Of a DNA stretch of 64,000 bases, positions 1-64,000 are shown one piece after another (positions within the stretch are counted from its first letter, which is position 1; each line of letters opens with the position of its first letter). The translations under genes were made by a program, and so were the position numbers. The DNA lies in NCBI RefSeq assembly GCF_900107215.1, contig NZ_FNPD01000002.1, positions 1-64,000 of the forward strand. The letters run 5' to 3'. A model generated the notes under the pieces. It worked only from the letters and a program-made list of their open reading frames with translations, was not told the origin of the DNA and made no database searches. Source of the stretch: Acetomicrobium thermoterrenum DSM 13490. GTDB lineage: Bacteria; Synergistota; Synergistia; Synergistales; Acetomicrobiaceae.

Positions 1-275
1 TAGCATGGAGCCGCAAGGGCTTAAAGGCCATGTCTTCTTTGAGGGCTTACATCTGTAGCGGTGGCAAGGTGACGTCAGAACAGATAAAGAAAAAAGACCA
101 AAAAGGTGAGAATGCGGACAAAAGACACAAATTCACCTTGAACCTGGAGGAGATCTTAGGTCCCGTTATAAGTGAGCTTGGATGCATAACGGTACTGAAA
201 ACGGGAAAGGTAACGCCCTTATACACGACCTTAAGGGGCATATGTCATGGCGGGTTTGATTTTTACCTAACCTAA
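1..275 (+). pseudogene. ISLre2-type transposase 3' remnant, copy A
   Basis: The frame opens at the window edge and reads AWSRKGLKAMSSLRAYICSG, then a lysine-rich stretch, and ends in a GGFDF-like tail followed by a stop at 273-275. A tryptophan-serine-K/R-G motif, then a methionine, then LRAY and a glycine pair is how I remember the C-terminus of UPF0236/ISLre2 transposases. Only about 90 codons are present and the rest lies outside the window, so an intact element further left cannot be excluded. A second, longer copy with the same tail is at 1141-1681. It is not an independent small gene: reading continues upstream of the first ATG at 30 without a break. Confidence 0.6.
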
Positions 276-357
276 AAGACGTTGCCCTTTAGGACACATG
301 GGGAGTGGTTCCTAAAAATCCTACAAAAACTTGACGCGGTCGAGGCAACTCGGAGGA

Positions 358-386
358 TTGACATGTATTTCATTAGAGTATATAAT
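358..386 (+). promoter_or_regulatory. Consensus sigma-70 promoter for subunit gene 1
   Basis: TTGACA at 358-363, a 17-base spacer, then TATAAT at 381-386: both hexamers match the vegetative consensus exactly. It lies in the repeated segment downstream of the transposase remnant. The expected transcript has a leader of about 160 bases before the start codon at 552, within which I see no recognised riboswitch. Confidence 0.8.
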
Positions 387-551
387 TTTGACAATTTTAA
401 AATCTATAAAGGTTTCATATTTCGTGTGAATAAAATGTCAATAAACAAAAGTTTTCATGTAGATTATATTAGTAATTTGATAACCAGATATTGTATAATT
501 GGTGTGTAAGGGTAGTGCAAGAAATTTTAAGAAAGAAGGGTGAGTGCAACC

Positions 552-1044
552 ATGATGACCAAAAAAAGCACGGACACCCATTCTTGTTTTGGCACTACTT
601 ATCACACTGCCTTTAGCTGCACAAGGACAGACTACCGTCACGCAGATCGTGACATACGAAGTGCAGGCGATAAACGAGATCAGCCTTAACACCCCAGTGA
701 CACTGGTGATAAACGCAGCTACAGCCGGAGCGCTTCCCGACGACGCTACGGATGATACTACGACGTATGCCATCACCACGAACGAGACCGGCAAGAAGAT
801 CACGGCCAGGATCGACTCCCCCATGCCGGCGGGTTTACTTCTGAAGGTGCTTCTAGATTCGCCATCTACCACGGGCACTTCGGAGGGCGAAGTCAGGCTA
901 ACCACAACCCCGCAAGACGTTATTACAGGGATAGGTCCGGCAACGGCAAGTAAGATTAGGATATTCTATACGCTTTCTGCCACAGCCGCAGTTGCTCCGA
1001 GTTCGGGCCAAAGAAGCGTTACCTTTACCCTTATGGATGAATAG
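552..1044 (+). CDS. Secreted fibre-subunit-like protein 1, frameshifted in signal peptide
   Basis: Translation should begin at ATG 552 or 555 behind a GAAGGGTGAG ribosome site, but the frame is broken at a run of seven A (561-567). With six A the protein would start MMTKKARTPILVLALLITLP, a normal signal peptide, and continue in the long open frame to 1044. The mature part (about 140 residues) is rich in Thr, Ala and Val, with a TTTYAITTN stretch, a GKKITARID stretch and a C-terminal VTFTLMDE. It is paralogous to the products at 2123 and 2738. Role is inferred: an exported beta-rich subunit assembled by the chaperone and barrel encoded downstream. The break may be a sequence error, a slippage switch or true inactivation. 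The only in-frame start downstream is TTG 589, which would shorten the signal peptide. Confidence 0.7.
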
Positions 1045-1140
1045 CAGCCGACGGCCCTTTCAACACATCTAATTCATGCTGATACGAAATTAAAGTTAAG
1101 GGGGTGGGAAAGCAAGGAAGAAATGTAACTCATTCTATAT

Positions 1141-1681
1141 AGGGGGGCAAAGTTACAAGGTAAAATTATTATGATTTCAAGGATGAAAGGAGTGCTAAAT
1201 ACAAGTGACTTAAACACTTTTAAGAAAATAACCACCGAGATGGCTAAATGTGCTTCAAGCGAGAGGGAAAGAAAGATGATCGCAGATTTTAGGAGATATA
1301 TAACCAACAACTGGGGCTCCATTACCATTCGAAACGAAGAGGATTGCGGAAGCTTAAGTCCTAAAGGGTCATATTAGCCACGTACTTTCTTCTAGGTTAA
1401 GTTCCAGGCCTATAGCATGGAGCCGCAAGGGCTTAAAGGCCATGTCTTCTTTGAGGGCCTATATCTGTAGCGGAGGAAGGATAAGGTCAGAACACATAAA
1501 GGATACAAACCAAGAAAGCGAAAGAGCAGACAAAAAGGGATATAACTTCACACTAAACCTGAAAGGTATATTTAGTTCGGCTGCAAGTGAGCTTGGAAGC
1601 ATAACGGTACTCGGCACCGGAAAGGTGACGCCCTTATACACGACCTTAAAGGGCATATGTCATGGCGGGTTTGATTTTTAA
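1141..1681 (+). pseudogene. ISLre2-type transposase 3' remnant, copy B
   Basis: Two adjoining frames give the C-terminal third of one transposase. The first (to 1377) holds MADFRRYITNNW-like sequence, with ERERKMIADFRRYITNNWGS readable. After a +1 shift near 1365 it continues as GHISHVLSSRLSSRPIAWSR and LKAMSSLRAYICSGG, ending at 1681. The arrangement of RRY...NNW, GH(I/V)SH, SSRP and W-S-K/R matches my memory of UPF0236/ISLre2 transposases. The frameshift and the missing N-terminal two thirds make it non-functional. It shares its last 90 codons with the remnant at 1-275. Confidence 0.7.
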
Positions 1682-1872
1682 CTGACCTAAAAGACGTTGC
1701 CCTTTAGGACACATGGGGAGTGGTTCAGGGAAATCCTACAAAAACTTGACGCGGTCAAATACCTAGGGGGTTGACATGTATTTCATTAGAGTATATTATA
1801 TGGATCATTTCAAAAATTATAAAGGTTTCATATTTCATGTGAATAGAAAGTCAATAAACAAAATTTTTCATC
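1413..1872 (+). repeat. Long direct repeat, copy B
   Basis: Second copy of the segment at 1-465: identical from TAGCATGGAGCCGCAAGGGC through the transposase start motif, diverged in the middle, then nearly identical again across the post-stop segment and the promoter. It ends near 1870, where copy A and copy B separate. Confidence 0.85.
1771..1799 (+). promoter_or_regulatory. Sigma-70 promoter for subunit gene 2
   Basis: TTGACA (1771-1776), the same 17-base spacer as in copy A, then TATTAT (1794-1799), one mismatch from consensus. This is the repeated copy of the promoter at 358-386. Confidence 0.75.
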
Positions 1873-2122
1873 TCTTAGTTTGTAGCCATAGTATACAAGA
1901 AAAGGCTGCTTTACTTGCATTTTATTTAAGGTGAGCTCGACGTCGCTACTGACAGTCCCATGAGAATGGCTGCGGATGGGCGAAGAGCTCGACCGGAAAA
2001 CACAAATAACAAAATTTAAGGGGGGACTTAAAAGGGGAAAACATGGTGTGCCGTACAGGGCAAGAAGTTAAGATCTAAAGATTTGATGAAAAAGCATTTT
2101 AAGAAAGGAAGGGGTTAATTAG
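1800..2122 (+). other. Long leader of subunit gene 2, no gene
   Basis: About 320 bases between promoter and start codon. It holds two GAGCTCGAC copies (around 1933 and 1986) flanking a CCCAT...ATGGG pairing, which suggests a folded RNA, but I cannot match it to a known riboswitch. A ribosome site AAGGAAGGGG lies just before the ATG at 2123. Confidence 0.35.
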
Positions 2123-2620
2123 ATGAATATGAAGAAGGCAGTGACAATAATATTGACCATAGCTTTAGCTTTAGGGGTTTACGGCGTCGCGCATGCAGCT
2201 GATACAGATACAGCTACACAATCTGTGCACTTTGAAGTGGCGGCGATTAATGAAATTTCAGTGAGCGACGACCCACAAACTCTCATTATAAGTGAAGCCA
2301 CGCCCGGAAGCGACCCCACCCCCGTTACGGACAGTTCTACGACGTATGCCATCACCACTAACGGAACCAACAAGAAGATCACCGCCGCGATCGGCCCCGC
2401 CATGCCGACGGGGCTGACGCTTAAGGTGGAGCTAGAAGCGCCGACCGGGGCTACACCACAACCCGATGTAGTGCTCGATACCAGTGCTTCCGACGTGGTA
2501 ACAGGGATAAGTCAAGTGGCAGCAAGCAATCTCACAATAACCTACACGCTTGAAGCCACGGCCGAAGCTGAAGTTGGTTCCGGTTCGACAACCGTGACAT
2601 TTACGCTTACGGATGCGTAA
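2123..2620 (+). CDS. Secreted fibre-subunit-like protein 2
   Basis: 165 residues starting MNMKKAVTIILTIALALG with a signal peptide that should be cut after AHA (about residue 25). The mature chain is beta-rich with no cysteine: an N-terminal TATQSVHFEV strand, a central TTYAITTNGTNKKITA segment, a GLTLKVELEAPTG segment, and a final TVTFTLTDA strand. It is clearly paralogous to the proteins at 552 and 2738. No named domain is recognised. Inference: a subunit of a surface fibre, exported by Sec and assembled by the PapD-like chaperone (3850) and outer-membrane barrel (4736). The alternating hydrophobic N-terminal strand is what a donor-strand-exchange subunit would need, but this is not proven. 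A strong ribosome site (GGAAGGGG) supports the start. Confidence 0.75.
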   Translation: MNMKKAVTIILTIALALGVYGVAHAADTDTATQSVHFEVAAINEISVSDDPQTLIISEATPGSDPTPVTDSSTTYAITTNGTNKKITAAIGPAMPTGLTLKVELEAPTGATPQPDVVLDTSASDVVTGISQVAASNLTITYTLEATAEAEVGSGSTTVTFTLTDA

Positions 2621-2638
2621 TAGCGACGGCATGTTTCT

Positions 2639-2679
2639 CAGGATAGGAAAGCGGACTTTTGCCCCGCTTTCCTATCCTG
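2639..2679. repeat. 15-16 bp perfect inverted repeat after subunit gene 2
   Basis: GGATAGGAAAGCGG (2641-2654) pairs with its exact complement at 2664-2677, extended by two more pairs at the base, around a 9-base loop. No T tract follows on the plus strand (GCATGAAG), so it is not a standard intrinsic terminator. It could stabilise the upstream mRNA or partly block read-through into subunit gene 3. Confidence 0.7.
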
Positions 2680-2737
2680 CATGAAGTGGAATGGCTTGCA
2701 TAGGACACCAATGGTTCGAGCACGATGAGGAGTGTAA

Positions 2738-3298
2738 ATGTTGTTTATCTATGGCAGGGGCGCTTTTGTCTGCTCACGAAAAGGCAGAAATATTCTTTTG
2801 GGTAAGCATATAAAAGCGTGGTCACTCATTTTGATGATAATGATGCTAACGCTGGGGTCATGCTGCATTGCACAAGCAAATAATGTCGCCACTCAAACCG
2901 TTACATTCTTCATAGCCGACATAAACGAACTCAGCAATTTGGCTCCGGTAATTCTCACCATAAATACAGCTACAGCCGGTGCCATGCCCGACCCCGCTAC
3001 GGACAGTTCTACGACATATTCGATAACAGCAAAAGGGAAGAAAAAAAAGATCACTGCCAGGATCGACACCGCCATGCCGCCGGAGCTGACGCTTATGGTG
3101 AACTTAGAAGCGCCGACCTTGGGTACATCATTAGGAGATGTAATCCTATCCACGACAGCTCAAGACGTGGTAATAGATATAAGGAATGCTAAAAACGAAA
3201 GTCTGGGCATAACTTACACGCTTTCTCCTGTTGGTAGTACACCGCCGGCGCCAACTGCTGGCGCAAGAACTGTCACTTTTACGCTCATGGATCAGTAG
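2738..3298 (+). CDS. Secreted fibre-subunit-like protein 3
   Basis: 186 residues from an ATG with a well placed GAGGAG site (2727-2732). The N-terminus has a long basic region before a hydrophobic core (WSLILMIMMLTLGSCCIAQA), so the export signal is unusually long; a start at TTG 2798 would give a normal one but has no ribosome site. The mature part mirrors proteins 1 and 2: NVATQTVTFFIADINELS, a TTYSITAKGKKKKITARID stretch, a PPELTLMVNLEAP segment and a final TVTFTLMDQ. A cysteine pair in the signal region (SCC) could in principle be a lipobox, but the surrounding residues fit signal peptidase I as well. Role is inferred from paralogy and position ahead of the chaperone gene. Confidence 0.72.
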   Translation: MLFIYGRGAFVCSRKGRNILLGKHIKAWSLILMIMMLTLGSCCIAQANNVATQTVTFFIADINELSNLAPVILTINTATAGAMPDPATDSSTTYSITAKGKKKKITARIDTAMPPELTLMVNLEAPTLGTSLGDVILSTTAQDVVIDIRNAKNESLGITYTLSPVGSTPPAPTAGARTVTFTLMDQ

Positions 3299-3367
3299 CA
3301 TGACCATTAATATCTCTTCAATGGGCGTTTTGCCCCTACCCTTCTACACGAATCGGGGTGGTCTGTC

Positions 3368-3853
3368 ATAAAGAAAGCAGCTTTTTTTGCTTTTGTTACT
3401 GTGGCATTTCTAATTTTATCCGGGCCTTCCGCTTGCGCCGTTGACATTTACGCCGCCGGCGGCTGCAATTTCATCATCGATTCTTCCTGTCTTGTCGGCG
3501 GCGCGGGAAGCGATTTGATGAAATACTTTGAAAGCAAGCTCGACGCCACGGTGATCAATATAACCGGCACCGGCGGAAGCGGCGACGCATGGCAGGTGCG
3601 GGTGCGAAAAAGCGGTGTTTCGCAGATGCAAGGGGTGACGCTTTACGTGAAGCGCACGGGGGACGGAAGCGGAAGCGGCACCGTAAGCGGGGGGAGTTCT
3701 TATGTAGCTGTCGAGACGTCTGATACGGATTTCTTTGAAGGAAGCGGGGACAGGACGGACATTACCGTCCAGTACAAGGTCTCGGGCATCTCCATAAACG
3801 TACCCCCGGGCAACTACAGCGCTACTATAATTTTTACGGTGGTGGATCGATGA
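3368..3853 (+). CDS. Fourth subunit-like secreted protein, apparent ATA start
   Basis: The frame ending at 3853 reads back through a good signal peptide only if it begins at ATA 3368: (I/M)KKAAFFAFVTVAFLILSG, cleaved after ACA. GGGGTGG at 3355-3361 is suitably placed for that codon. The first standard start is GTG 3401, which would remove the basic part of the signal. The mature chain (about 135 residues) is glycine- and serine-rich, has two close cysteines (GGCNF and SSCL) absent from the other three subunits, and ends GNYSATIIFTVVDR, a last-strand pattern like theirs. It overlaps the chaperone gene by four bases (ATGA), so the two are translationally coupled. It may be a tip or adaptor subunit; that is inference. 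Confidence 0.65.
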   Translation: MKKAAFFAFVTVAFLILSGPSACAVDIYAAGGCNFIIDSSCLVGGAGSDLMKYFESKLDATVINITGTGGSGDAWQVRVRKSGVSQMQGVTLYVKRTGDGSGSGTVSGGSSYVAVETSDTDFFEGSGDRTDITVQYKVSGISINVPPGNYSATIIFTVVDR

Positions 3854-4659
3854 AAAAGATACTGCTGTTATTTTTATGTCTGTGTATTTATTTTTTATCT
3901 TCCGGTAGGGCTTGCGCCATCTCCCTTCCCGGGGGCCTAACCATAGAAAACGAAGTGACAATAGGTGGAATGGCTTCCGGGAATATCGTCATCATAAACA
4001 ACGACGCGGAGCCTGTGACCGTCAATATTTATCAGACTGACTACATGTTTTACGCGGACGGAAGAAGCGACTTCGGAAAGCCCGGGAGCACGCCGCGTTC
4101 CAACGCTTCCTGGATCACGTATTCGCCTAACCAGATAACCGTGCCGCCGAAGGGCAGCGCCAGTGTGGCCTATCAGATAACCGTGCCGAACGACCAAAGC
4201 CTTCGCGGCACCTACTGGAGCGTTATCGTGGTCGAGCCTATCCCTAAGGCAGCGCTTGAACCGCCGAGCGCCAAAAAAGACAAGGTAGCTATCGGCGTGC
4301 AGGCCGTATTCAGACACGCTGTCCAGATGATCACGCACATAGGCGACACCGGAGAAAGGGCCCTTAGGTTTGCTTCAAAAAGACTTGAAAGCAGGGACGG
4401 CAAGGTCTTTTTGGTCCTGGACGTGGAAAATACAGGGGAAAGGTGGCTTGTCCCTGCCCTTTACGTTGATCTGGCAGACCAGAGCGGGCGTTCGCTGGGG
4501 CGGTTTGAAGGGGGAAAACTAAGGATATTTCCAGGCTGTTCCGTCAGATATTTCGTCGACCTTGGAGCGCTGAAACCCGGTGGATATAACGCTCTGGTCA
4601 TAGCCGACTGCGGCGAAGAAAAGCTCTTCGGCGCAAGATACACGCTGGAAGTTAAGTAA
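3850..4659 (+). CDS. PapD-like periplasmic pilus chaperone
   Basis: 269 residues with a signal peptide (MKKILLLFLCLCIYFL to about residue 24). The N-terminal 120 residues look like the Ig-like N-domain of fimbrial chaperones: a first strand with GGLTIENEVTIGG, a NIYQTDYMFYADG segment, PKGSASVAYQITVP, then GTYWSVIVVEPIP, which resembles the chaperone G1 strand in position and alternation. A second beta-sandwich follows (VLDVENTGERWLVPALYVDL). The usual Arg-Lys anchor residues of PapD are not evident, so this is a divergent chaperone. It sits between the subunit genes and the barrel gene, exactly where a chaperone of a chaperone-usher system would be. An alternative is a general COG1470-type Ig protein of the cell surface. 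Confidence 0.6.
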   Translation: MKKILLLFLCLCIYFLSSGRACAISLPGGLTIENEVTIGGMASGNIVIINNDAEPVTVNIYQTDYMFYADGRSDFGKPGSTPRSNASWITYSPNQITVPPKGSASVAYQITVPNDQSLRGTYWSVIVVEPIPKAALEPPSAKKDKVAIGVQAVFRHAVQMITHIGDTGERALRFASKRLESRDGKVFLVLDVENTGERWLVPALYVDLADQSGRSLGRFEGGKLRIFPGCSVRYFVDLGALKPGGYNALVIADCGEEKLFGARYTLEVK

Positions 4660-4735
4660 CTTCAAAAGCTGCACTATAAAACCATGAAAATCTGTAATCA
4701 AAGGTTTACCTTTCTCGTAACAGGAGAAAGCCAAT

Positions 4736-7615
4736 GTGAAAGTTAACAATTTGTCTTTCAGACCGTCCGTTCGCGTCCGGCACATACTGTCTAGGTGCCT
4801 TTTACGGCTGCACAAGCGCCGCTGTTTAGCTGTGTTTATCTTCGCCCTTTCCTGCGTTTTAGGAACGAACGCTTACGGTCAAGGGAAAGGCTACGGCGTG
4901 CAGGTACGCCTTATGTCTCCGCCTTTAGTGCAGGTAAAGCCCGGCGAGATAGTAAGCGCCACCTTCGTCGTGGAAAACATGACGGGCAGGGAAGAGACCT
5001 TTGAAGAGTCCCTGGTCCTGCCCGAAGGGTGGCATGCGATAACGCCTTCGGACGTTTTCACCCTGCAGACAGGACAGGAAGCGGTAAGGATGTTGGCCTT
5101 TCAGGTTCCAAATACGGCCGAAGCGAAGGATTACGAGATCATTTACTCTGTGCGGTCCAAAAGGGACTACGCCATAAGGGACGAAGTTGCGCTGGGCGTA
5201 TCCGTCCTTTCCGTGGGTGAAATGAAGCTTTTCCTTGAAAGCGCACCCGACACGGTTACAGCCGGGCAGACATACGAAATAAGGACCAGGATTACAAACA
5301 ACGGAAACAGCGCACTTGACGTCCTTATATCCGCAAGAAGCTCAAGCGATTACCCCTTGACCTTGTCCGCTATGGAGATGACCCTAAAGCCCGGCGAAAG
5401 CGCTCCCATCTCCCTTTCGGTTCACACCCCTTCAAAGATCCCAAAGAGCTTAAACCACATAGTCACGTTGGAAGCTTCAAGCAAGAAAGACCCTTCAGTG
5501 AAGACTTCCCTTTTCGTCAGGACGGAAGTGCTGTCGCAGATGGCAAGGGTAGACCTGTACCAGCGCATCCCGACCACGCTTACCCTGCGCTCCTTGGGGC
5601 AAAAGGACGAAGACAAGTCCGAAGGCTTTGACGTCGAGCTTGAAGGCAAGGGATATCTCAAGGAAGGAAGCAGCCAGGTGGAATTTCTCTTTCGCGGCCC
5701 CGACACGCAGGACAAAAGCCTTTACGGGGAAAGGGACGAATATTACCTAAATTACTCTGATCCAAAGTTCGACTTTAGGGTGGGAGACCAAAGCTACGGG
5801 CTCTCTTACCTGACGTCTTATTCGCGATACGGCAGGGGCATTGAAGCGAAATACCACCCGGAAGATAAAAACTTCAACTTAGGCAGCTACAGCCTAAAAA
5901 GCCGATTCGGCGCTCCGGAGTGGGACGAACAGGGCATATACGTAGAAAGCAGGCCTTCATCCAACGCCGCGTGGAAGATAAACTATCTAAAAAGAAAGCA
6001 GGACAGCTACTACGTTACCCCAAGCCTTAAAGACGACATTTATAGCGTAGAAGGAAGCTTCAAGCCCGCCAGGGATATGGACCTTGAAGTTGAATACGCG
6101 GAAGGAAAGCGCAGAGGCAGGACAAAAGACTTAAAGGGCAGTGCCTACGACGTCAATATGTCGGGCAACTTGGAGAAATTTCGCTATTCCTTCAGCAAGA
6201 CCCATGCAGAGCCGGACTTTTACGGCTACTACAACGACAGCGACTACACGTCAAGCTCGCTGAGCTTTCTTCTCTCGAAGCGTCTAAACGGATTCGTCTC
6301 ATACAGCAGCTACGAGACAAACCTTGACATGGATCCCGACAGGGGAGATACGTCGACCGAAGAGACGCTCTTTCAGGCGGGAATCAATCACAACCTCTCT
6401 AATGGCTGGTATGCTCAGCTTGCCTACGACGACTTCAGCAGGAAGGACAGGCTGCAGCCTTCAAACTACGACATAAGCGAGAAGGCCTACCGTTTCAGCA
6501 TCGGAAGAAGCGCTGAGAAATTCAACTACCGGGTCGAAGCCCGCTATGCAGATCAGCACGACGGGATAAAGGGCGTCAGCGCTTCTCCTTGGAACTACAG
6601 CTTTTATGCGTCCTACATGCCGTCAGCTGAACTTTTTCTGACGCTTTACGGCGGCTTCGGGGATAATTCTGCCATAGAAGGCAGCAGGCTCCTTTCGGAC
6701 CAGAATAATCTGGGCCTTTCCTTTCGCTGGCAGGCGACGGAACGGCTGACTTTAAGCGGTTGGTATACGAAGTATAACTTCAACTCCAAAAGGCCTGAAA
6801 GCGACCAGTACAACTTCGAGCTGAAATATTTCATGCCCGACGAAAGCTACTGGAGCTTCAAAATCCGCCGCTACGATTGGGAATACGGCGAGTACGTCGA
6901 GACGAACTACGTCCTTTCCTACTCCATCCCCATCGGCATACCCGTGGGAAAGAAGAAGTCCCTGGGGGTCATATCCGGAAAAGTTTGGGAACTTCAAGAC
7001 GACGCCAAGGAGCCCCTTTCAAGGGCGATCGCGACCTTAAACGGCAGCAAGACGGCTACCGACGCCGGGGGGAGGTTCACTTTCTCTGCGCCGCCCGGCA
7101 CATACCTTTTAAACATGGACCTAAGCTCCATGGGTTTTGGAAAGACGACAGAAGAAAAGCTTCCTATGAAAGTCACCGTCGAAGCGGGAAAGACTGTAAA
7201 CGTCGAGCTGACCATTGTAAAGGCAGCCACCTTGAGCGGACAGGTGGTCCTGGGCAAAAGCGAACCCGCTCGTGCTCCTGAAACTACCAAACCTGTAATA
7301 CTCGGAGAACCCGGCTCGGCCGAAACGCCCCAGGTATTTAAGGGAGTGCTGGTCGAGTTGTCCCGCGACGACGAGACTATACGCACGTTGACGGACGACG
7401 AAGGAAAGTTTTCGTTCGTGAACATTCGCCCGGGCACATGGAAGTTTAAAGCCTACGATTACAACCTGCCGGCCTACCACTACATCCAAAACCCCGAAAT
7501 GGAGATAACGCTTTCTCCGGGCGAGAAGAAGGACATCACGGTAAGGGTCCTACCCAAACAAAGGCAGATCGAGATACTGGAAGAAGGGGTTATAAGCAGC
7601 AAAAAGATTAATTAG
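4736..7615 (+). CDS. Usher-like outer-membrane barrel with Ig-type ends
   Basis: 959 residues from GTG 4736 (AGGAG at 4722-4726). A hydrophobic signal at about residues 30-46 is followed by two Ig-like domains (about 50-160 and 165-275) resembling NEW3-type folds (VENMTGREETFEESLVLPEG). Residues 280-740 are a transmembrane barrel: repeated alternating strands rich in Tyr, Phe, Ser and Asp, such as FDFRVGDQSYGLSYLTSYSR and WYAQLAYDDFSRKD. Two carboxypeptidase-regulatory-like domains end the protein (about 750-835 and 840-945; GGRFTFSAPPGTYLLNMD and GKFSFVNIRPGTWKFKAYD). Barrel plus two C-terminal Ig-like domains is the plan of a fimbrial usher, although I see no sequence match to PapC and no plug domain. 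It lies 76 bases after the chaperone gene. Inference: secretion and assembly pore for the subunits encoded upstream. Confidence 0.65.
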   Translation: MKVNNLSFRPSVRVRHILSRCLLRLHKRRCLAVFIFALSCVLGTNAYGQGKGYGVQVRLMSPPLVQVKPGEIVSATFVVENMTGREETFEESLVLPEGWHAITPSDVFTLQTGQEAVRMLAFQVPNTAEAKDYEIIYSVRSKRDYAIRDEVALGVSVLSVGEMKLFLESAPDTVTAGQTYEIRTRITNNGNSALDVLISARSSSDYPLTLSAMEMTLKPGESAPISLSVHTPSKIPKSLNHIVTLEASSKKDPSVKTSLFVRTEVLSQMARVDLYQRIPTTLTLRSLGQKDEDKSEGFDVELEGKGYLKEGSSQVEFLFRGPDTQDKSLYGERDEYYLNYSDPKFDFRVGDQSYGLSYLTSYSRYGRGIEAKYHPEDKNFNLGSYSLKSRFGAPEWDEQGIYVESRPSSNAAWKINYLKRKQDSYYVTPSLKDDIYSVEGSFKPARDMDLEVEYAEGKRRGRTKDLKGSAYDVNMSGNLEKFRYSFSKTHAEPDFYGYYNDSDYTSSSLSFLLSKRLNGFVSYSSYETNLDMDPDRGDTSTEETLFQAGINHNLSNGWYAQLAYDDFSRKDRLQPSNYDISEKAYRFSIGRSAEKFNYRVEARYADQHDGIKGVSASPWNYSFYASYMPSAELFLTLYGGFGDNSAIEGSRLLSDQNNLGLSFRWQATERLTLSGWYTKYNFNSKRPESDQYNFELKYFMPDESYWSFKIRRYDWEYGEYVETNYVLSYSIPIGIPVGKKKSLGVISGKVWELQDDAKEPLSRAIATLNGSKTATDAGGRFTFSAPPGTYLLNMDLSSMGFGKTTEEKLPMKVTVEAGKTVNVELTIVKAATLSGQVVLGKSEPARAPETTKPVILGEPGSAETPQVFKGVLVELSRDDETIRTLTDDEGKFSFVNIRPGTWKFKAYDYNLPAYHYIQNPEMEITLSPGEKKDITVRVLPKQRQIEILEEGVISSKKIN

Positions 7616-7644
7616 ATGCTATACTATATCTTGCAGGTGTAAAT

Positions 7645-7986
7645 TTATAATCCCAAAAGGATGCGCAGCCTGTCTTCCGCTTCCGCAAGCGTTCCTTCTT
7701 CCACCCTTCCAAGGCATCTAACAAGCCGTTCTTTTGCAACCGAACGGATGTCTTCGCATTTTATGAAGCTTTGCTCGTTCAGACCGCCTTCCGGCGGGAA
7801 AACTCCGACGTGAAGGGGAATGCCCTTATCCTTTGTGGTAATAGGAATTACAATCACAAGCCCGGCAGGTCCGTGATTAAAGCCGTCGACCGAAACGACA
7901 AGGGCCGGACGTCTGCCTGCCTGATCGTGATCACAAACGGGATTTAAGTCCACCAGCCATATCTCTCCGCGAGACGGTTCTGCCAT
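7645..7986 (-). CDS. mazF: MazF/PemK-family toxin (mRNA interferase)
   Basis: 113 residues with the family signature: RGEIWLVDLNP at the start, GRRPALVVSVDGFN, then VIPITTKDKG and an EDIRSV...R segment. MazF toxins are sequence-specific endoribonucleases that form dimers and are neutralised by the partner antitoxin. The gene follows the antitoxin with a two-base gap, the normal antitoxin-first order. Length fits the family. The stop is only 30 bases from the end of the convergent barrel gene. Confidence 0.92.
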   Translation of the reverse strand: MAEPSRGEIWLVDLNPVCDHDQAGRRPALVVSVDGFNHGPAGLVIVIPITTKDKGIPLHVGVFPPEGGLNEQSFIKCEDIRSVAKERLVRCLGRVEEGTLAEAEDRLRILLGL

Positions 7987-7988
7987 TT

Positions 7989-8237
7989 TTAATTGTCCTT
8001 CAGCCCGTCAAGGAGTGTAACATCCCAGGCGACTCTTTCTTCCTGCTCTTCCTTCCACGCCTGTGAGTCTGCCTTCAAAGTAGCAAAGGCGGCGTTAGCT
8101 TTATCGAGCAGGAGCTTGCGGCGGTACAGCTCGACCGCTTCGCGCAAAATTTCCTGCATCTTGCGCCCCGTTTGGGCCGAAAGGCTTTGCAGCATCTTGT
8201 GAGTTAAAGAGTCGATGCGCACGGTGCTGCTTGCCAT
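7989..8237 (-). CDS. Ribbon-helix-helix antitoxin of the MazEF pair
   Basis: 82 residues. The first 45 form a CopG-like ribbon-helix-helix unit (SSTVRIDSLTHKMLQSLS, then GRKMQEILREAVELYRRK); the remainder is an acidic, tryptophan-containing tail (WKEEQEERVAWDVTLLDG) suited to wrap the toxin. Such antitoxins bind DNA as dimers and repress their own operon. A palindrome at 8269-8278 overlaps the -10 box of the likely promoter and is a plausible operator. Unlike E. coli MazE, the DNA-binding fold is RHH. Confidence 0.88.
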   Translation of the reverse strand: MASSTVRIDSLTHKMLQSLSAQTGRKMQEILREAVELYRRKLLLDKANAAFATLKADSQAWKEEQEERVAWDVTLLDGLKDN

Positions 8238-8268
8238 TTTTCATCATCTCCCTTGAAAGTCTTATATT

Positions 8269-8298
8269 AAGTATACTTATTAGTAACAAATTTGTAAA
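8269..8298 (-). promoter_or_regulatory. Promoter and operator of the toxin-antitoxin operon
   Basis: On the minus strand TTTACA (8298-8293) and TATACT (8275-8270) are separated by 17 bases. The -10 box lies inside the perfect 10-base palindrome AAGTATACTT (8269-8278), a good size for one RHH dimer. The rest of the 8238-8444 gap holds a TATAAT at 8416-8421 that probably serves the plus-strand gene at 8445. Confidence 0.6.
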
Positions 8299-8444
8299 CA
8301 CAAATGTGTCATAAATATGAAGTAAGCTCTACGAGCTTTTAAAGCACATCCCTAATCGGTCTAACTAACAAGCTTACCCTGCGTAAATACTGTAACGCCG
8401 ATGCTTTATACAGGCTATAATAGATAAAAAGGGGGCATCCAAAG

Positions 8445-9161
8445 ATGACGGACCGAAGAACTGTCGCTTTTTTGGCTTTAGGAATATGTTTAGCCTGTGG
8501 GCTCATAATCTCCAGTTACCTTTTAGGCAGCGCCATAAAGGAAATAAAGATGGCGGAGCGTTACGTCACGGTAAAGGGGTTGTCCGAGCGAATCGTGGAG
8601 GCAGACCTCGCAATATGGAACATCTCCTTCAGAAACTCGGCAAACACCCTTGAGGAGCTTCAACGGGACATAGACGACAACAAATCGAAACTCTACAACT
8701 TCTTACTCGAGGCCGGCTTTTCCGAGTCGGAAATTTCAAGCATGCCGCCTCAAATCACCGATACGCAGTCCCTTCCCTACTACGACGCAGGCAAAGACAG
8801 GGAGTATCGTTATATAGCTCTAACCAGGATCACGCTCAGGTCAAATGACATCGCCGGCGTGAAAAAGGCCATGGAAAAGTCCGGAGAGCTGGTATCGGCA
8901 GGCATCGCTCTCGGCGAGAACAGCTCTACGCGTTTTTCCTTCACGAAATTAAACGACATTAAACCGGAGATGATCGCCGAAGCGACCAAAAACGCCAGAG
9001 AGGCTGCCGAGCAGTTCGCCAGAGATTCGGGAAGTCAGGTTGGCGCCATAAGGCGAGCAACTCAGGGATATTTCACCATAGAAGACAGAGATGCGGGCTC
9101 ACCCGACTTCAAGATAGTAAGAGTCGTAACGACCATAGATTTCTTTCTGTCTTCCCATTGA
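8445..9161 (+). CDS. SIMPL-domain (DUF541) membrane-anchored protein
   Basis: 238 residues. An N-terminal hydrophobic segment (FLALGICLACGLIISSYLLG, about 9-28) acts as anchor or signal. The SIMPL domain follows: RYVTVKGLSERIVEADLAIW at its start, a middle with SESEISSMPPQITDTQ, and the C-terminal AREAAEQFARDSGSQVGAIR helix that marks the family. Length and segment order are normal. SIMPL proteins are periplasmic or surface proteins of uncertain role, linked in some bacteria to stress or outer-membrane functions. It stands alone with its own -10 box upstream and is followed after 122 bases by rlmN, on the same strand. Confidence 0.88.
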   Translation: MTDRRTVAFLALGICLACGLIISSYLLGSAIKEIKMAERYVTVKGLSERIVEADLAIWNISFRNSANTLEELQRDIDDNKSKLYNFLLEAGFSESEISSMPPQITDTQSLPYYDAGKDREYRYIALTRITLRSNDIAGVKKAMEKSGELVSAGIALGENSSTRFSFTKLNDIKPEMIAEATKNAREAAEQFARDSGSQVGAIRRATQGYFTIEDRDAGSPDFKIVRVVTTIDFFLSSH

Positions 9162-9283
9162 TATTAATCGTCAAATTTGGTATAAAGACATGTCATTTAA
9201 TCTAAGCCGTCTAAATTGCAATCGCGACTTTCGTTAGTCATAGCGATCCGACGGATTCACGGGCGTTGCCGGGAGGATGAAGT

Positions 9284-10315
9284 ATGGAAGAGTTGGTAAT
9301 GGGGCTTGAACTGGATTACGACCAATGGACAGAAACCCTGACGGAAAATTTTGGCCTCCAAAGGTACAGGGCAGACCAGATATGTCAGTGGATATATCAA
9401 AAGAAGATCTTCGATTTTCAGGAGATGACGAATCTAAGCAAAGAATTAAGGGGAAAGCTGGCAGATGCGGTTATGGTGGCACCTCCTATCTTAACCCGCG
9501 AGGAAACCTCCAAGGACGGAACTAAAAAGTACCTCTGGCAGTTTCACGACGGCGAAAGGGTGGAGTCGGTCCTGCTCACTCAGGAGGGTCGGCTTACTTC
9601 TTGTCTTTCCACACAGGTGGGTTGTCCTCTGGCATGTACCTTTTGCGCATCGGGACAGGGCGGTTTCGTGCGCGACCTATCGGCAGGGGAAATTGTGGGG
9701 CAGTTTCTTGCGATGGAAAAGCTTGCAGGCCGAGACATAGATAACGTCGTATACATGGGTATGGGCGAACCCTTTTTAAATCAGGAGTCGGTATTTAAGA
9801 GCATCAAAATATTAAACGAACCTAAAATGAGGGGCCTCGGTATCAGGCGGATTACCATATCGACGGCAGGCATCGTACCGGGGATACTTGCCCTGGCCGA
9901 AGCGCAGATGCCGGTAAAACTTTCCGTCTCGCTTCACGCGCCAAACGACAGGCTGAGGAGCAAGCTAATGCCGATTAACAAAAAGTATCCTCTGACATCT
10001 CTGCTGGAAGCGCTTCGCAGATACCAATCGGCTACTAACGACCGCGTTACCTTCGAATATCTGATGCTGGAGGGCGTAAACGACCTGCCCGAACACGCCT
10101 ACGAGCTCGCAGCCCTCTTGAAGGGGTTGTTCTTTTATATCAACCTGATACCCTACAACCAGGTAGAAGGTTCGACGTACAAACGCTCCTCTGCCGGGCG
10201 CATCAAGGCCTTTAGCAACATCCTTTCTCAACTGAACATAGAGCACGAAATAAGGCGAGAGAGAGGCTCAGACATAAACGCAGCCTGCGGACAGCTGAAG
10301 CGGATTATGGCATAG
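9284..10315 (+). CDS. rlmN: 23S rRNA (A2503-C2)/tRNA (A37-C2) methyltransferase
   Basis: 343 residues, a radical SAM enzyme that methylates C2 of A2503 in 23S rRNA and A37 in some tRNAs. The cluster-binding motif is C114-x3-C118-x2-C121 (GCPLACTFCASGQGG). The S-adenosylmethionine segment GMGEPFLN follows, and the mechanistic cysteine in the conserved AACGQL near the C-terminus is Cys335. The N-terminal helical accessory domain (YRADQICQWIYQK) is complete. The start has GGGAGGATG directly upstream. The gene ends before a good intrinsic terminator at 10327-10365, so it forms its own transcription unit. Confidence 0.96.
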   Translation: MEELVMGLELDYDQWTETLTENFGLQRYRADQICQWIYQKKIFDFQEMTNLSKELRGKLADAVMVAPPILTREETSKDGTKKYLWQFHDGERVESVLLTQEGRLTSCLSTQVGCPLACTFCASGQGGFVRDLSAGEIVGQFLAMEKLAGRDIDNVVYMGMGEPFLNQESVFKSIKILNEPKMRGLGIRRITISTAGIVPGILALAEAQMPVKLSVSLHAPNDRLRSKLMPINKKYPLTSLLEALRRYQSATNDRVTFEYLMLEGVNDLPEHAYELAALLKGLFFYINLIPYNQVEGSTYKRSSAGRIKAFSNILSQLNIEHEIRRERGSDINAACGQLKRIMA

Positions 10316-10326
10316 CAAATTAAAGG

Positions 10327-10365
10327 ATGCCGGGGAGACCCTGCTTGCCCTGGTATTCTTTTTTT
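10327..10365 (+). terminator. Intrinsic terminator after rlmN
   Basis: ATGCCGGGG (10327-10335) pairs with CCCTGGTAT (10348-10356), with two G-U pairs, around a 12-base loop, followed by seven T (10359-10365). It lies between the convergent rlmN and pckA. Confidence 0.8.
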
Positions 10366-10379
10366 AAAGCCTTAGGTAG

Positions 10380-12020
10380 TTACTTTAATTCCACGATGAT
10401 TTCTTGCAATTTCTCCATCGCCTCAGAGGGCAGCTTATCGAAACCGCCCTTTTTGGTTTCTTTTTCCCTTACGAACTTAATCCTATCCTCCATCCGCTCA
10501 ACGAAGTGTTTTCTATAGGATTTCTCGTCAAAGTCAGGTGAAAAACCATCTATGGCTATGATCTGAAGATCCTTAAAAGGCTTCCACGAGACGAATTTGG
10601 CCTCATCTTCGGCGATGTCCTCTATAATTTTTAAAGTAAGGTCAGGACCTATCTTTTTCCCCATAAAATCTCCAGTGTTCAGGATGAAACAATCTATACC
10701 GTCAGACAAAAGCTCCTTGAAACCCAGATAATCTATGCTCAACGGATATACCCTGAAGGGATTGGCGTAGGGCTCAAAGACCAATGCATATGGGTCGATC
10801 TCAGGTGAAAGCCTCTCTGCCGTGGTCCTCTTGGTAGCGAGGGTAGCCCCCAGGGTCGAACCCAAAGCGGGATCGGTCACCTTTATTACAGGAGGCAGGG
10901 TCGGATCCCTCATGAGCCAGAAGATCGCCTTGATGGGGTCATCCATTCTGTCTACCCTATTAGGCGACCATAGCCTGGACCTGATTGCCCTTCCATTGCC
11001 ATTTCTCACGTCCTCCATGACGGCGTAAAGCTTTCCGTCACTTCCCCTTGCCGCGCCATTATTTTGAAGAGTCAGGATATATTTGCTGGCCTCGCTGTTC
11101 ATTGTGTAATCTTGCGTCTTATCGAAGTAAGTAGGCTCTAAAGCTATTGAGTATTTTTTGTCGCAACGGATGATGAAGGCATCGTCGTGGAGGATTGTCA
11201 CTTCGTACTTCCCGCCGTGTTTTGCATGGGTAATGGTAGATTTTCCCGAACCCGACAGACCGAAGACCGCCATGACGAAATCTTCGCCATTGGGCAGGCG
11301 AAGCCGTTTTAAGCCGCCATGGCAGGAAATAAAGCCGTTTCTAGTTGCTATGCCCCAAGCCAAAGTCAAGGTACCCTTCTTAAATTCGCCGAAATACCGC
11401 ATGCCCAAAATGGCAGCACAATTATGTGACGGATCAAATAAAGATAAGCCCAGCGGGTGATCGGGATGTCGCCAATCGGGATCCGAGAAGATGAAAATAT
11501 CGCCTTCGGGATAAGCTTTGGAATCGCCATACATATTGCTGTACTCACCGTTTAAATGCTGAAAATTAAGCAGCCAGTTATACAAAATGTTTTCATGACC
11601 CTCCGGGATCAGAAGATGAGCCTTGACCATGAAGTCAGGATCCAAGCCTACAACGGCTTCGACGTGATATAACTTTCGATAACGGGTACCGTATATTGCC
11701 TCGCGAAGCTTGAAAGCGTATTCATCTACGTCGACATCGGGCTCCCCTATAATCTTTCTGGCAGCGGCACAACGACCGACCACCGCCCCGTCGTTAAAAA
11801 GAAGCACATTGGCCCCCTGAGGCAAACCGAAACTTTCAGTCTCGCACATCGGCATACCCGTAAGCTCCACCGTTCCCGGACTATTCTTCGCAAGCAGGTA
11901 GGCATCTCTCACAGAAGCAACGGGCATCACATTATTGCCGTAAAATGCAGTTTCGACGGTCGCCCTGATCCTTGATCGCAACCCCTCCAACCCGTCCTGA
12001 TAATGCCCTACAGTAGCCAT
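10380..12020 (-). CDS. pckA: Phosphoenolpyruvate carboxykinase (ATP)
   Basis: 546 residues. The enzyme interconverts oxaloacetate + ATP and PEP + CO2 + ADP; in anaerobes it can run toward oxaloacetate. The P-loop GLSGSGKST is at residues 254-262, followed by the metal-binding ILHDDAFII segment about 20 residues on, and an RS(R)LW...RVD stretch. The middle has the substrate-side FDPSHNCAAILGMRYFGE block. The N-terminus is diverged from the E. coli enzyme and resembles the longer ATP-type enzymes. Start has GGAGAGATATAG upstream. It is convergent with rlmN and stands alone. With the malic enzyme at 59601 it completes a C3/C4 interconversion set. Confidence 0.9.
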   Translation of the reverse strand: MATVGHYQDGLEGLRSRIRATVETAFYGNNVMPVASVRDAYLLAKNSPGTVELTGMPMCETESFGLPQGANVLLFNDGAVVGRCAAARKIIGEPDVDVDEYAFKLREAIYGTRYRKLYHVEAVVGLDPDFMVKAHLLIPEGHENILYNWLLNFQHLNGEYSNMYGDSKAYPEGDIFIFSDPDWRHPDHPLGLSLFDPSHNCAAILGMRYFGEFKKGTLTLAWGIATRNGFISCHGGLKRLRLPNGEDFVMAVFGLSGSGKSTITHAKHGGKYEVTILHDDAFIIRCDKKYSIALEPTYFDKTQDYTMNSEASKYILTLQNNGAARGSDGKLYAVMEDVRNGNGRAIRSRLWSPNRVDRMDDPIKAIFWLMRDPTLPPVIKVTDPALGSTLGATLATKRTTAERLSPEIDPYALVFEPYANPFRVYPLSIDYLGFKELLSDGIDCFILNTGDFMGKKIGPDLTLKIIEDIAEDEAKFVSWKPFKDLQIIAIDGFSPDFDEKSYRKHFVERMEDRIKFVREKETKKGGFDKLPSEAMEKLQEIIVELK

Positions 12021-12142
12021 CTATATCTCTCCTCTCTCTTTAAATGGCTATGTAAATAATTAAGACACAGCTTATAGAATCAAGGGAGCGTTTATCTTGC
12101 ACGACGATACTCTGGCACGTTTTATTTAATTATAAACATTCC

Positions 12143-12476
12143 CTACTGTCCTACCCCAAAAATCATCAACGCTCCCAGAACGGCAAAGATGATGCCGACT
12201 ATCCTTCCCAAGACCGCTTCATTTGTCTTGTTGGCAAAGCCTGCTGTTAACCTTCCCCCTACCACCGTGCCGATCGCGCTGGGTATGGCAATGTCCATGG
12301 GGAGATTTCCCGTGAAAGCATGTCCCAAAGCTCCGTAAGCTGCAACCTATGGCATCGAAGGTAGAAGAACCCAACATCACGAGTCCCGGAACTATTACCA
12401 TTACGCCGCTAGCGCCAATTAGCCCGGTGATCGAACCTGCTATAAAGCTTATGACAGTTATCAGAATATAAAACAT
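12143..12476 (-). pseudogene. TauE/SafE-family permease, internally deleted
   Basis: Two overlapping minus frames carry the two ends of one membrane protein. The N-terminal piece (from 12476) reads MFYILITVISFIAGSITGLI and GASGVMVIVPGLVMLG; the C-terminal piece (to 12143) reads PMDIAIPSAIGTVVGGRLTA and GIIFAVLGALMIFGVGQ. TauE/SafE sulfite or sulfonate exporters have about 250 residues; here about 110 remain and the frames shift near 12340, so the central helices are missing. It is not expected to function. Confidence 0.75.
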
Positions 12477-12548
12477 ATTACCTCATTTCTGACCCACGTA
12501 CTCGATATATGTTATATGTCATATATTACCACTTCTCCACTTTGAGCT

Positions 12549-12845
12549 TTACTGCAATTTGTCACATATAAACAGGTAGTAATCGGGGATACCGCCGAAG
12601 TACTCCCTTTTATAGGCCAAGTAAAGTTTTACCCTATACTTTCCGGGCATCAGAATCTTGAAATCGTCATTCATCACGCCTGCTACGTGATAAAAGGGGC
12701 CCGACCTGGTCATGCCGGTAACGGTCAAAATGAAACCCTATTCGCGCTCGTCGGTTTCGTGGGCTTTAAGTTCTTGATCCAGTATTCCTTGAGGCCGCGG
12801 GCTTCCTTACCGAGGGAGAGTATAAGAGATCGCTTTCCTTATGGG
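12549..12845 (-). pseudogene. Degraded unknown gene, C-terminal part
   Basis: Reading the minus strand, a frame ending in a stop at 12551-12549 encodes FILTVTGMTRSGPFYHVAGV, then DDFKILMPGKYRVKLYLAYK and GGIPDYYLFICDKLQ. It is interrupted by an in-frame TAG (12740-12738), and the preceding part (KEARGLKEYWIKNLKP) is in another frame. The composition (PGKYRVKLYLAYK) suggests a beta-rich secreted or lipoprotein-like domain. I do not recognise the family. Several lesions make a live gene unlikely. Confidence 0.5.
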
Positions 12846-13415
12846 TCAAGATGACAGGTGAACTGTTTCTGTTGCGTAGGGTTTTGCAGAAGTCAACTCC
12901 CAGAACTGCTGTAAATTCAGACCCGGTTACATATTCACCACCACGGCCTCGGGTTGAGCCATGTTTACTGGTTGTTTCGCCGAGGCCGTTTCCTTATGTC
13001 ATGTCGTCTTTGGCATTGTCCAAAATACCCACAGCCTCGGGATAGCGCTCTTTCAGAAAGTCCATGAGCTCTTCGGCAGCTTTCGGGGCCTTTTTTCTTA
13101 GTCGGTGCGTCGTACATGTATTTTTAGCATGGTATGGACCTGCTGCCGGTCGGTTTTGTACAGATTTCAATCCACGCCGCCTAGCGAACGTGCAAAAACC
13201 CATTACCCATGTCCACCACTTGCCGCCAGGTGCACTTGAGAGGCACTAGGATGCATGATGTTTGAGTAAAAGGTATAATAAAGTCGCACTTAGCTGTTTT
13301 AAAATTGAAGCTGAACCGTCTACGAGCGTCAAACCCCTTAAATAACGCTTAATAGTAGCGTACAGGCTGTCATAGACAGTATTTACAATAAATACCATTT
13401 AGGGGAGGGTTTAGC
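12846..13415. other. Non-coding decay region
   Basis: No convincing gene. ACGGCCTCGG (12943-12952) and its exact complement (12980-12989) form an inverted repeat with a 27-base loop. A short minus frame ending at 12994 has a helical, well-formed tail (APKAAEELMDFLKERYPEAV) that may be the last piece of a lost gene. GTATTTA-CAA-TAAATAC (13379-13395) is a small palindrome just ahead of the ribosome site of the next gene. Confidence 0.45.
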
Positions 13416-14018
13416 ATGACACAGGAAAAGGTCACCCTGGAACAGCTCAAGGCGGCTCACAAAGCCTTTGCGGAGCACGAGCCCCGGGATCTGTTTTACA
13501 AGGCGGCCACCGAATTGGTGAGGCTCGTTTTCGAGGGGAAAACAAAGCTGACACTGGCGGAAGCCCTCGCCGTGCTTCTCCAGACATGGAACAGGGCCTT
13601 TTATCGTTACACCCCCTTTGACAGCCGGCATTTTGACGAAATAGAAGGACTTTTGAATCGCCATCGGCAGGTGATTGAAGGCTTCAGGTTGCGCACTATA
13701 GAAAGCTTTTCAACTGAAGACAAAGACCCTGTAAGCAAAGTTTTTTCAGAATTTGAAGAACTTCTGGGGCCCGTGGGTGCCGCAAAAAGCCTGCACCTTT
13801 TGGCGCCGGAATTTTTCCCCCTCTGGGACCGTGCAATCGCTAAGGCCTGTCGTTGCCCGCTGAAAAAGAAGGGGCAAAACGCCCCTTCGTATTGCAGGTT
13901 CATGGAAATGATGCAGGAACAAGTCCGTAATCTTGGAACCGGCTCGGGCATCGATCAAAACCCGCTCAAGATCCTTGATGAGTACTACTACTGCAAATTT
14001 ACGAAAAAATGGGTTTGA
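13416..14018 (+). CDS. Hypothetical protein, 200 residues
   Basis: A soluble protein with no signal peptide or membrane segment. The first 70 residues are helical (LEQLKAAHKAFAEHEPRDLF, then ATELVRLVFEGKT). The conserved-looking core is FEELLGPVGAAKSLHLLAPE and FFPLWDRAIAKAC, followed by a basic CPLKKKGQ stretch. It starts behind a strong GGGGAGGG site and is the only intact gene between pckA and the purine operon. The next frame, 20 bases downstream, is the beginning of a gene cut by an IS3-type element. I recall proteins with the same HLLAP..FP.WD motif beside MKKVFIGGS-type nucleotide-binding proteins, which suggests an interrupted two-gene unit. Function unknown. Confidence 0.7.
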   Translation: MTQEKVTLEQLKAAHKAFAEHEPRDLFYKAATELVRLVFEGKTKLTLAEALAVLLQTWNRAFYRYTPFDSRHFDEIEGLLNRHRQVIEGFRLRTIESFSTEDKDPVSKVFSEFEELLGPVGAAKSLHLLAPEFFPLWDRAIAKACRCPLKKKGQNAPSYCRFMEMMQEQVRNLGTGSGIDQNPLKILDEYYYCKFTKKWV

Positions 14019-14038
14019 GGTATCGCAAGGAGTTCGGT

Positions 14039-14110
14039 ATGAAAAAGGTTTTCATCGGTGGTTCCACGCGTTTTTTGGAATTTGAGCAAGGACGTTTGCG
14101 AGCGGTTGGT
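14039..14110 (+). pseudogene. 5' fragment of a gene truncated by the IS3-type element
   Basis: Begins ATGAAAAAGGTT behind a CAAGGAG site and reads MKKVFIGGSTR before running into the IS end near 14111; the frame then closes at 14149 inside the element. MKKVFIGGS is a typical start of small Rossmann-like proteins of about 150 residues, often annotated as hypothetical or nucleoside-processing. Only about 24 codons of native sequence remain at most, so function is lost unless the gene was moved. Confidence 0.5.
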
Positions 14111-14750
<640 letters not shown>

Positions 14751-14849
14751 CTTGATCTTTGCAGAAAGGAATGAAACTTAAAAATATTGACTTTTATACC
14801 CATCTATGCCATAAATGTAAGGTAAAATTCCATGTGTGAAGGTGATGAG

Positions 14850-15824
14850 ATGAATAAAATTAAGCTAATTTACGAGGGCAAGGCAAAGAAAGTATACGAG
14901 ACCGACGATCCGACCCTTGCGATATTCGAGTACAAGGATTCCTTAACGGCCTTCAACGCGCAAAAGAAAGACAGAATGCAGGGCAAAGGAAGGCTGACCA
15001 ACCTCATAAGCGCCACATTTTTAAAGCTCCTTCAGGACAAAGACATTCCCACTCACTTCGTAAAACTCCTCGACGACAACCATCAGCTCGTTAAAAGGCT
15101 CAAGATAATCCCCCTGGAAGTGGTCGTAAGAAACACAAGCACGGGCTCTTTGTGCAAGAGGCTCGGCGTCAAGGAAGGCTTAGACCTGGTGCCACCACTT
15201 GTGGAGTTTTACCTCAAAAACGACGAGCTTGGCGATCCCCTGGTAACGGAAGACCACATCAGGGCCTTCGGCTTCGCCTCAAAGCCTCAAGTGGAAAAAA
15301 TGAAGGAACTTAGCCTAAAGGTCAACGAAATCTTACATAAATATTTGTCTAAGAAAGGCATCAAATTGGTCGATTTCAAGCTTGAATTTGGCATGGACGA
15401 TGAAGGAAATATTTTCGTGGCCGACGAGATATCTCCCGATACCTGCCGTTTCTGGGACATAACCTCAAAAGAAAGGCTTGACAAAGACAGGTTCAGGAAG
15501 GACCTGGGAAACGTCCTTGAAGCCTACGAGGAGATATGGCGCAGGATCGCGGACTGGGACAAAAGTTGCTCAGCCGAATACCGGGCTAACATCCTCGTTT
15601 ACCTCAAAGAAGGCGTACTGGACACCCAGGGTAAGGCCGTCTGTTCTTCGCTGCATTCCTTGGGTTATGATGAAGTGAAAAACGTAAGGGTTGGGAAATA
15701 TATAAAAATTACCCTGACCTCTCCATCTCAAGAAGACGCTGCATCCAGGATAAAGGCAATGTGCGAAGACCTGCTTGTAAACGACCTCATCGAGGAGTAT
15801 TCCTTCGAACTGGAGGAAATATAG
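14850..15824 (+). CDS. purC: SAICAR synthetase fused to PurS
   Basis: 324 residues. Residues 1-238 are SAICAR synthetase (CAIR + aspartate + ATP to SAICAR): KIKLIYEGKAKKVYETDDPT, VRNTSTGSLCKRLG, and the catalytic-loop LVDFKLEFGMDDEG / ADEISPDTCRFWD block. From about residue 242 the chain continues as a PurS domain (ANILVYLKEGVLDTQGKAVC, ending DLIEEYSFELEEI), the small structural subunit of FGAM synthase. In most bacteria these are separate proteins of about 240 and 80 residues. The ATG at 14850 is preferred to 14832 because AAGGTGATGAG then serves as ribosome site. It is the first gene of the operon and purQ starts directly after its stop. A TTGACT at about 14790 may be the -35 box. Confidence 0.93.
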   Translation: MNKIKLIYEGKAKKVYETDDPTLAIFEYKDSLTAFNAQKKDRMQGKGRLTNLISATFLKLLQDKDIPTHFVKLLDDNHQLVKRLKIIPLEVVVRNTSTGSLCKRLGVKEGLDLVPPLVEFYLKNDELGDPLVTEDHIRAFGFASKPQVEKMKELSLKVNEILHKYLSKKGIKLVDFKLEFGMDDEGNIFVADEISPDTCRFWDITSKERLDKDRFRKDLGNVLEAYEEIWRRIADWDKSCSAEYRANILVYLKEGVLDTQGKAVCSSLHSLGYDEVKNVRVGKYIKITLTSPSQEDAASRIKAMCEDLLVNDLIEEYSFELEEI

Positions 15825-16499
15825 ATGAAGGTATCAATTGTAATTTTTCCAGGAAGCAACTGCGACAGAGACGTCAAATGGGCTTTTGAACTTTGCTGCA
15901 ACGCCGATGCGGAGATGATATGGCACGCGGAAAAAAGTCTGCCTTCCGATACTGATATCGTAGTCCTCCCGGGAGGCTTTTCCTATGGCGACTATTTGAG
16001 ATGCGGGGCCATGGCGGCAAAATCTCCCATAATGAAATCCGTAGCCGAATTCGCCCAAAGGGGAGGCCTGGTCATAGGGATTTGCAACGGTTTTCATATA
16101 CTCACCGAGGCAAAGCTCCTGCCCGGCGCCCTTTTGCCGAACGCATCGACAAAATTCATATGCAGGTCTTGTCAAATAAAAGTTGAGCGAAACGACACCC
16201 CCTTCACCCAACTTTACGAAAAGAACGAAATAGTGAATTTCCCCATCGCTCATCACGACGGGCTTTTCTACCTTGACGACGACTCTTTGACGAAACTTGA
16301 AGAAAGCGGCTGTGTAGTCTTTCGCTACGCAGACAACCCTAACGGCTCTCTGAAAGCCATAGCGGGAATAACGAACAAAGAGGGTAACGTACTGGGGCTC
16401 ATGCCCCATCCTGAAAGGGTTGTTCACCCCCTGCTGGGAGGAGAAGGAGGCGTCAGGTTCTTCAAGGGATTGAGCAAATGGGTAAAGGAGATGCGATGA
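15825..16499 (+). CDS. purQ: FGAM synthase, glutaminase subunit
   Basis: 224 residues. It supplies ammonia from glutamine to PurL in the fourth step of purine synthesis. The nucleophile Cys87 lies in GICNGFHIL, and the His-Glu pair in LMPHPERVV near residue 190. The N-terminal VVFPGSNCDRD-type stretch (here IVIFPGSNCDRDVKWAF) is typical. The gene starts on the base after the purC-S stop codon and ends inside the purL start (ATGATGG), so the three products of FGAM synthase (S, Q, L) are translated side by side. Confidence 0.96.
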   Translation: MKVSIVIFPGSNCDRDVKWAFELCCNADAEMIWHAEKSLPSDTDIVVLPGGFSYGDYLRCGAMAAKSPIMKSVAEFAQRGGLVIGICNGFHILTEAKLLPGALLPNASTKFICRSCQIKVERNDTPFTQLYEKNEIVNFPIAHHDGLFYLDDDSLTKLEESGCVVFRYADNPNGSLKAIAGITNKEGNVLGLMPHPERVVHPLLGGEGGVRFFKGLSKWVKEMR

Positions 16500-18583
16500 T
16501 GGCTAAAAATCTTTACGGTCTAAAGGAAGGGGAATACCTTAAGATAAAAGAGGGGCTTGGAAGGGAACCCAACGAGACAGAGCTGTTGCTCTTTTCCGTG
16601 ATGTGGTCAGAACACTGCAGTTACAAATCCTCCAGAAAGCTGCTTTCCCTGTTTCCCACGACGGGAAAATACGTTTATCGGGGACCGGGAGAAAACGCCG
16701 GGATCGTCGATATCGGTTCGGGCTTAGGCATCGCTTTCAAAATTGAAAGCCATAATCACCCTTCAGCCGTGGAGCCCGTCCAGGGTGCGGCCACGGGAGT
16801 CGGAGGGATAATCAGAGACATACTGGCCGTAGGCGCCCGCCCCATAGCCTCTATGGATTGCCTTTTCTTCGGCCCTCCCGAGGAAAGGAGGACAAAATTT
16901 TTGAGAGAAGGCGTAATCCGGGGCGTCGGAAGCTACGGAAATGCCGTTGGCGTTCCAACCGTCGGCGGCATGACTTACTACGATCCCGCCTACAGTGGAA
17001 ATCCCCTGGTAAATGCCATGTGCGCTGGCTTGGTTGAGCTTGACAAGGTAGTAAGCGCAACGGCGGCAAAGCCGGGGAACATCTTAGTTCTCGTGGGCTC
17101 AAAGACGGGACGTGACGGTATTGCAGGAGCAGCTTTCGCCTCGGCGGAGCTTGATGCATCCGTAAAGGAAAGCAAGCCGCAGGTCCAAATGGGAGATCCC
17201 TTTGCCGAAAAACTCCTCATAGAATGCTGTCTCGAAATTTTGGACAAAGGGCTTATAGTGAGCATGCAGGATATGGGCGCCGCAGGCATAACGTCGTCTT
17301 CCGTAGAATTGGCCGCAAAGGCAAAAGCCGGAGCTGAAATCTACCTAGATAATGTCCCCCTAAGAGAAGAGGACATGAAACCCTTCGAGATAGCCCTTTC
17401 CGAATCTCAGGAGAGGATGCTACTTGCCATCGATGAAACAAATTTTGGAGAAGTTAGGGCCATAGCCGATAAATGGGGACTGGAGTGCGCCATTATAGGA
17501 AAGATCATCGACGAAGACCGATACGTATTGACACATAAAGGCGAGATCGTAGCAGACCTTTCCGCCTCCTTTCTTGCCTCGAGCCCAGAGACGGACTGGC
17601 CGGTCCATAAACCCGATGAACTTGGGGTAAGCTACCCCAAAGTTCAAGGTGCTGCGCTTGATCGAAGCGACCCTTCGAAGGTAGTCGATTTTCTGGCCTC
17701 TCTACCTCAATTTGAGGACAAATCATGGATTTACGAGCAATACGATCACATGGTCCAGACAAGGACCACTTTAGGTCCCGGAAATCCAGTGGCAATCCTT
17801 TATATAAAAGAGGCGGACAAACTAATAGCCCTTGCGGCAGCAAGCGACCCTTGGACATGTGCTGCAGATCCCTTTGCGGGAGGTGTGGAAACTGTAGCGA
17901 TGGCCATACGAAAGCTGGCGGTAGCCGGCGCATACCCCCTCGGGATGACCGATTGCCTCAACTTCCCATCCCCGGAAGTCCCCGAAAATTTCTGGATCAT
18001 ATCGGAGGTCGTAAAGGGCATGGCCTTGGCGTGTGAAAAGCTCAATTGTCCCATAGTATCGGGAAACGTAAGCCTCTACAACGAATCTCACGAAGGCGCT
18101 ATACTTCCCACGCCCGTCGTTTGTGCCGTCGGAGCTTTCGATGGCATGCATTTCCTCAAGGCCAAAGGGCCGGAATTATCGGACAGGTTGTTTTTGGTCG
18201 GAAAAGAGGCAAGCCTGCAGGCAAGCGCCTATAGGCGCTACGTGGAAGGAAGGATCTCTGGCCCCGTAGACCCCGTCAATTTCGACGATGAACGCACTTT
18301 CATCGAAAGGGCAATAAAGACCGCCGCCTTAAAGCTTGCCACCTGTGGAAGATGCGTCAGCCTGGGCGGATTGGCTTTAGCGGCAATAAAGATGGCCTCG
18401 GGGTCAAGGTTTGGCCTTGAGATCAAGGGGGGAGACGTCCAATTTTTGTTCGGCGAAGGAGGTCCCCGCGCCCTTTATTCCGTCCCTGAAGCCAAAACAA
18501 GCGAGTTTTTGAAGGTGTGGGACGGCTTTCCCGTAAAAGAGATCGGAAGGGTCAGGGAAGACAAAAACGTAAGGTTTGCCTGA
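16496..18583 (+). CDS. purL: FGAM synthase, large subunit
   Basis: 695 residues, the short form that needs separate PurS and PurQ. It amidates FGAR with ATP. Key blocks: LLLFSVMWSEHCSYKSSRKL near the start, the ATP and FGAR sites IESHNHPSAVEPVQGAATGV, GVPTVGG, SMQDMGAAGITSSSVELAAK and, in the second half, TDCLNFPSPEVPENF and GNVSLYNES. ATG 16496 was chosen over 16478 because AAAGGAG lies five bases upstream; 16478 is inside the purQ reading frame without a site. It overlaps purQ by four bases. Confidence 0.96.
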   Translation: MMAKNLYGLKEGEYLKIKEGLGREPNETELLLFSVMWSEHCSYKSSRKLLSLFPTTGKYVYRGPGENAGIVDIGSGLGIAFKIESHNHPSAVEPVQGAATGVGGIIRDILAVGARPIASMDCLFFGPPEERRTKFLREGVIRGVGSYGNAVGVPTVGGMTYYDPAYSGNPLVNAMCAGLVELDKVVSATAAKPGNILVLVGSKTGRDGIAGAAFASAELDASVKESKPQVQMGDPFAEKLLIECCLEILDKGLIVSMQDMGAAGITSSSVELAAKAKAGAEIYLDNVPLREEDMKPFEIALSESQERMLLAIDETNFGEVRAIADKWGLECAIIGKIIDEDRYVLTHKGEIVADLSASFLASSPETDWPVHKPDELGVSYPKVQGAALDRSDPSKVVDFLASLPQFEDKSWIYEQYDHMVQTRTTLGPGNPVAILYIKEADKLIALAAASDPWTCAADPFAGGVETVAMAIRKLAVAGAYPLGMTDCLNFPSPEVPENFWIISEVVKGMALACEKLNCPIVSGNVSLYNESHEGAILPTPVVCAVGAFDGMHFLKAKGPELSDRLFLVGKEASLQASAYRRYVEGRISGPVDPVNFDDERTFIERAIKTAALKLATCGRCVSLGGLALAAIKMASGSRFGLEIKGGDVQFLFGEGGPRALYSVPEAKTSEFLKVWDGFPVKEIGRVREDKNVRFA

Positions 18584-18607
18584 TCGGCAACGGAGGAAAA
18601 TCGAAAA

Positions 18608-19957
18608 ATGTGCGGAATCTTTGGCGTTATAGGACCGAAGGAACCTTCTATTTTAGAGGACGTGTATTTGGGACTTTATGCCCTACAGCATAGAGGTCAG
18701 GAATCGGCAGGTGTAGCCTGGTTCGACGAAGGCGGCGCCCTGCGCCTTCAAAAGGGAATGGGCCTGGTACACGCTGCGTTAAGCCAGGAACAACTTTCCA
18801 AGGAAAGAGGAAGTTGCGCAATTGGACACGTGCGCTACTCCACCGCCGGAGAGTCGTCGATCATAAACGCCCAACCCCTTCATGCAACCTACTCCAAGGG
18901 GCAGGTAGCCATAGCCCACAACGGCAACATCACTAACGCCGAAATGCTGAAGCGAGACCTGGAGTCGCGAGGCGCCATATTTCAGTCAACAACGGATACA
19001 GAAGTGATACTCCACCTAATGGCCCACGAACAGGACTTGCCTCCAATCGATGCCCTGATAAAGGCACTGAGCAAGTTGCGGGGAGCCTTCAGCATCGTCG
19101 CCCTCATAGAAGGACGACTCGTAGCCGCAAGGGACCCTTGGGGCTTCAGACCTCTCGTGATAGGAAAAAGGGACGGCGTTCACTACGTGGCCTCCGAAAG
19201 CTGTGCCCTGGACATCGTTAAGGCTACTCATGTGCGCGACGTCAACCCTGGAGAGATCGTAATAATCGAAAGGGGCGAAATAACGAGCCTTTCCATACCG
19301 GTTAAGCCGGCGAGGCGTTTCAGATGCTCCTTCGAATACGTCTATCTTGCCCGCCCTGACAGCGAAATTGACGGCAAATCGGTTTACGACGTGAGGTTAA
19401 AACTTGGCCAGAACCTGGCCGGGACGTGCCCTTCCCCCGACGGAGAGATGGTCTTAGGCATGCCCGATAGCGGTACCATCGGAGCTTTGGGCTACGCCGT
19501 GGCCTCAGACCTTCCCTTCGAGATGGCCATAGTAAGAAACAGATACGTGGGAAGGACCTTCATCCAGCCCACCCAACGCGTGAGGCAACTGGGCGTTCAG
19601 ATCAAACTCAATCCTATCGACAAGCTCATTCGCGGCCGTAACATAGTGGTCGTGGACGATTCCATCGTCAGAGGCACCACTTCGCAGCTGGCAGTTCGCT
19701 TTCTTCGCGAGGCGGGAGCGCGCAAGATACATCTTCGCATAGCTTCTCCCCCTGTCAGGTTTCCCTGCCTTTACGGCATAGACACGCCAAGGTCGGCGGA
19801 CCTCGCCGCCGCTGCCATGGATACAGGGGATTTGAGGGATTTTATAGGGGCCAACACGCTCTGCTTTCTCAAAGTGGAAGATTTGATAAACTCCATCGAC
19901 CTTCCCGCAGAAGAACTTTGCACGGCCTGCTTCGACGGCAAGTATTTGGAGGAATAA
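18608..19957 (+). CDS. purF: Amidophosphoribosyltransferase
   Basis: 449 residues. First committed step: PRPP + glutamine to phosphoribosylamine. The protein begins MCGIFGVIG, with Cys2 as N-terminal nucleophile after removal of Met; no long propeptide is present. The glutaminase domain shows LQHRGQESAGVAW and HNGNITNAEML; the PRPP domain shows NIVVVDDSIVRGTTS at about 343-357. The C-terminal LCTACFDGKY and further cysteines match the Fe-S-containing Bacillus type rather than the E. coli type. AGGAAAATCG precedes the start. Confidence 0.96.
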   Translation: MCGIFGVIGPKEPSILEDVYLGLYALQHRGQESAGVAWFDEGGALRLQKGMGLVHAALSQEQLSKERGSCAIGHVRYSTAGESSIINAQPLHATYSKGQVAIAHNGNITNAEMLKRDLESRGAIFQSTTDTEVILHLMAHEQDLPPIDALIKALSKLRGAFSIVALIEGRLVAARDPWGFRPLVIGKRDGVHYVASESCALDIVKATHVRDVNPGEIVIIERGEITSLSIPVKPARRFRCSFEYVYLARPDSEIDGKSVYDVRLKLGQNLAGTCPSPDGEMVLGMPDSGTIGALGYAVASDLPFEMAIVRNRYVGRTFIQPTQRVRQLGVQIKLNPIDKLIRGRNIVVVDDSIVRGTTSQLAVRFLREAGARKIHLRIASPPVRFPCLYGIDTPRSADLAAAAMDTGDLRDFIGANTLCFLKVEDLINSIDLPAEELCTACFDGKYLEE

Positions 19958-19961
19958 TAAA

Positions 19962-20957
19962 ATGAAATGGACCTACGAAAAGGCGGGGGTTTCCTTAAAA
20001 GCAGCCGACGATTGGATCCGAATCGTGAAGGAGGCCGCTTTTATAGCAGAAAGCCGGGGGGTGGTCTCAGGCATAGGAGGTTTTAGCGGCCTATATGACT
20101 TGGGAGAAGGGCTTTGCCTGGCAGCATGCTGCGATGGCGTTGGCACGAAACTTGAGATAGCAAAAAGAGCAGGTCATTTCGACGGGCTAGGTCAAGACCT
20201 CGTAGCCATGAGCGTAAACGACCTGGTTACATGCGGCGCCAGACCTCTTTTTTTTCTGGACTACCTTGCCTGCGGAAAGTTGGATGGAAAGCGCTACTCT
20301 CCCGTGATCTACGGCATAGCCAAAGCCTGCAGGGACAGCGGTTGTGCACTCCTTGGGGGCGAGACGGCCGAGATGCCGGGCACCTATCCGCCCGATGGCT
20401 TTGATCTGGCGGGATTCGCCGTCGGAATCGTAAAAAAAGAAGAAGTCATTGCAGGAAGCGATATCCAAGGGGGCGACCTGCTCGTAGGGCTTGCCTCAAG
20501 CGGGCTTCACAGCAACGGCTTTAGCCTGGTACGAAAGGTCCTCCTCGACGATGGATTAAAGCTGGACCTGGACAGCAAACCCTTCGGTGAGGATCTGCCC
20601 CTTTTTAAGGTTTTACTTGAACCGACAAGGCTTTATCCCAAGATCGTGATAGAGGTCCTACGCAAAACAAAGGTCAAGGCCATGGCCCACATCACAGGCG
20701 GCGGCCTTAAAGACAACGTCCTTAGGGTGATCCCCGAAGGTCTATCTGTATCGATAGATTACGGCTCCTGGAAGAGGCCTAAAATTTACGATCTCATAGC
20801 CCAAGCCGGCGTCGAAGAGAAAGAGATGAGAAGGGTATTTAATCTCGGGGTAGGCTATGTCTTCATTGTAGAAAAGGGCGAGCTTCCCACCTTGAAAGAG
20901 GCCCTTGAGGAGCTTAACGAGCCTTCTTTCCTAATTGGCGAGGTGACAGGGCCGTGA
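19962..20957 (+). CDS. purM: AIR synthetase (phosphoribosylformylglycinamidine cyclo-ligase)
   Basis: 331 residues. It closes the imidazole ring of AIR using ATP. Family blocks: GGFSGLYDLGEGLCLAACCD with GTKLEIA, MSVNDLVTCGARPLFFLDY, GGETAEMPGTY and HITGGGLKDNVLRVIP. It lies four bases after purF and overlaps the GTG start of purN by four bases. Length is normal for the family. Confidence 0.96.
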   Translation: MKWTYEKAGVSLKAADDWIRIVKEAAFIAESRGVVSGIGGFSGLYDLGEGLCLAACCDGVGTKLEIAKRAGHFDGLGQDLVAMSVNDLVTCGARPLFFLDYLACGKLDGKRYSPVIYGIAKACRDSGCALLGGETAEMPGTYPPDGFDLAGFAVGIVKKEEVIAGSDIQGGDLLVGLASSGLHSNGFSLVRKVLLDDGLKLDLDSKPFGEDLPLFKVLLEPTRLYPKIVIEVLRKTKVKAMAHITGGGLKDNVLRVIPEGLSVSIDYGSWKRPKIYDLIAQAGVEEKEMRRVFNLGVGYVFIVEKGELPTLKEALEELNEPSFLIGEVTGP

Positions 20958-21559
20958 CGAAGATGGCCGTTCTTATATCCGGAAGAGGAACAAACATGGT
21001 CGCTTTGGCCCAGAGGTGTTTCAGCGGAGATTTAAAGGCCCGCATCTCATTCGTGGCAAGCGACAAAAAGGATGCCTTAGGGATAAAAAAGGCAAGGGAA
21101 ATGGGCTTTGAGACGATTATTTTGCCTTACAATGAAGGAAGAGCAAGGGCCGAGGGGCATCTTAACGAAAATATATTGTCCCAATCCGTCGAATGGATCG
21201 TCCTGGCTGGCTTTATGAGGATTCTTTCTTCAGATTTCGTCAGTAAATACAGGGACAAAATCGTCAACATACACCCCTCTCTTTTGCCGGCCTTTCCCGG
21301 CACCAGTGCAATTAAGGATGCCTTTGAATACGGAGTAAAGGTGACGGGCGTCACCGTTCATCTCGTCGATGAACTGATGGATCACGGCCCAATATTAAGC
21401 CAAAGGGAGGTCCGCGTCGAAGACAGCGACACCCTCGAAAGCCTCGAGGGAAAAATCCATAAGGCAGAACACGACCTTTACTGGCGGACCTTAAGGGAAC
21501 TTTTTTCAGGACGTTATAGGAAGAAAGGGAGGCGAATGATAATTGAAGGACCATATTAA
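20954..21559 (+). CDS. purN: Phosphoribosylglycinamide formyltransferase
   Basis: 201 residues, the folate-dependent transformylase of step three. GTG start overlapping the purM stop. Visible blocks: AVLISGRGTNMVAL at the N-terminus, LAGFMRILSSDFV, and the catalytic region NIHPSLLPAFPGTSAIKDAF with GVTVHLVDELMDHGPILSQ (Asn, His, Asp triad). The last 17 bases overlap the TTG start of purH. The extra C-terminal KKGRRMIIEGPY residues may only be a by-product of that overlap. Confidence 0.95.
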   Translation: MTKMAVLISGRGTNMVALAQRCFSGDLKARISFVASDKKDALGIKKAREMGFETIILPYNEGRARAEGHLNENILSQSVEWIVLAGFMRILSSDFVSKYRDKIVNIHPSLLPAFPGTSAIKDAFEYGVKVTGVTVHLVDELMDHGPILSQREVRVEDSDTLESLEGKIHKAEHDLYWRTLRELFSGRYRKKGRRMIIEGPY

Positions 21560-23075
21560 GCGCGCATTGATATCCGTGTTCGATAAAAGAGGGATAGAAA
21601 AGCTGGCAAAGAGCTTGCACGAATTGGAATACGAAATAGTTTCCTCTTCGGGAACGGCACAATACCTGAAGGACCAGGGTATCCCCGTGAAGGAAATCGC
21701 CGATCTTTCGGGATATCCTCATATTTTGGGAGGAAGGGTCAAGACCCTTCATCCTTCCGTATTGGGCGGCATACTGGCCCGCAGGGATTTTCAAATGGAC
21801 CTGGCCGACGTAGAAAAATGGGGAATTCCCCTAATAGACATTGTGGTCTGTAATTTATATCCCTTCGAGGAAGTGGCCAAGAAAAGGTCAGGGCTGGGAG
21901 ATCTGATCGAAAACATAGATATAGGCGGAGTTACCCTCATCAGGGCTGCTGCCAAAAACTACCGCTACGTGACAATCGTCACCGATCCCGACGACTACGA
22001 AGGGATAACGGAGGAACTTAAAACCCTGGGCAACGTGACTATAGAGACTCGCCAAAGGCTCGCCTTGAAGGCCTTCGCAAGAACCGCCACCTACGATTCG
22101 ATCATCCATTCCGTCTTAAAAGACGCGATAGCGGAAGAGGAGTCTTTCCCCAAGGCTTTCCCCATTGCCCTGACAAAGGCAATGGATATGAAATACGGCG
22201 AAAACCCGCATCAGACCGCTGCACTTTACGAAGACCCAATCAAGGAAACGCCCTTTAAACAGTTGGGAGGAGGCGCCCTTTCCTACAACAACATCCTCGA
22301 TGCCGACGGCGCCGTAAAGGGCATAAAGCTTTTAAGCGACTCCATAGGGTGCGTAATCATCAAACACACAACACCCTGCGGGATGGCCATCGGAGAAAGT
22401 TTGATCTCCGCCTACCGAGGCGCCCTTGCCTCCGATCCCGTATCGGCTTACGGCGGCATAATAGGCTTCACCCGCGAAGTGGACGAAGAGGCAGCTCTTG
22501 AGATCTCAACGAAATTTTACGAGATAATAGTCGCCCCCTCCTTCGCCCCCAAGGCGCTAGAGGTGTTTCGACAAAAAAAGCCAAATTTGAGGTTGCTGGC
22601 CTTTGACGTAAGCAACATCGACGATTTTCGCATCGCCAAGACAGCCTTTGGTTTTTTAGCCCAGGAAGATACACTCCCACCCGAGCCCGATTTCGACGGC
22701 GGCGAATGGATAGGAGAGAAAAGACCGGACCTCAAGCTAGATGCCCTCGTGGCCTGGAAGGCGGCCGCACTTGCGAAAAGTAATGCGATAGCCCTTGCAA
22801 AGGATGGCGCCACTATCGCTATCGCTTCAGGTTTTACGAGCCGCGTGGACGCCGTAAAATGGGCAATCGAACATGCAGGAGAAAAAGTACGCGGTTCCGT
22901 CATGGCCTCCGACGGATTTTTCCCCTTCTCCGACAGCGTAGAAGCAGCTGCCAAGGCTGGAATTGCCCTAATCCTTCAACCGGGAGGCTCCAAGCGCGAC
23001 GAGGAAGTAAAGAAGGCCTGCATCGAACGGGGCGTTCCAATGCTTTTGACGAAGGCAAGGACCTTCCGTCATTGA
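21543..23075 (+). CDS. purH: Bifunctional AICAR transformylase/IMP cyclohydrolase
   Basis: 510 residues. The last two steps to IMP. Residues 1-200 are the cyclohydrolase (ALISVFDKRGIEKLAKSLHE, YPHILGGRVKTLHPSVLGGI, NIDIGGVTLIRAAAKNY). The rest is the transformylase (MKYGENPHQTAALYEDP, KHTTPCGMAIGE, FPFSDSVEAAAKAG). The start is TTG 21543 with GGGAGG at 21528-21533; it overlaps purN by 17 bases. The gene ends in a triple 12-base repeat. Confidence 0.95.
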   Translation: MKDHIKRALISVFDKRGIEKLAKSLHELEYEIVSSSGTAQYLKDQGIPVKEIADLSGYPHILGGRVKTLHPSVLGGILARRDFQMDLADVEKWGIPLIDIVVCNLYPFEEVAKKRSGLGDLIENIDIGGVTLIRAAAKNYRYVTIVTDPDDYEGITEELKTLGNVTIETRQRLALKAFARTATYDSIIHSVLKDAIAEEESFPKAFPIALTKAMDMKYGENPHQTAALYEDPIKETPFKQLGGGALSYNNILDADGAVKGIKLLSDSIGCVIIKHTTPCGMAIGESLISAYRGALASDPVSAYGGIIGFTREVDEEAALEISTKFYEIIVAPSFAPKALEVFRQKKPNLRLLAFDVSNIDDFRIAKTAFGFLAQEDTLPPEPDFDGGEWIGEKRPDLKLDALVAWKAAALAKSNAIALAKDGATIAIASGFTSRVDAVKWAIEHAGEKVRGSVMASDGFFPFSDSVEAAAKAGIALILQPGGSKRDEEVKKACIERGVPMLLTKARTFRH

Positions 23076-23105
23076 GGAAAGCATTGAGGAAAGCATTGAA
23101 GAAAG
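23070..23105 (+). repeat. Three tandem 12-base repeats spanning the purH stop
   Basis: CATTGAGGAAAG at 23070-23081 and 23082-23093, and CATTGAAGAAAG at 23094-23105. Each unit contains TGA in the same frame, so the purH stop is repeated three times and expansion would not change the protein. The repeat sets the distance to purD. Confidence 0.9.
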
Positions 23106-23118
23106 CGAGGGTTTCGCA

Positions 23119-24387
23119 ATGAAGGCGCTAATTTTAGGTGGCGGAGGAAGGGAACACGCCCTCCTTTACTCCCTTAAAAAATCTAGGGTCATAACGGAAG
23201 CGATAGCCGCTCCCGGAAACGGCGGCATCTCGGAAATGTGTCCCCTTTTCCCGTCGAATATTCTGGACGCAAAAGAGGTAACGGATCTGGCAAGGAGTCA
23301 AAAGATCGACCTCGTCGTCATAGGTCCAGAAGCCCCCCTGGTAGCCGGAGTGGCCGACGCCTTAAGGCACCATGGCATCCTGGTCTACGGCCCTGGTAAA
23401 GAAGGAGCAAAACTTGAAGGCAGCAAGGCCTTCGCCAAAAATTTCATGAAAAGGCAAAACATACCAACTGCACCTTTCGACGTGTGCAGTGATCTTGATG
23501 AGGCAAAAAAGGCGCTCGTCAAACGGACTCCTCCCTACGTGATCAAGGCCGACGGACTGGCCGCCGGCAAAGGGGCCTTCGTCGTCAGCGAGATGAAGGA
23601 GGCAGAAAGGATCGTAAGTGAGCTTTTAGTCGAAAGAAGGCTTGGTGAAGCGGGCCAAATCATCGTGGTCGAAGACTTTCTAAAGGGCTACGAGCTGACG
23701 GCTATGGCGGTAACGGACGGGAAAAGCTACAGGATGCTGCCTTTAAGTCAAGACCACAAAAGAGCCTTCGACAACGACGAGGGGCCAAACACGGGCGGCA
23801 TGGGCGCCTACTCTCCTCTGCCTCAGGTGAGCAAATCACTCATAAACAGGATAGAAAGGGAGATCATAGCCCCGACAGTTGAAGGCTTGAAGGCAGAAGG
23901 CAGGGACTTCATCGGAACCATCTACGCCGGGATCATGGTACACGATGGCGATCCCTACGTGCTTGAATACAACGTCCGCTTCGGAGACCCCGAAGCGCAG
24001 GTAGTCCTTTCCATATGCGACGTCGATTGGGGCGATCTTTTCACTGCCTGCTGCAGCGGCACCCTCGAGGAGTTCGGTGAGATAAAGGCCAAGACGACAG
24101 CCGTTGGGGTTGTCATGGCCTCGGGCGGATATCCGGGCAGTTACGAAAAGGGATACCCCATCGAGGGCCTGGAGAGGCTGAAGGATAGGGAAGATATTTT
24201 AGTCTTTCATTCGGGCACCAAAAAGGCCGAGGGAAAATTTTTCACCGACGGAGGAAGGGTCCTGACCGTCGTTGGCTTGGCCGACGACCTGAGACAGGCG
24301 AGAGAAAAGGCCTACCACGCCGTATCGTCCATAACTTTCAGGGACGCTCATTACCGCAGGGACATAGCATGGCAGGCCTTTGTTTAG
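23119..24387 (+). CDS. purD: Phosphoribosylamine-glycine ligase (GAR synthetase)
   Basis: 422 residues, an ATP-grasp enzyme making GAR. Blocks: MKALILGGGGREHALLYSL, IGPEAPLVAGVADAL, the ATP-grasp AFDNDEGPNTGGMGAYSPLP and YNVRFGDPEAQVVL. GAGGG lies eight bases before the ATG. It closes the purine operon and ends six bases from the convergent permease gene, with no hairpin terminator between them. Confidence 0.96.
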   Translation: MKALILGGGGREHALLYSLKKSRVITEAIAAPGNGGISEMCPLFPSNILDAKEVTDLARSQKIDLVVIGPEAPLVAGVADALRHHGILVYGPGKEGAKLEGSKAFAKNFMKRQNIPTAPFDVCSDLDEAKKALVKRTPPYVIKADGLAAGKGAFVVSEMKEAERIVSELLVERRLGEAGQIIVVEDFLKGYELTAMAVTDGKSYRMLPLSQDHKRAFDNDEGPNTGGMGAYSPLPQVSKSLINRIEREIIAPTVEGLKAEGRDFIGTIYAGIMVHDGDPYVLEYNVRFGDPEAQVVLSICDVDWGDLFTACCSGTLEEFGEIKAKTTAVGVVMASGGYPGSYEKGYPIEGLERLKDREDILVFHSGTKKAEGKFFTDGGRVLTVVGLADDLRQAREKAYHAVSSITFRDAHYRRDIAWQAFV

Positions 24388-24393
24388 TATTTA

Positions 24394-25695
24394 TTAAAGC
24401 ATGAATTCCTTAAGCAAAAATAGCACGGCAAGCACGTACATCGTCTTGCTGACTTCCCTGCTGCGTCCGGCAAGGAACTTTATCAGCGCATAGGAGATTA
24501 TCCCCCAGGAGATGCCCTCCGCTATTGAGTAGGTAAAGGGCATTGCAAAGATGGTAATGCAGGCGGGAACGATCTCCGTTATGTCGTCGAAGTTCAAATT
24601 TTTTAGCGACTGCATCATGAAGACGCCGACCATGACCAATGCGGGCGCTGTCGCGACGGATGGTACTATCTTTGCTATAGGTGATATGAAGAGGGCGCAC
24701 AAAAATAGTATCGCTACAACTAGGGCCGTAAGACCCGTGCGTCCTCCTTCCTCAACTCCTGCTGCGCTTTCCACGTAGGTCGTCGTGGTGCTCGTTCCAA
24801 GGCATGCACCCAAAGTCGTCGCCACGGCGTCGGCAAAGAGGGCACGACCGACCTTGGGAAGCTCTCCCTTTTCGTTCAGCATGCCGGCCCTTGTGGAAAC
24901 TCCTATGAGCGTGCCTATGGTGTCGAACATGTCGACGAAGACGAAGGTTATAATCACGGGAAACATGGCAAAGGTCAAAGCAGATTTTAGGTCCAACTTA
25001 AAAAAGACGGGAGAAAGGCTCGGCGGAGCGGAAATGATTCCCTCCGGGGGAGTCGTGATGCCGAGGGGGATGCTAACGATGGTGATCAGCAAAATACCCC
25101 AAAGCAAGGACCCCTTGACCTTATAGGCATGAAGGACTGCCATGAAAAGAAGCCCCACCATAGCCAGAATAGGACCTGTAGACTTTATATTGCCCAGCGA
25201 CACTAGCGTGGCGGGGTTATCGACAATGATGCCCGCCTGTATCAGGCCTATCAAGGCTATGAACATCCCGATGCCCGCTCCAACCGCTACCTTTAGCGTG
25301 TAGGGAACGGCATTGACGATGGCCTGTCTTACCTTACCTGCCGTCAATATTATAAATATGATTCCATTGATGAAAACGCAAGCGAGGGCGACTTCCCACC
25401 CAACCTGCATACCAAGCACTACCGAGAAGGCAAAAAAGGCGTTAAGCCCCATGCCCGGCGCCAGAGCGAAGGGATAATTAGCCAAAAAGGCCATCAAAAG
25501 CGTCCCTATCGCCGAGGCCAAACAGGTGGCCGTCATGACCGCTCCGAAATCCATACCGGTCTCGCTTAAGATAGCGGGGTTCACGAAGATGATATAGGCC
25601 ATAGTCATAAAAGTAGTGATGCCGGCAATTATCTCGGTGCGTATGCTGCTTCCGCTCGCAGTTACGTTAAACCTCTTGTCCAACCACTCACCCAT
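24394..25695 (-). CDS. AzgA/GhxQ-type purine permease (NCS2)
   Basis: 433 residues and about 12-14 membrane segments. The N-terminus has the family mark EIIAGITTFMTMAYIIFVNP followed by TATCLASAIGTLLMAFLANY and PFALAPGMGLNAFFAF; later FVFVDMFDTIGTLIGV and GTSTTTTYVESAAGV. These define the AzgA-like branch, which imports adenine, guanine or hypoxanthine with protons. It is the last gene of the catabolic block and corresponds in position to ghxQ in E. coli. A possible own -10 box (TATAAT, 25738-25733) lies in the 91-base gap upstream; GGAGGTG precedes the start. It ends against purD. Confidence 0.92.
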   Translation of the reverse strand: MGEWLDKRFNVTASGSSIRTEIIAGITTFMTMAYIIFVNPAILSETGMDFGAVMTATCLASAIGTLLMAFLANYPFALAPGMGLNAFFAFSVVLGMQVGWEVALACVFINGIIFIILTAGKVRQAIVNAVPYTLKVAVGAGIGMFIALIGLIQAGIIVDNPATLVSLGNIKSTGPILAMVGLLFMAVLHAYKVKGSLLWGILLITIVSIPLGITTPPEGIISAPPSLSPVFFKLDLKSALTFAMFPVIITFVFVDMFDTIGTLIGVSTRAGMLNEKGELPKVGRALFADAVATTLGACLGTSTTTTYVESAAGVEEGGRTGLTALVVAILFLCALFISPIAKIVPSVATAPALVMVGVFMMQSLKNLNFDDITEIVPACITIFAMPFTYSIAEGISWGIISYALIKFLAGRSREVSKTMYVLAVLFLLKEFML

Positions 25696-25786
25696 AATAC
25701 GAACACCTCCTTTAATAACGACTGCCCGTAAAATTATATTGCGCTTCTCTTCCGTAAAGGGAGAATTTAAGTTTATATCAACTCTA

Positions 25787-26368
25787 TCACTTTCTTATAA
25801 TATTATCTATACCGTCCTTTATGCTTTGATACTGCCGAGATAACGCGTTGTACTCCTCTATTATCCTCTCGACTCTCACTTTCGCTTCCTCATCTTGGAA
25901 ATTCTTCAACATCTCCATGATGCTGTACGACTCAAAGAAGGAGTTCCTATGGCTCGGACGCTCGCATCCAAATACCTCTTTGAGCATCTTGATGTCGTGA
26001 GGTATGTTGAAGACATCCTCGGTATCCTCGTACTTAAAAAAGTAATAGATCTTCGGAAATCCTGCCCAGGCTATGGCAGACAGGCACATCGAGCAGGGCT
26101 CGTGTGTCGAAAGAAAGATGCAGTCCTGCGGCTTTGGACGATCTTCAAGCTCAAAAAACTTCAATATCGTATATATCTCGCCGTGAAATATGGGGTTTTC
26201 TCCCTCGTGATTAGTGGCTGCAACCACGAGGGAAAGATCGTCTGCTTTAAGCACGGCGCCGCCAAAGACCTTATGGCCCAGGGGGACGCATTTTTTAGTC
26301 TGCGGCAGAATGTCGTACTCGATCACGTCAAGCAGCCTGTTGAACAACGCCTTATCGTCGCAGCTCAT
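25787..26368 (-). CDS. Cytidine/guanine-deaminase-family zinc deaminase
   Basis: 193 residues. Zinc site: His62-Gly-Glu64 (FHGEIYTI) and Cys92-Ser-Met-Cys95 (HEPCSMC), the CDA-fold motifs with Gly in place of the common Ala between His and Glu. The tail is helical and longer than in TadA. The start overlaps the end of the upstream FeS-FAD gene by four bases, so it is co-translated with the molybdenum hydroxylase. E. coli has guanine deaminase (of a different fold) at this place in the xanQ-guaD-ghxQ order. Inference: deaminates guanine or another aminopurine to feed the hydroxylases. A tRNA or nucleotide substrate cannot be excluded. Confidence 0.75.
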   Translation of the reverse strand: MSCDDKALFNRLLDVIEYDILPQTKKCVPLGHKVFGGAVLKADDLSLVVAATNHEGENPIFHGEIYTILKFFELEDRPKPQDCIFLSTHEPCSMCLSAIAWAGFPKIYYFFKYEDTEDVFNIPHDIKMLKEVFGCERPSHRNSFFESYSIMEMLKNFQDEEAKVRVERIIEEYNALSRQYQSIKDGIDNIIRK

Positions 26369-27723
26369 GATCTTGCCCCCTTTAAGAATCGCGATATCAA
26401 TCTGCCCGTGACGCGCTTTCTGTAGTCCTTCGAAGTCCTGGGGGAGACTTCTTCGCTTGCAATAAGGCGGGCTTCGTCGATGACTTCCTCTGTTAGTTTC
26501 TTTCCCCTGAGATATTTTTCCGTCTCAGTCAAAAAGATCGGGACGGGCGACATGCTTCCCGCCGCTAAGCGGATGTCACCTACTGCCTCGCCGTCCAGCT
26601 CGATAAACCCGGCCACGGAAAGCCTTGAAATGGTCAAAGCAAGCCTGGAACCTCTTTTGTAGAAAAATTGGCGCGACTTCACCGAAGGAAGGGGTATTTT
26701 TACGCTTTTAAGCAACTCATCGGGCCTTAAAACAGTCTTTCTGTAGCCGCTGTAAAGCTCCGTCACGGGAATTTCGCGCACTCCCCTTTTGCTTTGAAGC
26801 ACTGCTATTGCGCCAAGGACGAAAAGCAGGGGCGGACTGTCGGCAGCAGCTGATCCGTTGACGAGATTCCCTCCGATTGTGGCCCTATTTTGTATGGCCA
26901 CGGCTCCAATTAAAGTCGAAAGATAAGCCAGGGCGGGAAAATGCTCTTTCACCAAATCCGAAGAGGCAACCTCGGAAAAGGTCGTGCCGCTTCCGATCTC
27001 CATGTAACCCTCTTCGAGCTTTATCCCCTTTAGCTCCTTCAAATTCCAGATGTCCATCACCCTCTCGGGCTCGGGCTTTCCCTTCATAAGGTCGGGGTAA
27101 AAATCGGTACAACCCGACAACAAGGTCACGTCCGGGTACCTTTCCAGAATTTCCAAGGCCTCCTCCAGATCGTCGGGCAAAAATACCCGGGAGGGCTCGC
27201 TTCCCTGAAGCTTTACCGATTCCTCGGACACATTATCCCTTCTGCCCTTTTCAGCAGCAATCTTTCTGCCGTAGCCTTCGGCCGCCGCTTTATCTACGGC
27301 GCGAAATATCCGTTCGTAACCTGTGCATCGACAGAGGTTTCCCGCCAGGGCCCATTTTATCTCCTCTCTGGTTGGATTGGGGTTTGTGCTTAAAAGAGCC
27401 CGTGCTGCCAAGACCATCCCCGGAATACAGAATCCGCACTGTACCGCCCCCTCCTCGACGAAGGCCTTCTGAAGCGCGTCTTCCTCGCCGTCCAATCCTT
27501 CTATAGTGAGCACATCCCCGCCCCGCACCTGCAGAGCTGGAACCAGGCAGGAGTTCACGAGTTTTCCGTTTAAAATCACCGAACAGGCTCCGCACTCTCC
27601 CTCTCCGCAGCCTTCTTTGGTGCCAACATACCCAAGCTGCTCCCTCAAGACGTCAAGCAGTCGGTCCAGGGGAGAAGCCTCGGCCGTAACTTCCTGTCCG
27701 TTTAAAGTAAACCGTAACTTCAT
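26365..27723 (-). CDS. Molybdenum hydroxylase system 1: fused [2Fe-2S]-FAD subunit
   Basis: 452 residues. Residues 1-155 are the two-cluster iron-sulfur unit: CGEGECGAC with a later Cys (plant-type cluster), then CGFCIPGM and CRCTGY (helical cluster). A linker leads to an FAD domain from about residue 178, with LLSGCTDFYPDLMKGK in the place of the usual AGGTDL and TIGGNLVNGSAAADSPPLLF as the second FAD loop. In most bacterial xanthine dehydrogenases the two units are separate or joined as XdhA. It overlaps the large-subunit gene by four bases. Electrons from the Mo site pass through the clusters to FAD. The substrate is inferred to be a purine from the neighbours. Confidence 0.9.
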   Translation of the reverse strand: MKLRFTLNGQEVTAEASPLDRLLDVLREQLGYVGTKEGCGEGECGACSVILNGKLVNSCLVPALQVRGGDVLTIEGLDGEEDALQKAFVEEGAVQCGFCIPGMVLAARALLSTNPNPTREEIKWALAGNLCRCTGYERIFRAVDKAAAEGYGRKIAAEKGRRDNVSEESVKLQGSEPSRVFLPDDLEEALEILERYPDVTLLSGCTDFYPDLMKGKPEPERVMDIWNLKELKGIKLEEGYMEIGSGTTFSEVASSDLVKEHFPALAYLSTLIGAVAIQNRATIGGNLVNGSAAADSPPLLFVLGAIAVLQSKRGVREIPVTELYSGYRKTVLRPDELLKSVKIPLPSVKSRQFFYKRGSRLALTISRLSVAGFIELDGEAVGDIRLAAGSMSPVPIFLTETEKYLRGKKLTEEVIDEARLIASEEVSPRTSKDYRKRVTGRLISRFLKGARS

Positions 27724-30032
27724 GATCGTCTTTCATCCCCTTCTTGCTCAAGCGCGGTAAGCACCTCTCCCGTAACGGGAAGTCTGTTTGCAAAAAGCCC
27801 CGTGGCGTGCTCAATGGCAGCTACCACCGCAGGTCCTCCCCCGCTTAAAGGCATTTCACCCAATCCCTTTGCCCCAAAGGCTCCCCTGCTGCAGGGAATT
27901 TCCATAAGTTCCACGAAGAAGTCGGGGCAATCGACGCTGGTAGGGATGGCGTAGTTGGCAAGCCTGTTGTTCCTGTATCTGCCGCCTTCCATCTCTATGA
28001 CCTCTAGGTAACCGTATCCTAATCCCTGGAGGCTTCCGCCTTCTACCTGACCAAGGGCGAGCAAGGGATTTATGGCAGTGCCGCCGTCAACGACAACGGT
28101 GTCTCGCAAGGGCCTCACTTCCCAGGTATCTGTATCTACTTCCACTTCTAAGACGCTTGCTCCCCAGGCGTAACCCTGGTATGCGTCCCCCTGACATTTC
28201 TCGTCGTCCCAGTTAAGCTCCGGGGGGTGGACGTAATCGCCTATGACCTCCAACGGTCCCCTTTCTTCCTCGATCCGTCGGGCTATTTCAAAAAAGTCAG
28301 CCAGGGGAGTACCGTTTTCAAAAAATGTTCCCCTTGCATAGGTTATGTCCCTAAGGGGGACGTCAAAATGTCTGGATACGTACTCCTTTATCTGCATAAT
28401 TAGCTTTTCTGTCCCACGAAGCACGATCTTTCCCACGATCATAGTGGTGCGAGAGGCGACTGTCGGACCACTGTCAGGGGCCTTGGACGTATCGGGCTGG
28501 CAGTACTTCACCTTCTCAAAGGGAATTTGAAGGCCCTGAGCTGCTATTTGAGTGAGCACCGTCGCGGCACCTTGCCCCATCTCGACGTTGCTCACGTGAA
28601 GTTCGACTGACTCCCTCGCCAAAAAAAGCTTTATTTTTCCGTTGATCTTCTGCTCTCCCGCTCCAGTAAAGCCTCCTCCGTGAAGGAAAAGCGACACGCC
28701 GATGCCACGTTTTTTCGGGCCCTGATCTTTTGAATACTCGGCCCTCTTTCTTTCGTATTCCGAGATCGCCAAGGCACGCTCAAAGACTAGTCTTGCACCG
28801 TCGTCCTCGACCCTTTGACCGAAGGGAAAGGCATCTCCGCACTTTAACAGGTTTTTACGCCTCACTTCTACAGGACTTAAACCAAGCGTCCTTGCGATTT
28901 TATCCATCTGTCTTTCCATGGCAAATATGCTTTGAGGTGCGCCAAAGCCCCTGAAGGCACCATTTGGCGGGGTATTTGTGGCCACGGCCCTGGCAAGGAT
29001 TCGTGCGTTTGGTATCTGGTAGCAGCCCGTAGCGTGAAGCAGCGACCTTTGAAGCACTACGATGCTCAAAGTCGTATAAGCTCCTCCGTCCAAGACCAAG
29101 TCTACATCCTGGGCGACTATCGTGCCGTCCTTTTTTACCCCCGTTCTGTGCCTTATCCTGGAAGGGTGTCTCTTGGTGGTGGAGACTATATCTTCGGCCC
29201 TGTCGTAGATGATCTTCACGGGCCTTTTGGCCTTCAAGGCCAGCACAGCTGCGTGTATCGCAAGAAGGGAGGGAAAATCCTCCTTTCCGCCAAAGCCTCC
29301 GCCCGTAACGGCCTGTTTTATGATGACCTTATCGGGTGGGAGGTTTAAAGCATGCGTCATGGCGCCATGTATATAGTAAGGACACTGAAGCGAACCTACT
29401 ACCTCCACGCCTCCATCATCGCGGGGAAGGGCCACCATCCCCTGGGGTTCCAGGTAAAGTTGCTCCTGATGGCCCGTCCTGTAAGTTTCTTCAATGATGA
29501 TATCTGCTTCTTTAAATGCCTCGTCGACGTCTCCTCTTTTTACCTCGAACTTGGCCAAGACGTTGTCATTGCCCCATATCACCTTTTTGCCCTCAAGGGC
29601 CTCCTCGATGGAAAGAACAGGCTCCAGTGGTTCGATTTCAACCTTTACGGCCTTTAGTGCAGCCTTGAGGAGTGCCTTTGTAGGAGCGGCAACGAGAGCT
29701 ATAGGTTCCGATACGTAATTTACGATATCCTCTGCCAATACGGGCATGTCACGCCTTACCATGGCCACCTCATTCGGGCCCGGAAGGTCTTTTGCCGTCA
29801 CAAAGACCACCTTCGACCAGTCAAAGGACGGATTCTGTCTGATACCAACGATCCTTCCGTGAGGTACGTCGCTTCTCACAGTGCCTCCGTACCAACAACC
29901 AGGGATTGGATAGTCATCTATGTACTCTGCCTTCCCCATAACCTTATCCCAGGCATCTACCCTAACGACGGGCTTTCCGATAACCTCCCTAAATTTTTTC
30001 TCCGTCGGCGTAACCTTTAATTTTTCAACCAA
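27720..30032 (-). CDS. Molybdenum hydroxylase system 1: molybdopterin subunit
   Basis: About 770 residues. Family blocks: VDAWDKVMGKAEYIDDYPIP, TGGGFGGKED, NGAFRGFGAPQSIFAMERQM, EMGQGAATVLTQIAAQGL, and the active-site glutamate in GAFGAKGLGEMPLSGGG near the C-terminus. FRGFG follows the xanthine dehydrogenase form; the CO-dehydrogenase cysteine loop is absent. The start is uncertain: TTG 30032 has GAGGGGAG at a good distance, while TTG 30056 would add eight residues. It lies six codons after the permease gene and is followed by its fused FeS-FAD partner. Substrate unknown; a purine is likely. Confidence 0.9.
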   Translation of the reverse strand: MVEKLKVTPTEKKFREVIGKPVVRVDAWDKVMGKAEYIDDYPIPGCWYGGTVRSDVPHGRIVGIRQNPSFDWSKVVFVTAKDLPGPNEVAMVRRDMPVLAEDIVNYVSEPIALVAAPTKALLKAALKAVKVEIEPLEPVLSIEEALEGKKVIWGNDNVLAKFEVKRGDVDEAFKEADIIIEETYRTGHQEQLYLEPQGMVALPRDDGGVEVVGSLQCPYYIHGAMTHALNLPPDKVIIKQAVTGGGFGGKEDFPSLLAIHAAVLALKAKRPVKIIYDRAEDIVSTTKRHPSRIRHRTGVKKDGTIVAQDVDLVLDGGAYTTLSIVVLQRSLLHATGCYQIPNARILARAVATNTPPNGAFRGFGAPQSIFAMERQMDKIARTLGLSPVEVRRKNLLKCGDAFPFGQRVEDDGARLVFERALAISEYERKRAEYSKDQGPKKRGIGVSLFLHGGGFTGAGEQKINGKIKLFLARESVELHVSNVEMGQGAATVLTQIAAQGLQIPFEKVKYCQPDTSKAPDSGPTVASRTTMIVGKIVLRGTEKLIMQIKEYVSRHFDVPLRDITYARGTFFENGTPLADFFEIARRIEEERGPLEVIGDYVHPPELNWDDEKCQGDAYQGYAWGASVLEVEVDTDTWEVRPLRDTVVVDGGTAINPLLALGQVEGGSLQGLGYGYLEVIEMEGGRYRNNRLANYAIPTSVDCPDFFVELMEIPCSRGAFGAKGLGEMPLSGGGPAVVAAIEHATGLFANRLPVTGEVLTALEQEGDERRS

Positions 30033-30061
30033 AGGGCAACATCTCCCCTCATCCAACCGGA

Positions 30062-31435
30062 TTATTGGTTTTTATTATAAAACACGTAATTTATAAGCAA
30101 ATTGCTCACAATGCCCACAGTGACGGCCAAAAATACGTTGTTCGTTAGGTAAAGTTTCACGAAGGGATGCAAAGTCTCAAGCCAGGCGCCCCTGTCCAAA
30201 TTTAAATAGTAGGGCATCATGACGGAGATCCCAAGGGTAACTCCGGCTACGATCATGTTACCGAAGTTGTTTTTGACATCGGACATGACAGTGTTAATGC
30301 CAGAAAGCAGTATCAAACCCGCGCTTATTATAAAGGCTCCGCCTATGACCGACTTTGGGATCGCAGCCAGGATCGTGGTAAACTTGGGACACAGCCCGTA
30401 AAGAAGGAATATAAAAGCCGCTGTTTGCGTGACTACCCTGCTTGCGATCCCCGTCGAAGCTATGATACCGGCGTTCTGGCTTGCGCTGGTGACAGGAAGG
30501 CCTCCGAAAAGAGAACACAAAGCGCAGGAAAAGCCCTCGGCAGCTATTCCCCTGTTCATATGCTTTACTTTGTAAGGCTCGGCCGCTGCTGTACATACGG
30601 CAGCATAATCCCCTATGGACTCAAACATGGAGCATGCATATCCCGTTAACACCAATAAAATGGCGGAAATACTTATTATCAAAGGCGATGTCGCACCGTC
30701 GTAGCCCTTGAAGGGGAAAAGCTTTGGAAGGCTCACCCACCCTGCGCGGGCAACGCTTCCCCAATCGAAAATACCCAGAACCGTTCCGCCAATTATACCC
30801 ACAATAAGAATTGAGATGAGCACAAAGCCCCTGGAGATCAGGCCCTTAAGTTTAAACCGCAAAAAGAGGGCAAAGAGAAAACTTATTATCCCAAGTGACA
30901 AATGAAGGGCATTCGGAATGGCAAATACCCAAGAAAGCGATATGCGAGTGATGACAAAACCGATGGTAGCTACTACCGATCCCACCACGACGGGAGGCAT
31001 GAATTTCCTTAAAACCGTGAGTACTCTGGATGCTCCGAAAAGTCCCTCGATAATACCGCCAGTAAAGGCAGCTCCCCAGGCGGTGGTGAGCCCGTAGGGA
31101 TAAGTTTTGGCTATGGAAGCCATGTTTATGAATATGGGAACGGAAGGAAGCTGCACCACTGGAAGCCTGTTTCCCAGGGTGGTCTGTATCATGGTCGCCA
31201 CGAAAACGCCTATGAAGCAGTAGCTTATCATGGAAGGCGTAACGCTTTCCGGAAGCCCCGCCATGGCCACGAATGCCGTAGCCCAGATGAAGGGGCTGAA
31301 ATCTACCAAGGTTAGCTGGAGGGCGTAATAGAGCGTTTCAAACACGGACTTCGGCTTCTCGTCTATCGTCAAAACAGGCTTCGTCAAAGCCTCCACTTCC
31401 TGCTTGAATACTGCCTGTTCGGGGTCATACGCCAT
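30062..31435 (-). CDS. NCS2 xanthine/uracil-type permease
   Basis: 457 residues, about 12-14 membrane segments. It shows NCS2 features: TLVDFSPFIWATAFVAMAG early, QTTLGNRLPVVQLPSVPIFI, and GYACSMFESIGDYAAVCTAA followed by NRGIAAEGFSCALCSLFGGL and SQNAGIIASTGIASR. These match the nucleobase:cation symporter-2 family that carries xanthine, urate or uracil. It lies between two molybdenum hydroxylase systems, at the place of xanQ in the E. coli region. ATG 31435 is chosen because GGTGA lies just upstream; 31462 would add nine residues. Confidence 0.92.
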   Translation of the reverse strand: MAYDPEQAVFKQEVEALTKPVLTIDEKPKSVFETLYYALQLTLVDFSPFIWATAFVAMAGLPESVTPSMISYCFIGVFVATMIQTTLGNRLPVVQLPSVPIFINMASIAKTYPYGLTTAWGAAFTGGIIEGLFGASRVLTVLRKFMPPVVVGSVVATIGFVITRISLSWVFAIPNALHLSLGIISFLFALFLRFKLKGLISRGFVLISILIVGIIGGTVLGIFDWGSVARAGWVSLPKLFPFKGYDGATSPLIISISAILLVLTGYACSMFESIGDYAAVCTAAAEPYKVKHMNRGIAAEGFSCALCSLFGGLPVTSASQNAGIIASTGIASRVVTQTAAFIFLLYGLCPKFTTILAAIPKSVIGGAFIISAGLILLSGINTVMSDVKNNFGNMIVAGVTLGISVMMPYYLNLDRGAWLETLHPFVKLYLTNNVFLAVTVGIVSNLLINYVFYNKNQ

Positions 31436-31494
31436 TATTTTCACCATCCTTTTTAAAATCAAAGGGGCATCCCGCAGCGGACACCCCTTTTGCC

Positions 31495-33822
31495 TTAGCT
31501 TACTACCTTTTCCCTGATTGCCTTTAAGACGCGCTCGGGCGTCATGGGAAGGTCGTACATCCTGACTCCGACGGCGTCGTAAATGGCGTTAGCGATCGCA
31601 GGCCCCGGCGTATTGATGGCCACTTCTCCGACCGATTTTGCGCCATATGGCCCGTACTCCTCGAAAGAGGGTACAAGTATCGTAACGACCTCCGGCAAGT
31701 CAGTGGTCTTATATACCTTGTAGTCCCAGAAGTTGGGGTTTTTCATCTTCCCCTTCTCGTCAAAGAGGTACTCTTCGCAGAGAGAGAAGCTTACGCCGTT
31801 TAATACTGCTCCTTCCACCTGCCCCTCGGCAAGCTTCGGGTTTAAGACGTTGCCGCAGTCCATGGCCGTAACGACCTTGAGGGGCCTGACGATACCGGTC
31901 TTTATGTCGACTTCCACTTCGGCGAAGGTGGCACAAAAAGGGAAGGGCGACACGGGGCTGACAAAGGAGGCGCTTTCCTCGATCTGAAACTGGTTTTTCG
32001 CATAAAAGGCATAGTAAGCCACGTCTTTAAAGCTTAGGCTTCGGCCGCTTTTTACGTGAGAGACTTCCTCCACCCCCAGGGTCAGCTCTTCCCTGGGGCA
32101 TTCGAGCATCTCCGAAGCGACTTCCATGATCCTCTCCGCTATCTTTTGGGCGCACCTTTTGACGGCGTTGCCCGATACGTAAGTTGTGGAAGAAGCATAG
32201 GCTCCCACGTCGTAGGGCGTGAGGTCCGTATCGGAAGAAAGCACTATTATCTTCTCCGATGGCACCTTTAATGTTTCGGCCGCAATTTGGGCGAGCACCG
32301 TATCGGAGCCCGTCCCTATATCTGTGGCTCCAACGTAGAGGTTAAAGGAGCCGTCCTCGTTCATCTTTATGTGGGCGCCGCCCATGTCTATCAGGGGAAT
32401 GCCCGATCCCTGGGTCGCTACGGCCATTCCAACGCCGTAGCATTTGTCGCCCTCTTTCCTTTTGACCCCTCTCTTTTCCTTCCACCCGATGACTCGTGCA
32501 GCCTCGTCTATGCACTCGGAAAGCTTACAGGAAGTGACGACCTGCTCGTGTCCGGTCTTGCCCTCGCCTATGGCTTTAAAGACCTCGGAGGTCTCGCCCG
32601 TCTTTATGTGCCACTTCTTGACGAACTCGGCCATGTCTATGCCGAGAAGCCTCGTTATGTGATCTATGTGCTGATTGAGCCCGAAAAACCCCTGGGTAGC
32701 TCCGTAGCCTCTATAGGCTCCGCCGACGGGGAGGTTGGTGTATACACAGTCGGCGTAGAAGGAGACGTTTTCTATTTTGTTGAAGAGGGGAAGCACCTTG
32801 GCGCCCGTATTTGCCAGGACGGTAGGCCCATGGGGCCCGTATGCACCTGCGTTCATGAGGTCATCGATCTCCATGGCAACGATTGTGCCGTCGTTTTTGA
32901 CGCCCATCTTTATTCTGGAGCGCATGGCGTGCCTCGTCCTTCCCGATACGAAGTACTCCTCCCTGGAGGTTACTATCTGTGCCGGCCGCTTCGTCCTCCA
33001 TGCAACCAATGCCACGTAAGGCTCAAGCAGCACTTCCTGCTTGCTCCCGAATCCGCCTCCAATGCGGGGCTTGATCACCCTTATTTTGCCCAGGGGAATT
33101 CCCAATATGTTGGAGACTATCCTCCTGGCGTGGAAGGGAACCTGAGTCGAGGTAATGAGAACCAGTCTGCCGTAGTGATCAAACGTGGCCTTCGTCACGT
33201 GCGTCTCCAGGGCGCAGTGGGAGGCGATATGGGTATAGTAAGTTGCCTCCTGCACGAAATCCGCCTCTTCAAATCCTTTCTGCGAATCGCCATATAAGAA
33301 GGCTATCCTGGCAGCAAGGTTTTTCTCCGGCCTGTATATGGCGGAAGGTATCATGACGTGTTCTTCTCCGTCGTGAAGTACGGGCGCTCCATCTTTTTCG
33401 GCCTCTTCAATATCAAAAAGGGCAGGAAGCATCTCGTATTCCACCTTGATTTTCTTCACCGCTTCCTTCGCTATCTCTTCACTTTCTGCTGCTACCAGGG
33501 CCACCCTGTCGCCGACGAACCTCACTTTTTCGTCGAACATGTACATGTCGTAGGGCGAAGGTTCTGGATGTGACTGGCCTGCGGAGGTGTAAAGCACCCT
33601 TGGGGTGTTTTTGTAGGTCAACACCAGCGCAACGCCGGGCATCGATTCAGCTTCGACCGTATCTATGCTTTTTATCTTCGCATGAGCGTGGGGCGAGTAA
33701 AGAAAGGCTATATGAAGGGGATCTTTAAGCGCAAAGTCGTCAGCAAAGAGCGGTTCGCCCGCCGCGAGCGCCAGGGCATCGACTTTCTCCTTATTTTTTC
33801 CAATGTTGATATAATCAGTCAT
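31495..33822 (-). CDS. Molybdenum hydroxylase system 2: XdhD-like molybdopterin subunit
   Basis: 775 residues. Blocks: DALALAAGEPLFADDFALKD, IGGGFGSKQEVLLEPYVAL, VGGAYRGYGATQGFFGLNQH, DIGTGSDTVLAQIAAETL and YGPYGAKSVGEVAINTPG with the active-site Glu. The RGYG variant and the N-terminus resemble E. coli XdhD, whose chain carries the [2Fe-2S] part at its N-terminus; here that part is a separate gene (33815) overlapping by eight bases. Position after ssnA and the FAD gene and before the permease also fits xdhD. In E. coli XdhD is linked to hypoxanthine or related purine oxidation; activity here is not known. Confidence 0.9.
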   Translation of the reverse strand: MTDYINIGKNKEKVDALALAAGEPLFADDFALKDPLHIAFLYSPHAHAKIKSIDTVEAESMPGVALVLTYKNTPRVLYTSAGQSHPEPSPYDMYMFDEKVRFVGDRVALVAAESEEIAKEAVKKIKVEYEMLPALFDIEEAEKDGAPVLHDGEEHVMIPSAIYRPEKNLAARIAFLYGDSQKGFEEADFVQEATYYTHIASHCALETHVTKATFDHYGRLVLITSTQVPFHARRIVSNILGIPLGKIRVIKPRIGGGFGSKQEVLLEPYVALVAWRTKRPAQIVTSREEYFVSGRTRHAMRSRIKMGVKNDGTIVAMEIDDLMNAGAYGPHGPTVLANTGAKVLPLFNKIENVSFYADCVYTNLPVGGAYRGYGATQGFFGLNQHIDHITRLLGIDMAEFVKKWHIKTGETSEVFKAIGEGKTGHEQVVTSCKLSECIDEAARVIGWKEKRGVKRKEGDKCYGVGMAVATQGSGIPLIDMGGAHIKMNEDGSFNLYVGATDIGTGSDTVLAQIAAETLKVPSEKIIVLSSDTDLTPYDVGAYASSTTYVSGNAVKRCAQKIAERIMEVASEMLECPREELTLGVEEVSHVKSGRSLSFKDVAYYAFYAKNQFQIEESASFVSPVSPFPFCATFAEVEVDIKTGIVRPLKVVTAMDCGNVLNPKLAEGQVEGAVLNGVSFSLCEEYLFDEKGKMKNPNFWDYKVYKTTDLPEVVTILVPSFEEYGPYGAKSVGEVAINTPGPAIANAIYDAVGVRMYDLPMTPERVLKAIREKVVS

Positions 33823-34288
33823 TTTCCTTCACCTTCCTCGCGGCAAGTTTCACGGCATCTATTATCTTCACGTAACCCGTGCACCTGCAGAAATTTCCGT
33901 CAAGGGCTTCCTTTATCTCTTCGGCAGTGGGATCAGGGTTTCTTTGAAGTAGAGCGTAAGTGGCAAGCACCATGCCTGGAGTGCAGTAGCCACACTGTAC
34001 TGCTCCTGCCTCGACGAAGGCCTCCTGTATCGGGTGGGGTTCGTGAATAGACCCTATGCCTTTGACCGTCGTTATTTTTCTTTCGCCTACTGAAGCAGCG
34101 TAAACCATGCAGGAGTTTACGAGTTCTCCATCGAGCAGAACGCTGCAGGCGCCGCAAAAGCCTTCCCTGCAGCCACATTTTACCTCCGTAAAGCCGTTGT
34201 CGCGTAAAAGGTCTAACAGCCTGACATGGGGAGCAAATTCCAGTTCGTGTACTTTTCCGTTTATGTTAAACGATGCCTTCATCTCCAT
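33815..34288 (-). CDS. Molybdenum hydroxylase system 2: [2Fe-2S] subunit
   Basis: 157 residues from ATG 34288, which overlaps the stop of the FAD gene as TGATG (a later ATG at 34282 is also possible). First cluster: CREGFCGACSVLLDGELVNSC, preceded by another Cys (KCGC). Second cluster: CGYCTPGM and CRCTGY. It transfers electrons between the Mo site of the 31495 product and FAD. Upstream in-frame residues back to 34324 belong to the neighbouring gene's frame region and lack a ribosome site. Confidence 0.92.
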   Translation of the reverse strand: MEMKASFNINGKVHELEFAPHVRLLDLLRDNGFTEVKCGCREGFCGACSVLLDGELVNSCMVYAASVGERKITTVKGIGSIHEPHPIQEAFVEAGAVQCGYCTPGMVLATYALLQRNPDPTAEEIKEALDGNFCRCTGYVKIIDAVKLAARKVKEND

Positions 34289-35082
34289 CACCTCGCACCA
34301 CCTAAAGCATTCAGGCCGCGACAAAGCAATACCTTAGAGACCTCGGTCAGATAAGGGCCGCTTCCTGCTGGCTTGTCGGCAAATTCGACGTTGACATTCC
34401 TTAAAATCCCTTCGGCATCCACGTCCTCAAGCCTGCTGCCTTGAAGCGCCTTTTCAACTCCGCTTAACCTGTCGTATGCCTTCTTCGTGCCTGTAACCAC
34501 GACCTTTGCACCTCTTATAGACTCGCCTTCGACGGACAGAGCAATTGTAACGGTCAGGGCCGAGTAATCCGTGGCCGTTCGAGCAAATCTGTCGAAATAG
34601 CCGATTATTTTCGCGTCAGGAAATCTGACTTCAGTCACGGCACAATCTTGAAACTTGCCCCTATTGGATAAAAACTCCTCGTATTTACAGGTACCCTGCC
34701 CTTTTCCCAGGACTTCAATTTCTGCTTCCAATGCCAGAAGGGGGCCCATAAGGTTCGACCAAAGGGGCGACAGATACACGCTTCCGCCCATGGTGATCCT
34801 GTTCCTCAAGGGTGTCGTCGCCGTGCACTTTAAAGCCTTGACAAGCAAGTGGTCGCTTTCTAAGGAATCCATAACTCGACTCAGGGTTGCCGTCGCTCCG
34901 ATGCGCCACATGTCGCCTTCTTTCTTGATATAGTTTAGGGGTAAAGAAGAGATGTCGATAACCCGCTTTGCCGATTTTATCCTCTCTTCCTTTATGACCG
35001 TGCCGCCTGCATGGATAAGCGCGCCCTCTTCCTTTAAAAGCTCTGCCAGTTCCTCTAGGCTTTTTGGAAAATACCACTCCAT
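34288..35082 (-). CDS. Molybdenum hydroxylase system 2: divergent FAD subunit (YgfM-like)
   Basis: 264 residues. ATG 35082 has AAGGAG nine bases upstream. It aligns by position with YgfM next to ssnA in E. coli. The first FAD loop is kept (ALIHAGGTVIKEE), but the second, normally T-(I/V)-GG-N with a downstream SPAAD, reads TMGGSVYLSPLWSNLMGPLL, so the Asn and Asp that usually contact FAD are replaced. It may bind FAD weakly or use another electron route. The gene overlaps no part of ssnA but starts five bases from its stop. Confidence 0.82.
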   Translation of the reverse strand: MEWYFPKSLEELAELLKEEGALIHAGGTVIKEERIKSAKRVIDISSLPLNYIKKEGDMWRIGATATLSRVMDSLESDHLLVKALKCTATTPLRNRITMGGSVYLSPLWSNLMGPLLALEAEIEVLGKGQGTCKYEEFLSNRGKFQDCAVTEVRFPDAKIIGYFDRFARTATDYSALTVTIALSVEGESIRGAKVVVTGTKKAYDRLSGVEKALQGSRLEDVDAEGILRNVNVEFADKPAGSGPYLTEVSKVLLCRGLNALGGAR

Positions 35083-35087
35083 CGCTT

Positions 35088-36425
35088 TCAACTCCTTTTC
35101 TTCCAATAGCTTTCTGCCACCTTTCTGGCTTCCGCCATGACGCTTTCTTCAATCATGCTCACTAGGACGTGGTCTTTTACGACCTCGCGGTCTCCTACTA
35201 TAACGGTATTTACCGCGCTATCACGAATGCCAAATATAAGATGGCCTAAAAGGTTTTGGGGCGTCAAAGGCGTTGGTGGATAGTAATCAAGGACGACCAG
35301 GTCGGCAGCAGCTCCTTCTTTTATCGCTCCCATGGGTTTGCCGAAGTGGGCCGAAAAGATGGAAGCGTTTGACTCGAAAAGCATCTTCGCCGTCTCGGTC
35401 CAGCCCACGGTCGGATCCCGACGCTCGTGTTTGTGTATTATGTAAGCCACCTTGGCGGACTCAAGCATGGAAGGGGTGTAGCCGTCGGTCCCCAAGCCCA
35501 CGTTTACGCCTTTTGCTATCATCCCTACGACGTTTGGCACGCCCACGGCGTTGTTCATGTTGGACTCAGGATTATGAACGACATTTACGCCACATTTCGC
35601 CAAAAGCTCGATTTCGGGCTCATCTATATGCACTCCGTGAATGGCAAGACTGCCAGGGGTTAAGACTCCAAGCTCGTACAACCTGTCCGTTACGCCCTTG
35701 TAACCCCTCTCTCTGGCATCGGTCACGTCAGCCAAACCTTCGGCCAAGTGAAAATGAAAGGGCGCGTTGAGATCCTTTGCTTCCCCCACGCAGCGCCTTA
35801 TCGTTTCATCCTCAAGCGTGAAAGAAGCGTGAAGCCCAAACATGGCCCGAACAAAGGGATCATTGGCATTCTTTTTTATGAACCTCACGTTTTCTTCTAT
35901 GGAGGCATCTCTTGCCTTCGGTCCCCAGCGGTCCGAGACCTCAAAACATAAAGACCCCTTAATTCCGACGTCCTTTAAGGCCTTTTCAAGCACGTCAAGG
36001 CTTCCGTCGATCATGCCAAAAGAGGCGTGATGATCAAGTATCGCGGTCGTCCCGCTTTTGAGCGAATCTATGGCGCCTACAAGGGCACTGTAGTAAAGCT
36101 CCTCTTCCGTCATAAGGTCTTTGTCCATACTCCACCAAAGCCGCTCCAGTATCTCCTTAAAGGTCTTTGGCGAGGGTCCCGCTATGGACATGCCGCGGGC
36201 GAAGCTGCTGTAAAGGTGCATGTGGGCATTGAGAAAGCCTGGCATCACGAGCCTGCCGCCCAAGTCTTTAACCGTTATCCCTTCCTTATTGCCATATTTT
36301 GCAAGAATATCATCACTTTTGCCCACGGCAGCTATCGTTTCGCCGTCTATGACCAGACCGCCATCTTCTATGACCTTGCAGTCTTCGCCAAGGGTTACAA
36401 CTGTCCCGCCTTTTAATATGAGCAT
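35088..36425 (-). CDS. ssnA: SsnA-type putative aminohydrolase
   Basis: 445 residues, amidohydrolase superfamily. Metal ligands: His in FLNAHMHLYSSFARG (two His), HFHLAEG, an IHGVHID stretch and the Asp of LGTDGYTPSMLES. The start (LILKGGTVVTLGEDCKVIED) and the SESNMNN-like segment (NPESNMNNAVGVPN) resemble SsnA. The enzyme would deaminate or open a purine-derived ring; its substrate is not established. ATG 36425 is preferred to GTG 36431 because GGAGGGG then has correct spacing. It is placed between systems 3 and 2, as in the E. coli ygfK-ssnA-ygfM-xdhD order. Confidence 0.9.
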   Translation of the reverse strand: MLILKGGTVVTLGEDCKVIEDGGLVIDGETIAAVGKSDDILAKYGNKEGITVKDLGGRLVMPGFLNAHMHLYSSFARGMSIAGPSPKTFKEILERLWWSMDKDLMTEEELYYSALVGAIDSLKSGTTAILDHHASFGMIDGSLDVLEKALKDVGIKGSLCFEVSDRWGPKARDASIEENVRFIKKNANDPFVRAMFGLHASFTLEDETIRRCVGEAKDLNAPFHFHLAEGLADVTDARERGYKGVTDRLYELGVLTPGSLAIHGVHIDEPEIELLAKCGVNVVHNPESNMNNAVGVPNVVGMIAKGVNVGLGTDGYTPSMLESAKVAYIIHKHERRDPTVGWTETAKMLFESNASIFSAHFGKPMGAIKEGAAADLVVLDYYPPTPLTPQNLLGHLIFGIRDSAVNTVIVGDREVVKDHVLVSMIEESVMAEARKVAESYWKKRS

Positions 36426-36496
36426 TCCCACCCCTCCCTTCTTGATCGATATTTCAATCGATCCGAATAAATTATATTCTGCCCTTTCTCAACTTC

Positions 36497-36973
36497 TCAA
36501 CGGCTCTCCAGCGCCCTGGCTGCACTCTCTATCGCCTCTATAATTTGTTCGTACCCCGTGCAGCGGCACAAGTTTCCCTCTATGGCGGTCTTTATCTCCT
36601 CCCTGGTGGGGTTAGGGTTTTTGTCGAGCAAGGCCTTGGCGGACATGAGCATGCCGGGCGTGCAAAAACCGCACTGCACGGCGTGATGCTTTATAAATGC
36701 CTCCTGCAACGGGTGAAGTTGACCTTCTTTTTCCAGGCCCTCGACAGTAAGGACCTCGCTTCCATCGGCTTGAGCCGTCAAGACCATGCAGGAATGTACC
36801 GCCTCACCGTCAAGTATTACAGTGCAGGCTCCGCATTCCCCGACGCCACAACCTTCCTTCGTGCCGGTAAGGTGAAGGCGCTCCCGTAAGGTGTCAAGCA
36901 GCCTTTCCTTCGGCCCGACTGTAAGGCAATGTTTCGTCCCATTTACGGTGATGGTGACTTCTATATTACTCAT
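36497..36973 (-). CDS. Molybdenum hydroxylase system 3: [2Fe-2S] subunit
   Basis: 158 residues. Cys42, Cys47, Cys50 and Cys62 hold the plant-type cluster (CGVGECGACTVILDGEAVHSC in order); CGFCTPGM and CRCTGY hold the second. Length is that of a stand-alone small subunit (XdhC/CoxS). It overlaps the FAD gene by eight bases and is the last gene of system 3, followed by ssnA after 71 bases. Confidence 0.94.
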   Translation of the reverse strand: MSNIEVTITVNGTKHCLTVGPKERLLDTLRERLHLTGTKEGCGVGECGACTVILDGEAVHSCMVLTAQADGSEVLTVEGLEKEGQLHPLQEAFIKHHAVQCGFCTPGMLMSAKALLDKNPNPTREEIKTAIEGNLCRCTGYEQIIEAIESAARALESR

Positions 36974-37841
36974 CGGCCTTCGCCTCCCTAAAAATCGTCT
37001 CCAAGGCGCGCTTTACCAGGCTTGCCAGGGCTATGCGCTTATAAGGCGTTGACCAGCGAACGCCCGTGGCAGAGATCATCTCCTCGCTTGCCCTTTCGCC
37101 TATCTCGGCTGGATCAATTTCGCCAATCCTTTTGCCGGAAATTGCTTCCTCGATCTTGCCAAAGCGAATCGGGTACGCCGTCGCTGCGCCTGGCACAATT
37201 CTAGGGTCAAAGACGGTATCGCCCTTTATGCCCAAGACGACCGCCAGATTAAGCCTGGCTATGTTCATGGCCTTTCTTCTTCCTATCTTTTGGAAATTAG
37301 TAAAGTAACCTTCGCCGAGCAGGGGCACGCATACTTCCGTCATCATTTCGTCGCTTTGACGGTTCGTCCTATAGGGACCGGCCAAAAATTCGTCCAGTGG
37401 AAGCTTTCTTTCGCCATTTAAAGTACGCAGTTTCACATGCGCCTTTAGGGCAATAAGAGGAGAAAGCAGATCGGCAGCGGGTGAGGCGTTATTTATATTT
37501 CCCCCCACGGTGCCTCTGTTTCTTATTTGGGTGGAACCTATGGTCTTGGCAGCGGAGGCCAACAGAGGAAAGTGTTTATTAATTACGGGAGACTCCACAA
37601 GCATCGTATGAGTGGATAAAGCCCCTATCGCCACGCAGTCCTTTCTTTCTTCGATGAACTTCAATTCCTTTAATCCGCTTATGTCCAGCAAATACCTGAA
37701 ACCCTTAGCACGCGCGTTTTCCTTCCTGATGTCCACCAATAGGTCCGTCCCGCCTGCTATGGCTCTCACGCCTTCGTGAGAGCCGAGAAACTCCAGTGCT
37801 TCCTTCAAAGAAGGAGCTTTAAAAAATTCATAGTCTATCAT
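36966..37841 (-). CDS. Molybdenum hydroxylase system 3: FAD subunit
   Basis: 291 residues. Both FAD loops are canonical: AIAGGTDLLVDIRKEN and TVGGNINNASPAADLLSPLI. The C-terminal domain (VCVPLLGEGYFTNFQKIGRR) is complete. It is a CoxM/XdhB-like subunit that hands electrons to NAD or another acceptor. It overlaps the large-subunit gene by four bases and the FeS gene by eight, so the three are tightly coupled. Confidence 0.94.
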   Translation of the reverse strand: MIDYEFFKAPSLKEALEFLGSHEGVRAIAGGTDLLVDIRKENARAKGFRYLLDISGLKELKFIEERKDCVAIGALSTHTMLVESPVINKHFPLLASAAKTIGSTQIRNRGTVGGNINNASPAADLLSPLIALKAHVKLRTLNGERKLPLDEFLAGPYRTNRQSDEMMTEVCVPLLGEGYFTNFQKIGRRKAMNIARLNLAVVLGIKGDTVFDPRIVPGAATAYPIRFGKIEEAISGKRIGEIDPAEIGERASEEMISATGVRWSTPYKRIALASLVKRALETIFREAKADE

Positions 37842-40126
37842 TTTTTGCCACGTCCTTTCCTCAAGGGGTGGCCCAAAAGCACCCTCTCCAAGTTCAACGG
37901 CAGCGATCTTATCCTCCTGCCCGTAGCCTGTGCGATTGCGTTGGCTATGGCAGCTGCCCCAAGCTCAAGCGTAGGCTCCCCAATGGATTTCGCGCCGAAG
38001 GGTCCGTCGGGGTCGGGATTTTCGACGATTATGGGGATTATGTTGGGCATGTCCTTAGAGGTGGGAATTATGTATTCGTCAAAGTTGGTGTTTGCGATAT
38101 AACCTTCGTCGGTCTCCACCTCTTCCATGATGCCGTAACCCAGGCCCATCATAACTCCCCCGTATATCTGCCCTTTCAACATCTCAGGATTTATCGCCCG
38201 TCCCACGTCATGGGCGGCGGCCATGTTCAAGACCGTCACCTCGCCCGTCCCCATGTCTACCTCGACCTCGGCTATCTGACAGCCATAGACGTAGGTGAAG
38301 TAGGGATTGCCCCTTCCTTCCTCCTCGTCCCAGTAAATATTTGGCGCCACGTACCAGCCCACATGGGACAGCTGTACGCCGGCCCAAAAAGCTTTGTTAG
38401 CCGCCTCGGCGAAGGAAATCAGCTTTTTGCCATCGGGAGTATATATCCAGTTTTCCTTGAACACCAGGTCACTTGAAGGCAATCCAAACTCCTCGGCCAG
38501 AAAGCGGGAAAGGGCCCTCTTGGCGCTCTCGACGGCCCTCATAACGGAGTTTCCTCCTACTAAGGTGGAGCGCGACGCTACGGTGGAGCCGCTGTCCGGT
38601 GAGATCAAGGTATTTGCCTCGAGGAAAGTTATATGTTTCATCTCTATGCCAAGTTCTTCCGCCGCGATCTGACAGAAGGCTGTCTTAAGACCCTGGCCGT
38701 TTTCTGCCAGGCCGCTATAAAGGTAAACGCTTCCGTCCTTTTGGATGGACAAAACCGTTCCGGCAGCGTCAACGGCCTCGGCGCCTAGGCTGCAGCCCCT
38801 GAAACTTATGGCCATGCCTATGCCTCTGCGCTTGTCGCCCCTTTGGGGTTTGCTGTATTCCCTGTATTTTTCTTCATAGCCTATGGCCTCTGCGGCCTTT
38901 TTCATGACTTCAGCAAGGCTTACCTCGTGGCGGTCAAGCTTCTGTCCGCTTGCCGTCACCGAACCGTTCTTCAAGATGTTTTTAAGCCTTATCTCAAGCG
39001 GAGTTATGCCAAGTTTCTGGGCAAGCTCGTCCATTAAAGACTCGTTTGCAAATATCACCTGAGGGGAGCCGTAACCGCGCATGGCGCCTGTGTATACGTT
39101 GTTAGTATAATATCCGTAGGTATCGGTCTTGACGTTGGGCACTTCGTAAGGCCCCGTCGCTTGGACGACGGACCTCCAGGTGACGAAGGGGGTCTGGCAG
39201 GCGTAAGCTCCGCCATCGGCTATGGCCTCAATTTCCATAGCAACCAGCTTGCCGTCCTTAGTGGCTCCTACCTTATATTTCATCTTATAGGGATGTCTTT
39301 TGTAGCTTTCAACTATTGACTCTTCCCTGGTATTTACCATCTTAACGGGCTTGCCAGTCTTTAAGGCCAAAAGGGCTGCCCTGCAGGCCATGGCGGACAC
39401 GACCTCGTCTTTGCCGCCAAAGCTGCCGCCTATGTGGTTTTGAACGACCCTTACCTTGCTCAGGTCAGCCTTAAGGCACCTCGCTACGGCATCCCTGGTA
39501 GCGAAGACGTTTTGAACGGAACCGTAGATCGTCACCAGGCTTCCGTTTTCGTGAGGGACAGCAACGACAGCCTCAGGCTCTATGTAGCTGTGCTCCACAA
39601 ACTGCGTCTCGTACTCTCTCTCAATGATGACATCGCTTCCAGCAAAGCCCTCATCGACGTTGCCCTTTCTCAATTTATGGTGTACCACTTCATTGCTGAC
39701 TCTTTCGGGATGTATAGGATTGCTTTCCTTTGACAATAGGGGGTCAAAAATTCCTTCTATTTCTTCGTATTCCACTTCGATAGCTTCTAAGGCCTTGGCG
39801 GCAACGTCAAGGGATTCTGCCGCCACCATGGCTACGCCGTCGCCTATGTAGTAAATACGTTCCTTGGCCAGGACCTGCTGGTCCTGTATGATGACGCCTA
39901 TTTCGTTGCAGAAAACGTCTTGGGCTGTCATGACGGCCCATACGCCCGGTATGGCGCGAGCTTTATCTACGTTAATGTTTTTTATCCTCGCCGAAGGATG
40001 CTTTGCCCGAAGCACCTTGCCGTAAAGCATCCCGGCAAACTGAAGGTCTGCTCCGTATTTCGCCCTTCCTGTAACCTTCTCGTAGGCGTCGACCCTCTCT
40101 GCGGGTTTATTTACCGTGCTAAACAT
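37838..40126 (-). CDS. Molybdenum hydroxylase system 3: molybdopterin subunit
   Basis: 762 residues. Blocks: RVDAYEKVTGRAKYGADLQF, IGGSFGGKDEVVSAMACRAA, TGAMRGYGSPQVIFANESLM, ENGQGLKTAFCQIAAEELG and DGPFGAKSIGEPTLELG with the active-site Glu. It is an XdhA/xanthine-dehydrogenase-like large subunit with the RGYG variant. AGGAAGAG lies upstream of the start. The three genes of system 3 are in the order large, FAD, FeS. A hairpin without T tract (40149-40184) separates it from preA. Substrate not known; xanthine or a derivative is the likely one from context. Confidence 0.92.
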   Translation of the reverse strand: MFSTVNKPAERVDAYEKVTGRAKYGADLQFAGMLYGKVLRAKHPSARIKNINVDKARAIPGVWAVMTAQDVFCNEIGVIIQDQQVLAKERIYYIGDGVAMVAAESLDVAAKALEAIEVEYEEIEGIFDPLLSKESNPIHPERVSNEVVHHKLRKGNVDEGFAGSDVIIEREYETQFVEHSYIEPEAVVAVPHENGSLVTIYGSVQNVFATRDAVARCLKADLSKVRVVQNHIGGSFGGKDEVVSAMACRAALLALKTGKPVKMVNTREESIVESYKRHPYKMKYKVGATKDGKLVAMEIEAIADGGAYACQTPFVTWRSVVQATGPYEVPNVKTDTYGYYTNNVYTGAMRGYGSPQVIFANESLMDELAQKLGITPLEIRLKNILKNGSVTASGQKLDRHEVSLAEVMKKAAEAIGYEEKYREYSKPQRGDKRRGIGMAISFRGCSLGAEAVDAAGTVLSIQKDGSVYLYSGLAENGQGLKTAFCQIAAEELGIEMKHITFLEANTLISPDSGSTVASRSTLVGGNSVMRAVESAKRALSRFLAEEFGLPSSDLVFKENWIYTPDGKKLISFAEAANKAFWAGVQLSHVGWYVAPNIYWDEEEGRGNPYFTYVYGCQIAEVEVDMGTGEVTVLNMAAAHDVGRAINPEMLKGQIYGGVMMGLGYGIMEEVETDEGYIANTNFDEYIIPTSKDMPNIIPIIVENPDPDGPFGAKSIGEPTLELGAAAIANAIAQATGRRIRSLPLNLERVLLGHPLRKGRGKK

Positions 40127-40148
40127 CTCTCTTCCTCCTCTGTCCTTT

Positions 40149-40184
40149 CACTAGCCCTGTAGCATCGAGCCTACAGGGCTAGTG
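40149..40184. repeat. 14-bp perfect inverted repeat inside the catabolic operon
   Basis: CACTAGCCCTGTAG (40149-40162) and its exact complement (40171-40184) enclose an eight-base loop. On the transcribed (minus) strand no T run follows; the sequence goes straight to the ribosome site of the next gene. It is more likely to shape mRNA stability or partial termination than to end transcription. Confidence 0.75.
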
Positions 40185-40191
40185 CAGGTGT

Positions 40192-41283
40192 TTAAGAAAG
40201 CGTAATGGCGCCGACCGGACAACGCGTGTAGCAAAGCCCGCATCCAAAACAGGCATCGGGAGTAACGCCTGCCTTGCCGGAAGGACCAACCTTTATGGCA
40301 TCATAAACGCAGGACTCCTCGCATTTACGACATCCTATGCACTTTTCCTCGTCTACGCTCGGATTTACCTTGACAAGAGGTTCTTTCCTGGAAGACCACT
40401 TCTTGGCGGTCAAGCCCTTGATCTCATCTAAGGACGAGTAACCGTGTTCGTCGAGCCACTTCGATGTTTCTTGAGCTATCCTCTTGAAGGCCTTGGGACC
40501 TTCAATGATGGCCTGTGTGCATATCTGCACTGCCGACGCTCCTGCCATGAACATTTCAACGACATCTTCGCCGCTTGATACTCCTCCCACACCGATAACG
40601 GGTATGGAGACGGCACGTGACAGTTCAAAGACATGTCGAAGGGCGATTCCCTTTATGGCAGGTCCTGAAATCCATCCGTAGCCCGTATCGCTTCCCATGT
40701 AAGGAAGGCCCGTTTTTAAGTCTATGCGAAGGGCAGGCCCGACGGAGTTGATGGCAGCCAAGGCGTCAACGCCAACTTCCTCAAGTTTTTTGCCAAGTTC
40801 AGCCAAATCGGGAACTCCAGGGCTTACCTTTACGATGATCGGCTTTTTGGTGGCCTTCCTTGCAGCCGCGACTGTGTTTAGCACAGGAGTTAGGTCGCGC
40901 CCCACGTAGTGAGTGGAAAGCTCGAAGGCATCGGCGAAGGGTTCGGTCCTGGGAATGAGATCGGTCAGCTCTTCGGCCGTATATCCTAGGCCCACTATTA
41001 TTGGTACGGGTAGAGCAGAAATCTTGCCGTACTCACTTTCGAGCCAATGCTCAGGCGAATGCTCCGACCAAAGCTCTGCATTTACGAAGCTTTCCTTGAA
41101 GGCAGCCATGCAGGGGCGGGGTACGTCAGCTGCCTTAACGGATATGGTCTTGGTAACGACGCCGCCTGCTCCCCCCTCCACCATCCTCTTTATGGTCTCG
41201 TAATTTCTTGAAGGAGGCCCCGCAGCTATTATCAGGGGATTTTCGAACTCCATCCCCGCTATCTTCACTTTTAAGTTTGCCAT
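40192..41283 (-). CDS. PreA-like dihydropyrimidine/dihydroorotate dehydrogenase with ferredoxin domain
   Basis: 363 residues. ATG 41283 follows GGAGGAGAAGG; longer frames upstream lie over ygeW and have no site. Residues 1-300 form an FMN-binding TIM barrel (NPLIIAAGPPSRNYETIKRM, PIIVGLGY, IIVKVSPGVPDLAE, VIGVGGVSSGEDVVEMFMAG). The C-terminal 60 residues hold two [4Fe-4S] sites: CIGCRKCEESC and CFGCGLCYTRC. PreA reduces uracil and thymine with a PreT partner; no PreT gene is in the window, although the purine context and the neighbours suggest a different cyclic substrate or an electron partner for the hydroxylases. In E. coli the flavoprotein YgfK stands in this neighbourhood. Confidence 0.85.
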   Translation of the reverse strand: MANLKVKIAGMEFENPLIIAAGPPSRNYETIKRMVEGGAGGVVTKTISVKAADVPRPCMAAFKESFVNAELWSEHSPEHWLESEYGKISALPVPIIVGLGYTAEELTDLIPRTEPFADAFELSTHYVGRDLTPVLNTVAAARKATKKPIIVKVSPGVPDLAELGKKLEEVGVDALAAINSVGPALRIDLKTGLPYMGSDTGYGWISGPAIKGIALRHVFELSRAVSIPVIGVGGVSSGEDVVEMFMAGASAVQICTQAIIEGPKAFKRIAQETSKWLDEHGYSSLDEIKGLTAKKWSSRKEPLVKVNPSVDEEKCIGCRKCEESCVYDAIKVGPSGKAGVTPDACFGCGLCYTRCPVGAITLS

Positions 41284-41312
41284 TTTTGCCTTCTCCTCCT
41301 TTAATCTTATTT

Positions 41313-42296
41313 TTACTTTCCGCCCATTGTCAGGGTCATAACGGCCTTGGCCGTGTGTATCCTGTTTTCGGCTTCGTCGTAGACTATGGAGTGAGGCCCG
41401 TCTATTACGCTGTCTTCGACCTCGTTCTTGCGGTCTGCCGGTAAAGCATGCATGTACATTACGTCCGGGTCGGCCAGGCTCATCATCTTCTCGGTGCACT
41501 TCCAGTGCTTGTTGGCCTCAAGGCGAGGATTGATGACAGCAGGGTCGGGGTTCGTCACCCAGTCTCCCCAGTTTTTAGGGATAACCACGTGTGCTCCCTC
41601 GTAAGCCTCCTCCTGGTTGTGGGTGATCTTTAAGCTTCCGCCGTTTGCCTTGGCGTTTTCCTCAGCTTGCTTTATGACCCAATCCGGCAGGTCATATCCT
41701 TCCGGATAGGCAAGCGTCACGTCCATGCCGTACCTCGGGAAAAGAAGGACCTGACTCAGCGGCACCGATATGGGCTTTTTGTGGGTCGTTGCGTAAGCCC
41801 AGATTATCGAGACCTTAAGCCTCTGGGTGTCTTTGACCTTTTCTTTGATGGTCATTAAGTCGGCCAGCACCTGCATGGGGTGGTAAAGGTCGCACTGGAG
41901 ATTCATGACCGGCACTGTGGCCCACTGAGCCATATCACGCAGATATTTGTTTCCTATGCCCCAAAAGCAGTTCCTGCAGGCTATGCCGTGTCCGAATCGC
42001 GAGAGTATTATGGCCGTGTCCTTGGCGGATTCGCCGTGGGCGATCTGCATAGTGCTGGTATCCAGGTAGTTCGCATGTCCTCCGAGCTGGGCAATGCCCG
42101 CTTCCATGGAATTTCTCGTCCTCGTCGACTGCTCAAAGAACATCAAAAATATTGTCTTATAGGAAAGATAAGGCGTCGGAACTCCCATGGCGAAATGTCT
42201 TTTGAGCTCAAAGGAGACGTCCAAAAGGGTATCGACCTCTTCCTTGGTCCACTCTTGAAGCGTTATAAAATGCTTGTTATGAAACTGCGTCTGCAT
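41313..42296 (-). CDS. YgeW-like carbamoyltransferase of unknown acceptor
   Basis: 327 residues, transcarbamylase superfamily. The carbamoyl-phosphate loop is Ser57-Thr-Arg-Thr-Arg (EQSTRTRNS), with HGESAKDTA, NLQCDLYHPMQVLADL, the WAYATTHKKPISVP block, GMDVTLAYPEGYDL and MYMHALPADR. These follow YgeW, a knotted transcarbamylase, more closely than ornithine or aspartate enzymes, but the chain is about 70 residues shorter than E. coli YgeW (insert around residue 240 missing). The likely reaction is phosphorolysis of a carbamoylated purine-breakdown product to carbamoyl phosphate. The acceptor is unknown. It is next to ygeY, as in E. coli. Confidence 0.87.
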   Translation of the reverse strand: MQTQFHNKHFITLQEWTKEEVDTLLDVSFELKRHFAMGVPTPYLSYKTIFLMFFEQSTRTRNSMEAGIAQLGGHANYLDTSTMQIAHGESAKDTAIILSRFGHGIACRNCFWGIGNKYLRDMAQWATVPVMNLQCDLYHPMQVLADLMTIKEKVKDTQRLKVSIIWAYATTHKKPISVPLSQVLLFPRYGMDVTLAYPEGYDLPDWVIKQAEENAKANGGSLKITHNQEEAYEGAHVVIPKNWGDWVTNPDPAVINPRLEANKHWKCTEKMMSLADPDVMYMHALPADRKNEVEDSVIDGPHSIVYDEAENRIHTAKAVMTLTMGGK

Positions 42297-42315
42297 AATT
42301 TTTTACCCCCTCACA

Positions 42316-43521
42316 CTAGCTCTTCATATTTGAATATACGTAAGGCACGGCCGCGTAAAGGGCAGCAGCCTTTACCAGTTCGTCCTTCCATGTTATTTCG
42401 TTTGGGGCATGAGCCTGATCCTCATGTCCAGGGCCAAAGCCCACGCAGGGAATGTCGTAACGGCCCATTATGGAAACCCCGTTGGTGGAAAAGGTCCACT
42501 TGTCGACTATGGGATCTTCACCAAAAAGCTTTTTGTAGGATTCGACGACGGTCCTGCAGGCTGGATGGTCTTCCTCCACCACCCAGGTGGGGAAGTAGCA
42601 GTCCGTGGGATAGACCAACCCTTTCCAGGAGGGACGCGAGTAGGAATAAAGGGACACTTCAGCACCGCTGGCCTTTACGGCAGGCAGCCTCCTAATCTGT
42701 TCCAAGGCCTCCTGCCAGGTCTCCCCGTGAGTCAGGCGCCTGTCAATGGAGATGCTGCAGCTATCGGCGACGGCACACCTCGACGGTGACGTGAAGAAGA
42801 TCTCGGAAACCGTTAAACTTCCCTTGCCCAGAAACTCATCGTAGGCGAGATTTTCGTGGAGGGCTCGAAGCTCAAGTATGATGGGAGCCATCTTGTATAT
42901 GGCGTTTATGCCCCTTTCGGGTGCGGAACCGTGGCAGGACACTCCTTTGGTCGTAACCTTTATCTCCATCCTGCCGCGCTGGCCCCTGTGGACCTTACAG
43001 GACGTCGGCTCGGTGAGAAGGACGAACTCGGGCCTTATCTTGTCTTCCTCGATGATGTACTGCCAACACAAGCCGTCGCAGTCTTCCTCCTGGACGGTAC
43101 CCGTTATTAGCACCGTGCAATCACCAAGTAGCCCGAGCTCCTTCATTATCTTCGCTCCGTAAACCATGGAAGCCATTCCGCCTTTTTGGTCGCTTGCGCC
43201 CCTTCCGCCAATGACTTTTTCGTCCTCGTAACCCTTGTAGGGATCGAACTTCCAAAGTGACGGGTCTCCCACGTCGACGGTATCTATGTGAGCATCCATG
43301 GCAATCAACCTAGAGCCATTTCCCACGTACCCGAGGACGTTTCCCATGGGGTCTATCTCCACTTTATCGAAGCCCACATGTTCCATCTCCTGGGCAATCC
43401 TTTTTATCACCGCCTCCTCGCCCGAGCTTTGGCTTGGAAGGGCAATGATGTCCCTCAAAAACTTGCTTATGTTGGCCCTATAACCCTCGGCCTTAGATAA
43501 AATTTCCTTGCTAAGTTCCAC
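42316..43521 (-). CDS. ygeY: YgeY-like M20 metallohydrolase
   Basis: 401 residues. M20 zinc motifs: [13 protein letters not shown] (His, Asp), [17 protein letters not shown] (Asp bridging), [12 protein letters not shown] (Glu-Glu), LLTEPTS, and a final [15 protein letters not shown] (His). The middle is a dimerisation insert with [20 protein letters not shown]. The combination matches YgeY, the partner of YgeW and YgeX in anaerobic purine-breakdown clusters. It would hydrolyse an amide bond of a diamino or carbamoyl intermediate. Gap to ygeW is 19 bases. Confidence 0.9.
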
Positions 43522-43554
43522 GTCGACCCCCCCTAACGCGCCTGTTTTAATTTG

Positions 43555-45030
43555 CTACTCCAAATCACTTAAAAGCCCTGTTCTCTCGTTAAAGTTTCTT
43601 ATGAGCTCGTCGATCTTCGGAGCCATACCGTGTATGCCGCCCCAGTAGTTGTCGTAATCGAACCACTGGGCGTTGAGTTCGTCGACCGATTTGCCCTGTT
43701 GCTCCACCCATGTGTAGTACTTGAGGTTATGGATGCGGAACCTGTCATAATAGGAAAGCTCAAGCATCCAATCGGAGGTCTGAGACAGCATGTGAACGTG
43801 GTGATCCTTTTCCGCCATGCGCTCGTCATAAGGACCTTCGCGGTCGCTCATCTCTCGGATCCTCGAGAGATACATGTCGGCAGAATCAGTAAAGACAGTG
43901 AAAACCATGTCATGTTCCGTCAATCCGTAGTATTTTGCCATCTTGATTGCGCCTATTACATTTGCGATGCCGGAGATACCTAGAAGTGCCAAGTTATCGA
44001 TGACTTGAGCGGGAACGCCGATTGCCTTCAAGTAATTTCTTCCTGCCTCCTCGTTGAAAAGGCGAAGCAGGCGCAGGCAGGATTCATCGTCGATGTCGAT
44101 GACCATATCGGTATTTTTAACATTATGGATCCAGGGGACGTGTTTGTCGCCAATGCCTTCGATCCTGTGGTCACCGAAGCCGTTATAAAGGAGCGTTGGG
44201 CACTGCATTGCCTCGCCAACGGCGATCTTGCTATCCGGATAAAGGGTCTTCATGTAGTCGCCGCAACCAAGCGTCCCGGCCGAGCCGGATGTGAGCACGA
44301 CGCCAAAGTACCTTTCTCCCGAAGTGGCCAGTTCATTAACCACTTCTTCCATGGCATGTCCTGTGACCTCGTAATGCCACAGGTGGTTTCCAAACTCCTC
44401 GAACTGGTTGAATACGACTACGTCCTCCCTGGTGCGCTTTAATTCCCAGGTTTTGTCGAAGATCTCCTTGACGTTGCTTTCGCCTCCGGGCGTGGTTATG
44501 ATCTCGCCTGCGACGCTTTTAAGCCATTCAAACCTTTCCCTGCTCATGCCCTCAGGAAGTATGGCGATGGAGTCGCACCCCAGAAGCTGGGCATTGTAAG
44601 CTCCGCCCCTGCAATAATTTCCGGTAGATGGCCAGACTGCCTTTTGCGAGGTCGGGTCAAACTGTCCCGTTACCAGGCGCGGAACGAGGCAACCGTAAGT
44701 CGCGCCTACCTTATGTGCCCCCGTAGGGAACCACTTGCCGACCAAGGCAACTATCTTGGCCTTTACTCCGGTTATCTCGGGCGGCATCACGAAATAGTTG
44801 ACCTTGCCAAATGTCCCGCCCTTTTCCTTAGGCTCGTTCTTCCAGGTTATGCGAAAAAGGTTAAGGGAATTTACATCCCAAAGGCCTACACTTTTAAGTC
44901 TTTCCTTAACAGCCTGTGGGACTTTCGTCGGATCTTTCATCTGCTCAAAGGTCGGAAGAATGATGCCCCTCTCTTTCGCCCTCTCGACTGCCTTTTTTAG
45001 TATCTCTTCGTTGACTGTAAGGTCTATCAA
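43555..45030 (-). CDS. Fold-type II PLP-dependent enzyme (tryptophan-synthase-beta-like)
   Basis: 491 residues. The PLP lysine is Lys107 in PTGAHKVGATYGCL; PSTGNYCRGGAYNAQLLG (phosphate or substrate loop) and GSAGTLGCGDYMKTLYPD follow. It is longer than YgeX (about 400 residues) and not close to it by eye; E. coli purine-breakdown operons have ygeX (2,3-diaminopropionate ammonia-lyase) at this place. It probably performs beta-elimination or replacement on an amino acid derived from the pathway. The exact substrate cannot be told. It lies between ygeY and a threonine-synthase-like gene with short gaps (33 and 28 bases), indicating one transcript. Confidence 0.8.
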   Translation of the reverse strand: MIDLTVNEEILKKAVERAKERGIILPTFEQMKDPTKVPQAVKERLKSVGLWDVNSLNLFRITWKNEPKEKGGTFGKVNYFVMPPEITGVKAKIVALVGKWFPTGAHKVGATYGCLVPRLVTGQFDPTSQKAVWPSTGNYCRGGAYNAQLLGCDSIAILPEGMSRERFEWLKSVAGEIITTPGGESNVKEIFDKTWELKRTREDVVVFNQFEEFGNHLWHYEVTGHAMEEVVNELATSGERYFGVVLTSGSAGTLGCGDYMKTLYPDSKIAVGEAMQCPTLLYNGFGDHRIEGIGDKHVPWIHNVKNTDMVIDIDDESCLRLLRLFNEEAGRNYLKAIGVPAQVIDNLALLGISGIANVIGAIKMAKYYGLTEHDMVFTVFTDSADMYLSRIREMSDREGPYDERMAEKDHHVHMLSQTSDWMLELSYYDRFRIHNLKYYTWVEQQGKSVDELNAQWFDYDNYWGGIHGMAPKIDELIRNFNERTGLLSDLE

Positions 45031-45058
45031 TTTCGCTCTCTCCTTCTGTTTGTATATT

Positions 45059-46306
45059 TTAATTTGCAGATCCGATAATCCTGCTTACCGCTTCAAGGGT
45101 TGGTTCAACTTCGTATGGGCTGCCGGCAGCCCTTTTTGCGCTTTCGGAGTCCTTCAGGCCGTTTCCGGTAACTATTACGGCCACACGCTCATGGCTGCCC
45201 AGTTTGCCTGTTTGGGCGTATTTAAGCAACCCCGCAAAGCCCGTAACGCCTGCGGGCTCGCCAAACACCCCGCTGGTGCGGGCCAACAACCTCATAGCCT
45301 CAAGTATCTCGTCGTCCGACACAGCGACCATATCGCCACCAGAGTTTCTTACGGCACGAAGCGCTTTGGCCCAGTTTCGCGGTTCGCCCACGGCTATGCT
45401 GTCGGCCAACGTATTGGTGGGCTTCTTTTCGATGACATTTTTGCCTTCTTTAAAGGCCTTGTATATGGGATTAGCGCCTTCTGCCTGAACACCTATCAGC
45501 TGCGGGATTTGGCTTATCAATCCGATTTGTTTTAAGTCGTAAAAGGCCTTGTAAAAGCTGCTTATTATGCAGCCGTCGCCTACCGAGACGAACACCTTGT
45601 CGGGCAGGTCGAAGGACAGCTCCTCGGCCAGCTCAAGCCCGCAGGTCTTTTTGCCCTCCACTAGATAGGGATTGATGGCGCTGTTTCTGTTGTACCAACC
45701 GTAAGCATCTATGGCCTTCACGGCGAGCTTAAAGGCATCCTCGTAGGTGCCCTTTACCAAAAAGACCTTGGCCCCGTAGATTAAAAGCTGGGTCACCTTG
45801 TTTACTGGGGCCTTTTCGGGCACGAATATGTAGCAGTCAAGCCCTGCGACGGCAGCACATCCGGCCAGAGAGCTTGCGGCGTTACCGGTAGAGGCGCACG
45901 CTATGGACGTAGCGCCCTTTTCTTTAGCCTTTGCCACGCCGATAAAGCTTGCCCTGTCCTTAAAGGAAGCAGTTGGGTTTCTTCCGTCGTCTTTTATCAG
46001 GACCTGTTTAACTTTCAGTTTTTTTGCCCAATAGGCGCTTTCATAAAGAGGTGAAGAGCCGACTTTCAAGTTTGGGAAAAAGGTCGGGTCATTTATGGGA
46101 AGAAGCTCAATGTAGCGGGAGATGCTTCTTTCTTTATTTCCGGCTAAAGCCTCGGGCGTAAATTGCCGCTTCACCTCCCCGTAGTCGTACAATACGTCCA
46201 ATGTGCCGTCGGGCCCACAATCCGGACAGGTAAAGACGTCGCTTTTTGGGTCGAATTCCCTTCCGCAGAGCACGCACTTTAGTTTATCCGCTGAAGCCAC
46301 GATCAT
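45059..46306 (-). CDS. Threonine-synthase-like PLP enzyme with zinc ribbon
   Basis: 415 residues. N-terminal zinc-ribbon cysteines 11, 14, 27 and 30 (CVLCGREFDP, TCPDCGPDG). PLP Lys116 is in NPTASFKDRASF; the phosphate loop is ACASTGNAASSLAGCAAV. The sequence matches the archaeal/bacterial short threonine synthase class, which turns phosphohomoserine into threonine. Because no hom or thrB gene is near and the gene is in a catabolic operon, a related lyase role (for example on a diamino acid) is possible. Family is sure; substrate is not. Confidence 0.82.
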   Translation of the reverse strand: MIVASADKLKCVLCGREFDPKSDVFTCPDCGPDGTLDVLYDYGEVKRQFTPEALAGNKERSISRYIELLPINDPTFFPNLKVGSSPLYESAYWAKKLKVKQVLIKDDGRNPTASFKDRASFIGVAKAKEKGATSIACASTGNAASSLAGCAAVAGLDCYIFVPEKAPVNKVTQLLIYGAKVFLVKGTYEDAFKLAVKAIDAYGWYNRNSAINPYLVEGKKTCGLELAEELSFDLPDKVFVSVGDGCIISSFYKAFYDLKQIGLISQIPQLIGVQAEGANPIYKAFKEGKNVIEKKPTNTLADSIAVGEPRNWAKALRAVRNSGGDMVAVSDDEILEAMRLLARTSGVFGEPAGVTGFAGLLKYAQTGKLGSHERVAVIVTGNGLKDSESAKRAAGSPYEVEPTLEAVSRIIGSAN

Positions 46307-46341
46307 TACCTCCTAACCTTTTATCTTTAATATTGTAAAAA

Positions 46342-47556
46342 CTACGAAGCATCGAGATAGGACGCGGCTATAGCCGCATATCCCTGAGTGGCCTTGACAA
46401 GCTGCTTGATGTTCACTCTTTCGTCTTTTGTATGAGCTAGCTGTTCTTTGGATGGACCGAAGCTAATCGTGGGGATGCCTTTAATTCCACCGTAAAAGCA
46501 GCCGTTCGTCCCAAACCCGGATTCGGAAAGGGAAGGCTCCATATCCAGGTAGTGCAACCCTCTCAAGGCCCTTTCGATCAATTCTTCGTTTTCTCCGAAA
46601 AACCAACCCGGGGCGAAATGCTTCACCTTGATCCTCTTTCCCGTAAAACACTGCACATAATCCTCAGCCACCTTTACGTCGGCCTGGATATCCGGGTCTA
46701 TGTCACGTGCCAAAGATATCAGGCGTGCCACTTCTTCCACTACCCTGCTTTCCGCCTCGCCGGCCAAAAGCCTCCTGTCGCATGTGGCCACGCAGTTGTC
46801 GGGCAAAACGCTCGTTCCCATGGATGGGGCGGTGGACAAATCGGTCAGGACCATGATTCCGTCTCCAAGTAAGTAGTGGCGGGGCGGCAGGAAATGCTGC
46901 TTTATAAACGTGAGGAGAAAGACCATCTTTTCGGCTGCATTTACACCTGAAAGAGGAAAAGAGGTGTGAGCGCTTTTTCCCTGGGCTTCAATGACAATCT
47001 CCGCCCTTCCTCGTTGGCCCCTTTTGATGTTTAAATTAGACGCTTCTCCGATCACAACGCCATCGGGCTCGAAGATCTCGTATACTTTAGACGAAGCTAC
47101 ACCTTCGGCAACCTCTTGGTTGACGACGCAAGCGACGGCAAGTTCGCCATAAAGAAAATCGGAGCACTTTTTAAGTTCACTGCCGGCGATTATCATCGCA
47201 GCTAAGCTGCCCTTTGCGTCAACCGATCCCCTTCCGCAGATATGGCCATCGATGACCGTCCCCCCGTAGGGGTAAAAGGACCATTCAATGGCATCGCTAA
47301 CGCCGACGTGATCCATTTGCGCCTCGAAGAGAAGGCGCCTTCCTCCGGGATTAAACGCAATCTTTCCGACGACGTTTCCCATCTCGTCCATAATTACCTC
47401 ATCGTAACCAAGCGACAGCATGAGGTCGTGGATATAATAGGCGATCCTTTCCTCCCTGCCTGACGTACTGGGGATGGATACCAACTTGGAACATAACTCC
47501 GTTATAGTTTGAGGTGAGACCTGTCCCGCAATCGCTTGAACGGTTTCCTGCACCAA
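46342..47556 (-). CDS. Second M20-family metallohydrolase
   Basis: 404 residues, paralogous to the 42316 product. Zinc motifs: FEAQMDHVGVSDAIEW (Asp; the first His is in DHV), GRGSVDAKGSLAAMIIAG, CVVNQEVAEGV in the place of Glu-Glu (here Gln-Glu), and SFGPSKEQLAHTKDERV (His). VIGEASNLNIKRGQRGRAEI is shared with YgeY. The Gln at the general-base position is unusual and might change activity. It starts at TTG 47556 (or GTG 47553) behind GAGG and is the first gene of the long operon, with a promoter at 47598-47625. Confidence 0.85.
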   Translation of the reverse strand: MVQETVQAIAGQVSPQTITELCSKLVSIPSTSGREERIAYYIHDLMLSLGYDEVIMDEMGNVVGKIAFNPGGRRLLFEAQMDHVGVSDAIEWSFYPYGGTVIDGHICGRGSVDAKGSLAAMIIAGSELKKCSDFLYGELAVACVVNQEVAEGVASSKVYEIFEPDGVVIGEASNLNIKRGQRGRAEIVIEAQGKSAHTSFPLSGVNAAEKMVFLLTFIKQHFLPPRHYLLGDGIMVLTDLSTAPSMGTSVLPDNCVATCDRRLLAGEAESRVVEEVARLISLARDIDPDIQADVKVAEDYVQCFTGKRIKVKHFAPGWFFGENEELIERALRGLHYLDMEPSLSESGFGTNGCFYGGIKGIPTISFGPSKEQLAHTKDERVNIKQLVKATQGYAAIAASYLDAS

Positions 47557-47597
47557 TACACTAACCTCGCCATTATGGGAATCATTTGTTGATCTTT

Positions 47598-47648
47598 ATT
47601 ATAACTGATATTCTATAAGTTACAATTAATAAATATTTTTGATATACT
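47598..47648. promoter_or_regulatory. Divergent overlapping promoters with a LysR-type box
   Basis: Plus strand: TTACAA (47620-47625), 17 bases, then TGA-TATACT (-10 at 47643-47648) for the regulator. Minus strand: TTGTAA (the same six bases), 16 bases, then TATAAT (47603-47598) for the catabolic operon. The two promoters share one -35 hexamer. TAACT (47602-47606) and AGTTA (47618-47622) with an 11-base gap form a T-N11-A dyad in the minus promoter, the usual binding motif of LysR regulators. Confidence 0.65.
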
Positions 47649-47691
47649 TTAGGCATGTCTTATACAAATGATAAAGGGAGAGATCGATGAG

Positions 47692-48585
47692 ATGACCCTA
47701 CAACAGCTAAAGACCTTTCTCGCCGTTTGCGAGGAAATGTCCATAACGCAGGCTGCCTTCAAACTTTTCATCACTCAGTCGGCCGTAAGCCAGCAAATAA
47801 AGGCTCTGGAGGAAGAATTCGATATTAAACTTTTCGAAAAAAGGGGCAGGCGTCTTTGTATTACAGCAGAGGGCAAGATTTTCCGGGATAGCGCCAAGGA
47901 GATCGTTGAAAATGCAGAGCATATAGCAGAAAAGCTCAAGGCCAGCAAAAGCCTGGAGGTGGGGAAATTAAACATGGCCAGCACCCATCATTTGGCACAG
48001 TATCTTCTAATGAATCCTCTCTTGGAATTTCATAAAAGCTATCCAAAAATAGACCTGTCCCTCTACACTCTCGATGCTAGCGAGATAAAATCCGCCGTCG
48101 AATCCAAAAGAGTTGACATTGGCTTCATGCCCGATGGAGCTGCCGTCTTTTCTCCTCACTTAAGAATTACTAAAATATACGAAGATCGCATGGCCTTAAT
48201 AGCCTGGCCAGGACATCCGTGGCGAGAAGAGGAAAAAATAAAGCCATCGCAATTGTCGGGGGAGCCCCTTGTATTCGCATCTACGCCCTCAAGCATTAAC
48301 GAGATAGCCCTCGCCTTTTTGAAACGACATCACATACATATCGATACCGTCATTGACGTCGGTAACATCGATCTTCTGAAGGAAGCGGTGAGACATCGTG
48401 TGGGAGTGGCGCTGACGAGCAAGCTCGCGGTCCGGGAAGACATCAACCAGGGAAGCCTTATCGAGCTTCCCCTTTCGGGAATCGATGAATTGAGTTTTAA
48501 TTTCCTCATGCTAACCCACAAAGAAGAAGAACCGAGCTATCCCTCCTGGGCCTTTCAAAAAATCTTGAAGGGATATCTGCCCTAA
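47692..48585 (+). CDS. LysR-family transcriptional regulator
   Basis: 297 residues from ATG 47692 (47668 would add eight residues with no site). The N-terminal winged helix is typical: LQQLKTFLAVCEEMSITQAA, then QSAVSQQIKALEEEFDIKLF, then GRRLCITAEGKIF. The effector domain follows (LNMASTHHLAQYLLMNPLLE, DIGFMPDG, HRVGVALTSKLAV). It resembles CysB/CbbR-like members that respond to small anions, but the ligand is unknown. It is divergent from the M20-led operon and convergent with the TRAP genes; either could be its target. The shared promoter with a T-N11-A dyad favours the catabolic operon. Confidence 0.9.
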   Translation: MTLQQLKTFLAVCEEMSITQAAFKLFITQSAVSQQIKALEEEFDIKLFEKRGRRLCITAEGKIFRDSAKEIVENAEHIAEKLKASKSLEVGKLNMASTHHLAQYLLMNPLLEFHKSYPKIDLSLYTLDASEIKSAVESKRVDIGFMPDGAAVFSPHLRITKIYEDRMALIAWPGHPWREEEKIKPSQLSGEPLVFASTPSSINEIALAFLKRHHIHIDTVIDVGNIDLLKEAVRHRVGVALTSKLAVREDINQGSLIELPLSGIDELSFNFLMLTHKEEEPSYPSWAFQKILKGYLP

Positions 48586-48772
48586 TTTAAAATTGTTATA
48601 ATTATGTCGTAAACACGGTTATTACAACCCTTTATCGCCACGTGGAGATAAAATTAGATGAGGATACACAAGATAAAGATATTCATGGAAAAACCCTACA
48701 CGGCAACATGCTGAACATCTTACCAGTATCGGGCCGAGGAAATGCAAACCTTCTCCCGAAAGGACCTTCGAG

Positions 48773-50062
48773 CTAGTTCGCGAAACCAAACAACCTGGGC
48801 AAGAACAAAGTAATTCCAGGGATAAAAGTAATGATAATTAAGGCTATGTAAACGACTACTATATAGGGGAATATCTCTCTGCTAAGTTGCTCCAGAGTAA
48901 TCTTGCTTATACCACAGGCAACGAACAGGCAAGCTCCTACGGGCGGTGTCATGAGAGCTACGTTTAGAGATAGTATCATGATGATTCCAAAGTGAATAGG
49001 ATCAAAACCTAAACTAACCGCTAAAGGATGCAGTATTGGCCCCAAGATGATCAAGGCAGCTGTAATATCCATGAACATGCCTATAAACAACAGGATCAAC
49101 AAGATCATTGAGATAACTATCCATTTGTTGGTGCTGATACTCAACATTAAAGTTGCAACCTTTTCGGGAATTTGCTCCATTGTAAGAACCCAACCTAAAA
49201 TCGTAGCCGAAGCTATTACCAAAAACACCACGCCCGTCGTTCGTGCCATCTTCATGCATAGAGGCCAAAGATCCCTATAGGTTATATTTCCGTAAACGAA
49301 ATGTCCAATTATGAAGGCATAGGCAACTGCTACTGAAGCGGCTTCCGTTGGAGTAAACAAACCACTCAAAATGCCTCCTAAAATTATAACAGGCATTACC
49401 AATGCAACAGCCGCCTCCTTGAAGGCCTTCCAAATTTCACCAATCGTTGCCCTGCGTTCCCCCACCGGATAGCCTCGCTTTTTCGCTATTCTAGCGGTGA
49501 CTATCATCTCTACGGCAGCTATTAACAGACCAGGGATAAAACCCGCTAAAAAAAGACCTGCTATTGAGACCTGCATAAAAGCTCCGTATATTACCATTAT
49601 ATTTGACGGTGGGATCGTCGGCCCAATAATTGATGAAGCTGCTGTAACGGCAGCAGAAAAATCCTTATCATAACCTTCCTTTACCATTCCGGGGATCAAC
49701 ATCGACCCAATGGCTGCGGTATCACTAACTGCTGCTCCTGTTATGCCGGCGAAGAAAATAGATGCAACTATGTTGGCATGGGCTAAACCGCCTCTCAAAT
49801 GGCCGACTAAGACGTTGCTAAACTTCACCAAACGGGATGTTATTCCCGATTTATTCATTATTTCACCTGCAAGGATGAAAAAAGGCATTGCCATTAAAGT
49901 AAACATATCTACACCAGCGAAATAGCGTTGAGGAACTAGGTACAATGCTGAAGGAATCCCAGTTTTCAGCATTCCCAAAAGACCAGTTACGCCAAGGACA
50001 AAGCCAATCGGCATGCCGATTATAATGAAAATAGTGAACAAAATGGCTATGTAACTCGTCAA
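48773..50062 (-). CDS. dctM: TRAP transporter large permease (DctM)
   Basis: 429 residues, about 12 membrane segments. DctM features: IGMPIGFVLGVTGLLGMLKT, MAMPFFILAGEIMNKSGITS, GIFAGISGAAVSDTAAIGSM-like sequence (here FFAGITGAAVSDTAAIGSML), and TPTEAASVAVAYAF. It forms the sodium-driven membrane component with the small subunit at 50103. Last gene of a DctP-Q-M unit. It ends 187 bases from lysR with no clear terminator in the gap. Confidence 0.93.
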   Translation of the reverse strand: MTSYIAILFTIFIIIGMPIGFVLGVTGLLGMLKTGIPSALYLVPQRYFAGVDMFTLMAMPFFILAGEIMNKSGITSRLVKFSNVLVGHLRGGLAHANIVASIFFAGITGAAVSDTAAIGSMLIPGMVKEGYDKDFSAAVTAASSIIGPTIPPSNIMVIYGAFMQVSIAGLFLAGFIPGLLIAAVEMIVTARIAKKRGYPVGERRATIGEIWKAFKEAAVALVMPVIILGGILSGLFTPTEAASVAVAYAFIIGHFVYGNITYRDLWPLCMKMARTTGVVFLVIASATILGWVLTMEQIPEKVATLMLSISTNKWIVISMILLILLFIGMFMDITAALIILGPILHPLAVSLGFDPIHFGIIMILSLNVALMTPPVGACLFVACGISKITLEQLSREIFPYIVVVYIALIIITFIPGITLFLPRLFGFAN

Positions 50063-50102
50063 GTTAATCTTCCTTTCTTTATCATGATCATGTCAAGATT
50101 GT

Positions 50103-50684
50103 TCAAATATCTAGTTTTTCTTCCCTTTTTACAGCATCCAATACTTCCTCGGACATCAAGATCTCCTCTATATTTGATCTCTTAATGTCGAGAAACATTT
50201 TGCAGGCCAAAAAAACCATACAAACAATTGAACTTACTGGTACAGCCATCAACCACCATTTCATTGTCGTATTTAACGCGCTTGAAATTTGATATTTCCC
50301 CTTGTCCGCCATTATAAAGCCATATTTCGTCAATACATATAAAAAATAAAATACCAATATATTTGAAAATAATACTATCGCTTTGGCTATTTTAATGGGA
50401 ATTTTCTTAATAAAAAGAGTTACCCCCACATGCTCATGTCTCCATATACACAATGCAACTGAAAGTAATGCCATCCATATCATCAAGTACCTTGACAATT
50501 CCTCGGTCCAACCGAGAGGCGTCCTGAGCAAATAGCGAAAGAACACGCCTAATAAAACTGTAACAGTCATAGCAATAGAGAAGACGAACACTGGCACTGA
50601 AACTATTTTCTCTAAGAGATCTCCCGCCTTGCTTATAACTTTAAAGTAGTCAATATTGTTTTTAGCATTTGATTTATCAGTCAT
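50103..50684 (-). CDS. dctQ: TRAP transporter small permease (DctQ)
   Basis: 193 residues with four membrane segments: VPVFVFSIAMTVTVLLGVFF, a second after the GWTEELSRYLMIWMALL motif typical of DctQ, ILVFYFLYVLTKYG and PVSSIVCMVFLACKM. The charged C-terminal tail (about 25 residues) is a little longer than usual. It is placed between dctP and dctM, the normal order. Confidence 0.9.
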   Translation of the reverse strand: MTDKSNAKNNIDYFKVISKAGDLLEKIVSVPVFVFSIAMTVTVLLGVFFRYLLRTPLGWTEELSRYLMIWMALLSVALCIWRHEHVGVTLFIKKIPIKIAKAIVLFSNILVFYFLYVLTKYGFIMADKGKYQISSALNTTMKWWLMAVPVSSIVCMVFLACKMFLDIKRSNIEEILMSEEVLDAVKREEKLDI

Positions 50685-50746
50685 TTAGTCCCTCCAAAAT
50701 ATTTCAATGGAGAGCAAGGACGCTAACTTGCTCTCCACGGTTATGT

Positions 50747-51784
50747 TTAATCTTCTGCCTCTTCAATAGCTTTTAAATATTTCTCCGCCAATTCGACTCC
50801 TTCGTCCTTAAACCTCTTTTCAATGAATTCCATCATACCTTCCCTTCCTATACGCCTAAACTCCTCCAAAGATTCAGGAGAAAGGACGTTCACTTCCATA
50901 CCGGCCTTAATCAGTGTCGGTAACCCCTTGTCTGAGGCCTCTATAATTCTGTTAAGCCCTCTGCCCGAAACATTTGCTTCTCTTGCCGCTCGATCCACTA
51001 TCTCTCTTTCTGTTTCGCTTAAGGAATTATAGAAATCTTTGTTCATCACCCAACAATAAGGACTGTATAAGTGATTCGTAATCGTTATGTATTTTTGAAC
51101 CTCATAGAGCCTTCCGGTGAGAATGATGGGAATTGGATTATGTTGTCCGTCCACCACGCCCGTTTGCAGGGCAGTATAAACCTCAGCCCATGCAACAGGA
51201 GTCGGAGCAGCCCCATAAAGCCTCATTAATTCCTCATGTGTTGGAATAGTCATGGTCCGGATCTTTAAACCCTTCATATCTGCTACGCTTTTAATAGGTC
51301 TTTTGCTATTCGTTATTTGAAAAAATCCTCCCGATTCGCCAAAGCCAAGCACCTTATATCCAGTCTTTTCCTCAATATCTTTGGCAAGATATTGGCCAAA
51401 AGGACCGTCAAATACCTTCCACGCCACCTCGTAATTGGGCAAGGCGAAGGGTATGTCCAATATGCTATAGAGGGGATAAAAAATGGCAATTCCTCCAGCA
51501 GAAGCGATGTAGCTTTGAATCACTCCCAATTGCACCTGCTCCATGGTCTCGCGCTCGTTGCCCAACTGCCCGGCAGGATAGATCTCTACCTTTAATGCAC
51601 CGCCGCTTTCCGACTCTACGATGTTTTTGAATACGGCAGACATGGCCGCAGTGGCAACCTCAAAGGGTTGTTGGGGGTTGAGGTGCGATAGCTTTATTAC
51701 TTTTTCTGCTCCAAAAGCTACCGACGAAACAAACAGAAACACAAAGGCTACCATAAAAACGACACATTTTCTCTCAGCTTTCAT
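50747..51784 (-). CDS. dctP: TRAP transporter solute-binding protein (DctP)
   Basis: 345 residues with signal peptide (VVFMVAFVFLFVSSVAFGAE). Periplasmic binding protein: KLSHLNPQQPFEVATAAMSA, YPAGQLGNERETMEQVQLGV, and the substrate arginine region KGLKIRTMTIPTHEELMRLY followed by TALQTGVVDGQHNPIPII. The Arg in LKIRT is the usual carboxylate contact, so an organic acid is expected; identity unknown. It is first of the three genes and its promoter is at 51966-51998. Confidence 0.92.
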   Translation of the reverse strand: MKAERKCVVFMVAFVFLFVSSVAFGAEKVIKLSHLNPQQPFEVATAAMSAVFKNIVESESGGALKVEIYPAGQLGNERETMEQVQLGVIQSYIASAGGIAIFYPLYSILDIPFALPNYEVAWKVFDGPFGQYLAKDIEEKTGYKVLGFGESGGFFQITNSKRPIKSVADMKGLKIRTMTIPTHEELMRLYGAAPTPVAWAEVYTALQTGVVDGQHNPIPIILTGRLYEVQKYITITNHLYSPYCWVMNKDFYNSLSETEREIVDRAAREANVSGRGLNRIIEASDKGLPTLIKAGMEVNVLSPESLEEFRRIGREGMMEFIEKRFKDEGVELAEKYLKAIEEAED

Positions 51785-51965
51785 GATTTTTTCCTCCCTT
51801 TCTCTATTTTTAATTTATCCTTCAACTTACGTCAATTTCCGAGCAAACAGTATAGACCAGATTTCGTGAAAAAAATTTAGGACGTTATCATTTGTTAATG
51901 TCTACGATGTATCATATTAATACGTCTAATCCAATATGCTTTACACAAATATAATGCTCTTTCAC

Positions 51966-51998
51966 ATTATATCAGAATATACGATATTTGAATATACG
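51966..51998 (-). promoter_or_regulatory. dctP promoter with two direct repeats
   Basis: TATAAT on the minus strand (51971-51966) with an extended TG upstream (TGATATAAT). Two copies of CGTATATTC (plus-strand GAATATACG at 51975-51983 and 51990-51998) lie 15 bases apart over the -35 region and may bind a regulator. The 51785-52132 gap has no gene; it is AT-rich and carries this promoter and the purE promoter. Confidence 0.5.
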
Positions 51999-52003
51999 AC
52001 AAA

Positions 52004-52032
52004 TTACAAATGGCTTTTATTTTTGATATACT
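52004..52032 (+). promoter_or_regulatory. purE promoter
   Basis: TTACAA (52004-52009), 17 bases, TATACT (52027-52032) with an extended -10 TG. This is the same core as the regulator promoter at 47620-47648, where both hexamers, the spacing and the TTTTTGATATACTTTAG block are identical. The leader to the ATG at 52133 is about 90 bases. Confidence 0.65.
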
Positions 52033-52132
52033 TTAGACTAAACTTATCATTTAAAGTAAAGTCAAGATTGTCGTTTAACATTTTTTCAAAAAAATTACAC
52101 TTGCAAAAACTACCGACTAAGGAGGACTTGAA

Positions 52133-52654
52133 ATGGACAAACCGCTAATAGGCATAGTGATGGGGTCGGACTCAGATGTAGAGCGCCTGAAGGGCGCTTT
52201 TGACGTATTGAAGGAATTGGAGGTTCCTTTTGAAGTCACGATAGCTTCAGCTCACAGGACTCCAAAGGACGTGGCAAACTACGCTAAAACGGCAAATGAC
52301 CGGGGTATCAAGGTAATTATAGCCGCAGCCGGGCTTTCAGCTGCTTTGCCGGGTGTTTTGGCCGCCCATACGACGCTTCCCGTCATAGGCCTCCCGTTGG
52401 AAGTAGGCCCATTAAAGGGCATGGATGCCCTGCTTGCCATGGCTCAAATGCCTCCGGGAATACCAGTCGCGACCGTGGGGATAGGACAGGCTGTCAATGC
52501 TGCCCTCCTTGCGGTTCAAATTCTTTCCCTTCAAGATTCCTCATGCAGCAAAAAGACCACACAATACCGGGAGAAGGCATCAAAGAAAGTATCAACGGCA
52601 CGAGACACTTTGACCGAGCTTCCTAAAGCTCCTCCAGAGGCATTTTTAGGCTAA
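52133..52654 (+). CDS. purE: 5-(Carboxyamino)imidazole ribonucleotide mutase or AIR carboxylase
   Basis: 173 residues. Sites: GIVMGSDSDVERL, IASAHRTPKDV, and MPPGIPVATVGIGQAVNAAL. The AAHLPG block typical of class I (mutase) enzymes reads GLSAALPGVLAAH, and no purK gene is present here, so it might be a class II enzyme that takes CO2 directly. The last 30 residues are a polar Lys-rich tail beyond the usual end. It stands outside the purC-D operon, under its own promoter, and ends before a strong terminator. AAGGAGG precedes the start. The missing purine genes (purB, purK) are not in the window. Confidence 0.92.
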   Translation: MDKPLIGIVMGSDSDVERLKGAFDVLKELEVPFEVTIASAHRTPKDVANYAKTANDRGIKVIIAAAGLSAALPGVLAAHTTLPVIGLPLEVGPLKGMDALLAMAQMPPGIPVATVGIGQAVNAALLAVQILSLQDSSCSKKTTQYREKASKKVSTARDTLTELPKAPPEAFLG

Positions 52655-52668
52655 GACCTTTATTCAAA

Positions 52669-52706
52669 AACTGGCCTACACCCTCATCGGCGCAGGCCAG
52701 TTTTTT
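52669..52706. terminator. Intrinsic terminator between purE and glyA
   Basis: CTGGCCT (52671-52677) pairs with AGGCCAG (52694-52700), loop of 16 bases, then six T (52701-52706). A run of A before the stem lets it act on both strands for convergent purE and glyA. Confidence 0.85.
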
Positions 52707-52729
52707 CGCCAAATCCTACAAAATATCTT

Positions 52730-54004
52730 TTAAGCCCAAGGATTGCTCAGTTCCGGATAAAGCGGGAAGCGGTGAGCAAGCTCCTTGACCTCGCGGTAAA
52801 CCTTTTCTTTTTCGCTTTCGTTGTCGGGATTGGACAAGGCTCTGTCGATTAGGTCGGCTACGAGCTCCATCTCCTTTTCTTTCATTCCCCTGGTCGTTAA
52901 AGCAGGAGTTCCTATGCGAATGCCGCTTGTCACCATCGGCTTTTCGGGGTCAAAGGGGATCATGTTCTTGTTTACGGTGATGCCCACGCCTTCCAAGACT
53001 TTTTCAGCATCCTTGCCCGTTATATTTTTGCTCCGCAGATCCACAAGTATCATGTGGTTATCCGTGCCTCCCGAGACGAGCCTGAAGCCTCGCTCGCTAA
53101 GGCCCTTAGCCAAAGCCTTTGCGTTGGCAACAATCTGCTTGGCGTACTCCTTGAATTCAGGTTGCATGGCAAGGTGGAAGCATACCGCTTTGGCTGCTAT
53201 CACGTGCATGAAAGGGCCTCCCTGGATACCGGGGAAGACCGTTCGGTCCAGCTGCGCACCGTATTTTTCCTTGCAGAGGATCAAGGCGCCCCGCGGACCG
53301 CGCAGTGTCTTATGGGTAGTCGTGGTCACAAAATCTGCATAAGGCACAGGGCTGGGATGGGCGCCTCCTGCGACAAGCCCGGCTATGTGAGCCATGTCGA
53401 CCATCAAAATCGCGCCCACTTCCCGGGCTATATCGCTGAAACGTTTGAAGTCTATGAAACGCGGATAGGCACTTGCGCCGGCGACAATCACCTTGGGCCT
53501 GTGTTCCTTGGCCAAAGCCTCGACGGCTTCGTAATCTATAGTCTCCGTATCGGGCTTTACTCCATAGGGGACGATCTTATACCATTTGCCCGTAAAGTTC
53601 AAAGGATGCCCGTGCGAAAGGTGACCTCCCTGATCCAGGTTCATGGCAAGGAGCGTATCGCCCGGCTCCATCACCGAAAAATAAACGGCCATGTTGGCCT
53701 GGGTGCCTGAGTGAGGCTGAACGTTTGCATGCTCCGCCCCGAAAAGTTCACACGCCCGCTTTATGGCCAACTCTTCGATGTTCTCCACGTATTCGCAACC
53801 GCCATAGTATTTTTTATGAGGGTATCCTTCTGCATATTTATTGGTAAGTACCGAACCCTGGGCTTGAAGGACCGCCAATGAGACGAAGTTTTCCGAAGCA
53901 ATGAGCTCCAATCCGTCGCGTTGTCTGGATAATTCGCCTTCCATCATCCCGCAAACCGTAGGATCCGCCTGGGATAACGATGAGATCAAGCTCTTTTCTA
54001 TCAT
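52730..54004 (-). CDS. glyA: Serine hydroxymethyltransferase
   Basis: 424 residues from ATG 54004, which has GGAGGAG upstream. PLP enzyme converting serine + tetrahydrofolate to glycine + methylene-tetrahydrofolate. Blocks: [54 protein letters not shown], and [16 protein letters not shown] with the PLP lysine. It supplies glycine and one-carbon units to purine synthesis and fits the purE neighbour. Six extra upstream codons in the frame are ignored. Confidence 0.96.
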
Positions 54005-54240
54005 TTTTCTCCTCCTTGACAAAGGCTTTTGTTCTGCTTTCCCACGAGGACAGCAGTGTGCACTTTACATATTATTTTAGAGCTTCATTCTTTAAGAAGC
54101 AATTCATTATACCTTTCGTTCTACATAATAAAAAACTTATGACTATGACTTGCCTAAAAATCAGCCCCCGCTCTCCAACAAAAAAAGGTAAAATCGATCA
54201 CGCAAGGGTTATAAGGATTATATCGGGGAGGAAAAGAATA

Positions 54241-54906
54241 ATGACAAAAGACGAATTTGCAAAATATATCGATCATACGAATTTAAGTCCTAAGGCTGCG
54301 CGTTCGGATATAAAAACTTTATGCGAGGATGCCCTTCGATACAACTTTGCCGCCGTTTGCGTAAATCCCTGTAGAGTGGGCTTAGCAGCATCGTTTCTTG
54401 AAGGTTCTAGCGTAAAAGTCGCTTCCGTTGTGGGTTTTCCTTTGGGAGCAACCTTCACTGAGGCCAAAGCACTTGAAACTAAACATGCCCTAAGAAGCGG
54501 CGCATCCGAGATAGATATGGTCATAAATATCGGAGCCCTGAAGGATGGGGATGACAAATTTGTCATAAAAGACATCTCCGCCGTAGTAAAAGCCGCTGAC
54601 GGCGCTACGGTAAAGGTTATACTTGAGTGCTGTTATCTGACGGATGAAGAGAAAGCGAGAGGCTGCCGGCTGTCGGTCAAAGCGGGAGCAAATTTCGTCA
54701 AAACCTCTACAGGATTTGGAAGCGGCGGAGCAACGATAGAAGACGTGAAGATCCTTCGCGAAAATGTACCAGCAAACATAGGGGTTAAAGCCGCCGGAGG
54801 AATTCGCGATTTTAAAACCGCTTACGCTTTTATAAAAGTTGGTGCAACCAGGATAGGAACGAGCAGCGGGCCTCAAATAATGTCCTCTTTTGATCCTTTG
54901 GTTTAA
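54241..54906 (+). CDS. deoC: Deoxyribose-phosphate aldolase
   Basis: 221 residues. ATG 54241 follows GGGGAGGAAAAG; the frame is open upstream to 53980 but that part overlaps glyA and has no site. Class I aldolase: Schiff-base Lys154 in NFVKTSTGFGSGG, Lys183 in VKAAGGIRD, and Asp92 in EIDMVINIGALKDGD. It splits deoxyribose 5-phosphate to acetaldehyde and glyceraldehyde 3-phosphate, which allows use of nucleoside sugars next to the purine-breakdown genes. Confidence 0.95.
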   Translation: MTKDEFAKYIDHTNLSPKAARSDIKTLCEDALRYNFAAVCVNPCRVGLAASFLEGSSVKVASVVGFPLGATFTEAKALETKHALRSGASEIDMVINIGALKDGDDKFVIKDISAVVKAADGATVKVILECCYLTDEEKARGCRLSVKAGANFVKTSTGFGSGGATIEDVKILRENVPANIGVKAAGGIRDFKTAYAFIKVGATRIGTSSGPQIMSSFDPLV

Positions 54907-54957
54907 GAATTGCCGGTTACAGTCGCCATTTAAAAGATGCCTGTAACCGGCAATTCT
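54906..54957. terminator. Long hairpin between deoC and the alanine symporter
   Basis: AGAATTGCCGGTTACAG (54906-54922) pairs perfectly with 54941-54957: 17 base pairs, 18-base loop. No clear T run on either side, so termination is likely but not certain. It is placed between convergent genes. Confidence 0.65.
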
Positions 54958-54989
54958 AAGTTAAAACTTGGTGCTTTTGTTAATATAAG

Positions 54990-56378
54990 CTACTCTTTTC
55001 TGGCATAAACGGGCTCCCGCTCTGGATTCAACCTCAATTGATTTTCGTAATCCCTGAAAACTTTGACGACTATTCCCGAGAGACAAATGATACCAACGAG
55101 GTTGAGCAGGGCCATCAAACCGTTGAAGAAATCGGCCAATTCCCATACCAGAGGCACGGAGCTAACAGCTCCAAATATTATCATTCCCAAAACCCCGAGC
55201 CTGTAAATTAAAAGCATGATATTGCTGCCGGACCCGGAAAACAAATACATCAGATTGCTTTCTCCGTAGTAGTAATTTCCCAATATCGATGTCCAGGCAA
55301 AAAACATAAGAGCTATACTAATGAAGTAGGGACCCCATGAGCCCACGACCGTCTGCATGGAAGTTTGGGTCAGCTCAACACCAGTAAGCCCGCTGGAAAG
55401 CTGTCCTGAGAGCAGAATGAACATTGTAGTGGCCGAACATACTATTACAGTATCGACGAAAACACCGAACATGGCGATAAAGCCTTGGCGCGCAGGATGT
55501 TTCACCTCGGCTGTAGCATGGGCATTCGGAGTGGAACCCATGCCTGCTTCGTTAGAGAAAAGCCCCCTCGCCACTCCATATCTTAAAGCCTGTGCCACGG
55601 TATGTCCCATTATGCCGCCGGCGACCTGCCTCACCCCAAAAGCGCTCTTGAAGATGAGAGAAATAATGGCAGGTATTTCCGTAATATTCATTATCATGGT
55701 AACCAAGGCAATGGCTATATACATAATTGCCATAAAGGGAACCACAATTTCTGCCACCTTCGCTATCCTTCTCAGGCCCCCAAAAATTACCACTCCGGTT
55801 ATTATTGCCACGACTATCCCAAGGTAAAGTTCGATGTTTGCTGCTGAAGATTCCTTCAGAAAAGCACCTCTTACTCCTGCAACGATCGAGTTACACTGCA
55901 CCGCATTGAATACGAAGGGCATGGCCAGGATGATGCTTATGGCAAAAAGGACGCCCATCCACCTTTGCCCAAGGCCCTTTTCCAAGTAATAGGCCGGTCC
56001 GCCACGATATGTACCGTCTGCGTTTTTGACCCTGAAAAGCTGGGCCAGGATGGCTTCGGCAGAAATTGTAGCCATGCCTACCAAAGCCGTAATCCACATC
56101 CAAAAGACAGCTCCGGGCCCTCCTGAGACCAAGGCAGTCGCAACTCCGGCGATGTTACCCGTACCCACTTGCGCTGCCAAACCAGTGCAGAGGGCCTGAA
56201 AGGAAGAAATGCCCTTCTCCTCCGCTTTTCTGCTTCCCAACAACACCTTAAACACATGTCCTATATGGCGTATTTGAGGGAAGCCCAGGCGAACCGTGTA
56301 GAAAACGCCCGTTCCTATCAATAGCCATATCATCAAACTACCCCATAAAATTCCATTCGCCGCCTTTACAAGCTCCAT
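54990..56378 (-). CDS. Alanine/glycine:sodium symporter (AGCS family)
   Basis: 462 residues from ATG 56378, about 10-11 membrane segments. Family blocks: FQALCTGLAAQVGTGNIAGV, GGPGAVFWMWITALVGMATI, GGPAYYLEKGLGQRWMGVLF, and GLFSNEAGMGSTPNAHATAE. It imports alanine or glycine with sodium. The start is uncertain: the frame is open from GTG 56393, and GGAGG lies too close to that GTG but somewhat far from 56378; TTG 56384 is also possible. It is the only gene of its unit and divergent from the radical SAM gene. Confidence 0.92.
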   Translation of the reverse strand: MELVKAANGILWGSLMIWLLIGTGVFYTVRLGFPQIRHIGHVFKVLLGSRKAEEKGISSFQALCTGLAAQVGTGNIAGVATALVSGGPGAVFWMWITALVGMATISAEAILAQLFRVKNADGTYRGGPAYYLEKGLGQRWMGVLFAISIILAMPFVFNAVQCNSIVAGVRGAFLKESSAANIELYLGIVVAIITGVVIFGGLRRIAKVAEIVVPFMAIMYIAIALVTMIMNITEIPAIISLIFKSAFGVRQVAGGIMGHTVAQALRYGVARGLFSNEAGMGSTPNAHATAEVKHPARQGFIAMFGVFVDTVIVCSATTMFILLSGQLSSGLTGVELTQTSMQTVVGSWGPYFISIALMFFAWTSILGNYYYGESNLMYLFSGSGSNIMLLIYRLGVLGMIIFGAVSSVPLVWELADFFNGLMALLNLVGIICLSGIVVKVFRDYENQLRLNPEREPVYARKE

Positions 56379-56561
56379 CAACAAAGCCAACACCTCCGAA
56401 CTATAGGATAAATGACATAAACGCCGCTTTTTTATTTTAACTACTACGAAAATTTGAGCAACTTTTTGACTGTATACGACAACTTAAGCAGGCGAGATCG
56501 AGCTCTTATTTTTAGAATGGATCTCTTGCAGTAAATTAAAATAGGTTGAGGCACGATCTGA

Positions 56562-56567
56562 TATACT
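56562..56567 (+). promoter_or_regulatory. -10 box directly before the radical SAM gene
   Basis: TATACT with TG two bases upstream (TGATATACT), the same extended -10 as at 47641 and 52025. The ATG begins seven bases after its end, so the transcript would be nearly or fully leaderless; no ribosome site is seen. Confidence 0.5.
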
Positions 56568-56573
56568 ATTTAT

Positions 56574-57899
56574 ATGGGTGACTTCACTGCATTTATAAAA
56601 GGGCTGGAAAATAAGAAGGTGCTGGGTATAAACCCTCCTGTCTTCGATTTTGCCTTTTTCGACTTCTGGGCAAAACCACTGGGGTTGTTATACATTCTGG
56701 AATACCTTCGTCGCAGGGGCAATACCGTAAATTTGATCGACTGTATTTACGAAGGAAGGGATAAGCCTAAGTCATACGGACGCTACAAACCCAAAAGAAG
56801 GGAAATAGGAAAACCCCTACCCTACAAGGCCATCCCCCGCCGGTTTTATCACTTTGGAATGACGAAAGAAGAGCTGGAGGAAAGGCTTTCCGCGATAGAG
56901 CCTCCCGATATTATCCTCATGACCTCCGGCATGACCTATTGGTATCTTGGCGTAAAATGGTGTATAGAAATCGTAAAAGGCATTTTCCCCGATGTACCTT
57001 TGCTGTTGGGTGGCATATACGCCCAACTATGTCCCGATCATGCACAAGGTCTTGGCGCAGACGGAGTCCAAACGACGCCGCTCGGCGTGCCCTTCTTCCG
57101 TCCTGCATTGGATTTGTACGATGCTCCAGAGTACGGGATTACGATTACCTCCATCGGCTGTCCTTTAAACTGCAAATATTGCGCCTCAAAAAGGCTTTGG
57201 CCAAAATACAGGAAGCGCAACGTTGACGAAGTTATTGACGATATATCCTTTCAGGCCGGCATGCGATCCGTTGGAGATATCGCCTTTTACGACGACGCGC
57301 TCTTACTAGACAAGGAAAGACACTTCTACCCCCTATGCGATGAACTCAAAAAAAGGCATGGCCACCTGCGTTACCACACCCCAAACGGATTGCACGTGAG
57401 GGAAATTGACGAAGCTTGTGCCCGTTATCTGTACGAAACAGGCTTTAAAACTATACGGCTAAGCCTTGAAAGCACCGACCCTTCAATACAAAAAGCGGGC
57501 TCCGACAAGGTTCATGATAATCAATATATAAGGGCCGTAGGAAACCTGCTTAAGGCAGGTTACACCCACGAGGACATAGAAACCTATATTCTGGTGGGCC
57601 TTCCAGGACAGAAATACGAGACTGTAGAGAGGGCAATCCATTTTGTAAAATCCCTGGGTGCGACAGTCAAACTAGCGGAATACTCTCCCATACCCGGAAC
57701 GCCCATGTTCGACGAATGTGCTAAGATTTTTCCTCTACTGAAAGAAGACCCTCTATACCAGAACAACACCGCCTATTGCGGGTATATGACACCCGATTTA
57801 ACACAAATAAATCTGCAAAGGTTAAAAAATCTGGCCAAGAATAAAATAAGGGACGGGGTGAAGGCTTCCATTAGACGCGACGACCCGCCCCTGACTTAA
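56574..57899 (+). CDS. B12-binding-type radical SAM protein, unknown substrate
   Basis: 441 residues. Residues 15-170 look like the cobalamin-binding-type domain of such proteins (VLGINPPVFDFAFFDFWAKP, GLLYILEYLRRRGNTVNLID, DIILMTSGMTYWYLGVKWCI) but without a clear DxHxxG site. The radical SAM core begins at about 188 with SIGCPLNCKYCASKR (C-x3-C-x2-C), followed by IAFYDDALLLDK and KTIRLSLESTDP. The last 60 residues form a helical tail. The reaction is unknown; the family includes methyltransferases and ring-forming enzymes. It is flanked by AGCS and argG and not obviously linked to them. Confidence 0.85.
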   Translation: MGDFTAFIKGLENKKVLGINPPVFDFAFFDFWAKPLGLLYILEYLRRRGNTVNLIDCIYEGRDKPKSYGRYKPKRREIGKPLPYKAIPRRFYHFGMTKEELEERLSAIEPPDIILMTSGMTYWYLGVKWCIEIVKGIFPDVPLLLGGIYAQLCPDHAQGLGADGVQTTPLGVPFFRPALDLYDAPEYGITITSIGCPLNCKYCASKRLWPKYRKRNVDEVIDDISFQAGMRSVGDIAFYDDALLLDKERHFYPLCDELKKRHGHLRYHTPNGLHVREIDEACARYLYETGFKTIRLSLESTDPSIQKAGSDKVHDNQYIRAVGNLLKAGYTHEDIETYILVGLPGQKYETVERAIHFVKSLGATVKLAEYSPIPGTPMFDECAKIFPLLKEDPLYQNNTAYCGYMTPDLTQINLQRLKNLAKNKIRDGVKASIRRDDPPLT

Positions 57900-57906
57900 A
57901 ATCTTT

Positions 57907-59166
57907 CTAGCCTTTTTGGTTTGAGCTTATAGGCTCTTTTTCTGAAGAGGCCTCACATTGGTATGCGGGCTTTTTTGACCCATGGACCTGTTTCCACGTC
58001 ACAACGGGCAACCCCCAAATGTTTATGAAGCCTACAGCAGCAGAGTGATCGAAGCTATCTCCCGTCGAATAGGTGGCTAGATCGTCAACGTAGAGAGAAT
58101 TGGGGGATTTAAGGCCAACTACCGTGCTTTGCCCCTTATACAACCTAACCCTTACGACTCCATTGACGACCTTTTGCGCCTGATTGAAGAAGGCGTCTAA
58201 CGCATCCTTTAGGGGAGAAAACCAATAGCCCACGTAAGCCAGCTCGGCGTATTTCAATTCCAGGTCAGCCTTAGCAGCTATTACATCCTTCGCCAGGGTC
58301 ATCTTCTCCAATGCCTTTTTGGCCTGAAGCAACACGACAGGCGCCGGACATTCATACACTTCCCTGCTCTTAAATCCCACAAGCCTGTCTTCGATCATAT
58401 CTATTCGTCCCACTCCATGTTTACCGGCTATCTCGTTCAGCTTAGCGATCAGAGCAACGCCGTCCATCTCCTCGCCGTTCAGGGCCACAGGCAGGCCTTC
58501 TTTGAAGGTTATCTCCACGTATTCCACTTCATCAGGAGCATCCCAGGGATCCGCTGTGAGCTTAAAGGCATCGGACGGCGGTTCTGTCCAGGGATCCTCA
58601 AGAGGACCGCATTCGATGGAACGTCCCCATAAGTTCTCGTCAATGCTGTAGGGGCTTTTCTTTGTGACGGGAACGGGGATTCCATGTTCTTTGGCGTAAT
58701 CTATCTCGTCATCCCGGGAGAAGTGCCAATCCCTTACGGGTGCCAAGACCTTCAAATCCGGCTTTAATGCCCTGGTACAAACTTCTATGCGGACCTGGTC
58801 TTGACCCTTTCCCGTGCAACCGTGTGCAACGGCGACAGCTCCCTCGATCTCAGCGATTTTTGCCAAATACTTGGATATCAGAGGCCTAGAAAGCGCTGAC
58901 GTCAAGGGATACGTTCCCTGATACATGGCGTTAGCCTTCAGAGCAGGCCACACGAAATCCTGGACAAACTCCTCCTTGAGATCCATAACATAGGCATTAC
59001 AAGCACCGGTCAGAAGAGCCCTCTCCTTGCAGGCCTCCAAATCGACTACCTGTCCGACGTCTGCAGTAAAGGTTACGACATCATATCCTTGATCCATGAG
59101 CCACTTTATAGCGACTGAAGTATCGAGCCCTCCACTATAAGCTAAAACCACTTTACCTTTATACAT
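57907..59166 (-). CDS. argG: Argininosuccinate synthase
   Basis: 419 residues. It joins citrulline and aspartate with ATP. Blocks: KVVLAYSGGLDTSVAIKWLM (ATP loop), YPLTSALSRPLISKYL, HGCTGKGQDQVRIE, and SPYSIDENLWGRSIECGPLE. The C-terminal tail (about 20 residues after KPAYQCEASSEK) is unconserved. AGGAGGAATTG lies ahead of the start, and a T-box leader of about 360 bases lies further upstream. Only argG of the arginine pathway is here. It is convergent with the radical SAM gene, seven bases apart. Confidence 0.97.
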   Translation of the reverse strand: MYKGKVVLAYSGGLDTSVAIKWLMDQGYDVVTFTADVGQVVDLEACKERALLTGACNAYVMDLKEEFVQDFVWPALKANAMYQGTYPLTSALSRPLISKYLAKIAEIEGAVAVAHGCTGKGQDQVRIEVCTRALKPDLKVLAPVRDWHFSRDDEIDYAKEHGIPVPVTKKSPYSIDENLWGRSIECGPLEDPWTEPPSDAFKLTADPWDAPDEVEYVEITFKEGLPVALNGEEMDGVALIAKLNEIAGKHGVGRIDMIEDRLVGFKSREVYECPAPVVLLQAKKALEKMTLAKDVIAAKADLELKYAELAYVGYWFSPLKDALDAFFNQAQKVVNGVVRVRLYKGQSTVVGLKSPNSLYVDDLATYSTGDSFDHSAAVGFINIWGLPVVTWKQVHGSKKPAYQCEASSEKEPISSNQKG

Positions 59167-59194
59167 TACAATTCCTCCTTTAATTAAATATATT

Positions 59195-59560
59195 CATAAA
59201 TAAAAAAGGCCCGTCCCACTTAAGGGACGAGCCTTTAATTGCCCGCGGTGCCACCCTTTTTGGCTAGGACCTTTAGGTCCTGCCCTCTTGCCGGCCTTTT
59301 GTCGGAGGCCACCCGAGTTCCTACTTGGTTTTAACCTTTCTTCGGAACTGGCTCGGGGACTCTCTTCGATCCGGCTTCACTCGAGGAACGCTCTCAGCTT
59401 ATGCATCCCCTCTCTGTCGACGAGCACAGACCTACTCTTCCCCTCATCGCCCTAATATCGGACAACTGAGCGGAACAAGGTCTTATACGTCTAGCTCGTC
59501 TTATTCGAAGAGATGCCAACATCAATACTCCACGCTCCTTAGTGAACTTTAGGTTAGTTA
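59195..59560 (-). promoter_or_regulatory. T-box riboswitch controlling argG
   Basis: The minus strand carries the T-box core AGGGTGGCACCGCGG (59257-59243), followed by the terminator stem AAAGGCTCGTCCC / GGGACGGGCCTTT (59236-59205) with a T run. Upstream are the stem I marks: a GATGAGGGGAAGAGTA segment (5' specifier-loop side), AGAGAG, and a GAGTCCCC closing strand at about 59359. The specifier may be CGA (Arg) in the GATCGAAGAGAG segment, which would suit argG, but I could only place it by eye. T-box RNAs bind uncharged tRNA and prevent termination. Confidence 0.9.
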
Positions 59561-59567
59561 ACCAAAT

Positions 59568-59584
59568 ATTATAAGATTTGTCAA
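59568..59584 (-). promoter_or_regulatory. Probable argG T-box promoter
   Basis: TTGACA on the minus strand (59584-59579) and TATAAT (59573-59568) are both present but only five bases apart, so they belong to two alternatives: TTGACA with a weak TTAACT 17 bases downstream, or TATAAT with TTGAGG 15 bases upstream. The T-box leader follows directly. Confidence 0.45.
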
Positions 59585-59600
59585 TAGTCCTCAACTTAAT

Positions 59601-60935
59601 TTACAAAGATTTTATCAACCCTTCTTTCATAAGAAGTTTCGTCGTCTCCTGGGCTGCCTTTATCCTTTCTTCCGCCATCTTGACCAGATCGTCTCTGGAC
59701 GCGGTGAGTTTCGCCACTCCCTGTTCGATTGCCTTGACACCCACCGACGCAGCGACCTCGGGGTATACCCACGTCTGATCCATCGTCGGGATCAAGTATT
59801 CCTCGCTCATTCCTATCTTCTCGGCGCATTCCGACAGGGTTTTTGCTGCAGCGATGCACATTTCGTCCGTTATGACCGATGCCCTGACGTCAAGCGTTCC
59901 TCTGAAAACCGCAGGAAAGATTAAAGAATTATTTATCTGGTTGGGAAAATCCGACCTTCCCGTAGCCACTATCCTGGCCCCTGCTTCCTTGGCCTCCCAC
60001 GGCCATATCTCCGGCACAGGATTGGCACAGGCAAAGAGCATAGCATCTTTTGCCATTTTGGCCACCCATTCTTTTTTCACGACGTCCGGGCCTGGTTTTG
60101 TATAGCAAAAGACAGCATCGGCGCCTTCGAAGACCTTCTCCGGTCCGCCGCTTATCCCCTGAGGGTTGGTTAATTGGGCGAGATGGCGTTTAACATCGTA
60201 TTTTACGTCCTCGAGGTCCCTTCTGTCAGGGTGAAGCACTCCCCTGCTATCCGCTATCAGTATGTTTTTGGGGTCGACCCCTGCACTTATGAGAATTCTT
60301 ATCGTGGCCACGTTTGCAGCTCCGCAACCGAAAAAACCTACTTTTATATCTTCGATTCTCTTCCCCGTTATCTTAAGTCCGCTGTACAAGCCAGCGAGGT
60401 TAACGGCAGCCGTTCCCTGCTGATCGTCGTGCCATACGGGTATCTTGCAATCCTTTCTCAGTTCATCGAGTATGTAAAAGCACTTTGGCTGAGCTATATC
60501 TTCAAGGTTTATTCCTCCGAAGGCAGGAGTTAAATTCTTGACCGTCTCGATGAATTTGTCGGGGTCCTTCGTATCAAGGCAGATGGCCACGGCGTCCACG
60601 CCGCCAAGGTACTTAAAGAGCATGCACTTTCCTTCCATGACGGGCAACCCCGCTTCCGGTCCTATATCACCCAGGCCCAATACTCGCGTTCCGTCTGTAA
60701 CGACGGCTATTGTATTCCCTTTATTGGTAAACTCATAAGCCAAATCAGGGTTTTTCTTTATCTCCTTGCAGGGCTCCGCTACGCCGGGAGTATACCATAT
60801 TGCGAAATCGGAGACATCTCTGATGCAGCACTTTGGTACGGTCTGCATCTTTCCTTGATAATATCGATGTAGCTTAACAGCTTCCTCTGCAGGCTTTTGG
60901 GCCCTTTTCAACATTTCATCCTTAGTTAAATCCAT
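59601..60935 (-). CDS. Malic enzyme (NAD(P)-dependent, short bacterial form)
   Basis: 444 residues. Oxidative decarboxylation of malate to pyruvate. Blocks: FAIWYTPGVAEPCKEIKKNP, VTDGTRVLGLGDIGPEAGLP with VMEGKCMLFKYLGGVDAVAI, WHDDQQGTAAVNLAGL (metal and catalytic Asp), VGFFGCGAANVATIRI (NAD fold) and FACANPVPEIWPWEA. ATG 60935 has AGGTGA in good position; GTG 60944 would add three residues. It follows a LarA-like gene and TTT transporter genes on the same strand, suggesting a C4-acid uptake and use unit. Confidence 0.94.
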   Translation of the reverse strand: MDLTKDEMLKRAQKPAEEAVKLHRYYQGKMQTVPKCCIRDVSDFAIWYTPGVAEPCKEIKKNPDLAYEFTNKGNTIAVVTDGTRVLGLGDIGPEAGLPVMEGKCMLFKYLGGVDAVAICLDTKDPDKFIETVKNLTPAFGGINLEDIAQPKCFYILDELRKDCKIPVWHDDQQGTAAVNLAGLYSGLKITGKRIEDIKVGFFGCGAANVATIRILISAGVDPKNILIADSRGVLHPDRRDLEDVKYDVKRHLAQLTNPQGISGGPEKVFEGADAVFCYTKPGPDVVKKEWVAKMAKDAMLFACANPVPEIWPWEAKEAGARIVATGRSDFPNQINNSLIFPAVFRGTLDVRASVITDEMCIAAAKTLSECAEKIGMSEEYLIPTMDQTWVYPEVAASVGVKAIEQGVAKLTASRDDLVKMAEERIKAAQETTKLLMKEGLIKSL

Positions 60936-60983
60936 TAACTTCACCTCACAACCTTTGCGACTTTTTGTTTTGTATGTAAAAAA

Positions 60984-62246
60984 CTAGTTTGAAAGCACGG
61001 GAACTGTCAGGCTGCCGTAAGGCATTAATATATAGCTTGGTTGATCGTATTTGTCTTCGACATATTTTATAGCTTCATCGACTGAGCCCATTTTACGCAT
61101 AAACAACCCCTTTGTCTCCTCTTCGGATAGGGAAGAAATCAAAATAATTTCCTTATCGTTTGCCACCTTGCAAATTCCGTAGGCCTTATGACCGCCCATG
61201 GCAAAGTTTTTCTTTATCCGCTCTACAACATCGCTCGGTTTTTCGGCTTCACGCATCCACTCCTCGAAGGTCCGTTCTCCGTAACCCTGAGAGCATTCAG
61301 CAACCAAGATAATGGTTCCACCTGTCTTCGTCGCTTTATCAGCATGGTCAAGAGCCTTCTGTGCTTGATAGACATTAATGTCCCTCGGGTAACCGCCTGC
61401 ACTGGCTATGGCGACGTCTGCCTTTCTTGCTATGGGAACCTCATACATCCCCGACGAGACCGAGACACCCTCATACCAGGCATCTTCCAAATCTCCCGCA
61501 ACGATCTTGACTATCTCCTTTTTGCTGTTTGTAACTACGTTTAGAATAAAATCCACGCCAACGAGCCTAGCTGCCTCGATCATCTCAAGGCTTACGGGGT
61601 TTTGCCTTATCGACGGAAGGTCGTCCATGAGATAGACCATGCGAGAGTGATTCTTTTCTATCGATTCTCTCCCTGCTACTCCGGGCAAAATGCTTTTCCT
61701 GCCGCCTGAGAAACCCGCGAAATAATGAGGCATTATTACGCCTAAAGTTATAAGAAAGTCGGCCTCCACAACCAACCTGTTAATTTTGAGACTCAATCCT
61801 GTAGAAAGATTGCCCATTTCTACAAGTGCGGAATCATCGTCTGCGCAATGTGACACGAATCGATACTTATTCACCAGGTCTTTGCCATAGACCTCTAAAT
61901 CCTGTTCGCGAGTATGGGGATCATGAATTCCAGTAGCCGTGAGAAAGGTGATCTGGTCATCCCTCAACCCGCAGTCATGCATGACCTCAAGCAGAGGGGG
62001 TAGCAGACTTTCGTAGGGCGTAGGCCGGGTAATATCGTTGACTACGATAACCACATTTTTCGGCTTCTTGGCTGAGACCAGGTCGGCCAAAGGACGGGTC
62101 CCAACTGGGTTTTTTAAAGCCTCTTTTACGGTATTTAACGGATCTGATATGCCGGGCCTCTCATTGGGCTCTAACGTTTTGATTATCCTGTTTTGATCGA
62201 CATCAAAAGCAATTTCCGATTTACCATATTTCATCTGCATCAACAT
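60984..62246 (-). CDS. LarA-family nickel-pincer-type racemase/epimerase
   Basis: 420 residues, DUF2088 family. Marks: VVIVVNDITRPTPYESLLPP, TATGIHDPHTREQDLEVYG, and MPHYFAGFSGGRKSILPG, where the Lys is the one modified by the NPN cofactor in lactate racemase. LarA homologues act on different 2-hydroxy acids; the substrate here is not known. The Lar B, C and E cofactor genes are not in the window. The gene lies between malic enzyme and TTT transporter genes, so the transported hydroxy acid could be its substrate. Confidence 0.87.
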   Translation of the reverse strand: MLMQMKYGKSEIAFDVDQNRIIKTLEPNERPGISDPLNTVKEALKNPVGTRPLADLVSAKKPKNVVIVVNDITRPTPYESLLPPLLEVMHDCGLRDDQITFLTATGIHDPHTREQDLEVYGKDLVNKYRFVSHCADDDSALVEMGNLSTGLSLKINRLVVEADFLITLGVIMPHYFAGFSGGRKSILPGVAGRESIEKNHSRMVYLMDDLPSIRQNPVSLEMIEAARLVGVDFILNVVTNSKKEIVKIVAGDLEDAWYEGVSVSSGMYEVPIARKADVAIASAGGYPRDINVYQAQKALDHADKATKTGGTIILVAECSQGYGERTFEEWMREAEKPSDVVERIKKNFAMGGHKAYGICKVANDKEIILISSLSEEETKGLFMRKMGSVDEAIKYVEDKYDQPSYILMPYGSLTVPVLSN

Positions 62247-62263
62247 ATAGGATCACCTCTTAT

Positions 62264-62704
62264 TTAAAAAAGAAAGCCTTCGGGGAAGAAAATATATAAG
62301 TACTTGGTAAAGACGTAATATATTACGAATACGCTCCCAATGGCCACTGCCAGAGATATGGCTGAAATTTTTAAATTGCGCTCACTGCTGAGAAACCACT
62401 GAATTGCCCACATGGACACAACGCTGGCGACAAAAAATCCGACGTAACTTGCGGAAAGAACCCACAGGAACGACCATATCATCGTAGCAGCCATGTATTT
62501 ATTTATATCTTTTAAAAAAGGTTTCACGTATTGAGGCTTTACTTTTGCTTTGACGATCATCACTACACCTAAAAATGCCAATAAAGCAATGATGACCTTT
62601 GGAAACATTAACCCAAACTTCGTAAAGTCTCCCATCTGAAGCCAAAACATACCGGCAAAAGCAAGCATGATCAATCCACCGTATAAATCGGAATTTAACA
62701 TCAT
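62264..62704 (-). CDS. TctB-family small subunit of a TTT transporter
   Basis: 146 residues from ATG 62704, which overlaps the tctA stop as ATGA. Four hydrophobic stretches (LYGGLIMLAFAGMFWLQMGD, VIIALLAFLGVVMIV, MIWSFLWVLSASYVGFFVAS, ISLAVAIGSVFVIYYVFTKY) match the TctB plan. GAAGGAGGG precedes the start. The frame is open upstream to 62812 but inside tctA. No periplasmic TctC gene is seen in the window. Confidence 0.85.
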   Translation of the reverse strand: MMLNSDLYGGLIMLAFAGMFWLQMGDFTKFGLMFPKVIIALLAFLGVVMIVKAKVKPQYVKPFLKDINKYMAATMIWSFLWVLSASYVGFFVASVVSMWAIQWFLSSERNLKISAISLAVAIGSVFVIYYVFTKYLYIFFPEGFLF

Positions 62705-64000
62705 AAGGCAGCCCTCCTTCTCCTGCGAGCTGCATAAATCGGCCACAGAGCCGAAATTACGGATATTACTATCAAAACTATGGATATTGGCCTTGTAAAA
62801 AATACGAGCCACGGTGATCCCGGGAACATACTGTTTCCCATTAAAAAACCCTGAACCAACCCCTTCTCGGCTATTGGCCCCAACACCAACCCCAATACCA
62901 CTGGCCCGGGGCTAAATCCTAAATTAGAAAGGACATACCCTAGATATCCGCTGGCAAGCATGAAAATGACGTCCATATAGTTATTTCTCACTGCATAGGA
63001 ACCAACAATAGTAAGAAGGAGTATTGCCGGAACCAGCACCCTTATGGGCAACCGCATTATAATCTGATAGAACAAAACGCCGGCAAACATGCCTATTAAT
63101 ACTGTCAAAGCCATAGCAACGAAAAAGGACATCATAAATGTATATGTAATTTCAGCATGTTTAGTAAAAAGCTCCGGCCCGGGATTTAACCCTTGAATCA
63201 TCAGAGCCCCATAAACAACTGCTGCTACAGGAGATCCGGGAACTCCAAGCGTGAGAAGGGGCACGAAAGAGCCCATAATAGTAGCCTTATCGGCAGACTC
63301 GGTGGCAACTATTCCCTGGGGATTGCCCTTACCAAAACTCTCAGGATCTTTGGACGCCCTTTTTGTCTCGTTATAGGCGATTAAATTAGCTATATTGCCA
63401 CCTGCTCCAGGTAAAATTCCCACGAATAAGCCAATTATTGAAGAACGCACTAAATTAATCGCGTCTGCAAAGGCATTTTTAAACCCCTTATAGATCACTT
63501 CCCTGTATCCGCCGCCCACATGACCTATATTGGTGCTTTTCAAATAAGAACCGACAGGATCCTTTGCCATCTTGAATACCTCAGGTATGCAGAAGAAACC
63601 TATCAACACGGAAATGAGTTCCACTCCCCCTTGGAATGAAGCTATTCCGAAGGTAAACCTAACGTCTCCGCCAACGGGAGCGATGCCGATGGTGCTTATG
63701 AGCAGTCCAAGCACTCCTCCTGCGATGCCCTTCAGCAAAGAATCACCGGAAAGTCCGGCAATTATAGTTAAACCGAAAATGCTAACCCAAAAATATTCCG
63801 GCGGGCCAAACTTCAACGCAATTTTAGCTAAAGGCAGGGAAAAAGCGATCAACCCTATCGTCCCGATAAAGCCTCCCACAAGGGAAGCGAAGGCAATAGT
63901 AAACAAGGCTTCCTGCGCTCTTCCCTGCAATGTCATAGGGTAACCGTCAAAACACGTGGCAATGGATGAAGGTGTCCCCGGCGTATTTATCAAAATTGCC
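62701..64000 (-). CDS. TctA-family large subunit of a TTT transporter, 5' end outside window
   Basis: At least 433 residues are visible. The first visible motif AILINTPGTPSSIATCFDGY with PMTLQGRAQEALFTIAFASL is the known internal signature of TctA, which is preceded by about 70 residues lying beyond position 64000. Further marks: ILPGAGGNIANLIAYNETKR, GIVATESADKATIMGSFVPL and TLGVPGSPVAAVVYGALMIQ. It imports an organic acid with sodium or protons together with TctB and a binding protein. Confidence 0.93.
   Translation of the reverse strand, partial: AILINTPGTPSSIATCFDGYPMTLQGRAQEALFTIAFASLVGGFIGTIGLIAFSLPLAKIALKFGPPEYFWVSIFGLTIIAGLSGDSLLKGIAGGVLGLLISTIGIAPVGGDVRFTFGIASFQGGVELISVLIGFFCIPEVFKMAKDPVGSYLKSTNIGHVGGGYREVIYKGFKNAFADAINLVRSSIIGLFVGILPGAGGNIANLIAYNETKRASKDPESFGKGNPQGIVATESADKATIMGSFVPLLTLGVPGSPVAAVVYGALMIQGLNPGPELFTKHAEITYTFMMSFFVAMALTVLIGMFAGVLFYQIIMRLPIRVLVPAILLLTIVGSYAVRNNYMDVIFMLASGYLGYVLSNLGFSPGPVVLGLVLGPIAEKGLVQGFLMGNSMFPGSPWLVFFTRPISIVLIVISVISALWPIYAARRRRRAAL

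Follow-up and report, generated by a model that had tools for sequence, protein, structure and literature searches.

The general view is that T-boxes work independently of the ribosome and leader-peptide attenuators by means of it. In the his, trp, and thr attenuators, the ribosome chooses between an antiterminator and a terminator. In the at operon of Bacillus subtilis, a leader peptide reportedly acts in addition to a T-box, as Chen and Yanofsky are said to have found in 2003 and 2004; this peptide is rich in the same amino acid that its T-box senses, is encoded 3' of the T-box terminator, and controls the start of rtpA translation. An excerpt of PMC11255114 places the at operon (rtpA/yczA, anti-TRAP) under T-box control. 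Leader peptides substitute for T-boxes at hisS in different species, according to the available part of PMC2965389, and the available text of a T-box review notes T-boxes in tandem as well as insertions without an assigned function (PMC7583486). Among the matches listed, the open-access literature contained neither a leader peptide upstream of a T-box nor an anti-stem-I strand; a mention in Vitreschak 2008 or Gutierrez-Preciado 2009 is possible. The main text of the review PMC7583486, as available, has no word that starts with "peptide," the accessible portions of PMC7778990 and PMC2494555 do not contain "leader peptide," and those of PMC9413887, PMC8632094, PMC1262725, and PMC8346122 likewise describe no upstream leader peptide or anti-stem-I strand.

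Here, we analyze the leader of argG in Acetomicrobium thermoterrenum DSM 13490, within a stretch of 64,000 nucleotides (contig NZ_FNPD01000002.1, positions 1 to 64,000), referred to below as the window. Like other RF00230 T-boxes, this leader has a stem I with specifier and distal motifs, stem III, the core, a UGGN bulge, a terminator, and an amino-acid gene downstream; unlike them, it adds an upstream open reading frame (ORF) with a strand complementary to stem I. It shares with the his, trp, and thr attenuators a short ORF, a run of cognate codons, and exclusive pairings that would be set by ribosome position, but in the window the ribosome would choose whether the tRNA-reading domain forms, and the T-box would then decide termination. 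The at operon, which also joins a T-box to a leader peptide, is the closest precedent, but in the window the leader peptide precedes the T-box and, by prediction, governs how the sensor arm of the T-box folds. As in the hisS exchange, both sensor types serve one gene family; at hisS, however, one replaces the other, whereas at argG both are found in one leader.

A transcriptional T-box precedes argG

The covariance model aligned positions 1 to 219 of RF00230 to the minus strand of the window at 59456-59220 with 88.2 bits; the E value was 5.9e-20 when the genome was searched and 6.8e-20 in a local scan. The score is below the Rfam gathering score of 93, so that a default scan gives no hit at all. 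An E value of 6e-20 rules out a chance or misplaced T-box. The elements of the T-box and its gene are as follows.

59220..59456, minus strand: whole RF00230 match (covariance model)
59350..59452, minus strand: stem I, with k-turn GAUGA/GA, specifier loop AGAGUA/GAAGAGAG, and distal motifs ACAGAGA and GCUGA
59450 to about 59412, minus strand: strand 2, the 5' strand of stem I
3' side of stem I (59350..59452), minus strand: strand 3
59361..59363, minus strand: specifier codon AGA (Arg), then G (register of the covariance model, as in related leaders)
59250..59253, minus strand: UGGC in the bulge of the antiterminator, the complement of the GCCA terminus of tRNA-Arg(UCU)
59205..59236, minus strand: intrinsic terminator hairpin, 13 pairs and a T tail (terminator scan)
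57907..59166, minus strand: argG, argininosuccinate synthase, the regulated gene (homology)

Stem I carries the AGUA/GAA specifier-loop motif, and the T-box core reads AGGGUGGCACCGCGG. The UGGC of the bulge can pair with the GCCA end of the tRNA-Arg(UCU) of the same genome; the five Arg tRNAs read have this same GCCA end, so the bulge fits arginine but singles out no isoacceptor. Two relatives, L090 and L091, have a UGGU bulge instead, which would be a G-U fit to the tRNA end if their tRNA is the same. The terminator scan found one site in the leader (shuffles average 0.6), and in the RF00230 alignment this terminator (59236-59205) and the antiterminator have the strand CUCGUCCC in common. The encoded ArgG is 99% identical to that of Acetomicrobium hydrogeniformans. 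Judged from its sequence, the locus is confirmed as a genuine transcriptional T-box before argG, with tRNA binding and readthrough predicted. A preliminary description of this DNA had proposed such a T-box within 59195-59584, and both proposals held: stem I, core, and terminator are present behind a covariance score of 88.2 bits, and the interval is about right, 59584 being the first base of the -35 box described below.

The same description read the T-box as likely arginine specific, with a possible CGA specifier. The amino acid stands and the codon does not; in the covariance-model register the specifier is AGA, at 59363-59361, so arginine and no other amino acid. The CGA at 59368-59366 is out of register, and an Arg codon occupies the register in all 72 argG T-boxes of the comparison below. 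Following the Rfam alignment, we took as specifier the triplet at -9 to -7 ahead of GAG on the lower strand of the k-turn; this rule gave 66 of the 72, and the other six, where it failed, were read by eye (L105, L214, L216, L196, L197, and L219). The codons are AGA in 36, CGC in 28, CGT in 5, and CGG in 3. A codon that changes while the amino acid stays is our best evidence that the predicted specifier is the correct one.

T-box specifiers show a strong preference for C at the third position, according to the available text of PMC7583486. The AGA specifier, found in 36 of the 72 argG T-boxes, the window included, ends in A, contrary to this preference, and the stem II contacts that underlie the third-position rule may differ in these T-boxes.

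T-boxes are ordinary in Synergistota

The preliminary description also pointed to a host with Gram-negative features, in which a T-box would be unusual. The first point agrees with the Synergistota lineage of the genome, a phylum described as Gram-negative in the title of PMC9318921, and a Firmicute host is excluded by ArgG homology together with that lineage. The second did not survive a wider search: RF00230 was matched at E ≤ 0.001 in 133 of the 185 Synergistota genomes searched, which makes a T-box an ordinary finding there. Only 47 of the 133 exceed the gathering score, and Synergistota T-boxes are probably under-annotated. In the available part of PMC12452182, riboswitches are described as notably enriched in Synergistota. 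The taxonomic surprise is thus mild, and the main interest lies in an apparent leader-peptide gate over many genera.

The search of the genome itself, which the preliminary description had suggested, gave three RF00230 matches in total. The top-scoring one (109.1 bits; C1:23259-23487, L001/L082) is a threonine T-box with an ACC specifier and a UGGA bulge; the genes after it we take, from the look of their proteins, to be thrC-thrB-lysC-asd. A promoter-like TTGACA lies just 5' of its stem I, and no leader ORF was found at this T-box. The third match (C3:223688-223936, L003/L083) probably reads lysine, its codon being AAA or AAG as judged from pairing, in an unsure register; its specifier loop deviates from the usual AGUA/GAA motif, and the cluster behind it is presumably dapA-dapB-dapD-lysC, named likewise from the proteins. 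The tRNA ends fit all three T-boxes: UGGC/GCCA for Arg, UGGA/UCCA for Thr, and UGGU/ACCA for Lys.

Elsewhere in the phylum, arginine T-boxes with CGG and UGGC precede an apparent carA in family f11 (L070, L074, and L236), where argG is also under a short CGG T-box (L213 to L215). Six further T-boxes (L054, L060, L061, L063, L228, and L234) precede an apparent AMP-forming ligase; the specifier rule gives ACA then U at these loci, and one base earlier UAC then A, so they may be tyrosine T-boxes. A strict pattern for the T-box core found none in the DNA stretches retrieved for argG homologues from other phyla (L034 to L049, L051, and L052).

Long argG leaders carry an arginine-rich ORF

ArgG was detected at E ≤ 1e-60 in 165 of the 185 Synergistota genomes, and 104 argG upstream regions were examined (30, plus 74 of 80 further stretches). 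A core was recognized by pattern in 72. The 32 regions without one, genus g16 among others, were set aside before any counting; a divergent T-box may be present in some, and the genome of one dropped region, L151, has an RF00230 match just upstream of argG. The 72 leaders were divided by whether the predicted transcription start lies within 24 nt of stem I. The ORFs had been looked at once before this split was set; the counts of ORFs, complementarity, swap tests, and folding competition came later. In 16 "short" leaders, the predicted start falls at -11 to -24 from stem I, too close to accommodate an ORF. Among the 56 "long" leaders, a promoter pattern matches at -76 to -112 in 45, only at -174 in L219, and nowhere in 10, which include the five-member genus of the window. 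The upstream part of the window leader is made up as follows.

59579..59584, minus strand: -35 box TTGACA (by eye; paired with TTAACT across a 17-nt spacer)
59556..59561, minus strand: -10 box TTAACT, weak (by eye; under the promoter-scan threshold)
59535..59540, minus strand: Shine-Dalgarno site AAGGAG of the leader ORF (sequence reading)
59394..59525, minus strand: leader ORF, 43 codons from TTG at 59525 (42 from ATG at 59522)
59481..59507, minus strand: arginine cluster CGA ATA AGA CGA GCT AGA CGT ATA AGA, six Arg codons in nine
59461..59517, minus strand: strand 1, the anti-stem-I segment of the leader ORF, whose complementarity takes in the 5' strand of stem I and runs slightly past it

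The -35/-10 pair of the window was not found by the promoter pattern or the promoter scan. A relative, L016, keeps the pair as TTGACA-17-TTAAAT but loses a nearby TATAAT. Transcription is predicted to start at about 59549, about -99 from stem I. The ORF, which like its complementarity to stem I is absent from the preliminary description, would encode (M/L)MLASLRIRRARRIRPCSAQLSDIRAMRGRVGLCSSTERGCIS and ends within stem I at a TGA (59396-59394).

Reading by eye, we found an arginine-rich frame, preceded by a ribosome site and beginning at a start codon, upstream of stem I in 12 of 13 argG T-box leaders from named genomes, L031 being the one without. A procedure was then applied to all leaders that asked for a start codon at -112 to -37, a lax Shine-Dalgarno-like site, and an ORF reaching at least -12; an ORF with all of these is present in 55 of the 56 long leaders. 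At least four Arg in the 12 residues before stem I occur in 49 of 56, against 2.9% of 3,360 dinucleotide-shuffled leaders, and at least three in 55 of 56, against 7.8%. The same procedure found an arginine-rich ORF in none of the 16 short leaders. Starts lie between -62 and -78 in 54 of 55 (L112 is read from -110 by the procedure), and in 53 of 56 leaders the stop codon of the best ORF falls at +7 to +90 of stem I, a figure to be read with the required reach to -12. By genus, 24 of the 27 with long leaders have the arginine-rich ORF; g39, g40, and g48 are without. The weak fits are L218, which lacks both the ORF and the pairing of strands 1 and 2, and L197 and L198, whose ORFs are weak. Synonymous differences between relatives in the arginine region amount to 48 of 162 in frame, compared with 14 of 141 and 28 of 157 when the two alternative frames are read; the sequence pairs are related rather than independent, and the test moderately favors coding. 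The leader thus has the traits of a leader peptide gene, in that a Shine-Dalgarno-like site precedes a short ORF containing a run of cognate codons, and it is putatively translated.

A leader ORF as a general feature of T-boxes is ruled out for Synergistota. Of 37 non-argG T-boxes in the phylum, none has an ORF rich in the residue of its own specifier and 36 have no qualifying ORF at all, with the caveat that the rule probably misreads the specifiers of a few of these loci, e.g., L003, L079, and L246. The 37 are 41 further loci minus three without a core (L059, L240, and L241) and L238, which proved to be an argG leader with an AGA specifier and the ORF; L059 also precedes argG. The arginine T-boxes before the apparent carA (L070, L074, and L236) have no such ORF.

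Arg codons were listed for 52 of the 56 long leaders (omitting L190, L197, L198, and L218) and average 5.8 per leader. All 27 leaders with an AGA specifier hold two or three AGA codons, whereas among the 25 with CGC or CGT specifiers, in which CGA dominates, AGA codons number none in 14, one in 9, and two in 2; this tracking mostly follows one clade. Within family f3, a genus with a CGC specifier uses CGG CGA CGA CGA CGA CGA (AGA, 0 of 6), while in sister genera with AGA specifiers AGA makes up 2 of 5 and 3 of 7 Arg codons. Inosine at the first anticodon position reads CGU, CGC, and CGA. Genome G134, with a CGC specifier, has a tRNA-Arg with anticodon ACG (30 of 50 tRNA loci examined), so one tRNA, its anticodon modified to inosine, could serve both the specifier and the leader codons. 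No ACG anticodon was found in genome G018, from the CGC genus of f3, among 30 of 41 loci, where CCG, CCU, UCG, and UCU were read. In five genes of the window, AGG is the commonest Arg codon (36 of 87, with AGA 17 and CGA 6), so overall codon usage does not by itself explain the leader codons.

The leader is complementary to its own stem I

In the window, the duplex of strand 1 with stem I is predicted at -35.3 kcal/mol (z -3.7). Measured against shuffled leaders, the complementarity between leader and 5' strand of stem I has a mean z of -2.6 in the 56 long leaders and -0.5 in the 16 short ones. As a guard against effects of composition, every leader was paired with every stem I across the 27 genera; own pairs averaged -33.7 and foreign pairs -28.5 kcal/mol, and none of 20,000 permutations reached the own mean; with the 72 nt before stem I, the values were -31.7 and -27.4, again with 0 of 20,000. 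Reversed leaders had no preference for their own stem in this test (4,035 of 20,000). The stretch before the promoter gave a slight own-genome excess (845 of 20,000), so composition adds a little to the effect. Both halves of the leader contribute, the arginine half with 19 of 20,000 and the other half with 33; reversal of the non-arginine half left no contribution (2,715 of 20,000). In the nine short-class genera, own pairs averaged -18.5 and foreign pairs -17.6.

The preference is uneven. The own leader ranks within the best five in 17 of 27 genera. Poor ranks out of 27 are held by L218 (26th), L092 (21st), and L113 (18th), whose own leaders are worse than the average foreign one, as, slightly, is that of L202; in L152, L096, L198, and L203, own and foreign are about equal.

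Covariation was scored with structures each derived from one row of the alignment being tested. In alignment A1 (25 of the 27 AGA-group leaders, from families f1 to f4, f9, and f10, with two near-identical sequences omitted), the pairs of strands 1 and 2 of the window are possible in 69.9% of cells, against 34 to 55% for slid structures and 68.1% for shuffled alignments (0 of 500). Compensatory cells number 31 against 20.8 shuffled (4 of 500), and pairs changed on both sides show no excess (10 against 11.4; 421 of 500). In A2 (15 sequences), pairs are possible in 78.9% of cells, with 14 compensatory cells against 8.0 (3 of 500) and 8 pairs changed on both sides against 5.5 (39 of 500); in A3 (8 sequences), two-sided changes number 2 against 1.3 (187 of 500). 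RNAalifold on sequence-based alignments yielded little (-2.6 and -9.8), in our opinion because shifting pairings are probably out of register in the alignments. The covariation is modest, and it supports pairing of strands 1 and 2 without proving each helix.

Predicted folding switches with ribosome position

All folding used nearest-neighbor energies at 37°C and left the k-turn and loop-E contacts that stabilize stem I uncounted; Acetomicrobium is thermophilic. The window hairpin formed by the leader and the 5' strand of stem I (59524-59409) is predicted at -45.9 kcal/mol (z -4.6; 0 of 200 shuffles), compared with -31.4 (z -0.6) for stem I alone, and it persists when the whole of stem I, with strand 3, is included. 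In free RNA, strand 1 is the preferred partner of strand 2, ahead of strand 3, in 52 of the 56 long leaders. We then withheld bases as a ribosome would. With everything upstream of -29 withheld, which corresponds to an A site at the median arginine codon (-42) and a ribosome edge assumed to lie about 13 nt ahead, strand 3 wins in 41 of 56, and the other 15 fail to regain stem I as the main partner; with the edge at -21, strand 3 wins in 54 of 56. Counted by genus, the three conditions (free, -29, and -21) give 25, 22, and 26 of 27. The terminator begins about 210 nt downstream of where stem I starts. The computed folds point to mutually exclusive pairings that ribosome position could switch. 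Such a leader would work like an attenuator yet lies outside the classical class, because the competing helix is stem I of a T-box and not a terminator or antiterminator.

Two proposed arginine sensors in series

We conclude that argG is probably under two arginine sensors in series, a leader-peptide attenuator that gates a T-box. This model draws on sequence comparison and folding, by which the T-box, its specificity, the conservation of the ORF, the complementarity, and the predicted competition were computed. Translation of the ORF, ribosome stalling, the order of events, and the gating of tRNA reading we infer as follows. The first sensor, about 100 nt upstream, would be the ribosome site, start codon, and short ORF dense in arginine codons; the second would be the T-box, in which stem I reads tRNA-Arg through AGA and an uncharged GCCA end on the UGGC bulge holds the antiterminator. 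In free nascent RNA, strands 1 and 2 would fold together, stem I would not form, no tRNA would be read, and transcription would terminate. With charged tRNA-Arg scarce, a ribosome would stall on the arginine codons and cover strand 1, releasing strand 2 to strand 3; their pairing would form stem I, which could then capture uncharged tRNA-Arg. With charged tRNA-Arg plentiful, the ribosome would continue and stop within stem I, so that stem I would be blocked in this state too. Expression of argG would then require both slow arginine decoding and uncharged tRNA-Arg. On balance we lean toward a two-step AND gate of this kind, in which the leader's coding strand prevents the tRNA-reading arm from folding until the stalled ribosome releases it, setting decoding speed against charging of the same isoacceptor. 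The design was probably gained or lost through a shift of promoter.

Other readings of the same leader are less probable. The likeliest of them, in itself improbable, is that translation of the leader merely opens the pairing of strands 1 and 2 at any arginine level, leaving the T-box alone to sense arginine and coupling argG to translation in general. A ribosome over strand 1 is indeed predicted to open this pairing, and the stop codons lie within stem I; the arginine richness of the ORF (5.8 Arg codons per leader) and the change of codons linked to the specifier would, however, be needless for an opener.

That the locus is an ordinary arginine T-box, whose ORF and complementarity arose as by-products, either of a longer 5' end or of common motifs, seems to us quite unlikely. 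The core is complete on its own, 16 argG T-boxes of the phylum do without a leader ORF, and the ORF or the pairing is missing in some long leaders (L218 and L198). By-products would nevertheless hardly place the ORF in 49 of 56 leaders against 2.9% of shuffles, start it between -62 and -78 in 54 of 55, or make own pairing exceed swapped pairing in every one of 20,000 permutations while reversed leaders show no such effect. A 5' hairpin for mRNA stability or processing, with the ORF a small protein in its own right, is very unlikely: the hairpin predicted in the window is strong, but the leader pairs in it with the T-box sensor strand, the C-terminal part of the peptide is dictated by T-box motifs, and the stop drifts from +7 to +90. 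Least credible is a nascent peptide that arrests the ribosome on free arginine rather than through codon decoding, for although an RRxRRIRP-like stretch recurs in several families, the peptide varies (RRRRRGR, RRRSG, RRDRC, and others) with arginine density alone in common, and the specifier is tracked by arginine codons, not by a fixed peptide.

If the sensors-in-series model is true, the ribosome decides whether a T-box reads its tRNA, and RNA sensors would be layered into logic gates. It would also explain the 100-nt extension that is unique to argG among the T-box genes of the phylum examined here. The co-change of specifier and leader codons between AGA and CGN makes the choice of isoacceptor testable by comparison, and the 16 argG T-boxes that lack the extension provide natural controls. 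The argG leader would offer a natural system in which the contribution of each sensor can be measured.
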